DNA of 52,149 nucleotides from Gammaproteobacteria bacterium. Its GTDB lineage: Bacteria > Pseudomonadota > Gammaproteobacteria > UBA6429 > Thiohalophilaceae. A program made the position numbers and the translations under genes. The stretch spans positions 1-52,149 of the forward strand of contig JASBTR010000115.1 in assembly GCA_030148325.1 (NCBI GenBank), read 5' to 3'. How positions within the stretch are numbered: position 1 is the stretch's first letter; every line of letters begins with the position of its first letter. This document shows, one piece after another, positions 1 through 52,149 of the stretch. A model generated the notes under the pieces. That model did no database searches. It was not told where the DNA came from and saw only the letters and a list, made by a program, of their open reading frames with translations.

Positions 1-161
1 ACCCCGCAGCAAGCTACAGGGTATTAGTCGAAGGAACAATCTTAACCGCCAGGACGCAAAGGACGCCAGGAATTGTTTGGCTAAAACTTGGCGTCCTTTG
101 CGTCTTGGCGGTTAATATTAATCACAGCAAGCTGTGGGGAATTAAACCCGTAGAGATTAAT
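1..161 (-). repeat. Composite inverted-repeat element, copy A
   Basis: The core hairpin (about 42-115) has arms beginning TTAACCGCCAGGACGC and ending GGCGTCCTTTGCGTCTTGGC. It is flanked by small palindromes around GCAGCAAGCTAC (left) and CACAGCAAGCTGTG (right). The whole unit is the reverse complement of copy B (41290-41451) and resembles copy C (48068-48192). It reaches the window edge, so its left end may be incomplete. It carries no gene and looks like a MITE or REP-type element. It ends about 20 bp before the first gene. Confidence 0.8.
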
Positions 162-180
162 CCGGAACCGGAAAAAGACC

Positions 181-1149
181 ATGATACGAAACACAATCTG
201 CCTGCTGGGCGGCACCGGCTTCGTTGGCCGCCGCCTGCTTTCAATGTTATCAAAACAGGGCCGCCATATTCGCGTCCTCAGCCGCCACCCACAACGTCAT
301 CGTGATATAAAAATACTGCCCGGCGTCGAACTGATTCAGGCCAATGTGCATGATATCGTCAGCCTGCGTCAGCATTTTACTGATGCCGATGCGGTCATCA
401 ACCTGGTTGGCATCCTCAATGAGCGGCGCGACAACGGCAAGGAATTTCACCACGTCCACGTCGATCTGACTCGGAATATTATCCATGCCTGCCAGGATCG
501 CGGCGTTCACCGCCTGCTGCACATGAGCGCGTTAAATGCCGATCCCGCCGCTGCCAGCTACTATCTGCGCAGCAAGGGTGTAGCCGAACAGCTTGTATTA
601 CAGGCCAGGGATCTGGACGTAAGCTGTTTCCGACCATCAGTGATTTTTGGTCCCGGCGACAGTTTCATCAACCGCTTTGCCGCGATCCTGAAAATTACGC
701 CTTTATTTTTCCCCCTGGCCTGCGGCTACACCCGCTTTGCACCAGTATATGTCGGCGATGTGGCTCAGGCCTTCACCGAGAGTCTCGACATGCAGGCCAG
801 TTTCGGACAGCGCTATGATCTTTGCGGACCGCACAGTTACACCCTGCAGGAAATCGTCGAGTACGTAAATCAGACGCTGGGGCTAAAACGCATTGTTAAC
901 CCGCTGGGCAACAACCTGTCACGGCTGCAGGCCGCCCTGCTGGAACACGTCCCCGGTAAGCCTTTTTCAAAGGATAACTTCCGCTCATTACAGGTTGACA
1001 GTGTCTGCCCGAAAGGCAGCCATGATTTGCAAACCTGTTTTGGCATCAACCCCACCGGCATGAAATCCATCGTCCCCGCCTACCTGCTGCACCAGAATCA
1101 AAAACACCGTTATGATCGCCTGCGCCAGCATTTACCCCATCCCGAATGA
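181..1149 (+). CDS. NAD(P)-binding epimerase, complex I NDUFA9-like
   Basis: This is an extended short-chain dehydrogenase of 322 residues. The Rossmann motif GGTGFVGRR lies at residues 10-18, followed by [12 protein letters not shown], and HMSALNA with a later YYLRSKG, as expected for the SDR Tyr/Lys region. The pattern fits the NDUFA9-like (complex I accessory subunit family) proteins common in proteobacteria, whose substrate is unknown. A purine-rich stretch (GGAAAAAG) precedes the ATG. Its stop overlaps the start of cca by 4 bp, so the two are probably co-translated. The family assignment is firm; the biochemical role is not. Confidence 0.85.
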
Positions 1150-2390
1150 ATCCAGCCGACGCATTCGAAACCTGGCAGGTCGGCGGCTGCGTAAGAGATC
1201 GCCTGCTCGGCCTGCCTGTTAAGGATCATGACTGGGTGGTCGTAGGCGCCACACCTGAGGATCTGATCAAAGCCGGCTTCCGTCCGGTAGGCAAAGACTT
1301 CCCGGTCTTTCTGCATCCCCAGACCCACGAGGAATACGCGCTGGCACGCACCGAACGCAAAACCGCACCCGGTTACACCGGCTTTCAGTTTCACGCCGCC
1401 CCCGACGTCACCCTGGGGCAGGATCTGGCGCGCCGGGATCTGACCATCAACGCCATGGCAGAGTCGGACAGCGGCGAAATCATCGATCCCTTCGGCGGCC
1501 GAAACGATCTGCAGGCTCGCCTGCTACGCCATGTTTCCCCGGCCTTCATCGAAGATCCGGTACGCATCCTGCGCGTGGCCCGCTTCGCCGCCCGTTTCGC
1601 CGAGCTGGGGTTTAAGGTGGCCGAGGAAACCATGCAGCTTATGCGCGAGATGGTGGATAACGGTGAAGTGAACGCGCTGGTGGCCGAGCGCGTCTGGCAG
1701 GAAATGCAGCGCGCACTGGGCGAACAACATCCCGCCGTATTTATCCAGGTGCTGCGCGACTGCGGCGCGCTGGCGGTGCTGTTGCCCGAAGTCGACCGCC
1801 TGTTTGGTGTACCCCAACCGGAAGAACATCACCCGGAAGTAGACACCGGCGTGCATACCCTGATGGTGCTGGAACAGGCCGCCCGGCTCTCGGACGAGCC
1901 AAAAGTCCGCTTCGCCGCCCTGCTGCATGATCTGGGCAAAGGCACCACCCCCACCGATCAACTGCCCCGCCACATCGGCCATGAAGCCCGCGGCGTGCCG
2001 CTGGTCAAAGACCTCTGCCGTCGCCTGAAAGTACCGAAAGATTACCGGGATCTGGCCATCCTGGTAACTGGCTACCACCTGCATTATCACCGTGTCGCCG
2101 AACTGCGGCCCGCCACCCTGCTGGAAACCCTCGAAGCCCTGGACGCCTTCCGCCGCCCTGAGCGTTTTGAACAGTTCCTGCTCGCCTGCGAAGCCGATTC
2201 CCGCGGCCGCCTCGGCTTTGAGGACGCCGACTTTGATCAGTCACGCCTGTTCCGCGAAGCCTGGCAGGCCGCCGCCGCAGTCAGGGCCGATGAACTCATC
2301 GCGCAGGGCTTACAGGGCAAAGCCATCGCCGACGCCCTGCATCAGCAGCGCTGCCAGGCGATTTCAAAGGCGCAGAAAGCAGCAGGATAA
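1146..2390 (+). CDS. cca: Multifunctional CCA tRNA nucleotidyltransferase
   Basis: The enzyme adds or repairs the 3'-terminal CCA of tRNA. It has 414 residues, the usual length of the gammaproteobacterial class II form with a C-terminal HD phosphohydrolase domain. GGCVRD at residues 13-18 and the catalytic aspartates of DHDWVV (27 and 29) mark the nucleotidyltransferase head. [10 protein letters not shown] and RFAARF are further family motifs. The HD motif LLHDLGKG lies near residue 260. The ATG overlaps the previous stop (ATGA). The gene converges on trmL across an inverted-repeat element. Confidence 0.96.
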
Positions 2391-2406
2391 ACTGAACTCC
2401 CGTATT

Positions 2407-2562
2407 TAACGCAGAGGACGCGGAGACGCAGAGGCGCAGAGATTTAGAAACTGCTGATTGATACATTCGTTCGTGGTGAGTCCTTCGACAAGTTTGGGGT
2501 GAACGGCTTTGGTATTTACATCAGTGTAAAAAAACTCTGCGTCTCCGCGTCCTCTGCGTTAT
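2407..2562. repeat. Nested inverted repeat between cca and trmL
   Basis: The outer arms are AACGCAGAGGACGCGGAGAC on the left and its near-perfect complement (CTCTGCGTCTCCGCGTCCTC...) on the right. Enclosed at about 2467-2506 is an unrelated imperfect palindrome (GTTCGTGGTGAG ... CCTTCGACAAG ... GGGTGAAC) of a REP-like type. The element lies between two convergent genes, so the transcribed hairpin could end transcription from both sides. It belongs to the same outer-arm family as 29038-29198. Confidence 0.8.
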
Positions 2563-2573
2563 TTACAAATGCT

Positions 2574-3041
2574 TCAACCACTCGCCCCCGCAAACCCCTG
2601 TTGCCGCCAGGCCTCATACATCATTACCGAGACGCTGTTAGCCAGGTTCAGGCTGCGGTTTTGCGGGCGCATGGGCAGGCGCAACAAACTGTCATGGCCC
2701 AGTTTCGCTTTGATCTCGGCCGGTAAACCCCGTGTCTCCGGCCCAAACATAAGCGCATCTCCCGGCTGGTAGGACACATCAAAGGCGCTGCGACTGGCCT
2801 GGCTGGAAAAACCGAACAGACGCGCAGGCTGCACCGCGGAGGTAAAAGCCGCGAGTGAGGCGTAACGGCGAACTTCGACAAATTCGTGATAGTCCAGCCC
2901 GGCGCGCTTCAGTCGGCTGTCATCCCAGTCAAAACCCAGCGGCTCAATCAAATGCAAATGCGCGCCGGTATTGGCGCACAGGCGAATAATGTTACCCGTA
3001 TTGGGCGGGATTTCCGGTTCAAATAAAACGATGTGGAACAT
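2574..3041 (-). CDS. trmL: tRNA (cytidine/uridine-2'-O-)-methyltransferase TrmL
   Basis: This SPOUT-family enzyme methylates the ribose of the wobble nucleotide (position 34) in tRNA-Leu species. From the chosen start it has 155 residues, the family length. Visible motifs are FEPEIPPNTGNIIRLCANTG at the N-terminus, MFGPETRGLP in the middle and the knot motif LPMRPQNRSLNLANSVSV near the end. The frame is open 17 codons further upstream, but conserved sequence begins at MFHIVLFEPE, so the start is placed at 3041. Confidence 0.95.
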   Translation of the reverse strand: MFHIVLFEPEIPPNTGNIIRLCANTGAHLHLIEPLGFDWDDSRLKRAGLDYHEFVEVRRYASLAAFTSAVQPARLFGFSSQASRSAFDVSYQPGDALMFGPETRGLPAEIKAKLGHDSLLRLPMRPQNRSLNLANSVSVMMYEAWRQQGFAGASG

Positions 3042-3120
3042 TAAAACAATGTACAAGAAATAAGGGAAAAGATAAAAGATAACCTGGCACAACAGGAAAT
3101 TTGGTTACTCCGGCTTTACT

Positions 3121-3201
3121 GATGGGTTTCGCTTCGCTCTACCCATCCTGCTCCTTTATTTTAAACACCCGTAGGATGGGTAGAGCGAAGCGAAACCCAT
3201 C
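3121..3201. repeat. Long perfect hairpin, GATGGGTTTC family copy 1
   Basis: The left arm (3121-3149) starts GATGGGTTTCGCTTCGCTCT. The right arm (about 3172-3201) is its perfect reverse complement, and the loop is about 22 bp. It lies between the divergent trmL and dihydroorotate dehydrogenase genes, so it cannot simply be a terminator. A second copy lies at 39565-39642 with different bases at the centre of the arms but still perfect pairing. Confidence 0.85.
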
Positions 3202-3261
3202 ATTACAGCCTTACACATTTCCCTTTTATCTTTGCCCCTGTATCTTGTATCTTAGCCTCCC

Positions 3262-4203
3262 ATGAATGAAGAAGACAAAGATCTGCTGAGCAGCGACTTT
3301 TGCGGCATGCCTTTCGACTCGCCCATCGTGCTGCTTTCCGGCTGTGTGGGTTTCGGCGAGGAATACACGCGGGTGCAGGGGTTTTCCAACCGTGACGTGG
3401 GCGCGGTCTGCCTGAAAGGCACGACCGGGGAACCACGTCCGGGCAATCCGCCACACCGGGTTTGTGAAACGCCGATTGGCATGATCAACGCTATTGGCCT
3501 GCAAAACCCCGGCGTGGATGCGGTGGTCAATGATATCCTGCCCACGCTGGATTTTTCCGAGACCCGTTTCATCGCCAATGTCTCCGGCTCTACGGTCGAG
3601 GAATACGTGGAGGTGGCGCGGCGATTCGATAATTCGCCTGTCGATGCCATCGAGATCAATATTTCCTGCCCCAACGTCAAGGAAGGCGGAATGGCCTTCG
3701 GCAACGATCCGGAAATGTCGGCGCGGGTGGTGGCGGCCGTGCGTGAGGTTACCCGCAAGCCCCTGATTACCAAGCTCTCTCCCAACCAGACCGATATCGC
3801 CGAGAGTGCGCGGCGCTGTATCGAGGCAGGTACAGACGGCTTTGCCGTAATCAACACCCTTATGGGCATGGCTATCGATATCGAATCTCGCACCCCCATC
3901 ATTGGCAACAATCAGGGCGGCCTGTCCGGCCCGGCGATCAAGCCGGTGGCCCTGCTCAAGGTGCATCAGGTGTATCAGGTCTGCCGCGAACACGGCATCC
4001 CCATCATCGGCCAGGGCGGCATCAGCAGCGCCGAAGATGCGCTGGAATTCCTGATTGCCGGCGCCTCAGCCATTGGTATCGGCACCGCTCTGTTCTACGA
4101 CCCCCTCATCTGCCCGAAAATCAACGCAGGCATCGCCGACTATCTCAGAACCCACGGCCTCAGTAATGTAGCCCAGCTCACTGGATCACTGAGCCTGAAT
4201 TAA
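3262..4203 (+). CDS. Dihydroorotate dehydrogenase, class 1B-like (PyrD)
   Basis: This is an FMN-dependent TIM-barrel oxidoreductase of 313 residues that would oxidise dihydroorotate to orotate in pyrimidine synthesis. Class 1B features are GFGEEY near residue 31, KGTTGEPRPGNPPHR, MINAIGLQNPG and INISCPNVKEGG, with the catalytic-base Cys in SCPN. IGQGGISSAEDALEFLIAGA binds the FMN phosphate. Class 1B enzymes normally need the iron-sulfur/FAD subunit PyrK, and no pyrK is adjacent here. Most gammaproteobacteria use the membrane class 2 enzyme instead. A PreA-like dihydropyrimidine dehydrogenase is the alternative reading. Confidence 0.82.
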   Translation: MNEEDKDLLSSDFCGMPFDSPIVLLSGCVGFGEEYTRVQGFSNRDVGAVCLKGTTGEPRPGNPPHRVCETPIGMINAIGLQNPGVDAVVNDILPTLDFSETRFIANVSGSTVEEYVEVARRFDNSPVDAIEINISCPNVKEGGMAFGNDPEMSARVVAAVREVTRKPLITKLSPNQTDIAESARRCIEAGTDGFAVINTLMGMAIDIESRTPIIGNNQGGLSGPAIKPVALLKVHQVYQVCREHGIPIIGQGGISSAEDALEFLIAGASAIGIGTALFYDPLICPKINAGIADYLRTHGLSNVAQLTGSLSLN

Positions 4204-4325
4204 TCGCCGGTCAAGGCTGCTCCCGATACCTGGCCCCGGCTACCCGCTACTGATTCCTAAAGATTACGGCCTGCGCGTCGATAAAACCCTCAGCTTAATT
4301 AGCAACTTATCGACGATGAGGCCCC

Positions 4326-6095
4326 ATGTCAGCCGTACCCCGCAAGAAAATTCGCCTTGGCGATCTGCTGGTCGCCAACCAGCTCATCAGTGAAGAACAG
4401 CTGATGCAGGCGCTGGCCGATCAGAAAAAAACCGGCAAAAAACTCGGCCGCACCCTGATCGACAACGGCCTGGTCTCCGAACAGCAGATGCTGGAACTGC
4501 TCTCCGCCCAGCTCAAACTGCCGTTTATCGATCTCCGGCAGTTCAACTACGAAGCCGACACTATTCGCCTGATTCCGGAAACCATGGCCCGGCGTTACCG
4601 CGCCATTGCATTGAAGGAAAACCCTGACGGCTCTTTGCTGGTGGGCATGAGCGATCCGACCGACATTTTTGCCTACGATGAGCTGAGCAAGCGGCTGAAG
4701 CGCCCTATTCACCTGGCGGTGGCGCGGGAAGCCGAAATCCTGGAAACCATTGACAGCATCTACCGGCGCACGGCCGATATCAGCAATCTGGCCGAACAGC
4801 TGGGTGAGGAACTGAGTGAGACTGACATCGATCTCAACCAGATGCTGCAGAACGAGGATCTGGCCAATGCCCCGGTGGTTCGCCTGCTACAAACCATTTT
4901 TGAAGACGCGATACAGATTGGCGCCTCCGATATTCACATCGAGCCAGACGAAAGTGTATTACGCATCCGCCAGCGCGTGGACGGCGTACTACAGGAACAG
5001 GTAATGAATGAGCGCCGCATCGCTACTGCCGTGGTCTCACGCCTAAAGCTCATGGCCGGCCTGAATATTTCCGAGCGCCGCATTCCCCAGGATGGCCGTT
5101 TCAATATTCGTGTACGCGATCATTCCATAGACGTGCGCCTGTCCACCATGCCCATCCAGGATGGCGAATCCGTGGTTATGCGCCTGCTGGATCAGTCCGG
5201 TAACCGACTGGATCTGGAACAACTGGGCATGGAAGGCAGTCTGCTGGAAAATTTTCGCAATCAGGTTCGCCGCCCCTATGGCATGGTGCTGGTTACCGGC
5301 CCCACCGGCAGCGGCAAAACCACCACCCTCTATGCCGCACTCTCAGAACTGAACAAGTCGAGCAAGAAAATCATCACCGTGGAAGATCCGGTGGAATACC
5401 GCCTGCCGCGCATCAACCAGGTGCAGGTCAATGCCCAGATCGATCTTACCTTCGCCCGGGTGCTGCGCACCGCCCTGCGTCAGGATCCGGACATCGTACT
5501 GGTCGGCGAAATGCGTGATCAGGAAACCGCCCAGATCGGCCTGCGCGCCGCCATCACCGGCCACATGGTGCTCTCCACCCTGCATACCAACAACGCCATC
5601 GCCAGCGTCAGCCGCCTGCTGGACATGGGCGCCGAAGGCTACATGGTCGCCTCCGCCCTGCGCGCTGTGCTGGCACAGCGGCTGGTGCGCAAACTCTGTG
5701 ACAGCTGCAAAACACCCTATTCCCCGGTTGCGGGTGAGCAGGCTCTGATTCGCAATCTTATTGGCCAGGACATGAAAGGCGTACCCTTCTATCAGCCGCG
5801 CGGCTGTCCGCACTGCAATAATACCGGCTACCGTGGCCGGATCGGGGTGTTCGAGTTTCTGGAAATGGACGAAGAGCTGGCCGACACGCTGCTGCGTAAC
5901 GACGGCGTCGCCTTCGCCAGAAAAGCGCGCGCCAGCAAAAACTTTCGTTCCTTTGCCCTGCACGCCATCGACCACGCCTGGCAGGGCATAACCAGCCTGG
6001 AAGAAGTGGTGCGGGTAACCGGCGCCACCGAAGAACTTGAAACCACTCCCCATATGGCGCCCACAGTGCCCAGCCAGAATTCCAGCCACGGATAG
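4326..6095 (+). CDS. mshE: MSHA pilus extension ATPase MshE
   Basis: This GspE/PilB-type hexameric ATPase of 589 residues powers pilus assembly from the cytoplasmic face. Residues about 8-65 form an MshEN domain (RLGDLLVANQLISEEQL, ADQ, KKLGRTLIDNG), the known cyclic-di-GMP-binding module. Walker A GPTGSGKTT is near residue 325, followed by the Asp box (VEDPVEYRLP) and Walker B region (ILVGEMRDQETA-like). The Cys pairs CDSC (about 458) and CPHC (about 493) form the zinc site. A GAGG ribosome site precedes the ATG. It is the first gene of the pilus operon here. The mshH-mshN half of the classic operon is not upstream. Confidence 0.92.
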   Translation: MSAVPRKKIRLGDLLVANQLISEEQLMQALADQKKTGKKLGRTLIDNGLVSEQQMLELLSAQLKLPFIDLRQFNYEADTIRLIPETMARRYRAIALKENPDGSLLVGMSDPTDIFAYDELSKRLKRPIHLAVAREAEILETIDSIYRRTADISNLAEQLGEELSETDIDLNQMLQNEDLANAPVVRLLQTIFEDAIQIGASDIHIEPDESVLRIRQRVDGVLQEQVMNERRIATAVVSRLKLMAGLNISERRIPQDGRFNIRVRDHSIDVRLSTMPIQDGESVVMRLLDQSGNRLDLEQLGMEGSLLENFRNQVRRPYGMVLVTGPTGSGKTTTLYAALSELNKSSKKIITVEDPVEYRLPRINQVQVNAQIDLTFARVLRTALRQDPDIVLVGEMRDQETAQIGLRAAITGHMVLSTLHTNNAIASVSRLLDMGAEGYMVASALRAVLAQRLVRKLCDSCKTPYSPVAGEQALIRNLIGQDMKGVPFYQPRGCPHCNNTGYRGRIGVFEFLEMDEELADTLLRNDGVAFARKARASKNFRSFALHAIDHAWQGITSLEEVVRVTGATEELETTPHMAPTVPSQNSSHG

Positions 6096-6104
6096 TTTAG
6101 CCAC

Positions 6105-7325
6105 ATGCCTTTTTTTCAGTACCGAGGACGCAATGCACAGGGCGGCGCTGTTAGCGGTGATGTCGAAGCGGCTTCAGCCAGCGCGGTCGCCACCCAGCTG
6201 TTCAATACTGGCATCACCCCGGTATCCATTGAAGAGGTGCAAAAATCAACCGGCTTCGATGATCTGCTCTACCAGTGGCGGCTGCGTAAAAAACCGGAAC
6301 TGGATGATCTTATTCTTTTTGCGCGCCAGTTCTATACCCTGATGCGCGCCGGCGTCCCCATCATCCGCGCCATCAACGGCCTGGCTGACACGACCCGCAA
6401 CCTGATGCTCAAAGAAGCCCTGAAGGATGTGCTGGGTGAACTGGAAGCCGGGCACGAACTTTCCACCGCCATGACCCAGCATCCGAAAATCTTTTCCTCC
6501 CTGTTCATCAACATGGTGCGCGTAGGAGAAAACAGTGGTCGGCTGGACGAGGTGTTCCTGCAGATAGCCGGCTATCTGGAACGGGAAAAAACCACCCGCG
6601 ATCAAATCAAGGCGGCCATGCGCTATCCCAGTTTCGTGGTCATCGCCGTAGCCGTAGCCATGTTCATCATAAATCTCTGGGTGATTCCAACCTTCGCCAG
6701 GGTCTTCAGCGGCTTTCATGCCGAGCTGCCTGTGCCGACGCAGATTCTGTTGATGGTGTCGGATTTCACCGTGGCTTACTGGATGCATATTTTCGCCGCC
6801 TTGTTTCTTGCCAGCCTGGTATTGCGTCATTACCTTAATACCAAAGACGGCCGTTATCGCTGGGACAAATATAAACTGTGCATCCCCGTTATCGGCAGCA
6901 TTCTGCTGCGCGCCACATTGTCACGCTTTGCCCGCGCCTTCGCCATGTCGATTCGCTCAGGCGTACCACTGGTGCAGGCACTGATGCTGGTCTCACGCGC
7001 AGTCGACAACAGCTTTATCGGCCAGGCCGTGCTGGAGATGCGCAACGGTGTCGAACGCGGTGATACGCTGACCCGCACTACCGCAGCCAGCAAGATGTTC
7101 ACGCCACTGGTGCTACAGATGATGGCGGTCGGCGAGGAAACCGGCTCGGTGGATGACATGCTGGAACAGGTGTCGGACTTCTATGATCGGGAAGTGGACT
7201 ACGATCTCAAAAGCCTGACCTCAAAAATCGAACCCATCCTGATCGTCGTCATCGCCGCGATGGTGCTGGTGCTGGCCCTGGGCGTTTTCCTGCCCATGTG
7301 GGACCTGATCAATGTGGCGAAATAA
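6105..7325 (+). CDS. mshG: MSHA pilus inner-membrane platform protein MshG
   Basis: This GspF/PilC-family integral membrane protein of 406 residues anchors the assembly ATPase to the pilus base. It has the family's duplicated domain: FARQFYTLMRAGVPIIRAI near residue 75 and FARAFAMSIRSGVPLVQAL near residue 270. Each is followed by the typical helical segment (ENSGRLDEV and EETGSVDDML). Three hydrophobic membrane spans are visible (about 180-205, 220-240 and 375-400). It follows mshE by 9 bp, and its last 14 bp overlap the start of the next prepilin gene. Confidence 0.93.
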   Translation: MPFFQYRGRNAQGGAVSGDVEAASASAVATQLFNTGITPVSIEEVQKSTGFDDLLYQWRLRKKPELDDLILFARQFYTLMRAGVPIIRAINGLADTTRNLMLKEALKDVLGELEAGHELSTAMTQHPKIFSSLFINMVRVGENSGRLDEVFLQIAGYLEREKTTRDQIKAAMRYPSFVVIAVAVAMFIINLWVIPTFARVFSGFHAELPVPTQILLMVSDFTVAYWMHIFAALFLASLVLRHYLNTKDGRYRWDKYKLCIPVIGSILLRATLSRFARAFAMSIRSGVPLVQALMLVSRAVDNSFIGQAVLEMRNGVERGDTLTRTTAASKMFTPLVLQMMAVGEETGSVDDMLEQVSDFYDREVDYDLKSLTSKIEPILIVVIAAMVLVLALGVFLPMWDLINVAK

Positions 7326-7980
7326 CAGGGACGAGGGACGGGTGGCGAGGGACGAGGAAAACCCTCTTGCCTGTTTGCGTGTTTTTGCCACAAGGCCGGT
7401 TTGTGTTGCCGAGTCGGAAAAATGTGCATCACCGGCTGCACACACCACCTCGTCCCTCGGCCCTCGCCACTCGTCCCTTATCAATGCCTCCGGTTTTACT
7501 CTGCTGGAGCTGGTGGTGGTGATCATCATTATTTCCATTTTGGGCCTGTTCGCACTGGATCGCTTCTGGTCTCTGCGGGTCGCGGCTGAGCGCGCCGCCG
7601 TGCAGCAGGTGGTTGGCAATATCCGCAGCGCCCTGGGTCTGGAAGTGGCCCGCTATGCCCTCGAAAACCGGCTGGCCGAGCTGCCCCGGCTTGACGGCAG
7701 CAACCCCATGCCGCTGCTGGCACAGACACCCCGCAGCTATCTGGGTGAACTCTCGCCCGACCCGGCTACCCTTGCCGAAGGAAGCTGGTACTTCGATCCG
7801 ACCACAAAGACGCTCAACTACCGTGTAACTTATCGTGAAAATTTTTCCAGCCCTACCGATGAATCAGCCTGGATCCGCTGGCGAATCACGCTTATTTACC
7901 GTGATCGCAACCACAACCAGCGTTTTGATCCCGGGCTGGACGCGATCAGCGGCCTTGATCTTGTCCGCCTCGCGCATTAG
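7312..7980 (+). CDS. MSHA prepilin-like protein (MshF/MshB position), repeat-encoded leader
   Basis: The 222-residue product has a prepilin signature, G61|FTLLELVVVIIIISILG, which fixes the predicted prepilin-peptidase site after an unusually long 61-residue leader. The leader contains RDEGRVARDEE and SSLGPRHSSL, the translations of the two arms of an inverted repeat at 7326-7480. The ATG at 7312 overlaps the end of mshG by 14 bp. There is no ATG, GTG or TTG between the right arm and the pilin helix in this frame, so at least the right arm must be translated. The mature part of about 160 residues is probably a minor pilin or biogenesis factor. By gene order it is mshF or mshB, which I cannot distinguish. 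Confidence 0.78.
   Translation: MWRNNRDEGRVARDEENPLACLRVFATRPVCVAESEKCASPAAHTTSSLGPRHSSLINASGFTLLELVVVIIIISILGLFALDRFWSLRVAAERAAVQQVVGNIRSALGLEVARYALENRLAELPRLDGSNPMPLLAQTPRSYLGELSPDPATLAEGSWYFDPTTKTLNYRVTYRENFSSPTDESAWIRWRITLIYRDRNHNQRFDPGLDAISGLDLVRLAH
7326..7480. repeat. Leader inverted repeat, msh copy 1
   Basis: The left arm (7326-7361) is made of GGACGAG-like units. The right arm (about 7449-7479) is CTCGTCC-like, imperfectly complementary, with a unique core of about 85 bp. It starts immediately after the mshG stop and ends about 12 bp before the codons of the pilin cleavage site. It lies inside the leader of the gene at 7312. Confidence 0.85.
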
Positions 7981-8179
7981 CTGAGTCTCTATTCGTTCTA
8001 CCCGGCAAGGCAACCCTGATAATTCAAAAATACCCTGCCGTAACATGGAATTAAGCAGGATTTATCAGGTTTTTACTTAAATCCCCGAAAAAATGGCCGA
8101 TAACCTTCCCTGTAAATACCATTTTTTTGAAGTTCGCGAACCGCAACAGCGCGTAAACCGCGAAACAGGAGTCTTTGAT

Positions 8180-8683
8180 ATGAAAAGCAGACAAGCGGGT
8201 TTTACCCTTATTGAACTGGTTGTGGTGATCCTGATTCTGGGCATTCTCGCCGCTACCGCCCTGCCACGGTTTTTAAATGTTAACACCCAGGCTCATGAGG
8301 CTGCTGTTGCCGGTGCCGGCGGTGGCTTTGGCGCCGGTGTCGCCCTGGCGCGAGCCGCCTGGATTGCCGCAGGCAACACCGCTGCCGCAGATAATCTGGC
8401 CAGTTTTGGCGCTGCAAATATCGATACAAATGCTGCCGGCTGGCCTGTTGGTACAGACGACTCAAACTCATTGAGCACGGCTGCAGATTGCGTCCTGCTC
8501 TGGAACAATCTAATGCAAAACCCGCCAACCGTTTCAGAAACCGCATCAGCAGCAGACTACTATGCAACACTGACCGGCACGGCATGCACCTTTAGATATG
8601 AACCTGATGGGTCAACATTTATGAGTATTGTTTACGATTCGGCAAATGGCACAGTAACGGTTGATAGTGATAGTAGTTCATAA
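8180..8683 (+). CDS. MSHA-type major pilin candidate
   Basis: This type IV prepilin has a short, normal leader ([23 protein letters not shown]) and a 167-residue precursor. The helix continues [17 protein letters not shown], with Glu5 of the mature protein present. Two C-terminal cysteines (ADCVLLW and GTACTFR) could close the D-loop. AGGAG lies 8 bp before the ATG, the best ribosome site of the cluster, so this start is preferred over the open frame upstream at 8093. It is preceded by about 200 bp of non-coding DNA and followed by a hairpin terminator, both consistent with a highly expressed major subunit. It could be mshA or mshB by sequence alone. Confidence 0.85.
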
Positions 8684-8707
8684 ATAACTCGATTTTTCTC
8701 GATAATG

Positions 8708-8734
8708 AAAACGCCGGTTTAATCCGGCGTTTTC
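8708..8734 (+). terminator. Hairpin terminator after the major pilin gene
   Basis: The stem AAAACGCCGG / CCGGCGTTTT has a short TTTAAT loop and ends in Ts. It lies between the pilin stop (8683) and mshC (8746), inside the operon. It may act as a partial terminator that keeps minor pilin expression below that of the major pilin. Confidence 0.75.
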
Positions 8735-8745
8735 GATTACCCGCG

Positions 8746-9180
8746 ATGAAACGATCATTAAAACAGACATCAGGCTTCACCCTGGTCGAACTGGTGGTGG
8801 TGGTTTTACTGATTGGCATCATCGGCTTTGTCGCCGGACCACGGTTTGTCAAAACCGACGCCTTTGCGGAACGCCGCGCCGCCGATGAAGTTCTCTCCGC
8901 CCTGCGCTTTACGCAACAGATGGCCATGGCCCGCGGCGGCGGCATCCAGCTGGTGCTTACCGGCAACCGTTACACGGTTGAAGAAACCGACGGCACGCCG
9001 CTGCAAAGTCCGGATCGTTCCGGCGCCTATAGCAAAAATCTTCCCAATGGCGTCACCGCCAGCGCCATCACTCTCGCCTTCGACGGCCTCGGCCAGCCCG
9101 TGCCCAATGCGGATGTGAACATCGCGATTGGTAGTCTTTCAATTACTGTTGAAGCGGATACCGGTTATGCGCATTATTAA
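8746..9180 (+). CDS. MSHA minor prepilin MshC-like
   Basis: This 144-residue type IV prepilin has a normal leader, MKRSLKQTSG|FTLVELVVVVLLIGIIG. The mature region includes FVKTDAFAERRAADEVLSALRFTQQMAMARGG, a GspH/MshC-like arrangement after the helix, and ends in beta-strand-rich sequence. No clear Shine-Dalgarno is visible and the ATG lies 11 bp after the terminator hairpin. Unlike its downstream neighbours it has no repeat in the leader. Its end overlaps the next start by 14 bp. Confidence 0.78.
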   Translation: MKRSLKQTSGFTLVELVVVVLLIGIIGFVAGPRFVKTDAFAERRAADEVLSALRFTQQMAMARGGGIQLVLTGNRYTVEETDGTPLQSPDRSGAYSKNLPNGVTASAITLAFDGLGQPVPNADVNIAIGSLSITVEADTGYAHY

Positions 9181-9943
9181 AAGGGACGAGAGACGAGGGA
9201 CGAGGGACGAGGAAAGGCGAGTTGCCCTGACTCCTGGCGTAACCGCGAGACAGGTGCGTTTCAGCAATCAGAAAGAAACCTGTCTGCCGAAAACCTGCAC
9301 CCGATTTTCCTCGTCCCTCGTCCCTCGCCACTCGTCCCTCAGGGTGACGGGCGTCACCCTGATCGAGATGGTGATCTTCATCGTTATCGTCGGCATTGCC
9401 GTCACTGCAGTAATGACGGTTTATATTAACATCGGCCGCACCGGCGCCGATCCCATGGTTCGCATTCGCGGCATCGAACTGGGCCAGTCTGTGCTCGAGG
9501 AAATCCTGCTCAAGGCCTACGATAACAGCACGCCGCTGGGTGGCGGTTGTGTACAGTTTAGCTCCGGCAGCCGTTGCAACAGCGGTCCTTCGGCCAGCGC
9601 ACAGTCAACAGCCGGTTTCGGCAGTGACGGTGAGACCCGCGCCACATTCAATGATGTCGATGACTATCACGATATAGCCTACTGCGGCGCTAATGTCAGC
9701 GCCGCTGATGCCGCCTGCAGCGCCGCCTGTCAGCCGCTGCTGGATGAGACCGGTAATGACATTTCCGCTAACTATGCCGGTTATGCTGTCTGCATTCAGG
9801 TTAGTTTTGCCGGGACCGAAGTTAACAACACTTCTCCGGCCGATGTCGGCGTACTGGCCAATGATGGCAAGCGCATCGACGTCATCATTACCGACCACCT
9901 TAACAGCCGCTATCTGCTTAGCGCCTACCGGTTGAATTTCTGA
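9167..9943 (+). CDS. MSHA minor prepilin MshD-like, repeat-encoded leader
   Basis: The cleavage motif TG62|VTLIEMVIFIVIVGIAV defines a 62-residue leader containing RRGTRDEERR and SSLVPRHSSL, encoded by the two arms of the repeat at 9183-9340. The mature part (about 195 residues) has a GspI/GspJ/MshD-like region (RIRGIELGQSVLEEILLKAYD) and several cysteines (GGGCVQ, CNSG, YCGANV, CSAACQ). The start at 9167 overlaps mshC. An ORF extension to 9128 lies wholly inside mshC and is rejected. A GTG just before the cleavage site could give a 3-residue leader, which seems too short. Confidence 0.78.
   Translation: MRIIKRDERRGTRDEERRVALTPGVTARQVRFSNQKETCLPKTCTRFSSSLVPRHSSLRVTGVTLIEMVIFIVIVGIAVTAVMTVYINIGRTGADPMVRIRGIELGQSVLEEILLKAYDNSTPLGGGCVQFSSGSRCNSGPSASAQSTAGFGSDGETRATFNDVDDYHDIAYCGANVSAADAACSAACQPLLDETGNDISANYAGYAVCIQVSFAGTEVNNTSPADVGVLANDGKRIDVIITDHLNSRYLLSAYRLNF
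9183..9340. repeat. Leader inverted repeat, msh copy 2
   Basis: The left arm (9183-9214) has four tandem 7-bp units of GGACGAG type. The right arm (about 9307-9340) has the matching CTCGTCC units. The core of about 90 bp is unlike that of copy 1. The element starts 2 bp after the mshC stop codon and ends just before the pilin helix of the MshD-like protein. Confidence 0.88.
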
Positions 9944-10851
9944 TGAACATCAAGGGACAATGGACAGGAAAGCCAGCGACGCGGTGTTCCTCGCCACTCG
10001 TCCCTCGTCCCTCGTCCCTGGCCACACGTGGTTTTACCTTGATCGAACTGGTCGTCGCCATCACCCTGCTGGGCATCGTCGGCAGCATGGCCGCAGTGTT
10101 TCTTGGCAATACCCTGGAAGGCTATTCGGCGCTCAACCGGCGTGATGATCTGCAGACCAGCCTGCGCATGGCGGTGGAGCGCATCAGTCGCGAGCTGCGC
10201 CATGCCCTGCCCAACAGCGTCTGCACCGATGATGGCAGCGGCTGTAACAATCCCGGCAGTATCGTTTATTTTATTCGCACCGTGGATGCCGGTGAATACC
10301 AGACCCGCACGGGAAATTATGCCGGCGGTCAGGCGCGCGCGCCCCTGCCCGTCGCTCCGGCTTCCACCAGCAGCTTCGATGTGCTCTCCGGCAACAGTCT
10401 CAATGCAGCCGCCGGACAGTGGGTGGTGGTGTACAACACCGACAATGTCGACATCTACAGCAGTGGCAGTCGCCGTCAACAAATCAATGCCATCACCAGC
10501 AAAGATACCGACGGTGTGGCGCCCAATGATGTCAGCGTAATCCAGTTTGCTTCGCCGGTGAACTTTCCCACCCATTCACCCAGCCGCCGCTTTCATGTGA
10601 TCGAAAACAACGCTGTTATTTTTTACCTGCAGGGAACCGATCTCTATCGCGCCCGCAGCAGCTTTGGCTCACCTGCCAGTGCTATCGCCGGAACGGAAAA
10701 ACTGTTGCTGCAGAATGTCAGCGCCTGCACCTTTACCTATGTGCCGGGATCGCTGTTACGTTCCGGCCTGCTGCGTATCGACATCAGCGTTAACAACGCT
10801 GTCGAATCCCTGCAAATGATTCACGAGGCCCAGGTTTATAATGCACCTTAA
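9943..10851 (+). CDS. MSHA minor prepilin MshO-like, repeat-encoded leader
   Basis: This 302-residue GspJ/MshO-like prepilin has its cleavage site at G30|[17 protein letters not shown]. The following SLRMAVERISRELRHALPNSV is typical of the GspJ family. The 30-residue leader includes SSPLVPRPSSLATR, encoded by the CTCGTCC-unit arm at 9989-10021. The ATG overlaps the mshD stop by one base (TGATG), and it is the only start codon in this frame before the cleavage site. The leader must therefore be translated through the repeat. Confidence 0.82.
   Translation: MNIKGQWTGKPATRCSSPLVPRPSSLATRGFTLIELVVAITLLGIVGSMAAVFLGNTLEGYSALNRRDDLQTSLRMAVERISRELRHALPNSVCTDDGSGCNNPGSIVYFIRTVDAGEYQTRTGNYAGGQARAPLPVAPASTSSFDVLSGNSLNAAAGQWVVVYNTDNVDIYSSGSRRQQINAITSKDTDGVAPNDVSVIQFASPVNFPTHSPSRRFHVIENNAVIFYLQGTDLYRARSSFGSPASAIAGTEKLLLQNVSACTFTYVPGSLLRSGLLRIDISVNNAVESLQMIHEAQVYNAP
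9953..10021. repeat. Leader repeat, msh copy 3 (left arm decayed)
   Basis: The right arm (9989-10021) has four clear 7-bp units (CTCGTCC type). The left arm survives only as a weak GGGACAATGGACAGG at 9953-9967. The spacer is shorter than in copies 1 and 2. It lies in the leader of the MshO-like gene. Confidence 0.75.
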
Positions 10852-11311
10852 AGTCAGTGACGAGGGGCGAGGGACGAGGGACGAGGAAGGGTTGACGATT
10901 TCCCTCGTCACTCGTCACTCGTCACTCGTCACTCTGCGTAAGCAGAACGGGTTTGCGATTGCGGCGGCGATTTTTCTGCTCGTGGTGCTGGCTTTGCTGG
11001 CTGCGGGAATGGTACAGATCGCATCCACCAGCCATACTTCCCTGAGTCAGGAATATACTTCGGCGCGCGCTTATTTTGCCGCGCGCAGCGGTCTGCAGTG
11101 GGGCATGTATCAGGCTATTTATGGTGGCAACGGTAATGCCACGATTACTTTTTCCAGTGGCGCACTGGCCGGAACCCAGGCAGCTGTCAGCAGCAGTAAT
11201 GCAAGTATTGACGGCGATATATTTTATCTTATCAAGGTCAGTGGCCGTTATGCCAGCAGCAGCGATGCGGAATACAGCCAGCGACGGCTACGCCTGAGGT
11301 TTAATCCCTGA
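10841..11311 (+). CDS. MSHA biogenesis protein MshP-like, repeat-encoded leader
   Basis: This 156-residue protein has a prepilin-like or PilX-like N-terminus, G37|FAIAAAIFLLVVLALLAAG. MVQIASTSHTSLSQEYTSARAYFAARSGLQWGMYQ follows, as expected for MshP. The 36-residue leader holds SDEGRGTRDEE and SLVTRHSSLV, translated from both arms of the repeat at 10856-10935. The start overlaps the mshO stop by 11 bp. An internal TTG (residue 18) would still leave the right arm inside the leader. Confidence 0.8.
   Translation: MHLKVSDEGRGTRDEEGLTISLVTRHSSLVTLRKQNGFAIAAAIFLLVVLALLAAGMVQIASTSHTSLSQEYTSARAYFAARSGLQWGMYQAIYGGNGNATITFSSGALAGTQAAVSSSNASIDGDIFYLIKVSGRYASSSDAEYSQRRLRLRFNP
10856..10935. repeat. Leader inverted repeat, msh copy 4
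   Basis: The left arm (10856-10890) has about four GGGACGA-type units. The right arm (10901-10934) has four near-identical CACTCGT units. The spacer is only about 10 bp, so this is a tight hairpin. It is the most homogeneous tandem array of the four and starts directly after the mshO stop. Confidence 0.88.
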
Positions 11312-14300
11312 TGTTGCGAAATCTGCTGATCCTGATCATACTTATAGTGCCCCTGTCCGGACAGGCGGCGCTGCTCATGCATCTGACCCTGGACAACACC
11401 CTTAATGATGCTTCCGGTAACGGCAATAACGGCAGTTTCCCCGGTGGCGGAAATAATCCGACCTATGCTCCGGCCGCTATCAATGAGGGACTCAACTTTG
11501 ATGGCAGCAATGATTACATCACCGCCCGCGACTTTGATCCTGGCAGTAGTTTTACTGTTTCACTCTGGGTGCGACCTGATTCATCTTCCGGCCTCGACGC
11601 CTATATCGAACATGTGCCCAATAGTCAGCGCAATGATTTTTTTCTTGGTTATGACAATACGGTAAATCAAATCGTAATCGAACTGGAAGACAACAACCAG
11701 TTTGAAGGCGGCGCCTGTGGCGATCCCAAATTCTGTACCGGCATTGCCCTGTCACCCAATCGCTGGCACCATCTGACAGTAGCCGTCACACCCACGACCC
11801 TGACGCTGTACATTGATGGCGAACAGGCCTATAACGTCAGTCACAGCACTACGGTTACGTTTAATCCCGGGATCTGGATGATGGGTGCAGACTCCGATTC
11901 CAACCCCAATACCCGTGCCGATAGCGACTACTTTGACGGCCGTCTTGATGACATTCGTGTTTACAATGAAGTGCTGGATCAGGATGACATCAGCGACCTG
12001 ATCGGTCTCAGGGGCTGGTGGAAACTGGACCAGTGCAGCCTGGCCTCACCCGGTGATGTCATTGACAGCAGCGGTAATGGTAATAATGGCAACCCGATAA
12101 ACGGCATCACGGTCGGCAGCGGACAGATTTGTAACGCCGGTAGTTTTGATGGCAGCAATGACTATATCGAGGTGGCCGATAATGCCTCATTGGATATTCC
12201 ACAAAATCTTACCGTGATGGCCTGGATTCGCCCCGATATAATTCCTGCAAGCGGTCTCAAATCCATAGTCTCCAAAGATGAAAATTATGAGTTCCACATT
12301 AACAGCGCCGGCCGTATTTACTGGTGGTGGCAAAACAGCAGTGGCGCCGTACGCAGCTTTACTTCCTCAACGACGCTTAGCGCCAACAACTGGTATCACG
12401 TCGCTATAGTCTATGAACCGGGCAGTCAGCGCATCCTTATCAATGGCGTGGTTCGTGGTAGTCGCAGCTATAACGAGACCCTGATCAACAACAACGATCC
12501 CCTGCACATCGGCGCCGATCAGGGTTTTGCCGGTCGCGAATTCGACGGCCTGATCGATGAAGTCAAAATTTTCGAACGCGCCCTGACCACCGAAGAAATC
12601 AATGACTATTACAATAGCCCTAATCCTGTTAGTCGCACCTGCCCCAATTGTAACGGTGGCGCCGCCAGCAGCATTATTCTTTCTACCGATCGAACAGAAA
12701 CCCTGGGCGGCCTAACCTTTACCGACGGTTCTCTTGCTGAATATGATCCCGTTACCAACACTGCCAGTCTGTTCTTTAATGAAAACCTGTTCGCCGGCGG
12801 CGAGGACATCGATGCTGCGCATGTGCTGGGCAATGGCAATATCATCCTTTCCACTACCACCAGCGCCACCCTGGGCGGCCTGACCTTTACCGATGGTTCA
12901 CTGGTCGAATACAACCCCGTCACCGACACCGCCACCCTGTTTTTCAATGAGAACCTGTTCTCCGCCAATGAAGACATTGATGCCGTTTATGTAACAAGCA
13001 ATGGCCATATTATTCTATCCACCACCGGTAGTGCGACGCTCGGTGGACTGAGCTTTAGCGACGGCTCTCTGGTTGACTATGATCCAGCCACCGATACCGC
13101 AAGCCTCTACTTTAGTGAATCAAATTTTTCCGGCGACGCCGATATTGATGGCGTGCATGTGCTGGACTCAGGCAACATCCTTATTTCCACCACCCGCACA
13201 GAGACCCTGGGCGGGCTGACTTTCAGCGATGGCTCCATTGCCGAGTACAATCCATCAACTGGTACAGCCACTCTTTATTTCAATGAAAACCTGTTTAGTG
13301 GCGGCGCGGATATCAATGCTATCACTATCCAGCCTGCATCAATCCAGCTCGATCACATCATGATTGAACATGATGGCAGCGCCCTGACCTGCGAACCTGA
13401 AAATATCACCATCCGCACCTGTGCCGATGCCGCCTGCACAACCCTCTACACCGGTGATGTCAGCGTCAGCCTGAGTCCGACTGGCTGGGTCGGCGGCGAC
13501 ACCCAGACCATTACCGGCGGCAGCGCCACCCTGCAACTGCGCCATACTGCCGCGGAAACTGTCAGCCTGGATGTGAGTAGTTCCGCACCCAACGCCAGTT
13601 TCTCGCCGGTCTGCCTGAACACGGCGGACAGCTCCAGTAGTTGTAGCCTGACCTTTTACGATAGCGGTTTTATCTACAGCATTCCGACCCAGATTTCCTG
13701 CGCCACCTCGAGCAATATTACCATCAGCGCCGTACGCCTTGACCAGACCAGCCAGCAGTGTGTGCCCTCCTTTGCCAATCGTAACGAGACTATCAATTTC
13801 TGGACCCGCTATGTGAACCCGAATCCGGTCACTATCAGCAATCGCGTAACTCTGAACAACGGCAGCAACGATTATATACTCGCCACATCCTCACCCGGCA
13901 CCGGCGTGCCGCTGAGCTTCGATGCCAATGGCCAGGCCACGGTAACCGTGACCTATCCCGATGCCGGGCAGTTAAGCTTAAACAGCAGTTTCAGCGGCAC
14001 TGGATTGGAGTCAGGTCTGAGCATGACGGGATCGGCAACTTATGTCACAAAGCCTGCAAAACTATATGTATATATAGATGATCCTGCTATTGATCCAGAT
14101 TCCACCTGTGACCCGATCATTGATTTATCCGGTACGTTATGCTCAAAATTCAAGATGGCCGGTGAACCATTTCAATCCCTTAAAGTACGCGCCGCCTGCG
14201 CAGACAATACCGTTACGCCCAATTTTATTCATAATAACATTAGCCTGACGCATACGCTGATTGCCCCTGGCGGGGGCACCCTGGGTGATTTAAGCCCACC

Positions 14301-15312
14301 CGGCACTAACATTGCTGACTCTGATTATGGTGAAGCAACCGTTAGCAACGCGAGTATTTCTGAGGTCGGCGTCTTTACGATCACAGCGGGATTAGGCGCT
14401 GACTATCTGGGTGAAACGGTCATTGGCGATGACACGGTGAATACCAGTGTTAACATCGGCCGCTTCTATCCGGCCAGTTTTACTGTCACACGCCAGCAGG
14501 GCTGTGATACCGATGGCTTCACCTATTCCGGCCAGCCTTTTGCGCTGGTAGGCATTACGGCTTTAAATAGCGCCGGCACTCAAACCTATAACTATGTCGG
14601 CAGCTTCGTACAGTCACCACTGATATCCGACCAACCAGCTAGCGGTGGCCTGTTTAGCAATAATGTCTTTAACAGTGCGGACTTTCTCACCGGCGGCTAC
14701 GGCACGCGCAATGATGTCACCTATACCTTTACCACCAGGGATACTGCACCGGCAACCTTTTCTCTGCTGGCCACGGATAACGATGGCGTCTCCGGGCTTT
14801 CTTCAGCAGTAGAAATCCGCAGCGGTCGCCTGAACATCGAAAATGCTTTTGGTTCCGAGCTGGATGATCTGGCTGTGCCCGTGACGGCACAATATTTCGA
14901 TGGCAGTGCTTATGTGACCAATGCGCAGGACAACAACTGTACGAGTATTTCCCTGAGCCTGTCCGATCCGGACACCGGGGATGCGCTTACCGCGGGAACC
15001 GGCGGCAACGCGGGCCAGACCTGCATCTGGGACGACGATGCTGAAAGTGGCAGCAGTAATTGCAGTGATGGCGGAATCCTGCCCGGCCCACTTTCAGAAC
15101 AGTTTGTCGAACCGCCGCTGGCCGGCAACTTTAATACCTGGCTGAAAGCCCCCGGCGCCGGTTATACCGGGAATATGGACATCAACGGCACGGCCCCGGT
15201 ATGGCTGCAATATGACTGGACGGGTTCAGGTTTAAGTAACCCGAGCGGACGCGCCAGCTTCGGCCTGTTCCGCGGGGATGATCGAATTATTTACTGGCGG
15301 GAACAGTTCTGA
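11311..15312 (+). CDS. MSHA biogenesis protein MshQ-like, LamG repeats, giant surface protein
   Basis: The 1333-residue protein has a signal peptide (about residues 1-19, ending SGQAA). Two LamG/concanavalin-like domains follow (about 20-230 and 235-440), each with MHLTLDN or WKLDQCS starts and FDGSNDYI motifs. Residues about 455-670 hold four tandem units of about 51 residues (TLGGLTFTDGSL ... LFFNENLF ... DIDA). The rest is cysteine-bearing, beta-rich and fits the DUF6701 C-terminus of MshQ proteins. The TGATG overlap with mshP suggests coupled translation. Its place and domains point to an extracellular or pilus-associated, possibly glycan-binding, protein. Confidence 0.85.
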   Translation: MLRNLLILIILIVPLSGQAALLMHLTLDNTLNDASGNGNNGSFPGGGNNPTYAPAAINEGLNFDGSNDYITARDFDPGSSFTVSLWVRPDSSSGLDAYIEHVPNSQRNDFFLGYDNTVNQIVIELEDNNQFEGGACGDPKFCTGIALSPNRWHHLTVAVTPTTLTLYIDGEQAYNVSHSTTVTFNPGIWMMGADSDSNPNTRADSDYFDGRLDDIRVYNEVLDQDDISDLIGLRGWWKLDQCSLASPGDVIDSSGNGNNGNPINGITVGSGQICNAGSFDGSNDYIEVADNASLDIPQNLTVMAWIRPDIIPASGLKSIVSKDENYEFHINSAGRIYWWWQNSSGAVRSFTSSTTLSANNWYHVAIVYEPGSQRILINGVVRGSRSYNETLINNNDPLHIGADQGFAGREFDGLIDEVKIFERALTTEEINDYYNSPNPVSRTCPNCNGGAASSIILSTDRTETLGGLTFTDGSLAEYDPVTNTASLFFNENLFAGGEDIDAAHVLGNGNIILSTTTSATLGGLTFTDGSLVEYNPVTDTATLFFNENLFSANEDIDAVYVTSNGHIILSTTGSATLGGLSFSDGSLVDYDPATDTASLYFSESNFSGDADIDGVHVLDSGNILISTTRTETLGGLTFSDGSIAEYNPSTGTATLYFNENLFSGGADINAITIQPASIQLDHIMIEHDGSALTCEPENITIRTCADAACTTLYTGDVSVSLSPTGWVGGDTQTITGGSATLQLRHTAAETVSLDVSSSAPNASFSPVCLNTADSSSSCSLTFYDSGFIYSIPTQISCATSSNITISAVRLDQTSQQCVPSFANRNETINFWTRYVNPNPVTISNRVTLNNGSNDYILATSSPGTGVPLSFDANGQATVTVTYPDAGQLSLNSSFSGTGLESGLSMTGSATYVTKPAKLYVYIDDPAIDPDSTCDPIIDLSGTLCSKFKMAGEPFQSLKVRAACADNTVTPNFIHNNISLTHTLIAPGGGTLGDLSPPGTNIADSDYGEATVSNASISEVGVFTITAGLGADYLGETVIGDDTVNTSVNIGRFYPASFTVTRQQGCDTDGFTYSGQPFALVGITALNSAGTQTYNYVGSFVQSPLISDQPASGGLFSNNVFNSADFLTGGYGTRNDVTYTFTTRDTAPATFSLLATDNDGVSGLSSAVEIRSGRLNIENAFGSELDDLAVPVTAQYFDGSAYVTNAQDNNCTSISLSLSDPDTGDALTAGTGGNAGQTCIWDDDAESGSSNCSDGGILPGPLSEQFVEPPLAGNFNTWLKAPGAGYTGNMDINGTAPVWLQYDWTGSGLSNPSGRASFGLFRGDDRIIYWREQF

Positions 15313-15334
15313 GATATCACTCAGGATTGCTTGC

Positions 15335-15680
15335 ACCACAGAGGACACGGAGGTTTTTGATAAATGGATTTTCCACGGCGGGCTTAGAAGTACTGCAGGG
15401 CGGGCACGCCTTTTGTGCCCACATGTTACTTTAATCTCTATGGGTTAAATTCCCCGCTGCTTGCGGTGAAAAACCGGTAGGAGCGGGCTCGCCCGCGAAT
15501 AGTTTGGGTTCCCCAACCACTTTCGCGAGCAAGCTCGCTCCTACGATTTAATACCTCCTCCGCTTGCGGCGAGGTTATTTATTTTCTGGGCATAAGCAAG
15601 TGAAATAGACGCTGGAAAATTTGTTTTTATCCAGAGAAGATATTTATAAAACCTCTGTGTCCCCCGTGTCCTCTGTGGTA
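15335..15680. repeat. Three-layer nested repeat between mshQ and ntrC
   Basis: The outer arms are ACCACAGAGGACACGGAGG (15335-15353) and CCGTGTCCTCTGTGGT (ending 15679). Inside are a decayed GGGCGGGCAC ... GTGCCCAC hairpin (15397-15422) and flanks matching the composite elements of copies B and C (15433-15470, AATCTCTATGGG and TTCCCC; 15547-15585, TAATACC and GCTTGCGGCGAGG). At the centre is a REP-like palindrome (15477-15545, GTAGGAGCGGGCTCGCCCGC to GCGAGCAAGCTCGCTCCTAC). The 380-bp gap between the convergent genes consists mainly of this element; no gene is seen. Confidence 0.8.
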
Positions 15681-15694
15681 AAAAATTTTTAATA

Positions 15695-17095
15695 TCAGAT
15701 ATCTTCCATCCCCAGTTCCTTGATCTTGCGAGTCAGGGTGTTACGCCCCCAGCCCAGCAATTTGGCGGCATCCTGCCGACGGCCGCCGGATTTTTTCAGC
15801 GCCGCTTCGATCATGACTTTTTCATATTCGGGTGTGGTGGTTTCCAGTATTCCGGTCGCGCCCTGGGCCAGCTGCTGTTCCGCCCAGCTGCGCAGGGCCT
15901 CCGCCCAGTTGGAATCCTGCCGCGCCACCCGGCTTTCGTCCAGCAGCTCAGGCGGCAGATCATCCATGTGCACGATCTGTCCCGGCGACATCACCGTTAA
16001 CCAGCGACAGGTATTTTCCAGCTGGCGAACATTGCCGGGCCAGTCGAGCCGACAAAGATAGGCCTTGACCTCTTCATCCAGTGTTTTGACCTCGGCATTG
16101 AGTTCTTCCGCCGCCTGCGCGAGGAAGTGTCTGGCCAGCAGCGGGATGTCTTCACCGCGTTCGCGCAGAGCGGGGATATGAATGCGGATCACGTTCAGAC
16201 GGTGAAACAGATCTTCGCGAAAATCCCCCTGCTTGACCCGCTGTTCCAGATTCTGGTGGGTGGCGGCGATAATGCGTACATCCACTTTTACCGGGCTGTG
16301 TCCGCCAACGCGGTAAAACTCACCATCGGCCAGCACCCGCAGCAGGCGAGTCTGTAGCTCGGCGGGCATGTCGCCGATTTCATCGAGAAACAGGGTGCCG
16401 CCATTGGCCTGCTCGAAGCGTCCCTGGCGCCCGCTCTGGGCCCCCGTGAATGCGCCTTTTTCATGGCCGAATAATTCAGACTCCAGAAGATCGCGGGGAA
16501 TGGCGGCCATGTTCAGGGCAATGAAGGGCTTGTCGGCACGCGGGCTGTGCTGGTGCAGGGCCTTGGCCACCAGTTCCTTGCCGGTGCCGGACTCACCGTT
16601 AATTAGCACCGTAATATTGGAACGTGACAGGCGTCCGATGGCGCGAAAGACTTCCTGCATAGACGGGGCTTCACCGATGATCCCGGTTTCATCTTTGTGA
16701 CTGTCCATGCTGCTTTCCGAAACTTCCCGATGGTGAATCACGGCGCGGCGCGTCAAATCGACCGCATCATCCACATCAAAGGGTTTGGGAAGATATTCAA
16801 ACGCGCCGCCATGATAGGCGGATACGGCGCTATCCAGATCAGAGTGTGCGGTAATGATGATCACCGGCAGATCGGGATGCTGGCGGTGGATCTGGCTAAG
16901 CAGTTCCAGACCATCCATGCCGGTCATGCGAATATCACTAATGATGGCATCCGGTTCATCACGCTCCAGATCTTTTAATACGCTACTGGCATTTTCATAG
17001 GTTTTGACTTCCATCTCCGCCTGCTTCAACGCCTTTTCCAGGACCCAGCGAATGGAACGATCATCATCCACTACCCAGATAGTTTCCTTACTCAT
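15695..17095 (-). CDS. ntrC: Nitrogen regulation response regulator NtrC (GlnG)
   Basis: This 466-residue sigma-54 enhancer-binding activator controls nitrogen-assimilation genes such as glnA. The receiver domain has acidic residues DDD at 10-12, phosphoacceptor Asp54 (IISDIRMTGMDG) and the KPFD lysine. The AAA+ domain shows Walker A GESGTGKELV and the sigma-54 contact loop GAFTGA. The C-terminal Fis-type HTH is RQDAAKLLGWGRNTLTRKI. Its ATG is 3 bp after the ntrB stop, so the pair is co-transcribed, with glnA further upstream on the same strand. Confidence 0.97.
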   Translation of the reverse strand: MSKETIWVVDDDRSIRWVLEKALKQAEMEVKTYENASSVLKDLERDEPDAIISDIRMTGMDGLELLSQIHRQHPDLPVIIITAHSDLDSAVSAYHGGAFEYLPKPFDVDDAVDLTRRAVIHHREVSESSMDSHKDETGIIGEAPSMQEVFRAIGRLSRSNITVLINGESGTGKELVAKALHQHSPRADKPFIALNMAAIPRDLLESELFGHEKGAFTGAQSGRQGRFEQANGGTLFLDEIGDMPAELQTRLLRVLADGEFYRVGGHSPVKVDVRIIAATHQNLEQRVKQGDFREDLFHRLNVIRIHIPALRERGEDIPLLARHFLAQAAEELNAEVKTLDEEVKAYLCRLDWPGNVRQLENTCRWLTVMSPGQIVHMDDLPPELLDESRVARQDSNWAEALRSWAEQQLAQGATGILETTTPEYEKVMIEAALKKSGGRRQDAAKLLGWGRNTLTRKIKELGMEDI

Positions 17096-17098
17096 ATT

Positions 17099-18175
17099 TT
17101 ACTCACTACTTTCAATTGGTAACAAAATAGAAAAGACTGTCTGCCCCGGCTCACTCTGGTATTCAATCACGCCGCCGTGCTGCTCAATCAGCGACTGGGC
17201 AATGGACAACCCCAGCCCGCTGCCGCCGGCGCGCCCGGTCACCATGGGGAAAAATAATTTTTCTTTCATCTCATTGCTGACACCGGGTCCGTTATCAATG
17301 ATATCAATGCGCGCCACGAGGTTATGGCGATTCTGGCCAATGGTAAATTTACGCTCTACCCGGGTGCGCAAAATAACCGTGCCCTGATCAACCAGCGCCT
17401 GGCAGGCATTACGAATAATATTCAGCAGGGCCTGTACCAGCTGATCCATGTCGGCATCGATATCCGGAATGCTGGGATCGTAGTCACACTGCAGGCTTAT
17501 TCGCTCATCGACTTCAACGCTAACCAGATTACGCACCCGCTCCAGAACTTCATGGATATTAATGCGGCTTTTCACTGGTAACGTATTTGGCCCCAGCATA
17601 CGATTGAGCAGATTTTTGAGCCGATCCGCTTCACTGATAATGACCTGGGTGTATTCTTTCAGATCCTCGGTATCCAGCTGTTTTTCCAGCAGTTGCGCCG
17701 CACCTCGCAAACCGCCCAGTGGGTTCTTAATTTCATGCGCCAGTCCGCGTAACATTTCCCGCGTGGCTGTCTGTTGCGCCTGCCGGTTTTCTTCCCGGGC
17801 AATGCGCAGCAGGCTGTTAATCGGCGTCAACTCCAGCAGCAGTTCCGGCTCCTCGTCAGCTTCAATCAGGGGAATAACGGTAAAGTCCACCACCAGTTCC
17901 TCGCCATGGGCCATGCTCAGCGCCATTTCATGGCGCGTAAAGGGATGGTGGCTGTGCAGCGCCTCTTCTAACGCCGGCATAATCGGGGATTCAAGCTGAA
18001 TCAGCTCGGAAAAATGCTGCCCCAACAAGTGGCGCGCACTGATCCCCAGCAGCAACTCTCCAGCCGGGTTAATGAAAATCAGAGTGAACCGAGCATCAAA
18101 CAATAAGGTTGCGACACTCAATCCCTCCAGCACCCGTTGTTGAATTTGCACTTTGGAGACCATTACCAAATCCAT
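17099..18175 (-). CDS. ntrB: Nitrogen regulation sensor kinase NtrB (GlnL)
   Basis: This soluble histidine kinase phosphorylates NtrC when glutamine is low and is controlled by PII. It has a PAS domain (about residues 10-110, FINPAGELLLGIS), the phosphorylated histidine in GLAHEIKNPLGGLRGAAQLL, an N box (IRNACQAL) and G boxes (DNGPGV, GSGLGLSIAQSLIEQHGG). The frame is open to 18253, but the extra sequence is Cys-rich and unlike the family. The start is MDLVMVSK (18175) or the inner Met (18163); neither has a strong ribosome site. Confidence 0.95.
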   Translation of the reverse strand: MDLVMVSKVQIQQRVLEGLSVATLLFDARFTLIFINPAGELLLGISARHLLGQHFSELIQLESPIMPALEEALHSHHPFTRHEMALSMAHGEELVVDFTVIPLIEADEEPELLLELTPINSLLRIAREENRQAQQTATREMLRGLAHEIKNPLGGLRGAAQLLEKQLDTEDLKEYTQVIISEADRLKNLLNRMLGPNTLPVKSRINIHEVLERVRNLVSVEVDERISLQCDYDPSIPDIDADMDQLVQALLNIIRNACQALVDQGTVILRTRVERKFTIGQNRHNLVARIDIIDNGPGVSNEMKEKLFFPMVTGRAGGSGLGLSIAQSLIEQHGGVIEYQSEPGQTVFSILLPIESSE

Positions 18176-18434
18176 GAACCATGTGTAAGCAAGAACCAAA
18201 CCAGCACCCCGGCCACGCACAAAAAAACAGCATATACCGCACTGAATGCACAATTTTATAAGGGAAACAGTCGCTTAATGAGGGCCAGGGGGCACGGCAA
18301 ATCACTCACCGCACCCTTACCGAGCTATTTGCAGCGGCGGCTCTGGTTAATCATAGCGCATCTGCAAACAGCGCGCACAAAAATGGTGCAAGTCGGTGTT
18401 TGCTCTGAGGATATCGGAGAAGCTCGCTTTTCGC

Positions 18435-18992
18435 TCAGGGCGCAACGGGGGCAGGTGCGTAAATATTTTCTCCACCGAGCGAGACACGCAGGATGTGGAA
18501 AGAAATCACGGGGGTTTCGATGACAACCTTGCCATCGAAATCAACCACGCGAAGTTGTAGCTGGTGCGTGCCCCGATCCACATTTTTCAGATTCAGCGTT
18601 AAGCCGTTTGCATTGGGCACTTCTTTACCATCCAGCAACCACTGGAGATGGTGTTCGAGATCGCGCTGCAGGGATGGCAACAGTTCACCTTTGGCTGTGA
18701 AGTCACCATTATTGCTGCGAATGCCTTCATCGTCCTGCGGCGACAGAATGCGGATGCTTTCATACTTGAATGGTACTGCCTTCACCGGGGCCGGCTGACT
18801 GGCCTGCGCCGGTGCCAGGGGCGGCAGACTAATAGACTGCATTGGTTTCAGCGTGATCGGCTCGGCCGTATCATCCGGAGGCACATCAGAATATTCCACG
18901 CTACCGTCCGGGTTTACTTTTTTATAAACCTTCGGGGCAGCAGCCAGAGACAGGCTCAAGCTGATAAATAGAATAAAAAGTATCTGGCGCAT
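18435..18992 (-). CDS. DUF4124 domain secreted protein
   Basis: This 185-residue protein has an N-terminal signal peptide (MRQILFILFISLSLSLAAA). A DUF4124 motif, VYKKVNPDGSVEYSDVPP, follows at the mature N-terminus. The C-terminal half has an Ig-like pattern (LQWLLDGKEV, GTHQLQLRVVDFDGKVV). Function is unknown in the family. It sits between glnA and ntrB, the usual position of such a gene in many gammaproteobacteria, but after the glnA terminator, so it probably has its own promoter or depends on read-through. Confidence 0.85.
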   Translation of the reverse strand: MRQILFILFISLSLSLAAAPKVYKKVNPDGSVEYSDVPPDDTAEPITLKPMQSISLPPLAPAQASQPAPVKAVPFKYESIRILSPQDDEGIRSNNGDFTAKGELLPSLQRDLEHHLQWLLDGKEVPNANGLTLNLKNVDRGTHQLQLRVVDFDGKVVIETPVISFHILRVSLGGENIYAPAPVAP

Positions 18993-19070
18993 GCAGGCAG
19001 CATAGCTCAGGATGAAATAAAGATACAGGGAGCGTTTCGCATTGCGCCTTACAAAATCTGAAGGGGGAAT

Positions 19071-19100
19071 AAAAAACGCCCCGAGAGCGGGGCGTTTTTT
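19071..19100 (-). terminator. Rho-independent terminator after glnA
   Basis: The stem is ACGCCCC and GGGGCGT around a GAGAGC loop. An A-run precedes it and a T-run follows on the plus strand, so it can work in both directions. It starts about 22 bp past the glnA stop codon. Confidence 0.92.
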
Positions 19101-19121
19101 ATTTCCGTTACCGGCTTTGAA

Positions 19122-20528
19122 TCAAAGCGAGTAGTACATATCGAACTCAACCGGATGCGTCGTCATGCGCATGCGGGTGACTTCTTCCATTTTCAGCTCA
19201 ATGAATCCATCGATCATATCGTTGGTGAAGACATCGCCGGCGGTGAGGAAGGCGCGATCCGCATCCAGATTTTCCAGCGCTTCTTCCAGTGATGCACAAA
19301 CTGTCGGAATGTCCTTGAGCTCTTCCGGGGGCAGATCATAGAGATCCTTATCCGCGGCTTCGCCGGGATGGATCTTGTTCTGAATACCGTCAAGGCCGGC
19401 CATCAACATGGCAGAGAAACACAGGTAAGGATTGGCCGTTGGATCCGGGAAGCGCACTTCGATGCGACGTGCTTTTGGACTGCTTACAAACGGGATACGA
19501 ATGGAGGCGGAACGATTACGGGCCGAGTAGGCCAGCAGTACCGGGGCTTCAAAACCAGGCACCAGACGCTTGTAGCTGTTGGTGGAGGAGTTGGTCAACG
19601 CATTCAGTGCCTTGGCATGTTTGATAATACCGCCAATGTAATACAGCGCGGTTTCAGACAGACCACCGTATTCATCACCGGAGAACAGGTTCTGTCCGTC
19701 TTTGGCCAGCGACTGATGCACGTGCATGCCGTTACCATTATCACCTACCAGCGGCTTGGGCATGAAGGTTGCGGTCTTGCCGTAGATGTGGGCGACATTG
19801 TGGACGCAATATTTCAGGATCTGGTTGCCGTCAGCGCGTTTAACCAGGGTGTTGAACAGGGTGCCGATTTCACACTGACCGGCGGTGGCGACTTCGTGGT
19901 GATGCACTTCTGTTTCCAGCCCCATTTCTTCCATGGCCAGACACATGGCGGCGCGCAGATCGTTGAGTGAATCAACAGGTGGTACCGGGAAATAACCGCC
20001 CTTGAGTCCGGGGCGATGACCGATGTTGCCGTCTTCGTAGGTTTTTTCCGAGTTCCACTCGGCTTCTTCGGAATCCACCTTGTAGAACGCGCCACTCATG
20101 GTCGCACCCCAGCGCACATCATCAAGAACGAAGAATTCCGGTTCAGGACCGAAGAACGCGGTATCGGCAATGCCGGTAGATTTCAGATAGGCTTCGGCGC
20201 GCTTGGCCACAGAGCGGGGATCACGCTCATAACCCTGGCCGGTAGCGGGCTCGATGATGTCACAAACCAGGATCAGGGTCGGCTCATCGGTGAAAGGATC
20301 CATCACCGCAGTATCAGGATCCGGCATCATAATCATGTCGGACTCGTTGATGCCCTTCCAGCCTGAGATGGAAGAACCATCAAACATCTTGCCTTCGGTA
20401 AACAGATCCGCATTAATCGTGTGAGCAGGGACAGACACATGTTGTTCCTTGCCAATGGTATCGGTGAAACGGAAATCAACGAATTTGACACCGTTGTCTT
20501 TTATCATTTTCAAAACTTTATTGGACAT
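19122..20528 (-). CDS. glnA: Glutamine synthetase type I
   Basis: The enzyme makes glutamine from glutamate, ammonia and ATP as a dodecamer and is the main entry point of ammonia into metabolism. From the Met at 20528 the protein has 468 residues, the usual length. The ORF extends 17 codons upstream without conservation. GGGAG lies before the chosen [26 protein letters not shown] and [16 protein letters not shown] are active-site motifs. The adenylylation tyrosine is residue 397 in DLYDLPPEE, so control by GlnE is expected. A sigma-54 promoter and the nearby ntrBC fit nitrogen control. Confidence 0.98.
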
Positions 20529-20608
20529 TACTCTCAATCTCCCGCTATTTATAAAGAATAGTCGCCAGACGACTGGCAACCGGAATGCAAATTTTTGTGC
20601 TCATATGG

Positions 20609-20624
20609 TGCATGAAATATGCCA
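20609..20624 (-). promoter_or_regulatory. Sigma-54 promoter of glnA
   Basis: On the minus strand the sequence TGGCATATTTCATGCA has the invariant GG and GC separated by 10 bp (consensus TGGCAC-N5-TTGCA). It would start transcription roughly 70 bp before the glnA ATG. A TGCACCA half-site like those bound by NtrC lies upstream at 20676-20682. Confidence 0.65.
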
Positions 20625-20723
20625 CCACACAAGCCATTGATTTAGCTAGATAAGCCCCAAGCCAGGCAGAAATTATGCACCATTATTGTTCGCGCCGCCT
20701 GCTGGATGTTCCCTTTCAGTGCA

Positions 20724-21890
20724 TTAATGAAAGCGCAGGTGTACGGATTCAATCTCCTCTCGCTCAGCCAGCGGCCTGGCAAACTGTTCCTGCAGACTCG
20801 CCGGGCTGACGCCCTCTTTCAGCACAGACAGCGGCAACAGCAATTCTATCCTGATTTTACCCTCAAGGTAATGCAGGCTCATGTGATCAATATGCCGGGC
20901 AGCCGGAATATGGGCCCAGCATGGCCGCAATTGCTGCTCCAGCTCTGTTCGCTGGGGCAGGTTGGCCCGGAATTCAAAGTGCTCATCATCTTCCGGATCT
21001 ATGTGTACCATGACATCCGCCACTTCTTCAATTTCTTTTATCAATTTAAGGCGCACGCTTTCACTGATATAGTGGGCCTCGGATACACTCAGCTCCGGAT
21101 CCACCTGAATATGCACATCCACCAGGGCATCCGCGCCCATGCTGCGCGTGCGCAGGATATGCAGTGAACGGACTCCGTCCACACTGAGAATACTTTGCCG
21201 GATCGCTTCCACCCGTTCCTGCTCCAGACCGGTGTCGATCAATTCGCGGAAACTGTGAAAAATGAGGTTCCAGCCTATTTTGGCGATCATCAGGCCCACG
21301 CCCACCGCCGCAACAGCATCAAGATACTGATAACCGACCATGCTGCCGGCAATGCCCACCAGCACCACAACGGAGGAAATAGCATCGGAACGGCTGTGCC
21401 AGGCATTGGCTTCCAGCATTTTCGACTTGTATTTGCGCGCCGCCACCATGGTGTACTGATAAATGGCTTCCTTGCTGACAACGGAAATTGCCGCCACCAC
21501 CAACGCCCAGAAGCCGGGCTTCATGAGACTCTCCGGCTCCAGCATGTGACTGACCGCATCCCAGGCAATACCAGCCGCCGCCAGAATCAACAGCCCCCCC
21601 AGCGCCACGGTGGCAATGGTTTCAATCCGCCCGTGGCCGTAGGGATGATCCTCGTCGGCATCCTCTCTGGCATGCTTTGCCGCATAGAGGACGACGAAAT
21701 CCGTGGCCAGATCCGATAGTGAATGCACGCCATCGGCGATCAGCGCCTGGGAGTGAGCGAGGACACCCATGACGATTTTCGCCACCCCGAGAAGCAGATC
21801 AATAACCGAGCCAATCAGGGTAACGCGCACCGTCTCCCGGTAGCGCAGCTCGCTGGCCGAATCCTCGATTTCAAAATGGGGGTGTGTCAT
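20724..21890 (-). CDS. Cation diffusion facilitator metal transporter
   Basis: This 388-residue inner-membrane CDF family antiporter exports divalent metals such as zinc, iron or manganese. Six hydrophobic segments are predicted. Metal-site motifs are ADGVHSLSD (HxxxD, TM2) and WHSRSDAISS (TM5), plus the DEDHPYGHGRIE histidine loop. The cytoplasmic C-terminal domain carries DALVDVHIQVD. It is longer than FieF because of an extra C-terminal tail of about 90 residues. The start MTHPHFEIED at 21890 overlaps the TusA-like stop (ATGA); the ORF upstream of it lies inside that gene. Confidence 0.88.
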   Translation of the reverse strand: MTHPHFEIEDSASELRYRETVRVTLIGSVIDLLLGVAKIVMGVLAHSQALIADGVHSLSDLATDFVVLYAAKHAREDADEDHPYGHGRIETIATVALGGLLILAAAGIAWDAVSHMLEPESLMKPGFWALVVAAISVVSKEAIYQYTMVAARKYKSKMLEANAWHSRSDAISSVVVLVGIAGSMVGYQYLDAVAAVGVGLMIAKIGWNLIFHSFRELIDTGLEQERVEAIRQSILSVDGVRSLHILRTRSMGADALVDVHIQVDPELSVSEAHYISESVRLKLIKEIEEVADVMVHIDPEDDEHFEFRANLPQRTELEQQLRPCWAHIPAARHIDHMSLHYLEGKIRIELLLPLSVLKEGVSPASLQEQFARPLAEREEIESVHLRFH

Positions 21891-22129
21891 AGCGCCGACT
21901 CCTGGGCCATTACCTCGATACGAATATGCACCTCGCCCCCGCGTTGCTCCGCCAGCAACACCCGATGACCATGTACCCGACACCAGGCTGGCACGTCATG
22001 CAGGGCGCCGGGATCGCTGCACACCACCTGCAGGATCTCGCCCGCCGCCAGCTTTGCCACAGCGTCCTGTACCCGGATCACCGGCATGGGACAGAGCAGG
22101 CGGCGGGCATCCAGGTGGTGCTCAGACAT
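21887..22129 (-). CDS. TusA-family sulfurtransferase
   Basis: This 80-residue protein carries the TusA/SirA signature LLCPMPVIRVQDAV near residue 12, whose Cys carries a persulfide in sulfur relay. The remainder (GEILQVVCSDPGALHDVPAWC) fits the fold. It overlaps the preceding thiolation-type ATPase by 8 bp and the following CDF gene by 4 bp. The sulfur it carries probably goes to the neighbouring PP-loop enzyme. The start at 22129 is chosen because conserved sequence begins there. Confidence 0.88.
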   Translation of the reverse strand: MSEHHLDARRLLCPMPVIRVQDAVAKLAAGEILQVVCSDPGALHDVPAWCRVHGHRVLLAEQRGGEVHIRIEVMAQESAL

Positions 22130-23165
22130 ACCAGTCCTGCGGAATTTCATCCGCAGCCAGGGGTTTGACCGTCAGTGGCTGTGCGTGGCCATCCCGATCG
22201 GTGATTTCCATTTCTACTTCCTCGGCATCCCGACCCTGACCGAAACGCGCGCTGATGCGCGCCGCCAGTAATCGATCGCCCTCATCGACGGCACCGTCGA
22301 TCAGCACCAGCGGACCACTGTGGCTTTTGCACTGCAGGTGCGCGAACTGTTTGCGATAGCCTTCGAGAAAACGGGTCTCGCCTTCCTCGCGCGCGATGAT
22401 CAACTTGAAATGGGGGCGGGGTCGCAGGTGTCGACCTACCTTGAGCAGCATGATGTCATCAAACTCATAGTCCCGCGAGGAGCGGTGAGCCCACATATCC
22501 ACCAGTTTATCGGAATAGGCTTTGTCGGTGAGAAAACAGCAGCCGCCGGCCGGCTGGGAATAATCCTCAAAACCGAACTTTGCCGCCAGCTCTATCTGCG
22601 GCTTGCGGCTGCGACCACTAAAATCATACAGTTCCTCTCGCCGCACCCAGCCTTCACGCTCCGGCCGGGTTTCCGGCAAATTAAGCGCTGAAAGCGGGCG
22701 CAGCAGTAGATCACCGGCGCCGGACTCGCGCTGAATCACCGGCATGGTGTCCCGGCGCTGGGACATGGGCCGCTGGCCCACCACCTCGCCGGTAATGATG
22801 AAATCATAGCCGTGTTCCTGAATCCACTCATAGGCCTTGCGCACCATGAAGCCCTTGCAGTCCAGGCAGGGATTCATGTTCTGGCCGTAACCGTGACCAG
22901 GATTGAGCAGCACCGACTTGTATTCCTCGATCACATCGACGATGTGCAGTTTTATCCCCAGCTGTTCGGCCACCCACAGCGCGTTGTTGCGTTTGGGCTT
23001 TTGTTTATCCTTCTTGCGAATCGCATGGGTATGGCCCTCGACGCAGAAACCGGTAAAGAAATTGATCCCCTCCACATGAACACCCTGTTCCATGATTACG
23101 CGGCTGGACAACATGGAGTCCAGACCACCAGAGATAAGAGAGATAGCTTTGCGTTGGCTGCTCAT
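22122..23165 (-). CDS. PP-loop ATPase, thiouridylase-like with DUF814-type tail
   Basis: This 347-residue protein has an N-terminal PP-loop SGGLDSMLSS (residues 12-21), which activates a base with ATP as in MnmA, ThiI and TtcA. Cysteines occur in MNPCLDCKGF, where thiolation enzymes have catalytic or cluster cysteines, and in AGGCCFLTD. The C-terminal part (MLLKVGRHLRPRPHFKLIIAREE) resembles the DUF814/NFACT-R fold. It is often annotated as a tRNA 2-thiouridylase, but the substrate is unknown. The overlap with a TusA-like gene suggests a dedicated sulfur supply. The start MSSQRKAISL at 23165 is favoured. Confidence 0.78.
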   Translation of the reverse strand: MSSQRKAISLISGGLDSMLSSRVIMEQGVHVEGINFFTGFCVEGHTHAIRKKDKQKPKRNNALWVAEQLGIKLHIVDVIEEYKSVLLNPGHGYGQNMNPCLDCKGFMVRKAYEWIQEHGYDFIITGEVVGQRPMSQRRDTMPVIQRESGAGDLLLRPLSALNLPETRPEREGWVRREELYDFSGRSRKPQIELAAKFGFEDYSQPAGGCCFLTDKAYSDKLVDMWAHRSSRDYEFDDIMLLKVGRHLRPRPHFKLIIAREEGETRFLEGYRKQFAHLQCKSHSGPLVLIDGAVDEGDRLLAARISARFGQGRDAEEVEMEITDRDGHAQPLTVKPLAADEIPQDWYV

Positions 23166-23212
23166 GAAAATATCAAACGAGGTCTTGCTGAAAAGCCGCG
23201 CAGCATAGCAGA

Positions 23213-24355
23213 TTAGCGACCTTTTTTCGCCCATTGCTGTAGCAGGATTCTCCGTTTTTCCTGATCTTCCTGCGCAAGATCTTCCGCCGCCCGGTAAAAG
23301 GCGCGCAGATCCCCCTGTTTGGCCTTCAACAACTGCCTGAAGGCGGGAACATATTCATGGTAGGTGGCCACCAGGGCCAGATGGGCATTGTTAAGATCCT
23401 GCGCCATCCAGTGATCATAGGCAGAAAAAGCCGGATCACTTTTTTTCAGCACGGCAAAAGACTGCTTCAGCTCGGAAAAAAGGCGGGTTTTTTCTTTTCG
23501 CCTGGTATCCTCATCTGTCTTTTGCCGATAAAGCCTCTGCAGTTTTTCCCGTGTCTGTAACAACACCTGCCTGAAGCGGGCATCGCGCTTAAGCTCTTCA
23601 AGATAGTCCTGATAACGGGCAGGCCCCCCCTGGGTCTGATCCCGCGTCAGAAACCAGCGGCGCACGCCTTCCTGTTCTACCGTGGTGGCAAAGGATTCAT
23701 TGAACGTGCTGTCACCACTGATAAACAGCTGCTGATGCGCCAGCTCGTGGAATATAATTCCCACTCGCCGCGCCTCCGAACGATAGAGCATGGTGCTGAG
23801 CAGAGGATCATCCGACCAGCCCAGGGTAGAGTAAGCACGCACGCCGGCCACCTGCACATCCAGTCCCTGTGCGCGCAGTGAATCTGCATAGGTCTCGGCC
23901 TGCTCGCGCTGATAATAGCCCCGATAGCTGATGCAACCAACGAAAATAAAGCACCACTGTTTTGGCTTCAGCGAAAAGGGCGGGGTGGCCACCACGTTCC
24001 ATACCGCATATTCCCGACCCAGATCGGCGTAGTTGCGGTAGCTGTCATTGTCCGGCAGCCCAAGTTCCCGACTGGCAAAACCCCGCGCTTGCTGAAGGGT
24101 TTTTAGCCTGGCCCGAGTCTGCGCGAGCAGGGCTGGATCTGCCAGCACCTGATCAAGCGGGCGCTGCGCATTAAGCAATTCTGCATGACCGGACAATGCG
24201 CCCAGGTAATAGCCCGCATTACTGCAGCCGCCCAGCCAGATGAACAGAAACCCAGGCAACGCTTTTTTCAGCGCGGCTTCTGATTTATGGATAAACTCTA
24301 CGCTGATTCTCAAACCCTGCACGCCTCTGCCGATAAAAGCATAATGGATACCCAC
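23213..24355 (-). CDS. Predicted zinc aminopeptidase lipoprotein, COG4324-like
   Basis: The protein has the gluzincin motif HELAHQQLF and a downstream FNESFATTVEQEG, giving the second glutamate. It belongs to the predicted aminopeptidase family COG4324. A lipoprotein signal (ALPGFLFIWLGGCSN) predicts attachment at the Cys and a periplasmic location. No ATG is in the frame: GTG codons at 24355 and 24322 and a TTG at 24313 are possible starts, and the shorter ones fit a lipoprotein leader better. It is 5' of the PP-loop gene by 47 bp and overlaps the start region of the divergent MoxR gene. Confidence 0.82.
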   Translation of the reverse strand: MGIHYAFIGRGVQGLRISVEFIHKSEAALKKALPGFLFIWLGGCSNAGYYLGALSGHAELLNAQRPLDQVLADPALLAQTRARLKTLQQARGFASRELGLPDNDSYRNYADLGREYAVWNVVATPPFSLKPKQWCFIFVGCISYRGYYQREQAETYADSLRAQGLDVQVAGVRAYSTLGWSDDPLLSTMLYRSEARRVGIIFHELAHQQLFISGDSTFNESFATTVEQEGVRRWFLTRDQTQGGPARYQDYLEELKRDARFRQVLLQTREKLQRLYRQKTDEDTRRKEKTRLFSELKQSFAVLKKSDPAFSAYDHWMAQDLNNAHLALVATYHEYVPAFRQLLKAKQGDLRAFYRAAEDLAQEDQEKRRILLQQWAKKGR

Positions 24356-25282
24356 ACCACGACCTGTTACCAGCCCCTGCTGGACGATATCGTCCGCAAC
24401 ATCAGCAAGATCATTCTTGGCAAGGAAAAAGCCATTCGCCTGGCATTAACCGGCCTGCTCTGCCGCGGCCACATTCTCATCGAAGACCTGCCCGGCGTCG
24501 GCAAGACCACCCTGGCCCATACGCTGGCAAAAAGTCTGGGGCTGCAATTTAATCGCATCCAGTTTACCAGCGATCTGTTGCCAGCGGATATTCTCGGCGT
24601 CTCGGTTTTCGAGACGGGCAATCAGACCTTCCATTTTCATCCCGGCCCCATTTTCACTCAGGTCCTGCTGGCCGATGAAATCAACCGCGCCACGCCGAAA
24701 ACCCAGAGCGCCCTGCTGGAAGCCATGGAAGAACATCAGGTCACCATCGAAGGAGAAACGCGCCCTCTGCCTGAACCTTTTTTCGTTATCGCCACCCAGA
24801 ACCCCGGTTTCCAGATCGGCACCTTTCCCCTGCCGGAATCCCAGCTGGATCGCTTTCTCATGCGTATTCGCCTCGGCTACCCCGACCCCGAAGCAGAGCG
24901 TGAGCTGCTGACCAGCCGCGATCGACGAAGCGAATTGGAGCATCTCAAAAGCTGCTTCGAGACACACGAGCTGGCCACCCTGCAACGTGCCGTAGAAAGC
25001 GTACATACTTCAGACGATTTGCTTGACTATGTGCAGGCGCTGATTCATTTCAGCCGCCAGCCCGGTCACTACGCCAATGGTCTCTCACCTCGCGCCGGGC
25101 TGGGCCTGTTGCAGGCCGCACGCGCCTGGGCGCTGATGCATGGACGTAACCATGTTCTGCCGGATGATGTGCAGGCCGTACTGCCCAGCGTGGTTAATCA
25201 CCGTCTGCAATCCGTTTCCAGCCTGGACGATGCAGACGCGGATGCTTTGAGCAACAAGCTCCTCAATGTGCCGATTCCCTGA
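24344..25282 (+). CDS. MoxR-family AAA+ ATPase
   Basis: This 312-residue AAA+ chaperone-like ATPase has Walker A EDLPGVGKTTLAHTLA, Walker B LLADEINRATPKTQSALLEAMEE and sensor 1 FFVIATQNP. It belongs to the common set MoxR, DUF58 and transglutaminase that probably matures or assembles envelope proteins. The Met at 24344 is preferred. An ORF start at 24287 lies in the promoter and leader region of the opposite gene. DUF58 follows after 39 bp. Confidence 0.93.
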   Translation: MDTHTTTCYQPLLDDIVRNISKIILGKEKAIRLALTGLLCRGHILIEDLPGVGKTTLAHTLAKSLGLQFNRIQFTSDLLPADILGVSVFETGNQTFHFHPGPIFTQVLLADEINRATPKTQSALLEAMEEHQVTIEGETRPLPEPFFVIATQNPGFQIGTFPLPESQLDRFLMRIRLGYPDPEAERELLTSRDRRSELEHLKSCFETHELATLQRAVESVHTSDDLLDYVQALIHFSRQPGHYANGLSPRAGLGLLQAARAWALMHGRNHVLPDDVQAVLPSVVNHRLQSVSSLDDADADALSNKLLNVPIP

Positions 25283-25321
25283 TCGCGAACAGGGATCAGG
25301 ACTTTATTTTATCGGCCTGTT

Positions 25322-26302
25322 ATGCGCCCCCAGCTATTTTTTGACTCCCTCCGGCCCGCCCGTTTTCTTCGTGGCGACGCGCCCGTTACCGACACCATCC
25401 GCTTAAGCCGCCGCAACATTTATATCCTGCCTTCCCGCGACGGGCTGTTTTTTGCCGTAGTCCTGATCCTGATGCTAATCGGCTCGATCAATTACAACAA
25501 TAGCCTCGGCTATCTGCTCTGTTTCCTGCTCGGCAGTCTGAGCATCGTCACCATCCTGCATACCTATAAAAATCTCTATCGGCTCGAAATCGCCATGGGT
25601 GAAATCCGGCCGGTATTTTGTGGCCAGGCGCTACACATTCCCCTGACGATTAACAACCTGGGTGGCCCGGCGCGGCTGGCTTTACATTTCGACTTCCCCG
25701 ACGGTGAATTACCCGCAATTCATGACATTGCCGCCAATACACAGTCCGACATTATACTTCAGCATAAAACCCACCGCCGTGGCCTCATGAAACTTGAGCG
25801 CCTGCGCATCTCCTGCCGCTTTCCCCTCGGTCTGTTCCGTACCTGGTCTATTCTGAATTTTACCCGGACCGCGCTGGTTTATCCGCGACCGGCCGACTCT
25901 GATCGCCTGCCGCCTGAGCATGCAGAGCAGGGCCACGGTGATGGCCGCCAGGGACAGGGCAGCGATGACTTCACCGGCCTGCGCAACTATCACCCCGGTG
26001 ATTCCCTGCGCCATATCCACTGGAAAGCACTGGCCAAAGAGCAGGGGCTGCTGACCAAACAGTTTGCGGGCGAAAATAACCGAGAGCTCTGGCTCGACTG
26101 GCGCAACCTGCCGCAACTGGAGATCGAGGCACGCCTGTCCCAGTTAACGCGCTGGGTCGTAGATGCGCATAAAACCGGTATTGCCTACGGCCTCTGGATG
26201 CCCGCTACTGAAATCGCCGTGAATCGAGGCGATGCACATCGGCATCGTTGTCTGCGCCTGTTAGCCAAATTTGGGCTGGCGGAGGCCGATCAACATGACT
26301 GA
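25322..26302 (+). CDS. DUF58 domain membrane protein
   Basis: The 326-residue protein has two close hydrophobic spans (about 43-85). The DUF58 core motif LRNYHPGDSLRHIHWKALAK follows in the C-terminal half, a von Willebrand factor A-like region. It is typically encoded between moxR and a TgpA transglutaminase, as here, and is thought to act with them in the cell envelope. Its last 8 bp overlap the next gene, so translation is coupled. No catalytic activity is predicted. Confidence 0.9.
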   Translation: MRPQLFFDSLRPARFLRGDAPVTDTIRLSRRNIYILPSRDGLFFAVVLILMLIGSINYNNSLGYLLCFLLGSLSIVTILHTYKNLYRLEIAMGEIRPVFCGQALHIPLTINNLGGPARLALHFDFPDGELPAIHDIAANTQSDIILQHKTHRRGLMKLERLRISCRFPLGLFRTWSILNFTRTALVYPRPADSDRLPPEHAEQGHGDGRQGQGSDDFTGLRNYHPGDSLRHIHWKALAKEQGLLTKQFAGENNRELWLDWRNLPQLEIEARLSQLTRWVVDAHKTGIAYGLWMPATEIAVNRGDAHRHRCLRLLAKFGLAEADQHD

Positions 26303-28289
26303 GACGCGAACCAGAAAACTGCCGGCTGACATCAGCATCCTGCTGCTGTCGGTATTGCTGGTCTGCCTGCCTCATCTCCTGCGCCTGCCGCTATGGATTT
26401 CCGCGCTCTGTCTGGCTCTGATCGGTGGGCGTTTTTTACATGAAACCGGGCGAGCACCGTTGCCCGGAAAATACCTGCGCCTGTTTCTCCTGTTGGCCTG
26501 TCTTGCCGGCCTGTTCGCCAGCTATTCAACCCTGCTTGGCCGGACTGCCGGCAGTGCCATGCTGTTGTTGATGCTCTGCCTCAAGCTCATGGAAATAAAA
26601 GGGCATCGTGATGTTGTTGTTATTATCTACATCGGTTTTTTCATTCTCACCACCAGCTTCCTGTTCGATCAGTCCATCTATAGCGGCGCCTATATGCTGC
26701 TGGTGGTGCTAAGTCTGATCAGCACCATGATTATTTACAATCACCCGGCGGCACAGCAAAAACCACTGGCGCTGGCGTTACGACAAACAACAGGCCGAGC
26801 CTTTATCCTGATGCTGCAGGCCGTGCCGCTGATGCTAATGCTGTTTTTCCTGTTTCCCCGCCTGCCCGGCCCCTTATGGAGTCTGCCCGAAGAGCCGCAG
26901 GGCGGCAGTACCGGCCTGGCTGATGAACTGGAACCGGGACGCATCAGCCAGCTCAGCAATAATCACGACGTTGCCTTCCGGGTAAAATTTGAGACACCGG
27001 CACCCGGATCAGAGCTGCTTTACTGGCGCGGACCGGTTCTCTCCCTGTTCACGGGCCGCAAGTGGAAAGTACTTATGGAAGATTCCGCCTCTCGGCTTAA
27101 TCTGGATGACGTTCGTTTTTCTATTCCGGTTGACTATACGATTACACTGGAACCCCATAATCGACACTGGCTGTTTGCACTTGAAATGCCGGCGTCAATT
27201 CCCGCCAATGCCTACCTCACCGAAGACATGCAGCTACTACAGACGCAGCCGGTGAATAATGTTACTCGCTATAAAATGCGCGCTTATCTTGCCTACCGGC
27301 TGGATGCAAACAGCATTATTAACAGTCATTATTATCTTCAGGTTCCCGAGCATGTCGCCCCCAGAACCCGACGCTTTGTAAACAGGCTGCGTGAACAATA
27401 TGCTCAGGACGGACGGTTTATCAATGCAATTTTAAATTATTTCCGTGAACAAAATTTTATCTATACCCGCAAACCACCCAGGCTTGATGGTGATACCGTT
27501 GATGAATTTTTATTTACAAGCCGACGTGGCTACTGTGTGCACTATGCGTCCTCTTTTGCGGTCATGATGCGCCTTGCCGGGATCCCCGCACGCATCGTTA
27601 GCGGTTATCAGGGCGGTGAAATGAACCCCTTCTCGGATTATATGATCGTGCGCCAGTCCGATGCCCATGCCTGGGTTGAACTCTGGTTGCCGGGCAAGGG
27701 CTGGCTGCGTATCGACCCTACCAGCGTCATTCCCGACTCCCGGATTGAAGCGTCTGAAGATCTGTTACGCCGTAACGATGATCGCTCGCGTGCTGCATTG
27801 AAACTGAAACAGGGCTGGCTCAGTAAAACGGTGAGTAATATGCGCTTTGCCTGGGACACCGTGAACAACCGCTGGAACAACTGGGTGATAGGCTATAACG
27901 ATAAACGGCAGAAGTCCCTGCTTTCAGGCCTCGGCGCAACCGATGTTTCGATTTACCATCTGGCCCTGTTGCTGGGGATTGCCTTCAGCCTCAGCCTTCT
28001 GTTTATTACCCTGTTCGTATTTCGCCGGAGGAAAATCAAACTTAACCCTGTTCAGCAGGCTTATGCACAGTTCTGCCGCAAACTGTCAGGCTGCGGCTTT
28101 GTCCGAAAACCGGAGGAAACAGCACAGGATTATGCCCGTCGCGTTACCCGGCTACGGCAGGACTTGCACAGTAGTGTGGATACTATTAGCCGGCTTTATA
28201 ATCACCTTCGGTATGCCAGAAACCCCTCTTCCCGATTAATTTTACAATTCAGAAAGAAAATCAAAGACTTCCACCCACGCAGAAACTGA
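26295..28289 (+). CDS. TgpA-like transglutaminase membrane protein (DUF3488)
   Basis: The 664-residue protein has about six N-terminal membrane spans (to about 185). A periplasmic transglutaminase-like domain follows with the triad Cys in RRGYCVHYAS (about 409), His in DAHAWVELW (about 455) and Asp in RIDPTS (about 472). A further C-terminal span lies near 560. This is the TgpA layout. GGAGG lies 9 bp before ATG 26295, supporting this start over 26271. In Pseudomonas TgpA is essential, although its substrate is unknown. Confidence 0.9.
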   Translation: MTETRTRKLPADISILLLSVLLVCLPHLLRLPLWISALCLALIGGRFLHETGRAPLPGKYLRLFLLLACLAGLFASYSTLLGRTAGSAMLLLMLCLKLMEIKGHRDVVVIIYIGFFILTTSFLFDQSIYSGAYMLLVVLSLISTMIIYNHPAAQQKPLALALRQTTGRAFILMLQAVPLMLMLFFLFPRLPGPLWSLPEEPQGGSTGLADELEPGRISQLSNNHDVAFRVKFETPAPGSELLYWRGPVLSLFTGRKWKVLMEDSASRLNLDDVRFSIPVDYTITLEPHNRHWLFALEMPASIPANAYLTEDMQLLQTQPVNNVTRYKMRAYLAYRLDANSIINSHYYLQVPEHVAPRTRRFVNRLREQYAQDGRFINAILNYFREQNFIYTRKPPRLDGDTVDEFLFTSRRGYCVHYASSFAVMMRLAGIPARIVSGYQGGEMNPFSDYMIVRQSDAHAWVELWLPGKGWLRIDPTSVIPDSRIEASEDLLRRNDDRSRAALKLKQGWLSKTVSNMRFAWDTVNNRWNNWVIGYNDKRQKSLLSGLGATDVSIYHLALLLGIAFSLSLLFITLFVFRRRKIKLNPVQQAYAQFCRKLSGCGFVRKPEETAQDYARRVTRLRQDLHSSVDTISRLYNHLRYARNPSSRLILQFRKKIKDFHPRRN

Positions 28290-28523
28290 ATAAGGCTGCG
28301 CTTAAATAAGCGCCAGCTTATATTAAATTTATGTATCGTCGATATAAATAAAAAAAGCTTGGCCAGGCCTCCGGCAACCCTTTATATTTAGTCTAATACC
28401 AAAGGCAATACTTTCCCGGATTTGCCTTAATCTGTGCGGAATACATAGCAGCCCATCATTCAGGCGTCTCAACTCAGGCACCGCACGCAAAATATAAACC
28501 AGAATAGAGAACAGGAAGACGAT

Positions 28524-29003
28524 ATGTTAGTAAAAGACATCATGAACACCAATGTAAAAGTAGCTACCCTTGCTACGCCTATTCGCGATATCGCCGTGAT
28601 CATGTGCTTTAATAAAATCAGCGGTGTACCCATTGTCAACGACGACAACGAAATTATCGGCATCATTTCCGAGAAAGACATACTCAACAGCATGTACCCA
28701 AAAGTGGATGAATACATGCAGATCGGCAGTTATGACTTTGAACAACTGGAAGATGGCTACACGGACACGCTTAATTTGCAGGTAAAAGATATTATGAAGC
28801 CGGGCCTGTTTACGGTTGCGCCGGAAGATCCGATTTTAAAAGCCGTGTCGATCATGTGCCTGAAAAAAATCCGTCGCATCCCGGTTGCCAAAGACAAAAA
28901 GCTGATCGGCATTCTCAGCATTGGCGATGTGCATAAAGCCATTTTCCAGAAGCATCTGGATGACAGCAGCAATGCCCAGAGCAAACTGAAAGCAGCGTCC
29001 TGA
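28524..29003 (+). CDS. Tandem CBS-domain protein
   Basis: This 159-residue protein consists of two CBS domains (VKDIMNTNVKVATLATPIRD at 3-22 and VKDIMKPGLFTVAPEDPILK at about 89-108). Each ends with a GIISEKDIL or GILSIGDVH type motif. Such pairs bind adenine nucleotides and act as energy or ligand sensors. It stands alone in this position with a good ribosome site (AGGAAG) 7 bp before the ATG. No partner is recognisable nearby, so the ligand and target are unknown. The 234 bp upstream hold no other gene. Confidence 0.88.
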   Translation: MLVKDIMNTNVKVATLATPIRDIAVIMCFNKISGVPIVNDDNEIIGIISEKDILNSMYPKVDEYMQIGSYDFEQLEDGYTDTLNLQVKDIMKPGLFTVAPEDPILKAVSIMCLKKIRRIPVAKDKKLIGILSIGDVHKAIFQKHLDDSSNAQSKLKAAS

Positions 29004-29037
29004 TCGCTATCGTCTACTCTTAATTATTCTTACAATA

Positions 29038-29198
29038 AACGCAGAGGACGCGAAGTCGCAGAGACGCAAAGATTATTATGTTTTCAAGGTGCTTGAAGCC
29101 CGGTAGGGTGGGCATGCTTTTTGTGCCCACCCTACGCTACTAAAGAAATTTCCTTTAACAAAAACTCTGCGTCTCTGCGACTTCGCGTCCTCTGCGTT
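29038..29198. repeat. Nested inverted repeat between CBS gene and mnmE
   Basis: The outer arms AACGCAGAGGACGCGAAGTC... and GACTTCGCGTCCTCTGCGTT differ at one position over about 34 bp. At 29102-29136 a different palindrome is enclosed (GTAGGGTGGGCA / TGCCCACCCTAC). The element lies between convergent genes. Its outer-arm family is the same as at 2407-2562, but the enclosed core differs. Confidence 0.85.
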
Positions 29199-29257
29199 AT
29201 TCATAATATAGCGTGTTCATATGGCATGTATTTACTATTGAGCACCTGCTCTCTTAA

Positions 29258-30625
29258 TTATTTACCGATACAGAAACTGCTGAAGATACGCCCAAGCAGA
29301 TCATCACTGCTGACTTCACCGGTAATTTGGCCCAGCGCTTTCTGCGCCTGATGAAGTTCTTCGGCCAGCAGTTCGCCTGCCGCGTAATCGTGTAACTGTG
29401 CAGCACCTTTTTCAATAAACAGGTGCGCCTGCTCCAGCGCCTGTATATGGCGACGCCGAGCCATGAACAGACCTTCAGGCGAAACCGCACTATTGAAACC
29501 CACACAGGCTTTTAAGTGTTCACGCAATAGATCCATGCCGAGATCTTCCTTTACCGAAAGCCACAGATGGATTCTGTCACCCCGCTTTTCCCGTGCCGGT
29601 TTGGCGCCGCTTAAATCTATTTTATTATGCATAAAGGTCACTGCCAGCCCAGGCGGTAACAGGGACAGAATGTTTTCTTCCTCCTCACCATAGCCTGCGC
29701 GATCATCGAGTAACAGCAAAACCTGATCGGCCTGTTCCATCTCCTGCCAGCTACGCCGAATGCCCTCCTGTTCAATCGCATCTTCACTTTCACGCAAGCC
29801 TGCTGTATCGATCACATGCACAGGCATGCCATCGATGCTGATTTCCTCACGCAGCACGTCGCGGGTAGTGCCAGGAATATTGGTAACAATCGCTGAGTCG
29901 CGACCGGCCAGTCGGTTCAACAGGCTGGACTTGCCGGTATTGGGCTGACCGGCCAGGACAATGCGCATGCCCTCACGCAGCAGTTGTCCCTGCTGGGCCT
30001 GCTTGATCACCCGATCCAGTTCTGCCAGCAAGGCATCAAGTTCATCGGTGACTTTGCTATCGGCAAGAAAATCGATTTCTTCTTCGGGAAAATCAATCGC
30101 CGCTTCCACATACATACGCAGGCGGGTCAACCGTTCAACCGTGGCATGCACCCAGTCTGAAAAAACGCCTTCCAGCGTATGCATGGCGCAGCGCGCCGCC
30201 TGCTCGGTGCCGGCGTCGATCAAATCAGCGATGGCTTCTGCCTGGGTTAAGTCGATCTTGTCATTTAGATAGGCGCGCTCGCTGAACTCGCCCGGGCGGG
30301 CCATACGCGCACCCAGGGACAATACCCGCTTGAGCAGCAGATCCAGTACTACCGGGCCACCGTGGCCCTGCAGTTCCAGCACATCTTCACCGGTAAACGA
30401 ATGGGGATCCGGAAAGAAAAGCGCCAGGCCCTGATCGATTATCTCACCTTTGTCATCGAGAAAAGGAAGGTATTCGGCGACACGAGGATGGGGCAGGGCG
30501 CCCAGGATGCTGCTGGCAATAGATCGCGCCTTTGGGCCTGAAACGCGAATGATACCAACACCGCCACGACCCGCCGGTGTGGCAATCGCAGCAATGGTGT
30601 CTTCCACATAGTCGCGCGGTCTCAT
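29258..30625 (-). CDS. mnmE: tRNA modification GTPase MnmE
   Basis: This 455-residue GTPase, with MnmG, installs the cmnm5 group on U34 of tRNAs. The N-terminal tetrahydrofolate-binding domain begins [21 protein letters not shown]. The G domain has [23 protein letters not shown] and NKID. The C-terminus ends in the invariant CIGK, which supports both the frame and the stop. It closes the conserved rpmH-rnpA-yidD-yidC-mnmE run, 25 bp after yidC. Confidence 0.98.
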
Positions 30626-30650
30626 ACCGGCTTCACCTGTCGCCAGAGAT

Positions 30651-32339
30651 TCAGCTCTTGATCACGATGCGCGTGATATACCACTGCTGGATGATCGACA
30701 GGGTATTATTCACCACCCAGTAAATTACCAGCCCGGCCGGGAAGAAGGCAAAGAAGATGGTAAACACGAAGGGCAACATCATCATCACCTTGGCCTGAAT
30801 AGGATCCACCGGCGCAGGATTCAGCCTCTGTTGAATGAACATGCTGATACCCATCAGCAGTGGCAGGACGAAATAGGGATCGGCGGTGGACATATCCTGA
30901 ATCCATAAAATCCATGGCGCCTGTCGCAGTTCAACGCTTTCCAGCAGCACCCAGTAAAGGGCGATGAACACCGGCATCTGCACCAGGATTGGCAGGCAGC
31001 CGCCGAGGGGATTGATCTTCTCCTTCCGGAATAGCTCCATCTGAGCCTGGCCCATTTTCTGGCGATCATCACCATAACGTTCCTTCAGTTGCTGAATACG
31101 CGGCGTCAGTTTGCGCATCTGCGCCATGGACCGGTAGGACTTTTCTGACAACTTGTAAAACGACAGCTTGATGATCAGGGTCAGGATAATAATCGCCCAG
31201 CCCCAGTTGCTGACAATATTATTATGAATAAACTTCAGTACAAAATAAATCGGCTTCGCCAGTATCGTCAACACGCCATAGTCTACGGTTAACTCCAGAC
31301 CCGGTGCGATTGTCTCCAGCGTATCCTGCAGTTTGGGTCCAACAAACAGTTTGTTGCTGAACCGCTGTTCGCCACCCGCCGCCACTCGGTAGGCGTTATC
31401 GGATTTCATGCCGATAGTGTAGCGATCCGGGCTGGGTCTGTAACTGGTATAAAATGTTTCTGGCGCATCCGCCGGCGGCACCCAGGCGGCCAGAAAATAA
31501 TGCTGGATCATGGCTGTCCAGCCGCCTGTCACCTGTTTGCTCAACTTGCCTTCTTCTATGTTAGAAAAGCTGATCTTGTGATATTTTTCTTCCGGGCTGT
31601 ACACCACCCCGCCGGTGTAGGTATAGATAAAGCGTGGTTTTTCCGCTTCTGGAATCGGTGTCCTCTGCAATTGCTGGTACAGGTTCCCCACCCAGTCTTT
31701 CCTGGTTGGGTTCTTGATCGTATGGCCGACCTCGATCAAATAACTGCCGCGGGTAAACGTGTAGCTTTTTATAAAGACCACACCCTCTGGACTGGTCCAG
31801 GTCACTATGGCTGTCAGCTTATTTTTATCCTGATCCAGCTGATATTTGCTCTGTACGGCCTGATAGACTGTTGTATGGTTCGGCGCTGCGCTTAAGATTG
31901 CGCCGTCACTTTTTCTCAGGGTAAATCCGGACTGGGCGATGAACAGACTTTCCGGTCCGTCCTTCATCAGGCGGAAAGGCTGATCCGGTTTATCGACGCT
32001 AACCGGGTATTTTTTCAGATCCACTATCCGTAGATCGCCCCCCACCGTATCAATTTCTATTCGGAACACGTCCGTTTCAACATGGATGCGTTGCCCTTTT
32101 TTCACCAGCTTCATTTCGGTAACCGGCATGAACGAGGGTGTTGAAGGTGTTTCTGATTGCTGCGCCGGCGCATCGACAACCGGTACCTCCGCATTTGAAT
32201 CTGTCGCTGCAACCTCACTACGGATCTCAGTCGCGGGTGGTGTAACCGGCTGTGGTGAAAACTCCCGCTGCCAGGCGTCCCAGATTAGAAACAGAACCAG
32301 GCTCAGGGCAATAAATAGTATAAGGCGTTGTTGTTCCAT
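30651..32339 (-). CDS. yidC: Membrane protein insertase YidC
   Basis: The 562-residue inner-membrane insertase (Oxa1 family) places membrane proteins with or without SecYEG. It has an N-terminal anchor ([18 protein letters not shown]), a large periplasmic domain and the conserved C-terminal core with five spans. The core begins [19 protein letters not shown] and includes [20 protein letters not shown]. The start overlaps the yidD stop (TGATG), and mnmE follows downstream. Confidence 0.97.
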
Positions 32340-32563
32340 CAGACTTCTTTTTTCTCAGGTACAGGATCAAGACCCCCGGCATGCCAGGGATGACAGTGGC
32401 TCAGACGTATTAAGGCCAGCCAGCTTCCACGAAACAGGCCAAAGCGGCTTACGGCCGTTTCTGCATATTCAGAACAGGAAGGGTAAAAACGACAGTTATT
32501 GCCGAGGAATGGACTAATAATGTAGCGATATGCGCTGATCAGGAAGAGAACTAGTTTACGCAT
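32339..32563 (-). CDS. yidD: Membrane protein insertion efficiency factor YidD
   Basis: This 74-residue protein carries the family core [22 protein letters not shown] and [12 protein letters not shown], with its conserved cysteines. It assists insertion or folding of membrane proteins with YidC. It overlaps rnpA upstream by 13 bp and shares TGATG with yidC downstream. The conserved context and motif make the assignment firm. Confidence 0.96.
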
Positions 32564-32922
32564 TTTTTACTCAGCAGGTTCCAGTGTTTATCTAAAGCGC
32601 GGAACACTGCTTCATTACTCATCTGCAGGATTCCATGGCGAACCAATACTACAACATCCAGCCCCTGGAGTTGAGCCTGATGCTGGCGAAAGCTTTCCCG
32701 AATCAGACGTTTTATGCGATTACGATCAACCGCCCGTTTCACCTGACGTTTTGGAACAGCCATACCCAGACGGGCATAATTCCGTGAATTTGCTCGTGCC
32801 AGCAAAGTCAGGTGCCTGTCGCCCTGCTTGACCGGCTGCCCGAAAACACGGCTGAAATCCTTTGCGGTGAGAAGCCTGTGTCGGCGAGGAAATCGACAAC
32901 AGGTCTTGCTCAGGGAAGGGAT
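32551..32922 (-). CDS. rnpA: Ribonuclease P protein component, non-canonical start
   Basis: This is the protein subunit of RNase P, which trims tRNA 5' ends. Conserved sequence begins [17 protein letters not shown] and continues to the RNR motif region [20 protein letters not shown], then VVVLVRHGI. Read upstream from the internal TTG at 32805, the conserved frame has no ATG, GTG or TTG before it meets a stop inside rpmH. The likely initiators are ATC at 32922 (about 123 residues) or CTG at 32913 (about 120 residues). A base error or unusual start is possible. The gene itself is certain. Confidence 0.85.
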
Positions 32923-32951
32923 GTCCGAATTGACCTGCTCAGACCCGCCGA

Positions 32952-33086
32952 TCAGGCACTCAGGCGCTGGCGGCCCTTGGCCCGGCGGGCATTGATAACA
33001 GCGCGGCCGGCGCGAGTGCGCATCCGGGCACGGAAACCATGAGTGCGTTTGCGTTTGAGATTACTGGGCTGGAATGTTCTTTTCAT
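32952..33086 (-). CDS. rpmH: 50S ribosomal protein L34
   Basis: This 44-residue basic protein, [20 protein letters not shown]..., is the classic L34 sequence through to RLSA. It is encoded immediately upstream of rnpA and divergent from dnaA across about 240 bp, the usual arrangement around the gammaproteobacterial origin. It is too short for most ORF filters but unmistakable. Confidence 0.98.
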
Positions 33087-33230
33087 GGCTAAATCACTGT
33101 TAAATCAGAAATTTGATGGTTTAAATTTTCAGGAATATTCTCTCTGAAAAAGGGCCGCAACAATACTTCCTGAGGCCGCCACTGTCAACTATATTGTGCA
33201 AAACCGGGGTTAAAATTCTTCAGCCCTGCA

Positions 33231-33239
33231 TGTGGATAA
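33231..33239 (-). promoter_or_regulatory. DnaA box upstream of dnaA
   Basis: TGTGGATAA is a perfect DnaA 9-mer (TTATCCACA on the other strand), 89 bp before the dnaA start. It probably supports autoregulation of dnaA. It is the only perfect box I see in the rpmH-dnaA gap (33087-33327). Confidence 0.8.
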
Positions 33240-33327
33240 CTTTTCCCTGCCGTTATAGACTTCCCTTCTTCAATTTGAAGGTTTTCTTTGTTCCTGTATC
33301 GTTTTATTTTCAAGGAGTCGTTATAAC

Positions 33328-34692
33328 GTGCCTCAGAGTTCCTGGGATAAATGTCTGGCTCGCCTGGAACAGGATTTGTCGCCCCAGCAGTTCAATACCT
33401 GGGTGCGTCCACTACAGGCGCGCTTCAATGAAAATGAAATTATCCTGCTGGCCCCCAACCAGTTCGTGCTTGACTGGGTAAAAGACAAGTATTTCAATAA
33501 TATAACGGCGCTGATTAACAGCTATTCGGATAAAACCATTCCCGTTCTTCTGGACATCGGCAGTGAAGAAATCACCCCTGCCGGCAAACCGGAAAACAGC
33601 ACCGAAAATTCCGATTCAGATCCCGCCCGTGCGGAAAACTACAAAAGCCGACCGGCCGCCTCGACCCAGAGAAGCTCTACCCTGAACCCTAATTTTACCT
33701 TTGATACCTATGTTGAGGGCAAATCCAACCAGCTCGGGCGCGCCGCTTCCCTGCAGGTCGCTGAAAATCCCGGCCACAGTTACAATCCGTTGATGATCTA
33801 TGGCGGCGTGGGCCTGGGCAAAACCCACCTAATGCATGCAGTGGGTAACATGATTCTCGAACACCAGCCCCACGCCAACGTTGTTTATCTGCATTCGGAG
33901 CGTTTTGTGGCGGAAATGGTCAAGGCCCTCCAGCACGGCACCATAAATGAATTCAAGCGCTATTACCGTACTGTTGATGCCCTGCTGGTTGATGATATTC
34001 AGTTTTTTGCGGGCAAGGATCAGTCTCAGGAAGAATTTTTCCACACCTTCAATTCCCTGATAGAAAGCCACCACCAGATCATTATGACCTGCGATCGTTA
34101 TCCCAAGGAGGTGGATGGTCTGGAGGAACGACTAAAATCCCGCTTCGGCTGGGGCCTGCCAGTGACCATCGAACCCCCGGAACTTGAAACCCGGGTGGCT
34201 ATTCTTAAAAGCAAGGCGAGCAATTCCGGTGTAGAATTATCCAACGAAGTCGCTTTTTTTATCGCCAAGCGTATTCGTTCAAATATTCGGGAACTGGAAG
34301 GCGCGCTGCGGCGGGTAATGGCCAACGCCCAGTTTACCGGTCAGCCCATTACCCTGGGTTTTGCCCGAGAAGCGTTACGTGATCTACTGGCAATTCAGGA
34401 TCGCCAGCTGACGATTGAAAATATACAAAAAACCGTGGCTGAGTATTTCAAAATCAGGGTGGCGGATTTGCTCTCGAAACGTCGCAGCCGTTCAATCACT
34501 CGACCGCGGCAGATTGCCATGTCCCTGTGTAAGGAACTCACTAATCACAGTCTGCCGGAAATAGGCGATGCTTTTGGCGGTCGCGATCATACGACTGTCC
34601 TGCACGCCTGTCGTAAGGTAAAAGAGTTAAAGGAAACGGAAGCGAGTATTGACGAAGACTTTTCTAATCTGATTCGTATCCTGAGTACATGA
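33328..34692 (+). CDS. dnaA: Chromosomal replication initiator DnaA
   Basis: This 454-residue AAA+ initiator binds DnaA boxes and opens oriC. Domain I begins [15 protein letters not shown] linker of low complexity runs from about residue 95 to 115. Domain III has [16 protein letters not shown] and LLVDDIQFF. Domain IV has the DnaA-box helix signature [15 protein letters not shown]. The start is GTG, with AAGGAG 10 bp upstream. It heads dnaA-dnaN-recF-gyrB. Confidence 0.98.
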
Positions 34693-34914
34693 TGGGGACG
34701 AACTGTGGATAAGATGTCAATAACAACCAAAATAATGAAACGATTTAATTTAGTCACATTTTATCCACAGTTTACGGGGTACTTGCTATACCCTTGTTCA
34801 ACAGCTTTAGTTATGCGATAAGGTTTTGTAAAATAAAAAGAAAACCCACTTACACACAGATATTTTCCTGCGTAATAACAGTAATAATTTATATATAAAA
34901 TATAAGGATCTTTA
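34693..34914. other. dnaA-dnaN gap, probable oriC
   Basis: Two perfect, oppositely oriented DnaA boxes lie at 34704-34712 (TGTGGATAA) and 34761-34769 (TTATCCACA). A near-match TTACACACA lies at 34850-34858, and a very AT-rich stretch (34879-34909) lies just before dnaN and could unwind. The gene order also fits an origin. Few boxes are present compared with E. coli oriC. The rpmH-dnaA gap, with one box, is the alternative site or a second part of a split origin. Confidence 0.65.
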
Positions 34915-36015
34915 ATGAAGCTCAGACTACAACGTGACGCCCTGTTAAAACCCTTACAAGCAGTAGGTAATATTGTAGATCGTCGCCCCTCTCTGGCCAT
35001 CCTGTCTAATATTCTTGTTCAAACCTCGGATGGAACCATGACATTAACAGGAACTGATCTTGAAGTAGAGATGGTTACCAGACTTGCTGTCCAGAATGAC
35101 GAAAATGATGAAATCACCTTACCCGGCAAAAAATTCATCGATATCTGTAAAGCGCTACCGGAAAATGCAGAAATTGAATTGAGCACCAGCGGGGATCGTT
35201 GTGCCATTCGTTCTGGTCGCAGCCGTTTTACACTCTCAATATTACCCGCCGCGGAATTTCCCAATATCGAAGCGGTTACCTCACCCTTCGAGCTGAGTGT
35301 GACACAAAAAGAACTTAAACAATTAATCGAGAATACTCAGTTTTGCATGGCTCAACAGGATGTGCGTTATTATCTTAATGGGTTACTGCTGGAAATCACC
35401 CAGGACAAACTTACCGCTGTGGCTACAGACGGGCACCGGCTTGCCCTGTCAGAGTTAAGTGGTGATTTTGATGTTGTCGAATCGCGGCAAATTATTATTC
35501 CAAAGAAAGGGGTTAATGAACTGGCCCGACTGCTGGATGATTCGGATAACAGGGTAATCATCCGGCTGAGTGAAAACCATATTCGCATCGAATTAGATGA
35601 TATTAGTTTTACTTCCAAGCTAATTGATGGAAAATTCCCGGATTATCAACAAGTTATACCTAAAGATTGTGAAAAGAAAATCACTTGCGACAGGGAAAAA
35701 CTACGCCAGGCGTTTATGCGTGCGTCCGTATTATCGAACGAAAAGTATCGTGGAATCCTTCTACAGTTTAGTCAGGGTGTACTCAATGCGACCGTGCATA
35801 ACCCGGAGCAGGAAGAAGCCGAAGAGCAGATTGAAATTGATTACGAGGATGAGGCGTTTGAAATTGGTTTCAACGTGGCTTATTTCCAGGAAGCCCTGTC
35901 TGTTATTCGTGAGGAACGGGTTGTGTTAAATATGACTGACACGAACCACAGCTGCCTGGTAGTGGGAGAAGGAAATACGGCAAATCGTTATGTTATTATG
36001 CCGATGCGGCTTTAA
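34915..36015 (+). CDS. dnaN: DNA polymerase III sliding clamp (beta)
   Basis: The 366-residue clamp forms a dimeric ring that tethers polymerase to DNA. It begins MKLRLQRDALLKPLQAVGNIVDRR and ends with the family tail NRYVIMPMRL. The internal RYYLNGLLLEI and ATDGHRLALSE match the clamp repeats. An AAGGA ribosome site precedes the ATG, and recF follows after 15 bp. Confidence 0.98.
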   Translation: MKLRLQRDALLKPLQAVGNIVDRRPSLAILSNILVQTSDGTMTLTGTDLEVEMVTRLAVQNDENDEITLPGKKFIDICKALPENAEIELSTSGDRCAIRSGRSRFTLSILPAAEFPNIEAVTSPFELSVTQKELKQLIENTQFCMAQQDVRYYLNGLLLEITQDKLTAVATDGHRLALSELSGDFDVVESRQIIIPKKGVNELARLLDDSDNRVIIRLSENHIRIELDDISFTSKLIDGKFPDYQQVIPKDCEKKITCDREKLRQAFMRASVLSNEKYRGILLQFSQGVLNATVHNPEQEEAEEQIEIDYEDEAFEIGFNVAYFQEALSVIREERVVLNMTDTNHSCLVVGEGNTANRYVIMPMRL

Positions 36016-36030
36016 TATTTTGCTCATTTA

Positions 36031-39554
<3,524 letters not shown>

Positions 39555-39564
39555 TCAATGAAAT

Positions 39565-39642
39565 GATGGGTTTCACGTTGTTCTACCCATCCTACGTTCT
39601 TATACTGCTCTGTAGGATGGGTAGAACAACGTGAAACCCATC
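39565..39642. repeat. Long perfect hairpin, GATGGGTTTC family copy 2
   Basis: The left arm (39565-39595, starting GATGGGTTTCACGTTGTTCT) and the right arm (39612-39642) are exact complements with a 16-bp loop. It lies between convergent gyrB and plsC, and its right end contains the first bases of the plsC stop codon. Compared with copy 1 (3121-3201) the middle bases of both arms have changed together. Confidence 0.9.
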
Positions 39643-40366
39643 AACCATTTTGCGCCGATCCGGCGCTTATTCTTTCCATGGTCGATTCAATCCAGTTCTC
39701 CGCATCGGCGAGAATGTCTTCTGGCTTGCGGTTGTTGCTCGGGATCTGCGGGCCAATAACGACCTGAATGGTGCCCGGTTTTTTCAGGAACTGGCCGCGA
39801 GGCCAGAATTCCCCGGCATTATGGGCAACCGGCACCACCGGGTAACCACTTTGTGCGGCAAGGATGGCGCCGCCGATGCGATAGCGTCTCCTGCTGCCGG
39901 CGGCGACACGGGTGCCTTCAGGAAAAATCGTTACCCAGATACCCTGCTGCAGGCGCGCCGTACCTTTTTTCACCAGCTGTTTTATGGCCGCGCGCCCTGC
40001 GCTGCGATCAATGGCAACCGGCCGCGTTGCCGCCAGGCCCCAGCCAAAAAACGGTATCCACAGTAATTCGCGTTTAATGACAAAGGCCATGGCGGGGAAA
40101 ATCATCTGTAGCGCAAAGGTTTCCCAGGTGGACTGATGCTTGCTGAAAATGATGCTGGTCTGATCGGGAATATTTTCCTGACCCGTGACCTGATAGCGAA
40201 GGCCGCAGATGTGCTTCAGCGCGAACAGGTTAATGGCCGGGTAGAGGCGCACCACGTGCTTGACCCAGAGGTAAGGCAGGGGAGAAAGAATAACCAGCAA
40301 AATAGCGATCAACATGGTTGAGCCGATCATGATCAGGCTGAAAATCAGGGAACGAATGGATAACAT
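39641..40366 (-). CDS. plsC: 1-acyl-sn-glycerol-3-phosphate acyltransferase
   Basis: This 241-residue membrane enzyme makes phosphatidate from lysophosphatidate. The acyltransferase motif is KHQSTWETFALQ, an H-x4-E variant of the HX4D box known in this subgroup. FPEGTR and VPVAHNAGEFWPR are the later motifs. An N-terminal span lies at residues 8-30. Its start shares TGATG with gmhB. The stop lies in the hairpin at 39642. Confidence 0.92.
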   Translation of the reverse strand: MLSIRSLIFSLIMIGSTMLIAILLVILSPLPYLWVKHVVRLYPAINLFALKHICGLRYQVTGQENIPDQTSIIFSKHQSTWETFALQMIFPAMAFVIKRELLWIPFFGWGLAATRPVAIDRSAGRAAIKQLVKKGTARLQQGIWVTIFPEGTRVAAGSRRRYRIGGAILAAQSGYPVVPVAHNAGEFWPRGQFLKKPGTIQVVIGPQIPSNNRKPEDILADAENWIESTMERISAGSAQNG

Positions 40367-40908
40367 CAGGATTCCGGGCTTAAAAAATTATCTACAAAAC
40401 TGGAAAGACAGGCATAGACCGGGACACCGTCCAGCCCCTGGTCTCGAGCCAGGGTACGTTCTCCCTTGCCGGTTTTCACCAGTACCGGCCGGGCGCCAAC
40501 AGCGCGGGCGGCTTCAATATCAGCGGGGCTATCGCCTACAAAGGTGACATCTTTCAGATCCGTATCAAAATGCCGGGCAATCTGTTGCAACAGGCCCGGC
40601 CGGGGTTTTCGGCAGGCACAATTTTCATCGGGATGATGTGGGCACCAGGCAATGTGATCAATATGTCCGCCCCGCTGGGCCAACATCTGTGACAGTTTCT
40701 CATGCATGGCAGCCAGGGTGTTTTCGTCATAATAACCACGGCCAATGCCGGACTGGTTAGTGGCTACCGCAACAGCATAACCGGCCCGGTTAAGACGGGC
40801 GATGGCGTCCAGGCTATCCGGGTAAGGTAAGAACTCATCAACCGACTTGATATAATCGTCCGAATCCTGATTGATGACGCCGTCACGGTCAAGGATAACC
40901 AGTTTCAT
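40366..40908 (-). CDS. gmhB: Heptose 1,7-bisphosphate 7-phosphatase
   Basis: This 180-residue HAD phosphatase of ADP-heptose synthesis (LPS inner core) has LDRDGVINQD as motif I and ATNQSGIGRG as motif II. The zinc loop with cysteines is CPHHPDENCACRKP, and FVGDSPADIEAARAVGA is the terminal motif. The gene lies in the glyQS-gmhB-plsC order common in gammaproteobacteria. It follows the mazG-like gene by 18 bp. Confidence 0.95.
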   Translation of the reverse strand: MKLVILDRDGVINQDSDDYIKSVDEFLPYPDSLDAIARLNRAGYAVAVATNQSGIGRGYYDENTLAAMHEKLSQMLAQRGGHIDHIAWCPHHPDENCACRKPRPGLLQQIARHFDTDLKDVTFVGDSPADIEAARAVGARPVLVKTGKGERTLARDQGLDGVPVYACLSSFVDNFLSPES

Positions 40909-40926
40909 GCTTGCGTACAGAAACCG

Positions 40927-41256
40927 TTAGTCGCGAAATTCGGACACGCGGATTTTTCCGTTAACCATGCGTGACTCGCGCTGCATGATTTTTTCCATCT
41001 TGGCCCAGAAGGCGTCATTGAGATCAAAGTCAGCGGCAATGGCGGTGCCCATTAAAAGAATAAATAAATCGGCGACTTCCTCAGCCAGCTGTTCCCGGCT
41101 CCTGCCCTTGGTGACACAGGCGGAAATCTCGCCCAGCTCTTCCGCCATCAGGGAGATGCGGTAAGTCAGTTCCTCGCCACCGGTATTTTTGAAATCATGC
41201 TTGTCATGAAAGGCCTGCACAGCGGCCAGCATTTCGTGATAGGAGTCTTTGTTCAT
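40927..41256 (-). CDS. MazG-like NTP pyrophosphohydrolase
   Basis: This 109-residue all-alpha nucleotide pyrophosphohydrolase has acidic metal-binding motifs LMAEELGEISACVTKG and LAEEVADLFILLMG, the EExxE plus ExxD pattern of MazG and related dUTPase-like folds. It probably hydrolyses a non-canonical NTP. The specific substrate cannot be read from sequence. It precedes gmhB by 18 bp in the same strand run. Confidence 0.85.
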   Translation of the reverse strand: MNKDSYHEMLAAVQAFHDKHDFKNTGGEELTYRISLMAEELGEISACVTKGRSREQLAEEVADLFILLMGTAIAADFDLNDAFWAKMEKIMQRESRMVNGKIRVSEFRD

Positions 41257-41289
41257 GTGTAACTGTCCACCATAATAATTAAAGATATT

Positions 41290-41451
41290 TAATCTCTACG
41301 TGTTTAATTCCCCACAGCTTGCTGTGATTAATATTAACCGCCAGGACGCCAAGATTTAGCCAAACAATTCCTGGCGTCCTTTGCGTCCTGGCGGTTCAGA
41401 TTGTTCCTTTGACTAATACCCCATAGCTTGCTGCGGGGTTGTTTATTTTTC
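41290..41451 (+). repeat. Composite inverted-repeat element, copy B
   Basis: The left flank has AATCTCTACG and a CACAGCTTGCTGTG palindrome. The core hairpin (41335-41397) has TTAACCGCCAGGACGCC as its left arm and GGCGTCCTTTGCGTCCTGGC in its right arm. The right flank has TAATACCCCATAGCTTGCTG. Compared with copy A, one unit of about 9 bp (GACGCAAAG type) is missing from the left arm. It lies between glyS and the mazG-like gene, on the same strand, so it interrupts that operon. Confidence 0.85.
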
Positions 41452-41468
41452 AATGAACAGGAAAAATT

Positions 41469-41495
41469 CTCTGCGTCTCCGCGCCTTTGCGTTAA
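41469..41495. repeat. Solo arm of the GCAGAGGACGC repeat family
   Basis: CTCTGCGTCTCCGCGCCTTT followed by GCGTTAA matches one arm of the outer inverted repeats at 2407-2562 and 29038-29198, but no partner arm is nearby. It directly follows copy B. It is probably a decayed element. Confidence 0.65.
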
Positions 41496-41534
41496 TAGAT
41501 CTGTAATCAAAAAGAGGAAACCCATGAGAAGAAT

Positions 41535-43607
41535 TTAATTTTGCAAACGTGAAATATCCGCAACCTGCATAAACAGGCTATGAAGCCGGTTTAGCAGGGC
41601 AATACGATTATTGCGTAGCTTTTCGTCCTCCGCCATGACCATTACCTTATCAAAGAAACTGTCAACTGGATCGCGAAGCTGCGCCAGTTGTGCCAGCGCC
41701 AGTTCATAGTTATTTTCCGCTAATAATTTTGTTACCTCAGTATTTAAACCGTTGAGTGTTTTAAATAGCGCGGTTTCCTGTGCTTCGATAAACAGGCCCT
41801 GATCGATAATCTGTGGCAGCTTGCCGTCAACTTTTTTCAGGATATTGCCAATGCGTTTGTTGGCGGCAGCGAGGCTTTCGGCTTCGGGCAGATCACGGAA
41901 ACGACTGACGGCCTGAATTCGCTGATCAATATCCAGAGGGCAACTCGGCCGTATACCGGTGACCGCTTCAAGTACATCGGCCTTGATGTTTTTATCCTGA
42001 TAGTAGGCCGGCAGACGATCGAGAACGAAAGCCAGAACCTGATCAATAGCGGCGGAGGCCTTGATCTCAGTATTGAACTGTTTTGCGGCAGTCTCAAGCA
42101 GAGGCCGTAGATCCAGATCCAGTTTCTTCTCGATCAGGATGCGCAACACACCCAAAGCCGCTCGGCGCAGGGCGTAAGGATCCCTGTCACCGGTAGGAAT
42201 TTGGCCGATGGCGAAAATGCCCATCAGGGTGTCAATGCGATCGGCAATGGCCAATGCCTGGGCGGTGGGGGTCTGGGGCAGGGAGTCACCGGCGAAGCGC
42301 GGCCGGTAGTAATCATCTAGCGCCTCGGCCACTTCCTCGGGTTCCCTGTCATGCTGGGCATAGTAGCGGCCCATGATGCCCTGCAGGCTGGGAAACTCGC
42401 CGACCATTTCAGTCATGAGATCACATTTACAAAGTTCGGCGGTACGCACAGCCAGTGTTTTGTCGGCCTTAAAGGCGTCGGTAATCCAGTCTGTTAGTTG
42501 CATGATGCGCCGGGTTTTGTCGAACATGCTGCCCAGGCGTTTCTGAAAGACTACGGACTTGAGTGATTCAAGTCGGGCCTCCAGGCGCTGTTTACGATCC
42601 TGATTCCAGAAAAATTCCGCATCGGCAAAACGCGGGCGAATGACGCGTTCGTTACCTTCACGCACCTTGTCCACGTCGCGGCTTTCAATGTTACTGATGG
42701 TAATAAAGTGCGGTAGTAGTTTTCCCGCTGTATCAAACAGGTGAAAATATTTCTGGTTGGTGGCCATGGTGGAAATCAGCGCTTCACTGGGCACCTCGAG
42801 AAAGCGTGCTTCAAAATTACCGGCCACTGCGACCGGCCATTCAACCATGGCGGTAACTTCATCCAGCAAATCATCGTTGATTACCGCTGTACCGTTAAGG
42901 CGCAGGGCTTCCTTTTCAACCTGGGCGCGCACGCTCTGGCGGCGGCGATCGAACGCGGCAATCACTTTGCCCGTGGTTTCCAGCAGCATTTCGTAATCTG
43001 CTGGGGCCGGAATGGAAATAGCCTGCGGGTGGTGGAAGCGGTGCCCGTAAGTGTCTCGTCCGGCGCGGATTCCGAGTACCGCTGCCTTGATAATGGTGTC
43101 GCCAAACAGCAATACCACCCAGTGCACGGGACGAACGAACTGGGTATCCAGATCGCCCCAGCGCATACGCCGGGGAATGGGGAGTTTGTCCAGCGCTTCG
43201 TTGATGATTGCGGGGACGAGTGATTCAGTGGTTTGGCCTTTTTGCTCGCTGCGAAAAATCAGCCAGGCGCCTTTATCGGTTTCCTGCGTCTGCAGATCTT
43301 CAACCGCCACGCCACAGGAACGAGCAAAGCCTTCGGCCGCCTTTGTTGGACAGCCCTCTTCATTATAAGCGGCCTGTAACGCAGGGCCCCTGCGTTCGAT
43401 ATTTTTATCAGGCTGGCGCTCGGCAAGATCATGGATTAGCAGTGCCAGGCGACGGGGGCTGGCAAAATTTTCGATACCGGAGAAGGAAAGCCCGGCCTTT
43501 TCCAGCCCGCTTTTGACGCCGGCAAGAAAGCTGGCTGAAAGCCTGTTCAGGGCTTTGGGTGGCAGTTCTTCGGTGCCGATTTCAATTAATAGATCACGCT
43601 GACTCAT
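41535..43607 (-). CDS. glyS: Glycyl-tRNA synthetase beta subunit
   Basis: This 690-residue subunit of the alpha2beta2 bacterial GlyRS binds tRNA. It begins [20 protein letters not shown] and has the family segments [16 protein letters not shown], an HD-like core and a C-terminal helical domain ([18 protein letters not shown]). The start overlaps the glyQ stop by 4 bp, as expected for the glyQS pair. Confidence 0.97.
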
Positions 43608-44572
43608 GCCCCTGCCCCCCCGATACCGGAATTTGATCCAGAATCATGATTGCAAAGGGGGAAGCCCAGCTCCTCACGGGTGGCATAATAGGTTTCCGCC
43701 ACGGCGCGGGACAGGTTACGCACGCGCAGAATATAGCGCTGGCGTTCGGTCACGGAAATGGCATGGCGCGCATCGAGCAAATTAAAAGTATGCGAGGCCT
43801 GCAACACCTGTTCATAGGCCGGCAGGGCCAGGTTAGCCTCGATCAGTTGCCGGCTCTGCGCTTCACAGTGATCAAATTGTTTGAACAGGAAATCCACGTC
43901 GGCCAGTTCGAAATTATAGGTGGACTGCTCCACTTCATTCTGGTGAAACACGTCGCCGTAGGTCACGGTGCCCTGCGGGCCGCGGGTCCAGACCAGGTCG
44001 AATACGCTTTTTACGCCCTGAAGGTACATGGCGATACGTTCCAGTCCGTAGGTGATCTCACCCAGCACCGGCAGGCAGTCCAGGCCACCCACCTGCTGGA
44101 AATAGGTAAACTGGGTCACTTCCATGCCGTTGAGCCAGATTTCCCAGCCCAGCCCCCAGGCGCCCAATGTGGGGGACTCCCAGTTGTCTTCGACGAAACG
44201 AATATCATGCACCAGCGGATCTAGGCCCAGCATTTTCAGGGATTCAAGATAGCGATCCTGAATGTCCAGCGGCGAGGGTTTCAGCACGACCTGAAACTGA
44301 TAGTAATGCTGCAGGCGGTTGGGATTTTCGCCATAGCGGCCATCGGCAGGTCGGCGCGAGGGTTGCACATAGGCGGCATTCCAGGGTTCCGGGCCGATGG
44401 CGCGGATATAGGTAGCGGGATGGAACGTGCCTGCGCCCATTTCCATATCGTAAGGCTGCATGATCACGCAGCCCTGTTTCGCCCAGTAGTGTTGCAGGGC
44501 TAAAATCAGACCCTGAAAGGTGCTCGGATCGGGTGCAAAACTAGCGTTCTGCGTGGATGTGTTGGCAGCCAA
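43604..44572 (-). CDS. glyQ: Glycyl-tRNA synthetase alpha subunit
   Basis: This 322-residue class II aminoacyl-tRNA synthetase subunit has the catalytic core. [18 protein letters not shown] opens the conserved domain. Motifs such as [16 protein letters not shown] and [12 protein letters not shown] are typical. It ends in a short Gly/Ser tail (NSGIGGAGA). It is the first gene of the minus-strand run to plsC and is divergent from the unknown gene at 44805. Confidence 0.97.
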
Positions 44573-44804
44573 AAGCGTATCCCTGAAAATGTGTCTTTAT
44601 TTTTGAATAGGTGTTCTTACAAAGTCGCCCATTATAGCCGCTGCCGCCGCCCGTGGCTAAACGAGATTATTTGAATGAGTCCCTGCCCTGGCGGGTCTGG
44701 TTCTTGCAGGTTTTAACAAGAAGGCGGGCGCGGGCGAAAAAAGCTGGAAGAGTGTCAATTTCCCGCCATATATAGCATGTGATATGAAACAAGTGAGGCA
44801 GAGC

Positions 44805-45380
44805 ATGGCTGGAGTTCTGATTTCCGGGAGCAAGGTTGCAGACTGGCAAAAACTGGTCAGTGAGGCGGAGGTCGAGCTGGGTGTGCGGCTGGATGAGGAC
44901 ATGGAAAGCTATCTGGTATTTACCCTGATGCGCTATACCCGGCGTCCGGATATGGCATCACGGGTAATGGCGCTGGATTACCTGGCGGCCATGCAGAATG
45001 CCGGCAGCGCCGGCCAGCAGCAGATGCGAGATGTTGCCGATCAATGCCTGCTTCTGACCGGGTTGTTCCCCGCCCGCGCCCGCCGTCGCCGGGTCAGCGT
45101 CACCTATTATGTGAATCTTGGCCGCAGCGCCTACCGGCATCTGGCGGAAAATCTGGCGAGTATGACCCTGCTCTACACGCGCATGGCCCAGCAATTTGTA
45201 CAGGTCATGGATACCCTGCATACCATTCGTCAGATGGGCGAAGGGGATCTGCAGCTGGATCCGCTGGAAGCCTTCGCCCTCTGGCAGCAGACCGGTAGTC
45301 GAGCGGCGCATGCTCAGCTTGGCCGGGTCACTCAGGCCATACCGGTTGCCAGCAACCCGCAGTCTAAAAAAGGACACTGA
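44805..45380 (+). CDS. Conserved-looking protein of unknown function
   Basis: The product has 191 residues from the Met at 44805 (MAGVLISGSKVADWQKLVSE), which has GAGG 6 bp upstream. An ORF start at 44784 lacks a ribosome site. It is mostly helical, acidic and neutral, with an Arg-rich patch PARARRRRVSV near residue 105. There is no signal peptide, membrane span or recognised domain. It is divergent from glyQ, and the next unknown gene follows with its own promoter. No function is proposed. Confidence 0.7.
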   Translation: MAGVLISGSKVADWQKLVSEAEVELGVRLDEDMESYLVFTLMRYTRRPDMASRVMALDYLAAMQNAGSAGQQQMRDVADQCLLLTGLFPARARRRRVSVTYYVNLGRSAYRHLAENLASMTLLYTRMAQQFVQVMDTLHTIRQMGEGDLQLDPLEAFALWQQTGSRAAHAQLGRVTQAIPVASNPQSKKGH

Positions 45381-45409
45381 TGTCTGGTGACAGGCAGGGG
45401 CAGTATTCT

Positions 45410-45437
45410 GTTACACCCCGCCATATTTGAGTATAAT
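45410..45437 (+). promoter_or_regulatory. Sigma-70-like promoter before the gene at 45467
   Basis: A perfect -10 TATAAT (45432-45437) has a 4/6 -35 match GTTACA (45410-45415) 16 bp upstream. It is placed about 25-30 bp before the start codon of the next gene. Confidence 0.55.
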
Positions 45438-45466
45438 GCTCAACTTTTAGGCGAAGGAGCATGACA

Positions 45467-45793
45467 GTGAGTGAAGGTATCCAGCTATCCGATGAGCTAA
45501 TTTCAAATATATTCAGGGCGATTGTCGAGCACGATTCGGCGGTTGAACAGGACATGATGCTGGGGCTGCAATACCTGTCCGCCATCACCGGCTATCTGTC
45601 TGCGGGTTTTCCCGGCGCCGATCATGAACGTGACGAGCTATTGAACCAGCTTGCCGCCTTCACCCGACATGTCTGTGAGGAACAGGCGGCCTCTCGCCGG
45701 CAGCCCCCCCAGCAGGCGCCGCAGGAAGCGGTACCCCAGGGCCGCAGTATTGAAACCGATGATCCGGCTATGGGAATCTGGATACCGGAATAG
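45467..45793 (+). CDS. Small unknown protein
   Basis: The product has 108 residues from GTG 45467, which has AAGGAG at the ideal 7 bp spacing. The ATG at 45461 is only 1 bp from that site. The N-terminal two thirds is helical (LSDELISNIFRAIVEHDSAVEQ, then LLNQLAAFTRHVCEE). The end is Pro/Gln-rich with an acidic tail, TDDPAMGIWIPE. There are no signal or membrane segments. The family is not recognised. Confidence 0.65.
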   Translation: MSEGIQLSDELISNIFRAIVEHDSAVEQDMMLGLQYLSAITGYLSAGFPGADHERDELLNQLAAFTRHVCEEQAASRRQPPQQAPQEAVPQGRSIETDDPAMGIWIPE

Positions 45794-46222
45794 CGGTTGG
45801 CAAAGGCAAACGGTGCTCTGCTGGGCGCCGTTTGTGTAAAAGACCTTGCTGAGGGGCATGGTTTGGAATAACCTACTAATATTGTAACTATGACCAAGGG
45901 CTTATTGATTAAATAGAAAAGGATTCATAAAGTAGCCATGCATTAGGCGATTTCAGGTTATGCCGGTTTTACGTTATGCATGGAATCATAGAACAGGATT
46001 TGTACTAAATACTAATAAATACCAGGTCCTCCCGGGTTTTGGCTGCGGGATTTTCGTTAGTTAATTAAATAAAAAATAATACACCTACGCCTTCAGTGCG
46101 ATGGGCACCTTTACCAGTTGTTCTTTTGTTGTGGATTGTTTTCAGAACCCTGTGGGTTTGTGCACGTTCTGAGATTTAAATATATCTGCGTAATGTTACA
46201 AACAAAATAAAGGGGGCAAGAT
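45794..46222. other. 429-bp gap without a recognisable gene
   Basis: The gap holds a weak hairpin, CAAACGG ... CCGTTTG (45807-45834), just after the preceding gene, without a T-run; it may act as a terminator. An 8-bp inverted repeat CCATGCAT / ATGCATGG lies at 45936-45983, 32 bp apart. The rest is AT-rich. GGGGGC precedes the next ATG. The promoter for the secreted-protein cluster is probably here, but I see no convincing one. Confidence 0.6.
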
Positions 46223-46552
46223 ATGAAAGGGACTATTTCAGGCGTTCTGGTAATTTTTCTATGTATGTCTGCACAGAGCCTAATTGCGGAAACGGAAGAA
46301 GAAGAAATGGCCAGGATGCAGAAACAGCTTAATCAGGGCGTAATGAATCAGCCATTTCTGGCTGAACAGCCTGAAAAAGTTGATGCCTATATTAAAGAAT
46401 CCTTGAAGAAGAATATAAAGCCACCTGAATATCAGGGCAGGCACTGGCGCAGGGGCTACACCTGCCGAGATCTATTGCGCTATTCATGGCACGAATATCG
46501 GAACTGTCGCTATTACCATCGCTACTATGGGCGTTATTACCCCTATCATTAA
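46223..46552 (+). CDS. Small secreted protein, ETEEEEM N-terminus, Tyr/His-rich tail
   Basis: The 109-residue protein has a signal peptide cleaved after residue 22 (MSAQSLIA). The mature protein begins ETEEEEMARMQKQLNQG, nearly the same as in the protein at 47413. The C-terminus is rich in Tyr, His and Arg with two Cys (YTCRDLLRY, NCRYYHRYYGRYYPYH). The family is not recognised. It is the first of three closely spaced genes around a TraT-like lipoprotein and has an AAAGGGGG ribosome site. Confidence 0.75.
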   Translation: MKGTISGVLVIFLCMSAQSLIAETEEEEMARMQKQLNQGVMNQPFLAEQPEKVDAYIKESLKKNIKPPEYQGRHWRRGYTCRDLLRYSWHEYRNCRYYHRYYGRYYPYH

Positions 46553-46608
46553 TCTTAATTTTCTAAAGCACGCAATATTTTTACCAAAAAACTAAGGGAG
46601 AAGGAAAA

Positions 46609-47370
46609 ATGGCACATCATGTAAGAATTTTGGGTCTGATTTCTATAGTTAGCTGTATCTTGTTTCTGACGGGGTGTGCGGCGGTAAACACCTCGGTGGC
46701 AAAAAGAAGCCTGGATGTTCAAACAAAAGTCAGCACTGCTGTATTTGTGGATCCGGTGAAGAAAAAATATCGTACGGTTTATGTTGATGTGCGAAGCAGT
46801 GTGATGGAGTTTGATCGTAAATCATTCTGGAAGGCCATGCGAGCATCATTTGCCGGGAATGAAAATGGTTATCGAATTACGGATGATCCAGATGCGGCCC
46901 AATATCATTTGAGTGTTTATGTCAGAACGCTCGAAAAAGCGAGTCCGACAGCGGCTGAAGTTGCACTTAAACAGGGCTATCAGAGTGATCGTGCCGCCGG
47001 AGCAACTGCCGGTGCGGTAGTCGGTGCGGATCAGACTAAATCCTGGACTGGTGCGACAGTCGGGGGTTTGCTGGGCGCCCTGGGTACAACGGCAGCAAAT
47101 GCCTTTGTTCAGGATGTGACCTACATGCTTATTGCCGATATCCAGATAAAAGAAAAAACACGCAAGGGTGTGTTCGTACGCAAGGACTCAAAAATCAGCA
47201 CAAAAATTTCAGACGCGGGATCGAGCACACAACGCGTATCAGAAGTTTCCAAGCACAAAGAATATCGGACCCGGGTTGTAACAACGGCAAATCAGGCCAA
47301 CCTGGAATTAGCGGATGCCCAGAGCACAATGTTCGACAAAACGGCCTATGCGATTTCGGGTTTTTTCTAA
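46609..47370 (+). CDS. TraT-like outer-membrane lipoprotein
   Basis: This 253-residue lipoprotein has the lipobox FLTGCAAVN. The family pattern is present: RTVYVDVRSS, a Gly-rich segment AAGATAGAVVGADQTKSW and GGLLGALGTTAANAFV, and the C-terminal QANLELADAQ. TraT is known as a plasmid surface-exclusion and complement-resistance protein. Here the gene is chromosomal with no tra genes near, so surface exclusion is not implied. It follows the secreted protein by 56 bp and precedes the next by 42 bp. AGGGAG lies upstream of the ATG. Confidence 0.88.
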   Translation: MAHHVRILGLISIVSCILFLTGCAAVNTSVAKRSLDVQTKVSTAVFVDPVKKKYRTVYVDVRSSVMEFDRKSFWKAMRASFAGNENGYRITDDPDAAQYHLSVYVRTLEKASPTAAEVALKQGYQSDRAAGATAGAVVGADQTKSWTGATVGGLLGALGTTAANAFVQDVTYMLIADIQIKEKTRKGVFVRKDSKISTKISDAGSSTQRVSEVSKHKEYRTRVVTTANQANLELADAQSTMFDKTAYAISGFF

Positions 47371-47412
47371 TTAACGTGTGAGCAGCTTGAAATATCCAGG
47401 GGGGAAGGAATA

Positions 47413-48063
47413 ATGAAATTTATTTTTCTGGTATACGGATTTTTGTTGCTTGGCCCGGTTTTGTCGCTGGCGGAAACCGAAGAAGAAGAAATGCAACGAA
47501 TGCAGGAACAGTTGAACAGCCAGCTTTTCGATACCGGGAATGAGCACAGGCAGCCACCGCCCCCGGTAAACGAGCCGCCGCCGTCTCCAGCAGTAAGCGA
47601 GCCAGTGGCTGAGTCCGAACCGGCAGCGCTGCCTGTCAGCCACTTTACAGGTTATAAACTCGTTGGCCTGCATGTGGGAATGAATGAGGCACAGGCGTTT
47701 GCCGCATTGAAAAGCGCGGGTTACAACTGCAATCTACAGGCGGCAAAGCAGGCCCAGGCCATGTTAGGACGGACGATATGTATTTATGCGTCTATGGCCT
47801 CACCTAAAGTCATCATGATGACCTTTATTAATGATGGTTTGCGGGATTTTGAAATGGAAGAAGAGTATAAAACCGGTTTTCCTGAAGAATTCTTTGCCAG
47901 AAAAAAAACGCATTTCCTGACAAAGTATGGCAAAGAGGCGCACTGTAAAACACAACGCAGGGGCGAAATATGCGAGGTGTTTGGCCATGGTTACCGAATC
48001 ATGTTGCGCTCAAAATACAGGGATGAAAAGGCATCAATTACACATAGTTTCTCGACCCTGTAG
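47413..48063 (+). CDS. Secreted protein sharing ETEEEEM N-terminus
   Basis: The 216-residue protein has a signal peptide of about 20 residues (GPVLSLA). The mature start ETEEEEMQRMQEQLNSQ matches that of the protein at 46223. Next is a Pro-rich linker (PPPPVNEPPPSPAVSEP) to about residue 75, then a domain of about 130 residues. That domain has several cysteines (YNCNLQ, TICIYA, AHCKTQ, EICEVF) and FTGYKLVGLHVGMNEAQAF at its beginning. The family is not recognised. GGAAGG lies before the ATG. The stop is 4 bp before repeat copy C. Confidence 0.75.
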   Translation: MKFIFLVYGFLLLGPVLSLAETEEEEMQRMQEQLNSQLFDTGNEHRQPPPPVNEPPPSPAVSEPVAESEPAALPVSHFTGYKLVGLHVGMNEAQAFAALKSAGYNCNLQAAKQAQAMLGRTICIYASMASPKVIMMTFINDGLRDFEMEEEYKTGFPEEFFARKKTHFLTKYGKEAHCKTQRRGEICEVFGHGYRIMLRSKYRDEKASITHSFSTL

Positions 48064-48067
48064 CACG

Positions 48068-48192
48068 CCTGCTGTGATTAATATTAACCGTCAGGACGCC
48101 AGGTTTTAGTCAAACAATTCCTGGCGTCCTGACGGTTCAGATTGTTCCTTCGACTAATACCCCGTAGCTTGCTGCGGGGCGGTTTATTTTTC
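48068..48192 (+). repeat. Composite inverted-repeat element, copy C
   Basis: This is a shortened member of the A/B family. The left flank is truncated at the stop of the previous gene (GCTGTGATTAATATTAACCG remains). The core arms are TTAACCGTCAGGACGCC and GGCGTCCTGACGGTT, without the GACGCAAAG unit in either arm. The right flank TAATACCCCGTAGCTTGCTG is intact. One change in the arms (CCG to CGT type) is matched in both. Confidence 0.85.
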
Positions 48193-48256
48193 AGCACCAA
48201 AAGCCTGCATAAAAGTAAGCATTCTCACATATAACATCCCTACAAAAAATATATTT

Positions 48257-48272
48257 TGTGACACCGTTCACG
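48257..48272. promoter_or_regulatory. CRP/Vfr-like binding site
   Basis: TGTGACACCGTTCACG matches the CRP consensus TGTGA-N6-TCACA at 9 of 10 defined positions. It lies about 70 bp before the first gene of the GTPase cluster. An overlapping perfect 6-bp inverted repeat CGTTCA-N9-TGAACG spans 48265-48285. A match of this quality can occur by chance. Confidence 0.45.
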
Positions 48273-48340
48273 TTTAGTTTGAACGCCTTTCAAGCTTGTG
48301 TTCATGGTTGCGACATAGTCTGCAAAGTTAAAACGCAACT

Positions 48341-49099
48341 ATGCCGATGCAAATTATAGAAAAACGTAATAGCCATAATGATGCCGGGATGAATGAATTA
48401 GCCCCGGAGCTGTTCGAGCCAGTCTTTTTATCTAACAAAATACTGGCGGGTTTGTCGAAATCGAAATCAGCGGAAAAGATCATTGATTTCATGGCGCAAC
48501 AAATCGCGTTAAATCCTGCTGATTTACAACTTCACCTGAATCGCATTCATTTTTACAGCGAGCAGAATAACCATGCAGGCGTTTATGGGGCCCTGCTGGA
48601 TTTATTTAGTGTGCTTAAGGAAAAGGGATTGCCCCTGCGCAAACGCCTGCTGCAAAAATATTCTGTGCAACTCAAACCGGAACAGAGGTCCATTTTGTCT
48701 GCGTGGCTGTCAGGCAAGATGAACAAGGCTATTCCCCATGTAAAAGAGTCCGTCTTTAATGATGGCAGAACCGGCACACTCAGATTGCTGATAAAACAAA
48801 AGCCGGAAAGTAAGCGAGTAAACAGGGATGTGGTGGAGGATGCGCGCGATCTGATCAATTCCGGTCAGGTTGGTGAAGCTACGGTATTGTTGAAAAAGGC
48901 GCTGCTGGTTAATCCGCAGCGTGAGGACATCGGTCTGGAGTTAATGCTCATCTACCGCCATAGCCGTAATTATCAGGCGATTGAGAAAATTTTACAGAGC
49001 ACGAAAGACCTGCCTCTGGCGCTACGTTCGCAATGGCAGGAACTGGCGATATGCCTGAAGCCCGAGCCGGGCACGGATAACAGGCAAGACGCATGTTAA
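48341..49099 (+). CDS. TPR-like helical protein, first gene of GTPase cluster
   Basis: The 252-residue protein is cytoplasmic with no signal. The C-terminal part ARDLINSGQVGEATVLLKKALLVNPQREDIGLELMLIY fits a TPR-like helical repeat and recalls the C-terminal TPR module of FimV. The N-terminal region (IIDFMAQQIALNPADLQLHLNRIHFY) also has TPR-like spacing. No Shine-Dalgarno is evident. A second ATG two codons on is possible. Its end overlaps the pseudo-receiver gene by 7 bp. It is probably a scaffold in the same pathway. Confidence 0.7.
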   Translation: MPMQIIEKRNSHNDAGMNELAPELFEPVFLSNKILAGLSKSKSAEKIIDFMAQQIALNPADLQLHLNRIHFYSEQNNHAGVYGALLDLFSVLKEKGLPLRKRLLQKYSVQLKPEQRSILSAWLSGKMNKAIPHVKESVFNDGRTGTLRLLIKQKPESKRVNRDVVEDARDLINSGQVGEATVLLKKALLVNPQREDIGLELMLIYRHSRNYQAIEKILQSTKDLPLALRSQWQELAICLKPEPGTDNRQDAC

Positions 49100-50274
49100 A
49101 CGAGGCGGCGCAGAAAAAAACCTTACAGGTGGCGGTCTTCGGCATGGACAGCAAAGCATTCCAGACGCTTGAATTTGCCATGCAAAAAATGGGCGATGGA
49201 CTGGCAAGTTTTGTAAATGAAGACGCCTCTGAAGCAGCAATTTTTAACCTGGATAATCCCGAGACGAAAACACAGCTTGATAGATATCGCAGAAGCTATC
49301 CGGAAAATGCGATCATACTTTTATCCGTGAAGGATCCCGCACTTGCCGATGCTATATTTGTAAAAAAACCCTTTGACATGGACGGGCTGCTTGCTGCGAT
49401 TCGAAAAGCGCAAAAACAGAAGCTGGAGTGGATAAGCAGGAAGAATTCACAAAACATGTCGAAAGTGGGGGCTTCTTCGGTAAGGATAGAAAAAAAGAAG
49501 AAAACCAAACTGTCGCCCATTACACCGGTTGTTGATTTTCAGGCGGAGAAGAACAAGGACAGAAAATTTTGTGGTACGGCAGCGGATATCGATCTTAAGG
49601 ATGAAAAAAAACGCAAAAATATTTTTTATAAACCAGAGGAAACCCTGCAGGGCAAACTGCAAATAGCACGCGATCTGGCCAGACAAAAGAAACAGGCAAT
49701 TATTGTCGCCATAAAATTTGAAGATGAGATTGAAACGATCACCCTGTTGCCGAAGATTAATAAGGCGATTACCGCGCTGGAGGACAAAAAAACAAGTTAT
49801 CTGTGCACCGTTCCTCTGTATTGTCTGGAAATAAAGTTGTTTCGGCAAAATGCAGAAAAATCCAGGGAACTGGAAAGCCATGCGCTTAAAAGCCATGGTC
49901 AGTCAATTGATGCATTGTTATGGAAGATTGCCCTGTGGACCTCCAGGGGCCGCATTCCAGCGGGCGTTAATCTTAATACGCCCGTGTATCTCAGGCACTG
50001 GCCGAACTTTACCCGTCTGCATGCAACCCCGGGCGCCTTTTCTATAGCCGCCCTTCTGCATGACAAGCCTATGCCGCTGGCGCTTTTAATTAAATTGTTA
50101 TCCATACCCCAGCGTTATGTGTTTGCCTTTTATTCCGGTGCGCTGGCGCTTGATCTTGTTGAGATAAAAAAATCGGGGCCTGAAGAATCCCGGGCCGTTG
50201 AGCGGGATCAGCATGAGCACCCGCATCGCAGGCTGTTTGGATTGATCATGCAAAAACTGAAAAGGGCGGGCTAA
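49093..50274 (+). CDS. Degenerate receiver-domain protein of GTPase cluster
   Basis: The 393-residue protein begins with a receiver-like fold (VAVFGMDSKAFQTLEFAMQK to KKPFDMDGLLAAIRKA at about 90-105). The lysine in KKPFD is kept, but the phosphoacceptor position (EAAIFNLDNP) appears to be Asn, so phosphorylation is unlikely. A basic linker (KKKKTKL) follows. The C-terminal domain of about 250 residues (YLRHWPNFTRL, ALLHDKPMPLALLIKLL) is winged-helix-like and not confidently known. It lies 1 bp from the GTPase gene. It is probably an adaptor. Confidence 0.7.
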   Translation: MLNEAAQKKTLQVAVFGMDSKAFQTLEFAMQKMGDGLASFVNEDASEAAIFNLDNPETKTQLDRYRRSYPENAIILLSVKDPALADAIFVKKPFDMDGLLAAIRKAQKQKLEWISRKNSQNMSKVGASSVRIEKKKKTKLSPITPVVDFQAEKNKDRKFCGTAADIDLKDEKKRKNIFYKPEETLQGKLQIARDLARQKKQAIIVAIKFEDEIETITLLPKINKAITALEDKKTSYLCTVPLYCLEIKLFRQNAEKSRELESHALKSHGQSIDALLWKIALWTSRGRIPAGVNLNTPVYLRHWPNFTRLHATPGAFSIAALLHDKPMPLALLIKLLSIPQRYVFAFYSGALALDLVEIKKSGPEESRAVERDQHEHPHRRLFGLIMQKLKRAG

Positions 50275-50275
50275 G

Positions 50276-50827
50276 ATGCCGAGCGCAGAAAGACAGCACT
50301 ACAAGATTATTTTTACCGGGCCGGTGGGCTCGGGTAAAACCACCGCTATCAGCGCATTAAGCGATGAACAGGCAATGACCACGGATGAACAGGCCAGTGA
50401 TATGACGCAGCAACGCAAGCAGACGACCACCGTTGCCATGGATTATGGCGTAATGAATCTGGGCGCAGATGAACGCATTCACCTGTACGGGACACCCGGT
50501 CAGGAGCGATTTGATTTTATGTGGGAGATACTGACCGAAGGCGGTATCGGCCTGATATTGCTGCTTGATAATACTCGCAGCAACCCATTCCAGGATCTGC
50601 AGTTCTTTCTAAAGGCATTTGGCGCGTTTATCGCAGACAACAAAGTCGTGATAGGCGTTACTTTTATGGATGAGCAGCCGACCCCATCGCTTGAAGATTA
50701 TCATCAGAAACTTGGCGAGATGAAAAGTAGTTTGCCGGTATTTGAAGTGGACAGCCGTCAGCAACAGGATGTGGCCATCCTGGTGCAGGCATTACTTTAC
50801 TCTCATGATCCATGGTTGGGGATATAG
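50276..50827 (+). CDS. MglA-like small GTPase
   Basis: This 183-residue small GTPase has G1 FTGPVGSGKTTAISAL and a switch I threonine near TTTVAMDYG. The G3 motif LYGTPGQERF has Gly replacing the usual Asp, as in MglA-type proteins. G4 is GVTFMDEQ (Thr replacing Asn of NKxD). These deviations recur in bacterial MglA and related polarity GTPases. It shares a junction with no gap with the roadblock protein, its probable GAP or effector. The role is likely cell polarity or type IV pilus/motility control. Confidence 0.88.
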   Translation: MPSAERQHYKIIFTGPVGSGKTTAISALSDEQAMTTDEQASDMTQQRKQTTTVAMDYGVMNLGADERIHLYGTPGQERFDFMWEILTEGGIGLILLLDNTRSNPFQDLQFFLKAFGAFIADNKVVIGVTFMDEQPTPSLEDYHQKLGEMKSSLPVFEVDSRQQQDVAILVQALLYSHDPWLGI

Positions 50828-51505
50828 ATGTCTGACTATCAACTTATCAAGCGTTGCTATGTGCTGCCTACGCCGGGCGGGGCATTTTATGCTGCGACTA
50901 CGCAAACGGATGAACCTGCAAAGCGACTGCTGGTTGCACTCATGTCGGACAGCCACAGCCAGTTGCTGGGTGTGCCACAGGTATGTAAATGGACCGGGTT
51001 AAAAAAACAGGACGATGTTCTTGATCTGCTTTACCGCATTCAGAACCTGGGCTGGATCCAGGGAGAAGAAGTTTCCCGTGCCGCGCCAACGGGAACGCTG
51101 GAAGATATATTGCCGGACCTGTTAGAGAGCTTCTCCAGTATCGGCAAAGCTCTGCTTGCGGACAGCCAGGGGTTTTATCTGGCCAGTCATGGGTTTTCGC
51201 ATGAAACCTCAGAAGAGCTTTCTGCACTGAGCGCTGATCTGCTGGCGCTACACGAACGGCACAAAGGGTTGTTAAACAATAATATCGGCCTGCATTCCGA
51301 AGCCTGGTCCGTCGTGGATGCGGCAGGCAACAGCCAGGTGGGTTTTTGGCCTTTGCACATAGGCAGGCAGCGTTTTGTTCTGGTGCTATCCGGTGTGCCC
51401 CATTTTAACCAGCTGTCCTTTGTACAGTTAGTCTGGGTGCTTAGCAAACGTTACAACACCATCACTGATTCTAATGTGGCAAAAATTCGCACGGATTTTG
51501 GCTGA
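50828..51505 (+). CDS. Winged-helix plus roadblock/LC7-like protein
   Basis: The 225-residue protein begins with about 95 residues that look like a winged helix (LVALMSDSHSQLLGVPQVCKW, IQNLGWIQ). A roadblock-like domain follows from about 105 (GTLEDILPDLLESFSSIGKA, LLADSQGFYLASHGFSHETS) and ends with a beta-rich stretch (FWPLHIGRQRFVLVLSG). Roadblock proteins such as MglB act as GAPs of MglA. Its ATG follows the GTPase stop directly. The roadblock assignment is moderate because the sequence is diverged. Confidence 0.72.
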   Translation: MSDYQLIKRCYVLPTPGGAFYAATTQTDEPAKRLLVALMSDSHSQLLGVPQVCKWTGLKKQDDVLDLLYRIQNLGWIQGEEVSRAAPTGTLEDILPDLLESFSSIGKALLADSQGFYLASHGFSHETSEELSALSADLLALHERHKGLLNNNIGLHSEAWSVVDAAGNSQVGFWPLHIGRQRFVLVLSGVPHFNQLSFVQLVWVLSKRYNTITDSNVAKIRTDFG

Positions 51506-51525
51506 TACCTGAAACGGGAATAAAA

Positions 51526-52089
51526 ATGAAAAAAGTCGATTTTAACAGGCTTATGATCTATGCAAGGGCATTTTCCGGATATTCGCCTGAGCGTGAAGCG
51601 CTACTGGTCGAGGCCAGTAAAGATATTATGCCCAGATTGTCTGAAGTAACAGAACAGTTCTATGCGGCCCTGCATGAGATCCCGGAGGCGCGGCCCTTTG
51701 TCGAGGGCCGGCTGGAGCAATTAAAGGCGACTCACCACCAGTGGCTGGAAGGGCTGTTGCAGGGCCCCTGTGATGTTAAATATACGGAAGCCATGTATAA
51801 GGTCGGTGCGGTGCATGTCAAAGTTAACCTGCCGGTAGAATTTATGGCAGGCGGCACCTGCCTGATCCAGGATTCCTTTATAGCGCTGGTAACGGACATC
51901 TATGCCGCTGAACCCGCGCGGGCAAAATCGATACTTGAGGCAATCAATGCTGCTCTGGGCTTTTCTCTGATGGTAATGCAGGAGTCCTATCAGGCCTCTT
52001 CACTTGCTGAGGAGCTGGAAAAATTTCTGGCGATAACCGGAATGAGTCGCCCCCTGTTTAACAATCTGGCGGAAGCCTATAAATCCTGA
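51526..52089 (+). CDS. Protoglobin/globin-sensor domain protein
   Basis: This 187-residue protein is a single protoglobin-type domain. EQFYAALHEIPEARPFV (about 43-59) is the pre-helix region and KVGAVHVKVNLPVEFMAGG holds the predicted heme-binding proximal His97 with the usual spacing to the LP motif. There is no output domain, so signal output must pass to partners such as the GTPase or roadblock proteins. It would bind O2, NO or CO. It lies 20 bp after the roadblock gene. Confidence 0.85.
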   Translation: MKKVDFNRLMIYARAFSGYSPEREALLVEASKDIMPRLSEVTEQFYAALHEIPEARPFVEGRLEQLKATHHQWLEGLLQGPCDVKYTEAMYKVGAVHVKVNLPVEFMAGGTCLIQDSFIALVTDIYAAEPARAKSILEAINAALGFSLMVMQESYQASSLAEELEKFLAITGMSRPLFNNLAEAYKS

Positions 52090-52106
52090 ATAAATGGAGA
52101 CACAAG

Positions 52107-52149
52107 ATGCGTGCAGATCTTCTTAACTCAATTCTAAGCGACCTTAATG
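52107..52149 (+). CDS. Truncated gene after the protoglobin (cut by window end)
   Basis: The start MRADLLNSILSDLN has GGAGA 7 bp before the ATG, similar to the gyrB ribosome site. Only 14 codons are visible. The pattern (helical, then an LxxxxxD-like spacing) would fit the N-terminus of a second roadblock protein of MglB type, but this is a guess from a short stretch. The gene belongs to the same operon by its 17-bp gap. Confidence 0.55.
   Translation, partial: MRADLLNSILSDLN

Follow-up and report, generated by a model that had tools for sequence, protein, structure and literature searches.

The results of the present study indicate that the leaders of four MSHA-type prepilin genes have acquired, in frame, dispersed palindromic spacer repeats, which would be translated and then cleaved off. 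We consider the probability of this reading to be approximately 0.8. It is based on the observed positions of the repeats, their dispersal in the genome, the conservation of the mshP reading frame, and the replacement of the inserts by unrelated repeats in relatives. The window (the whole stretch of DNA analyzed, 52,149 nt) is contig C27 of a gammaproteobacterial genome assembled into 211 contigs (2.99 Mb).

Repeat arrays in the prepilin leaders

The window contains an operon that encodes an ATPase, a platform protein, six prepilin-like proteins (up to position 11311), and a large DUF6701-domain protein. The ATPase (4326-6095) has an MshE-type c-di-GMP motif, the domain of which scored 75.1 bits against a cut-off of 38, and an MshG-like platform protein is encoded at 6105-7325; the family matches of the ATPase and platform protein were below their equivalog cut-offs. 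We assigned the operon to the MSHA type on the basis of the c-di-GMP motif, the platform, the ordered prepilins, and the DUF6701 (MshQ-type) protein. The msh letters of the individual genes were given by position. Of the six pilin-like genes, four matched prepilin motif families above the cut-off; the other two, with starts at 9167 and 10841, were assigned as pilins by their position and tblastn. The whole protein of gene 9167 had no Pfam or NCBIfam match, with N_methyl remaining below the cut-off, and gene 10841 had no confident match to a family of either collection.

GGACGAG heptamer arrays are located in the leaders of genes 7312, 9167, 9943, and 10841. GACGAGGGACGAG, with two or fewer mismatches, matched the window 22 times, always within 7330-10930, while shuffled sequences gave a mean of 0.73 and a maximum of 4 matches. 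In the first prepilin gene (ORF 7312-7980, plus strand), the leader occupies 7312-7494: it begins at an ATG located in the last part of the MshG-like gene, and its frame is open as far as the Gly codon at 7492-7494. Its left arm (7327-7357, plus) is 84% complementary over 31 nt to its right arm (7448-7478, minus), which ends 13 nt before the Gly codon. The leader of the gene at the mshD position (ORF 9167-9943, plus) extends from an ATG within the end of mshC to the Gly codon at 9350-9352 (9167-9352); the left arm (9182-9222, plus) is 88% complementary over 41 nt to the right arm (9299-9339, minus), the end of which is 10 nt before the Gly codon; the heptamer arrays within these arms were placed at 9182-9212 and 9309-9339. 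At the mshO position (ORF 9943-10851, plus), the ATG lies in a TGATG with the upstream stop, and the leader (9943-10032; Gly codon, 10030-10032) has a right arm (9989-10019, minus) that also ends 10 nt before Gly, together with a possible decayed left arm of two units at 9952-9971 (plus) recognized by eye. The prepilin-like gene at the mshP position (ORF 10841-11311, plus) starts within the end of mshO, and its leader (10841-10951; Gly codon, 10949-10951) carries a left arm (10856-10886, plus) 87% complementary over 31 nt to the right arm (10903-10933, minus), which ends 15 nt before Gly.

A preliminary description of this DNA had reported inverted repeats in four MSHA genes. Both arms were confirmed in genes 7312, 9167, and 10841; in gene 9943, the right arm is clear and any left arm is decayed. 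The leader lengths of 30-62 residues given in the same description agree with the open frames from the ATG codons at 7312, 9167, 9943, and 10841, which encode leaders of 61, 62, 30, and 37 residues (Gly included), and its placement of the right arm just before the cleavage site holds for all four genes, at a distance of 10-15 nt from the Gly codon. The genes at the major pilin (8180-8683, plus) and mshC (8746-9180, plus) positions have, as described, ordinary short leaders of six and nine codons (ATG 18 and 27 nt before Gly, respectively) that lack an array.

We examined whether the repeats may be untranslated, with initiation after the right arm producing very short leaders. As had been claimed, no ATG, GTG, or TTG is present in frame between the right arm and the Gly codon in genes 7312, 9943, and 10841. 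The codons available there for such initiation are non-standard (ATC at 7480, CTG at 10018, and CTG at 10934) and in frame 12-15 nt before Gly; in gene 9167, a GTG at 9344 is in frame 6 nt before Gly. A purine-rich ribosome site was not seen by eye before any of these codons. We regard initiation after the right arm as unlikely, also in view of the mshP junctions described below.

The open frames of the four leaders were not used as the sole evidence for translation because, in 35 other paired elements of this genome, the frame is open with a probability of 0.24, and, thus, chance is not strongly excluded for these inserts. The three paired inserts are predicted to fold as RNA far more strongly than shuffled sequences (z scores of -4.5, -8.1, and -6.0), and the gain or loss of one heptamer would shift the frame. 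The inserts may accordingly be functional, with mRNA hairpins tuning the coupled translation or mRNA stability of minor pilins, or the number of heptamers switching the frame. However, the leader arms mostly comprise approximately four units with scant sign of variation in unit number, the heptamer repeat is also present in many unrelated spacers, and the same junctions in relatives have unrelated inserts or none. A selected function of this type appears to be quite improbable; a regulatory side effect of the insert hairpins is possible.

Dispersal and structure of the repeat

GACGAGNGACGAG occurred 201 times (99 + 102) in the 2.99-Mb genome, and its reversed-pattern control did not occur. Places were known for the first 100 of the 201 occurrences, and a second pattern located 47 array ends genome-wide; a looser pattern (89 matches versus 26 in the control) was set aside as too loose, and a further pattern had no match. 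The 41 stretches around the sites found, together with the window, contained 100 arrays that were grouped into 59 elements, a lower bound for the genome because copies on later contigs would be missed when the second pattern does not match them. Both arms were present in 38 of the 59, a feature shared with the dispersed terminal inverted repeats of MITEs.

The gene positions predicted with a simple ORF caller place almost every one of the 59 copies examined in an intergenic region or at the end of a gene; no gene body contains a copy. The elements occupy spacers, and their arms are often within approximately ten bases of the flanking genes. An element specific to leaders was therefore rejected. 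The genome-wide count of the GGACGAG repeat in leaders and elsewhere, proposed in the preliminary description, showed an array in four of 14 prepilin leaders. The prepilin motif family matched 13 places in the genome (one under the cut-off), and gene 10841 brings the number of prepilins to 14. Seven of the ten without a leader array lack one within 250 nt before the Gly codon; the remaining three are on C57, where no match to the array patterns was found, and their leaders were not caught by the motif search.

N-terminal read-through of an array with no later usable start was recognized by eye in six genes: the four pilin genes, hisC (L054, 1138-2268, minus), and ispD (L057, 2276-3022, plus). 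In the latter two, the enzyme domain begins after the array-encoded N-terminal extension. The difference between four of 14 prepilins and two of approximately 2700 other genes gave a P value of 7e-9 in the Fisher test, in which the gene number was assumed and the four genes belong to one operon. One of the 59 elements, a match of two units where a gene begins in L039 (291-788), was taken for chance. Simple ORF calls also gave 16 genes with an array-encoded C-terminal tail; tails such as GRVTSDE or GTRDE close genes in L031, L038, L045, L056, L057, L061, L062, L067, and L070.

The arms most often consist of four heptamers, and their inner ends resemble CGAGGAAAA and TTTTCCTCG. Copies in L032 (656-731), L041 (2226-2456), and L071 (1994-2241) have long arrays, with 11, 16, and 17 units, and AAAGTATA- or AAAGTCTA-like sequences end some long arrays, as if they formed a subfamily. 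A conserved core inside the element was considered and set aside as unlikely because 29 element cores were scarcely more similar to one another than shuffled sequences (best score, 24 versus 19; means, 9.2 versus 8.7). A known RNA inside the element was also rejected. No Rfam family matched over the leaders at its gathering score, and the only match in the window was AsdA (antisense RNA of dnaA) at 33799-33879 on the minus strand (52.1; gathering score, 52).

Among the 35 paired elements outside the operon, 16 were looked up in three congeners. In a manner similar to the leaders, at least four of these spacers have another palindromic repeat in a congener, as judged by eye, and the G003 spacers corresponding to L040 and L051 are short and empty or nearly so; no clear target duplication was recognized by eye at the two empty sites. 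In the remaining spacers, the same element was common to both genomes or the orthologous spacer was not found. Only in inverted orientation does the core of the element at L040 (2195-2299) fit that of its G002 counterpart, L170 (score of 16; highest value in 200 shuffles, 11), as would be expected if the inter-arm segment had flipped. At another spacer, the cores of this genome and G002 are homologous (33 versus 18), and the G002 arms have approximately one unit. The gap in L148 (G001) opposite L038 (2236-2376) of this genome holds a different inverted heptamer-like array of the AGTGGCT/AGTAGCT type.

Prepilin junctions in relatives

Four junctions were compared between this genome and up to 22 relatives, which were searched for among 40 genomes (the order and family coincide). 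A junction was included only when both of its genes were present on one contig; in G020 and G001, only weak matches at other pilin loci were obtained, and these genomes contributed no junction. This comparison provided the main support for our reading, first at the junction between mshO and mshP. The distance from the upstream stop to the mature pilin varied from 7 to 316 nt and was 1 mod 3 in 23 of 23 genomes, some of which share ancestry (three congeners; G021 and G004), such that simple chance figures are too small. Even within kin groups, the gaps differ by multiples of three (97, 133, and 193 nt; 187 and 316 nt). In the ten gaps longer than 45 nt (1573 nt in total), the pilin frame is free of stops, and the two other frames together contain 43. 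An ATG is present 8 nt before the upstream stop in 18 of the 23 genomes, and the other five have an in-frame start 17-26 nt before it (GTG in one).

These findings bear on two of the alternatives. An untranslated insert could drift in frame, whereas the mshP distance is 1 mod 3 throughout and the pilin frame has no stops. Furthermore, ribosomes may skip the palindromic inserts by bypassing, for which a precedent exists in the bypassed palindromic inserts of yeast mitochondria (as described in the available part of PMC6649704); however, skipped inserts need no open frame, and the mshP frame is open. We consider bypassing to be extremely improbable. In nine of the ten long mshP junctions, ATG, GTG, or TTG also occurs in frame at a distance of 12-75 nt from Gly, and part of mshP translation could start at such an internal codon. 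The conserved open frame upstream of these codons argues for the use of the overlapping start.

The comparison of orthologous operons advocated in the preliminary description yielded both repeat-free junctions and unrelated inserts. In relatives with no recognized insert, mshD and mshP start inside the upstream gene, with 7-31 nt from its stop to the Gly codon. Across all junctions longer than 45 nt (n=29), the frame is open from an overlapping start in 16; mshO of G031 is open from an ATG located shortly behind the stop; and a different start within 75 nt of Gly is present in the other 12. Downstream starts are likely at these 12, including mshD of G002, which favors initiation after the insert in such cases. 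In the first pilin gene, this genome and G002 share the start MWRNN, and their unrelated inserts both keep the frame; a downstream start is present at six other long junctions, and the pilin frame of five of these contains stops. At mshD, the insert of this genome is in frame, as is a left-arm-only insert in G021 and G004, while that of G002 is out of frame and followed by TTG starts. At mshO, the frame is open from the TGATG start in this genome, G002, and G009; in G058, G036, and G060, stops interrupt the pilin frame and the start lies downstream. The in-frame translation put forward in the preliminary description is partly supported. The mshP frame kept in 23 of 23 genomes is in its favor, but not every leader insert is read through, as shown by the out-of-frame insert of G002 mshD and the different starts at 12 of 29 long junctions.

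Further copies were sought for seven of the 12 joined inserts, from six genomes; those of G031 mshO, G002 mshO, G004 mshP, G009 mshP, and G017 mshP were left out. Six of the seven have further copies in their own genome (G002 mshB, G002 mshD, G003 mshP in part, G010 mshP, G021 mshP, and G031 mshP), with that of G002 mshD having one other place among the matches listed. Among the matches listed, the G009 mshO insert has no further copy in its genome. As judged from their sequences, the predicted leaders of relatives hold unrelated dispersed repeats at the same spots.

Proposed explanation and significance

We propose that palindromic repeats that colonize spacers reach the junctions of prepilin genes whose starts fall within, or at the end of, the preceding gene. 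As there is no spacer, an insert at the junction would fall within the pilin reading frame, and the leader would become the landing site; it would receive the repeats because the overlapping genes leave no other spacer. Inserts with an open frame would be translated from the overlapping ATG as a long cytoplasmic leader. This leader of 30-62 residues would stay in the cytoplasm, with the arms supplying part of its basic residues (such as VPRHSS), and the prepilin peptidase would cut after Gly, leaving the mature pilin unchanged and the insert nearly neutral. Leader topology and prepilin cleavage are described in the available part of PMC10191384. The cleaved leader looks like a safe landing place because relatives carry unrelated repeats at the same spots. 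The idea of a tolerant landing site, already present in the preliminary description, gains support from these repeats and from recurrence before prepilin motifs in other phyla.

A DNA-only scan of a public genome collection, which may omit the clade of the window, detected eight loci in which no more than 30 nt separate an array from a GFTLxE motif: four in Nitrospirae or Nitrospira, three in Verrucomicrobia, and one in Omnitrophota. In all eight, the pilin frame continues without a stop from an upstream start (ATG in six, GTG only in two) across the array, and seven have no start between the array and Gly. The right arm in sense is stop-free in all frames; therefore, an open array alone says little. 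L137, in which a complete hairpin is read through, says more. Of 369 genomes of the class, this genome alone contained the strict pattern, which also misses three of its four leaders; arrays before prepilins are either rare in the class or other repeats are used there. We tentatively put forward, at somewhat below even odds, that the prepilin leader is a general safe harbor across phyla for selfish palindromic DNA: any repeat arriving at a pilin junction without a spacer could be absorbed by the leader, as the leader would remain in the cytoplasm and be removed.

Rickettsia palindromic elements are palindromic, dispersed, and translated in frame inside genes, according to the available parts of PMC10969869 and PMC6649704. 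Compared by description, the present inserts resemble them in that the four leaders are open and the mshP frame is kept, with translation being predicted. In contrast, the Rickettsia elements, as described in these parts, stay in the proteins of unrelated metabolic genes, whereas the pilin inserts sit in a peptide predicted to be cut off; moreover, unlike the Rickettsia elements, the leader sites take several unrelated repeat families. The TAACTGA heptamer repeats of Beggiatoaceae are mostly intergenic and near start codons (PMC4679880, in its available text, where pilins have 0 occurrences). Both systems are heptamer arrays, but TAACTGA differs in sequence and is a direct repeat with one inverted case only. 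The present element resembles bacterial MITEs and REP-like palindromes in being dispersed, non-coding, and palindromic with many spacer copies, and may differ from them in its core, which showed little conservation, and in the target sequence, with no clear duplication recognized by eye at the two empty sites. Long leaders also occur in functional pilins, such as T4bP and the T4aP of Streptococcus sanguinis (PMC10191384, available part). These are not described there as being made of repeats, whereas the length and sequence of the present leaders vary between close species. Our literature search, with most subscription journals outside its reach, retrieved no report of dispersed repeats in prepilin leaders. 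In-frame palindromes as such were already known; here, they would lie within a peptide that is removed.

In Rickettsia, the best-known case of in-frame palindromic repeats, the repeat is retained in the protein; in the prepilins, tolerance would be explained by removal with the peptidase. The prepilin leader may thus offer a natural setting in which to examine selfish DNA within genes, and the present case illustrates how operons without spacers may push spacer repeats into a cleaved peptide. For minor pilins that have long leaders of low complexity, the annotated start codon may be wrong in either direction. If the prepilin leader is indeed a general safe harbor, the length and sequence of minor-pilin leaders would, for the most part, reflect which repeats the genome has carried in the past.

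Follow-up and report, generated by a model that had tools for sequence, protein, structure and literature searches.

The window, i.e., the entire 52,149-nt stretch of DNA analysed here, contains an MSHA-type pilus operon encoding an MshE-type ATPase, a PilC/GspF-like protein, a series of prepilins, and a large laminin-G/DUF6701 protein. The MSHA gene order (ATPase, inner membrane, minor pilins, large adhesin) is matched and an MshE-related c-di-GMP domain was detected above cut-off; the individual msh gene names are putative and were assigned by position. The source genome (G000) comprises 2.99 Mb in 211 contigs with an estimated contamination of 5.45%, and most of the genomes compared with it are draft assemblies. 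The genes and the repeat arms associated with them are as follows:

4326..7325, + strand: mshE-type ATPase and mshG-type inner-membrane genes (MshE-related c-di-GMP domain, PilC/GspF family; operon context)
7312..7980, + strand: mshB-like minor prepilin (N_methyl motif, Pfam/TIGR02532)
7327..7357, + strand: element 1, G-arm, 4 units, starting 2-3 nt past the mshG stop
7448..7478, + strand: element 1, C-arm, 4 units (hairpin z -5.5)
8180..9180, + strand: mshA-like and mshC-like prepilins (no element; leaders short, as is normal)
9167..9943, + strand: mshD-like minor prepilin, 62-aa leader from the ATG at 9167, which overlaps the mshC stop
9182..9212, + strand: element 2, G-arm, 4 units (array scan)
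9309..9339, + strand: element 2, C-arm, 4 units (hairpin z -11.3)
9943..10851, + strand: mshO-like minor prepilin, 30-aa leader
9953..9974, + strand: element 3, G-arm, degenerate (AGGGACAATGGACAGGAAAGCC), located by eye, as the array scan missed it (hairpin z only -2.5)
9989..10019, + strand: element 3, C-arm, 4 units plus one degenerate (array scan)
10841..11311, + strand: mshP-like minor pseudopilin (GspK-like), 37-aa leader from the ATG at 10841, which overlaps the mshO stop
10856..10886, + strand: element 4, G-arm, 4 units (array scan)
10903..10933, + strand: element 4, C-arm, 4 units, perfect GTGACGA variant (hairpin z -6.6)
11311..15312, + strand: mshQ-like protein with laminin-G and DUF6701 domains (operon context)

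An earlier note on this DNA had claimed that all four element-bearing genes are in frame, and this was confirmed: each is read from an ATG overlapping the stop codon of the preceding gene (7312, 9167, 9943, and 10841). The mshB-like leader is about 61 aa long from its ATG, which overlaps the mshG stop and is in frame in G000 and in the sister species G002. In mshO the ATG at 9943 is the sole in-frame ATG, GTG, or TTG ahead of the mature protein; alternative start candidates in G000 are a TTG between the arms of mshP and a GTG two codons before the cleavage-site Gly of mshD. The prepilins of this genome outside the four have ordinary short leaders, which rules out that every prepilin carries the repeats.

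The 7-bp arrays reported in the pilin leaders were confirmed by 22 matches to GGGACGAGGGACGAGG in the whole window (≤3 mismatches), as compared to 0.34 in dinucleotide shuffles. Within the interval given by the note, the array scan delimited them at 9182-9212, 9309-9340, 9989-10019, 10859-10886, and 10904-10934. The interval 9183-10935 in which the earlier note had placed them covers three of the genes, while the repeats of the fourth, mshB, lie outside it at 7327-7357 and 7448-7478. The arms had also been said to differ in unit count. This was not found: each recognisable msh arm has about four units (4 to 4.6), the left arm of mshO is degenerate, and the inserts differ in length among the leaders because their loops differ (94, 100, ~14, and 20 nt). 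Of the seven clear arms, only the right arm of mshP (4.4 units) is a perfect array; the other six are imperfect. When the hairpin was searched against Rfam, nothing scored above threshold and only sub-threshold microRNA models were returned, on which outcome a known RNA family was rejected.

The msh repeats represent four copies of a hairpin element that is dispersed and not specific to pilins. The element consists of inverted arms, A-(GGGACGA)x4-GGAAAACC, flanking a site-unique loop, and 326 overlapping matches were found at ≤2 mismatches in the 2.99-Mb genome; confinement to pilus genes is ruled out by this genome-wide spread. Arms were studied in the window and in 28 stretches of the same genome, a sample picked around element matches that yields no genome-wide density. 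Among the 78 arms so collected, exactly four units is the mode (45 arms by a tolerant count). The units are GGGACGA with GTGACGA variants. In all 32 complete pairs, seven sister-genome stretches included, the G-arm precedes the C-arm, and the loops range from 17 to 254 nt. A stop codon lies no more than 10 nt from the arm in 34 of 47 cases (overlaps counted), and a called start no more than 10 nt from it in 23 of 42, the expected rate for either being 6% under uniform placement in intergenic DNA; the gene caller is a simple one, but homologues align from residue 1 at the three starts tested behind C-arms. A three-unit pattern was detected in 14 of 96 genomes in a sample of relatives, all from the same family, and in a phylum-wide sample of 398 genomes only one besides G000 carried it.

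Several candidate identities were considered for the element. A MITE with a shared interior was rejected, since the loops are not homologous except between orthologues. Inspection of the flanks by eye revealed no consistent target-site duplication. A RAYT-driven REPIN was tentatively rejected: two element-bearing genomes (G024 and G020) have no Y1_Tnp match, several element-free genomes do have one, and five of the six G000 contigs with Y1_Tnp do not appear among the 100 element places listed. A G-quadruplex was rejected as a general explanation, as only 17 of the 78 arms (22%), and one of seven in msh, qualify for a four-tract quadruplex.

No published description of the exact GGGACGA repeat was found in the papers searched. 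The closest known kind is that of the GGGNATC heptamers in Xanthomonas and Nostoc (PMC4692102), which share with the GGGACGA element the preference for four units, inverted pairs, conserved positions, and the placement of the G strand after stop codons and the C strand before starts. They differ in unit sequence (the GGGNATC unit is not matched by the arms), in the inner GGAAAACC motif, and in quadruplex capacity: 42-56% of the Xanthomonas repeats consist of four or more units whose G-tracts are intact (PMC4692102), against the 17 of 78 quadruplex-capable arms here. The four copies in frame within prepilin leaders are a further difference. By unit sequence and quadruplex capacity the GGGACGA repeat is thus not a member of the GGGNATC group, although it looks like the same kind of thing. 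In the marine Beggiatoaceae, TAACTGA repeats (7-nt units in 2-6 copies) occur mostly just upstream of starts that lack a Shine-Dalgarno sequence and, when inside genes, mostly near protein ends (PMC4679880). Both repeats are heptamers beside starts lacking Shine-Dalgarno sequences, but TAACTGA is another unit, is arranged in direct rather than paired inverted arrays, and brings stop codons in the forward orientation. Among the genes that start within 20 nt past a C-arm in L061-L095, a Shine-Dalgarno-like motif was found in 0 of 29, as compared to 177 of 435 other genes; at three junctions, such motifs also seem scarce in element-free orthologues. At 2409-2442/2536-2561 and 29040-29071/29165-29198 the window further contains analogous inverted repeats with arms of about four 8-nt units of the ACGCAGAG type, about 19 and 37 nt past called gene ends.

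The element junctions of the msh operon are distinguished by the reading frame. The frame is open through the element from a stop-coupled ATG at four of four msh junctions (two scored by script, mshO and mshP by direct reading) and at none of 26 element junctions elsewhere (Fisher 3.6e-5). In all 11 species that have the mshP ATG at position -10 relative to the mshO stop, this ATG is in frame, and the distance from the stop to the cleavage Gly varies from 13 to 316 nt in these species, each value being congruent to 1 modulo 3. When the enlarged junctions of the four genes were examined across species, 17 of 21 kept the stop-coupled ATG in frame (binomial 1e-5 at an expectation of one third, shared ancestry uncorrected and related species not independent). 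Selection for frame at the msh inserts, which the earlier note had suggested, is supported by these comparative counts. Since the frame is kept in the msh genes and across species, the inserts are very probably translated, and most likely they are then removed with the leader by prepilin peptidase. Read-through is not universal: at four junctions of other species (G017 mshB, G002 mshD, G036 mshO, and L060 mshO) the coupled ATG is out of frame, so that a lower start has to be used, and in each a start is available below the insert; the lost frame was most likely repaired by a shift of the start to that position. In G002 mshD (L039:3861-3972), for example, with a GATACAAG palindrome intervening, the ancestral ATG is not in frame; a leader of normal length (11 aa) is obtained from a TTG preceded by GGGGA.

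The same leaders hold other repeats in related species. In G002 the GGGACGA element is retained, among the four leaders, only in mshP; the mshB leader contains a CCTGTAGGTACGGC palindrome, the mshD leader GATACAAG palindromes, and the mshO leader GATACAG heptamers in the form of direct repeats without a clear hairpin. In G003, another sister species, a second and different palindrome is nested within the element of mshP, and G031 has a further, different palindrome in mshO and mshP. GGGACGA arms are found in mshD and mshP of G004 and G021, which belong to another genus. Relatives without inserts (e.g., G015, G034, and G035) have short leaders of the ancestral type, the mshD orthologues of G031, G035, and G017 also have short leaders, and the mshP leader spans 8 to 109 aa across species. 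The GATACAG/GATACAA heptamer family of G002 has a similar four-unit arm architecture (L126 upstream region; L039:4565-4605) and sits at junctions that hold GGGACGA elements in G000. That sister species carry unrelated palindromic repeats in these very leaders makes them look like a tolerant landing site, and the stretch from the upstream stop to the cleavage Gly looks, from the sequences compared, like a site that takes any frame-keeping insert.

We propose, as the probable explanation, that dispersed hairpin elements inserted in the tight msh junctions are translated in frame and cut off with the leader, leaving the mature pilin unchanged. Consecutive msh genes overlap, and the elements sit in the tight junctions with their arms abutting stop and start codons. 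Because of the overlaps, the sole unconstrained DNA at a junction would run from the upstream stop codon to the cleavage-site Gly, and this stretch is filled by the elements. Translation would begin at the ancestral ATG overlapping the upstream stop and continue across the element; prepilin peptidase would take off the entire leader, and hence the mature pilin would not be altered. Only frame-keeping insertions would survive, barring a new start below the insert. The anatomy of the element, its genome-wide dispersal, the four-unit arms, the retention of frame, and the unrelated inserts in sister-species leaders can all be read directly from the genomes, and we infer that the inserts are chiefly tolerated rather than regulatory. 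Such tolerance would follow from the cleavage of the hydrophilic prepilin leader by prepilin peptidase in the systems studied (PMC4471445, PMC10191384). Quoted pilin leader lengths are 6-26 aa, with very long leaders in a few systems (PMC4471445); by analogy, the msh leaders of 30-62 aa would be cleaved as well, although they are longer than the quoted range. Rickettsia palindromic elements (RPEs; Ogata et al.), described as palindromic repeats in frame within protein-coding genes (PMC10969869), are the precedent for palindromic repeats maintained in frame in genes. The likeness is one of architecture (an in-frame palindromic repeat in a coding gene): RPEs form families of about 150 bp in unrelated genes (PMC10969869), whereas the msh inserts are limited to the cleaved leader and have heptamer arms and unique loops.

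Other readings of the same loci were weighed against this explanation. The MSHA minor prepilin leaders might be a recurrent translated landing site at which unrelated hairpins are acquired in frame, repeatedly because the peptide is discarded, with the RNA hairpins then setting the relative dose of each minor pilin; we regard this extended version as doubtful. That one RNA stem-loop per junction tunes translational coupling or mRNA decay, and hence minor-pilin stoichiometry, is unlikely in our judgement. Strong hairpins are predicted (z -5.5, -11.3, and -6.6; only -2.5 in mshO), four junctions in a single operon each have a hairpin, and several palindromic repeat families recur in the same leaders of other species; however, many relatives have no insert at all at the msh junctions, G002 mshO has direct repeats and no clear hairpin, and the element is also spread over other junctions genome-wide. 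It is very unlikely that the extended leaders are untranslated, with the pilins beginning at codons below the element and the continuity of frame arising by chance. The GTG two codons ahead of the Gly in mshD fits such starts, and they are known from four junctions in other species, at which the coupled ATG is not in frame and TTG, GTG, or ATG codons lie below the insert. Against them stand the retention of frame in 17 of 21 enlarged junctions (with the binomial value and ancestry caveat given above), the absence of an ATG-initiated open frame at all 26 other element junctions, and mshO, which has no ATG, GTG, or TTG below its element. Starts below the repeats, a possibility mentioned in the earlier note, are present where the frame was lost, as in G002 mshD; mshO has none.

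The main proposal of the earlier note was that the arms are contingency loci, in which slipped-strand changes of a heptamer shift the frame and switch single minor pilins. Its premise is sound in that the arms lie within the reading frame, and in simulations all four products are cut short, to 8-94 aa, when one or two units are gained or lost. Changes of three units keep the frame, as had been stated, but are not always neutral: three extra GTGACGA units in mshP create an in-frame stop. Unit turnover also takes place in the genome, which contains arrays of 6-17 near-identical units, and one array differs by a unit between orthologues (8 vs 9); none of the arrays of 6-17 units is in a pilin leader, and between related alleles one-unit differences were found only at a few intergenic arms. 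However, the unit number stays at about four genome-wide and across species and genera. The msh arms have about four units in five species, each represented by one genome (G000; G002 and G003 in mshP; G004 and G021 in mshD and mshP), the left arm of G002 mshP being degenerate. The C-arm at the intergenic L081 junction has four units in G000, G002, G003, and G017 despite diverged unit sequence, and the L083 junction has four plus four units in both G000 and G017. Some of these cross-species counts were made by eye, because the tolerant script can mistake the inner motif for a fifth unit and can leave out a degenerate one. The hmw1A/hmw2A loci of Haemophilus influenzae also have 7-bp tandem units near a gene for a surface structure, but there about 13-24 identical units lie between two promoters and their length variation is proven (PMC8262952), whereas the msh arms are short, mostly imperfect, and conserved in number. 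In addition, the sister species G002 has other repeats in place of the array at three of the four leaders. With the unit number fixed at about four, on/off switching by unit slippage, and with it slippage-driven phase variation of the msh pilins, looks unlikely from these comparisons, and we rate the contingency reading as very improbable indeed; for the GGGNATC repeats, Rehm et al. (2015) also judged phase variation unlikely (PMC4692102). Also against switching, the element is dispersed over the genome and not confined to pilus genes, and sister species hold unrelated repeats in the same leaders.

If the translated-insert explanation is correct, repeat DNA enters these genes in the only coding part whose peptide product is disposable; the frame is policed across species, while the length and content of the leader vary freely. 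The msh leaders would then serve as a natural test of the permissible length of a prepilin leader, and they caution that a coding tandem repeat need not be a phase-variation switch. A little-studied class of four-unit heptamer repeats is now tied to a new bacterial family.

A second class of heptamer arrays was also noted, in which 7-17 units form long homogeneous runs with an inner flank that is AAAGTATA-like or AAAGTCTA-like, not GGAAAACC (L087:9192-9310, L069:8423-8471, L067:14419-14474, L089:1996-2058, L083:15269-15324, and L074:9628-9683). These long arrays are better candidates for length variation.
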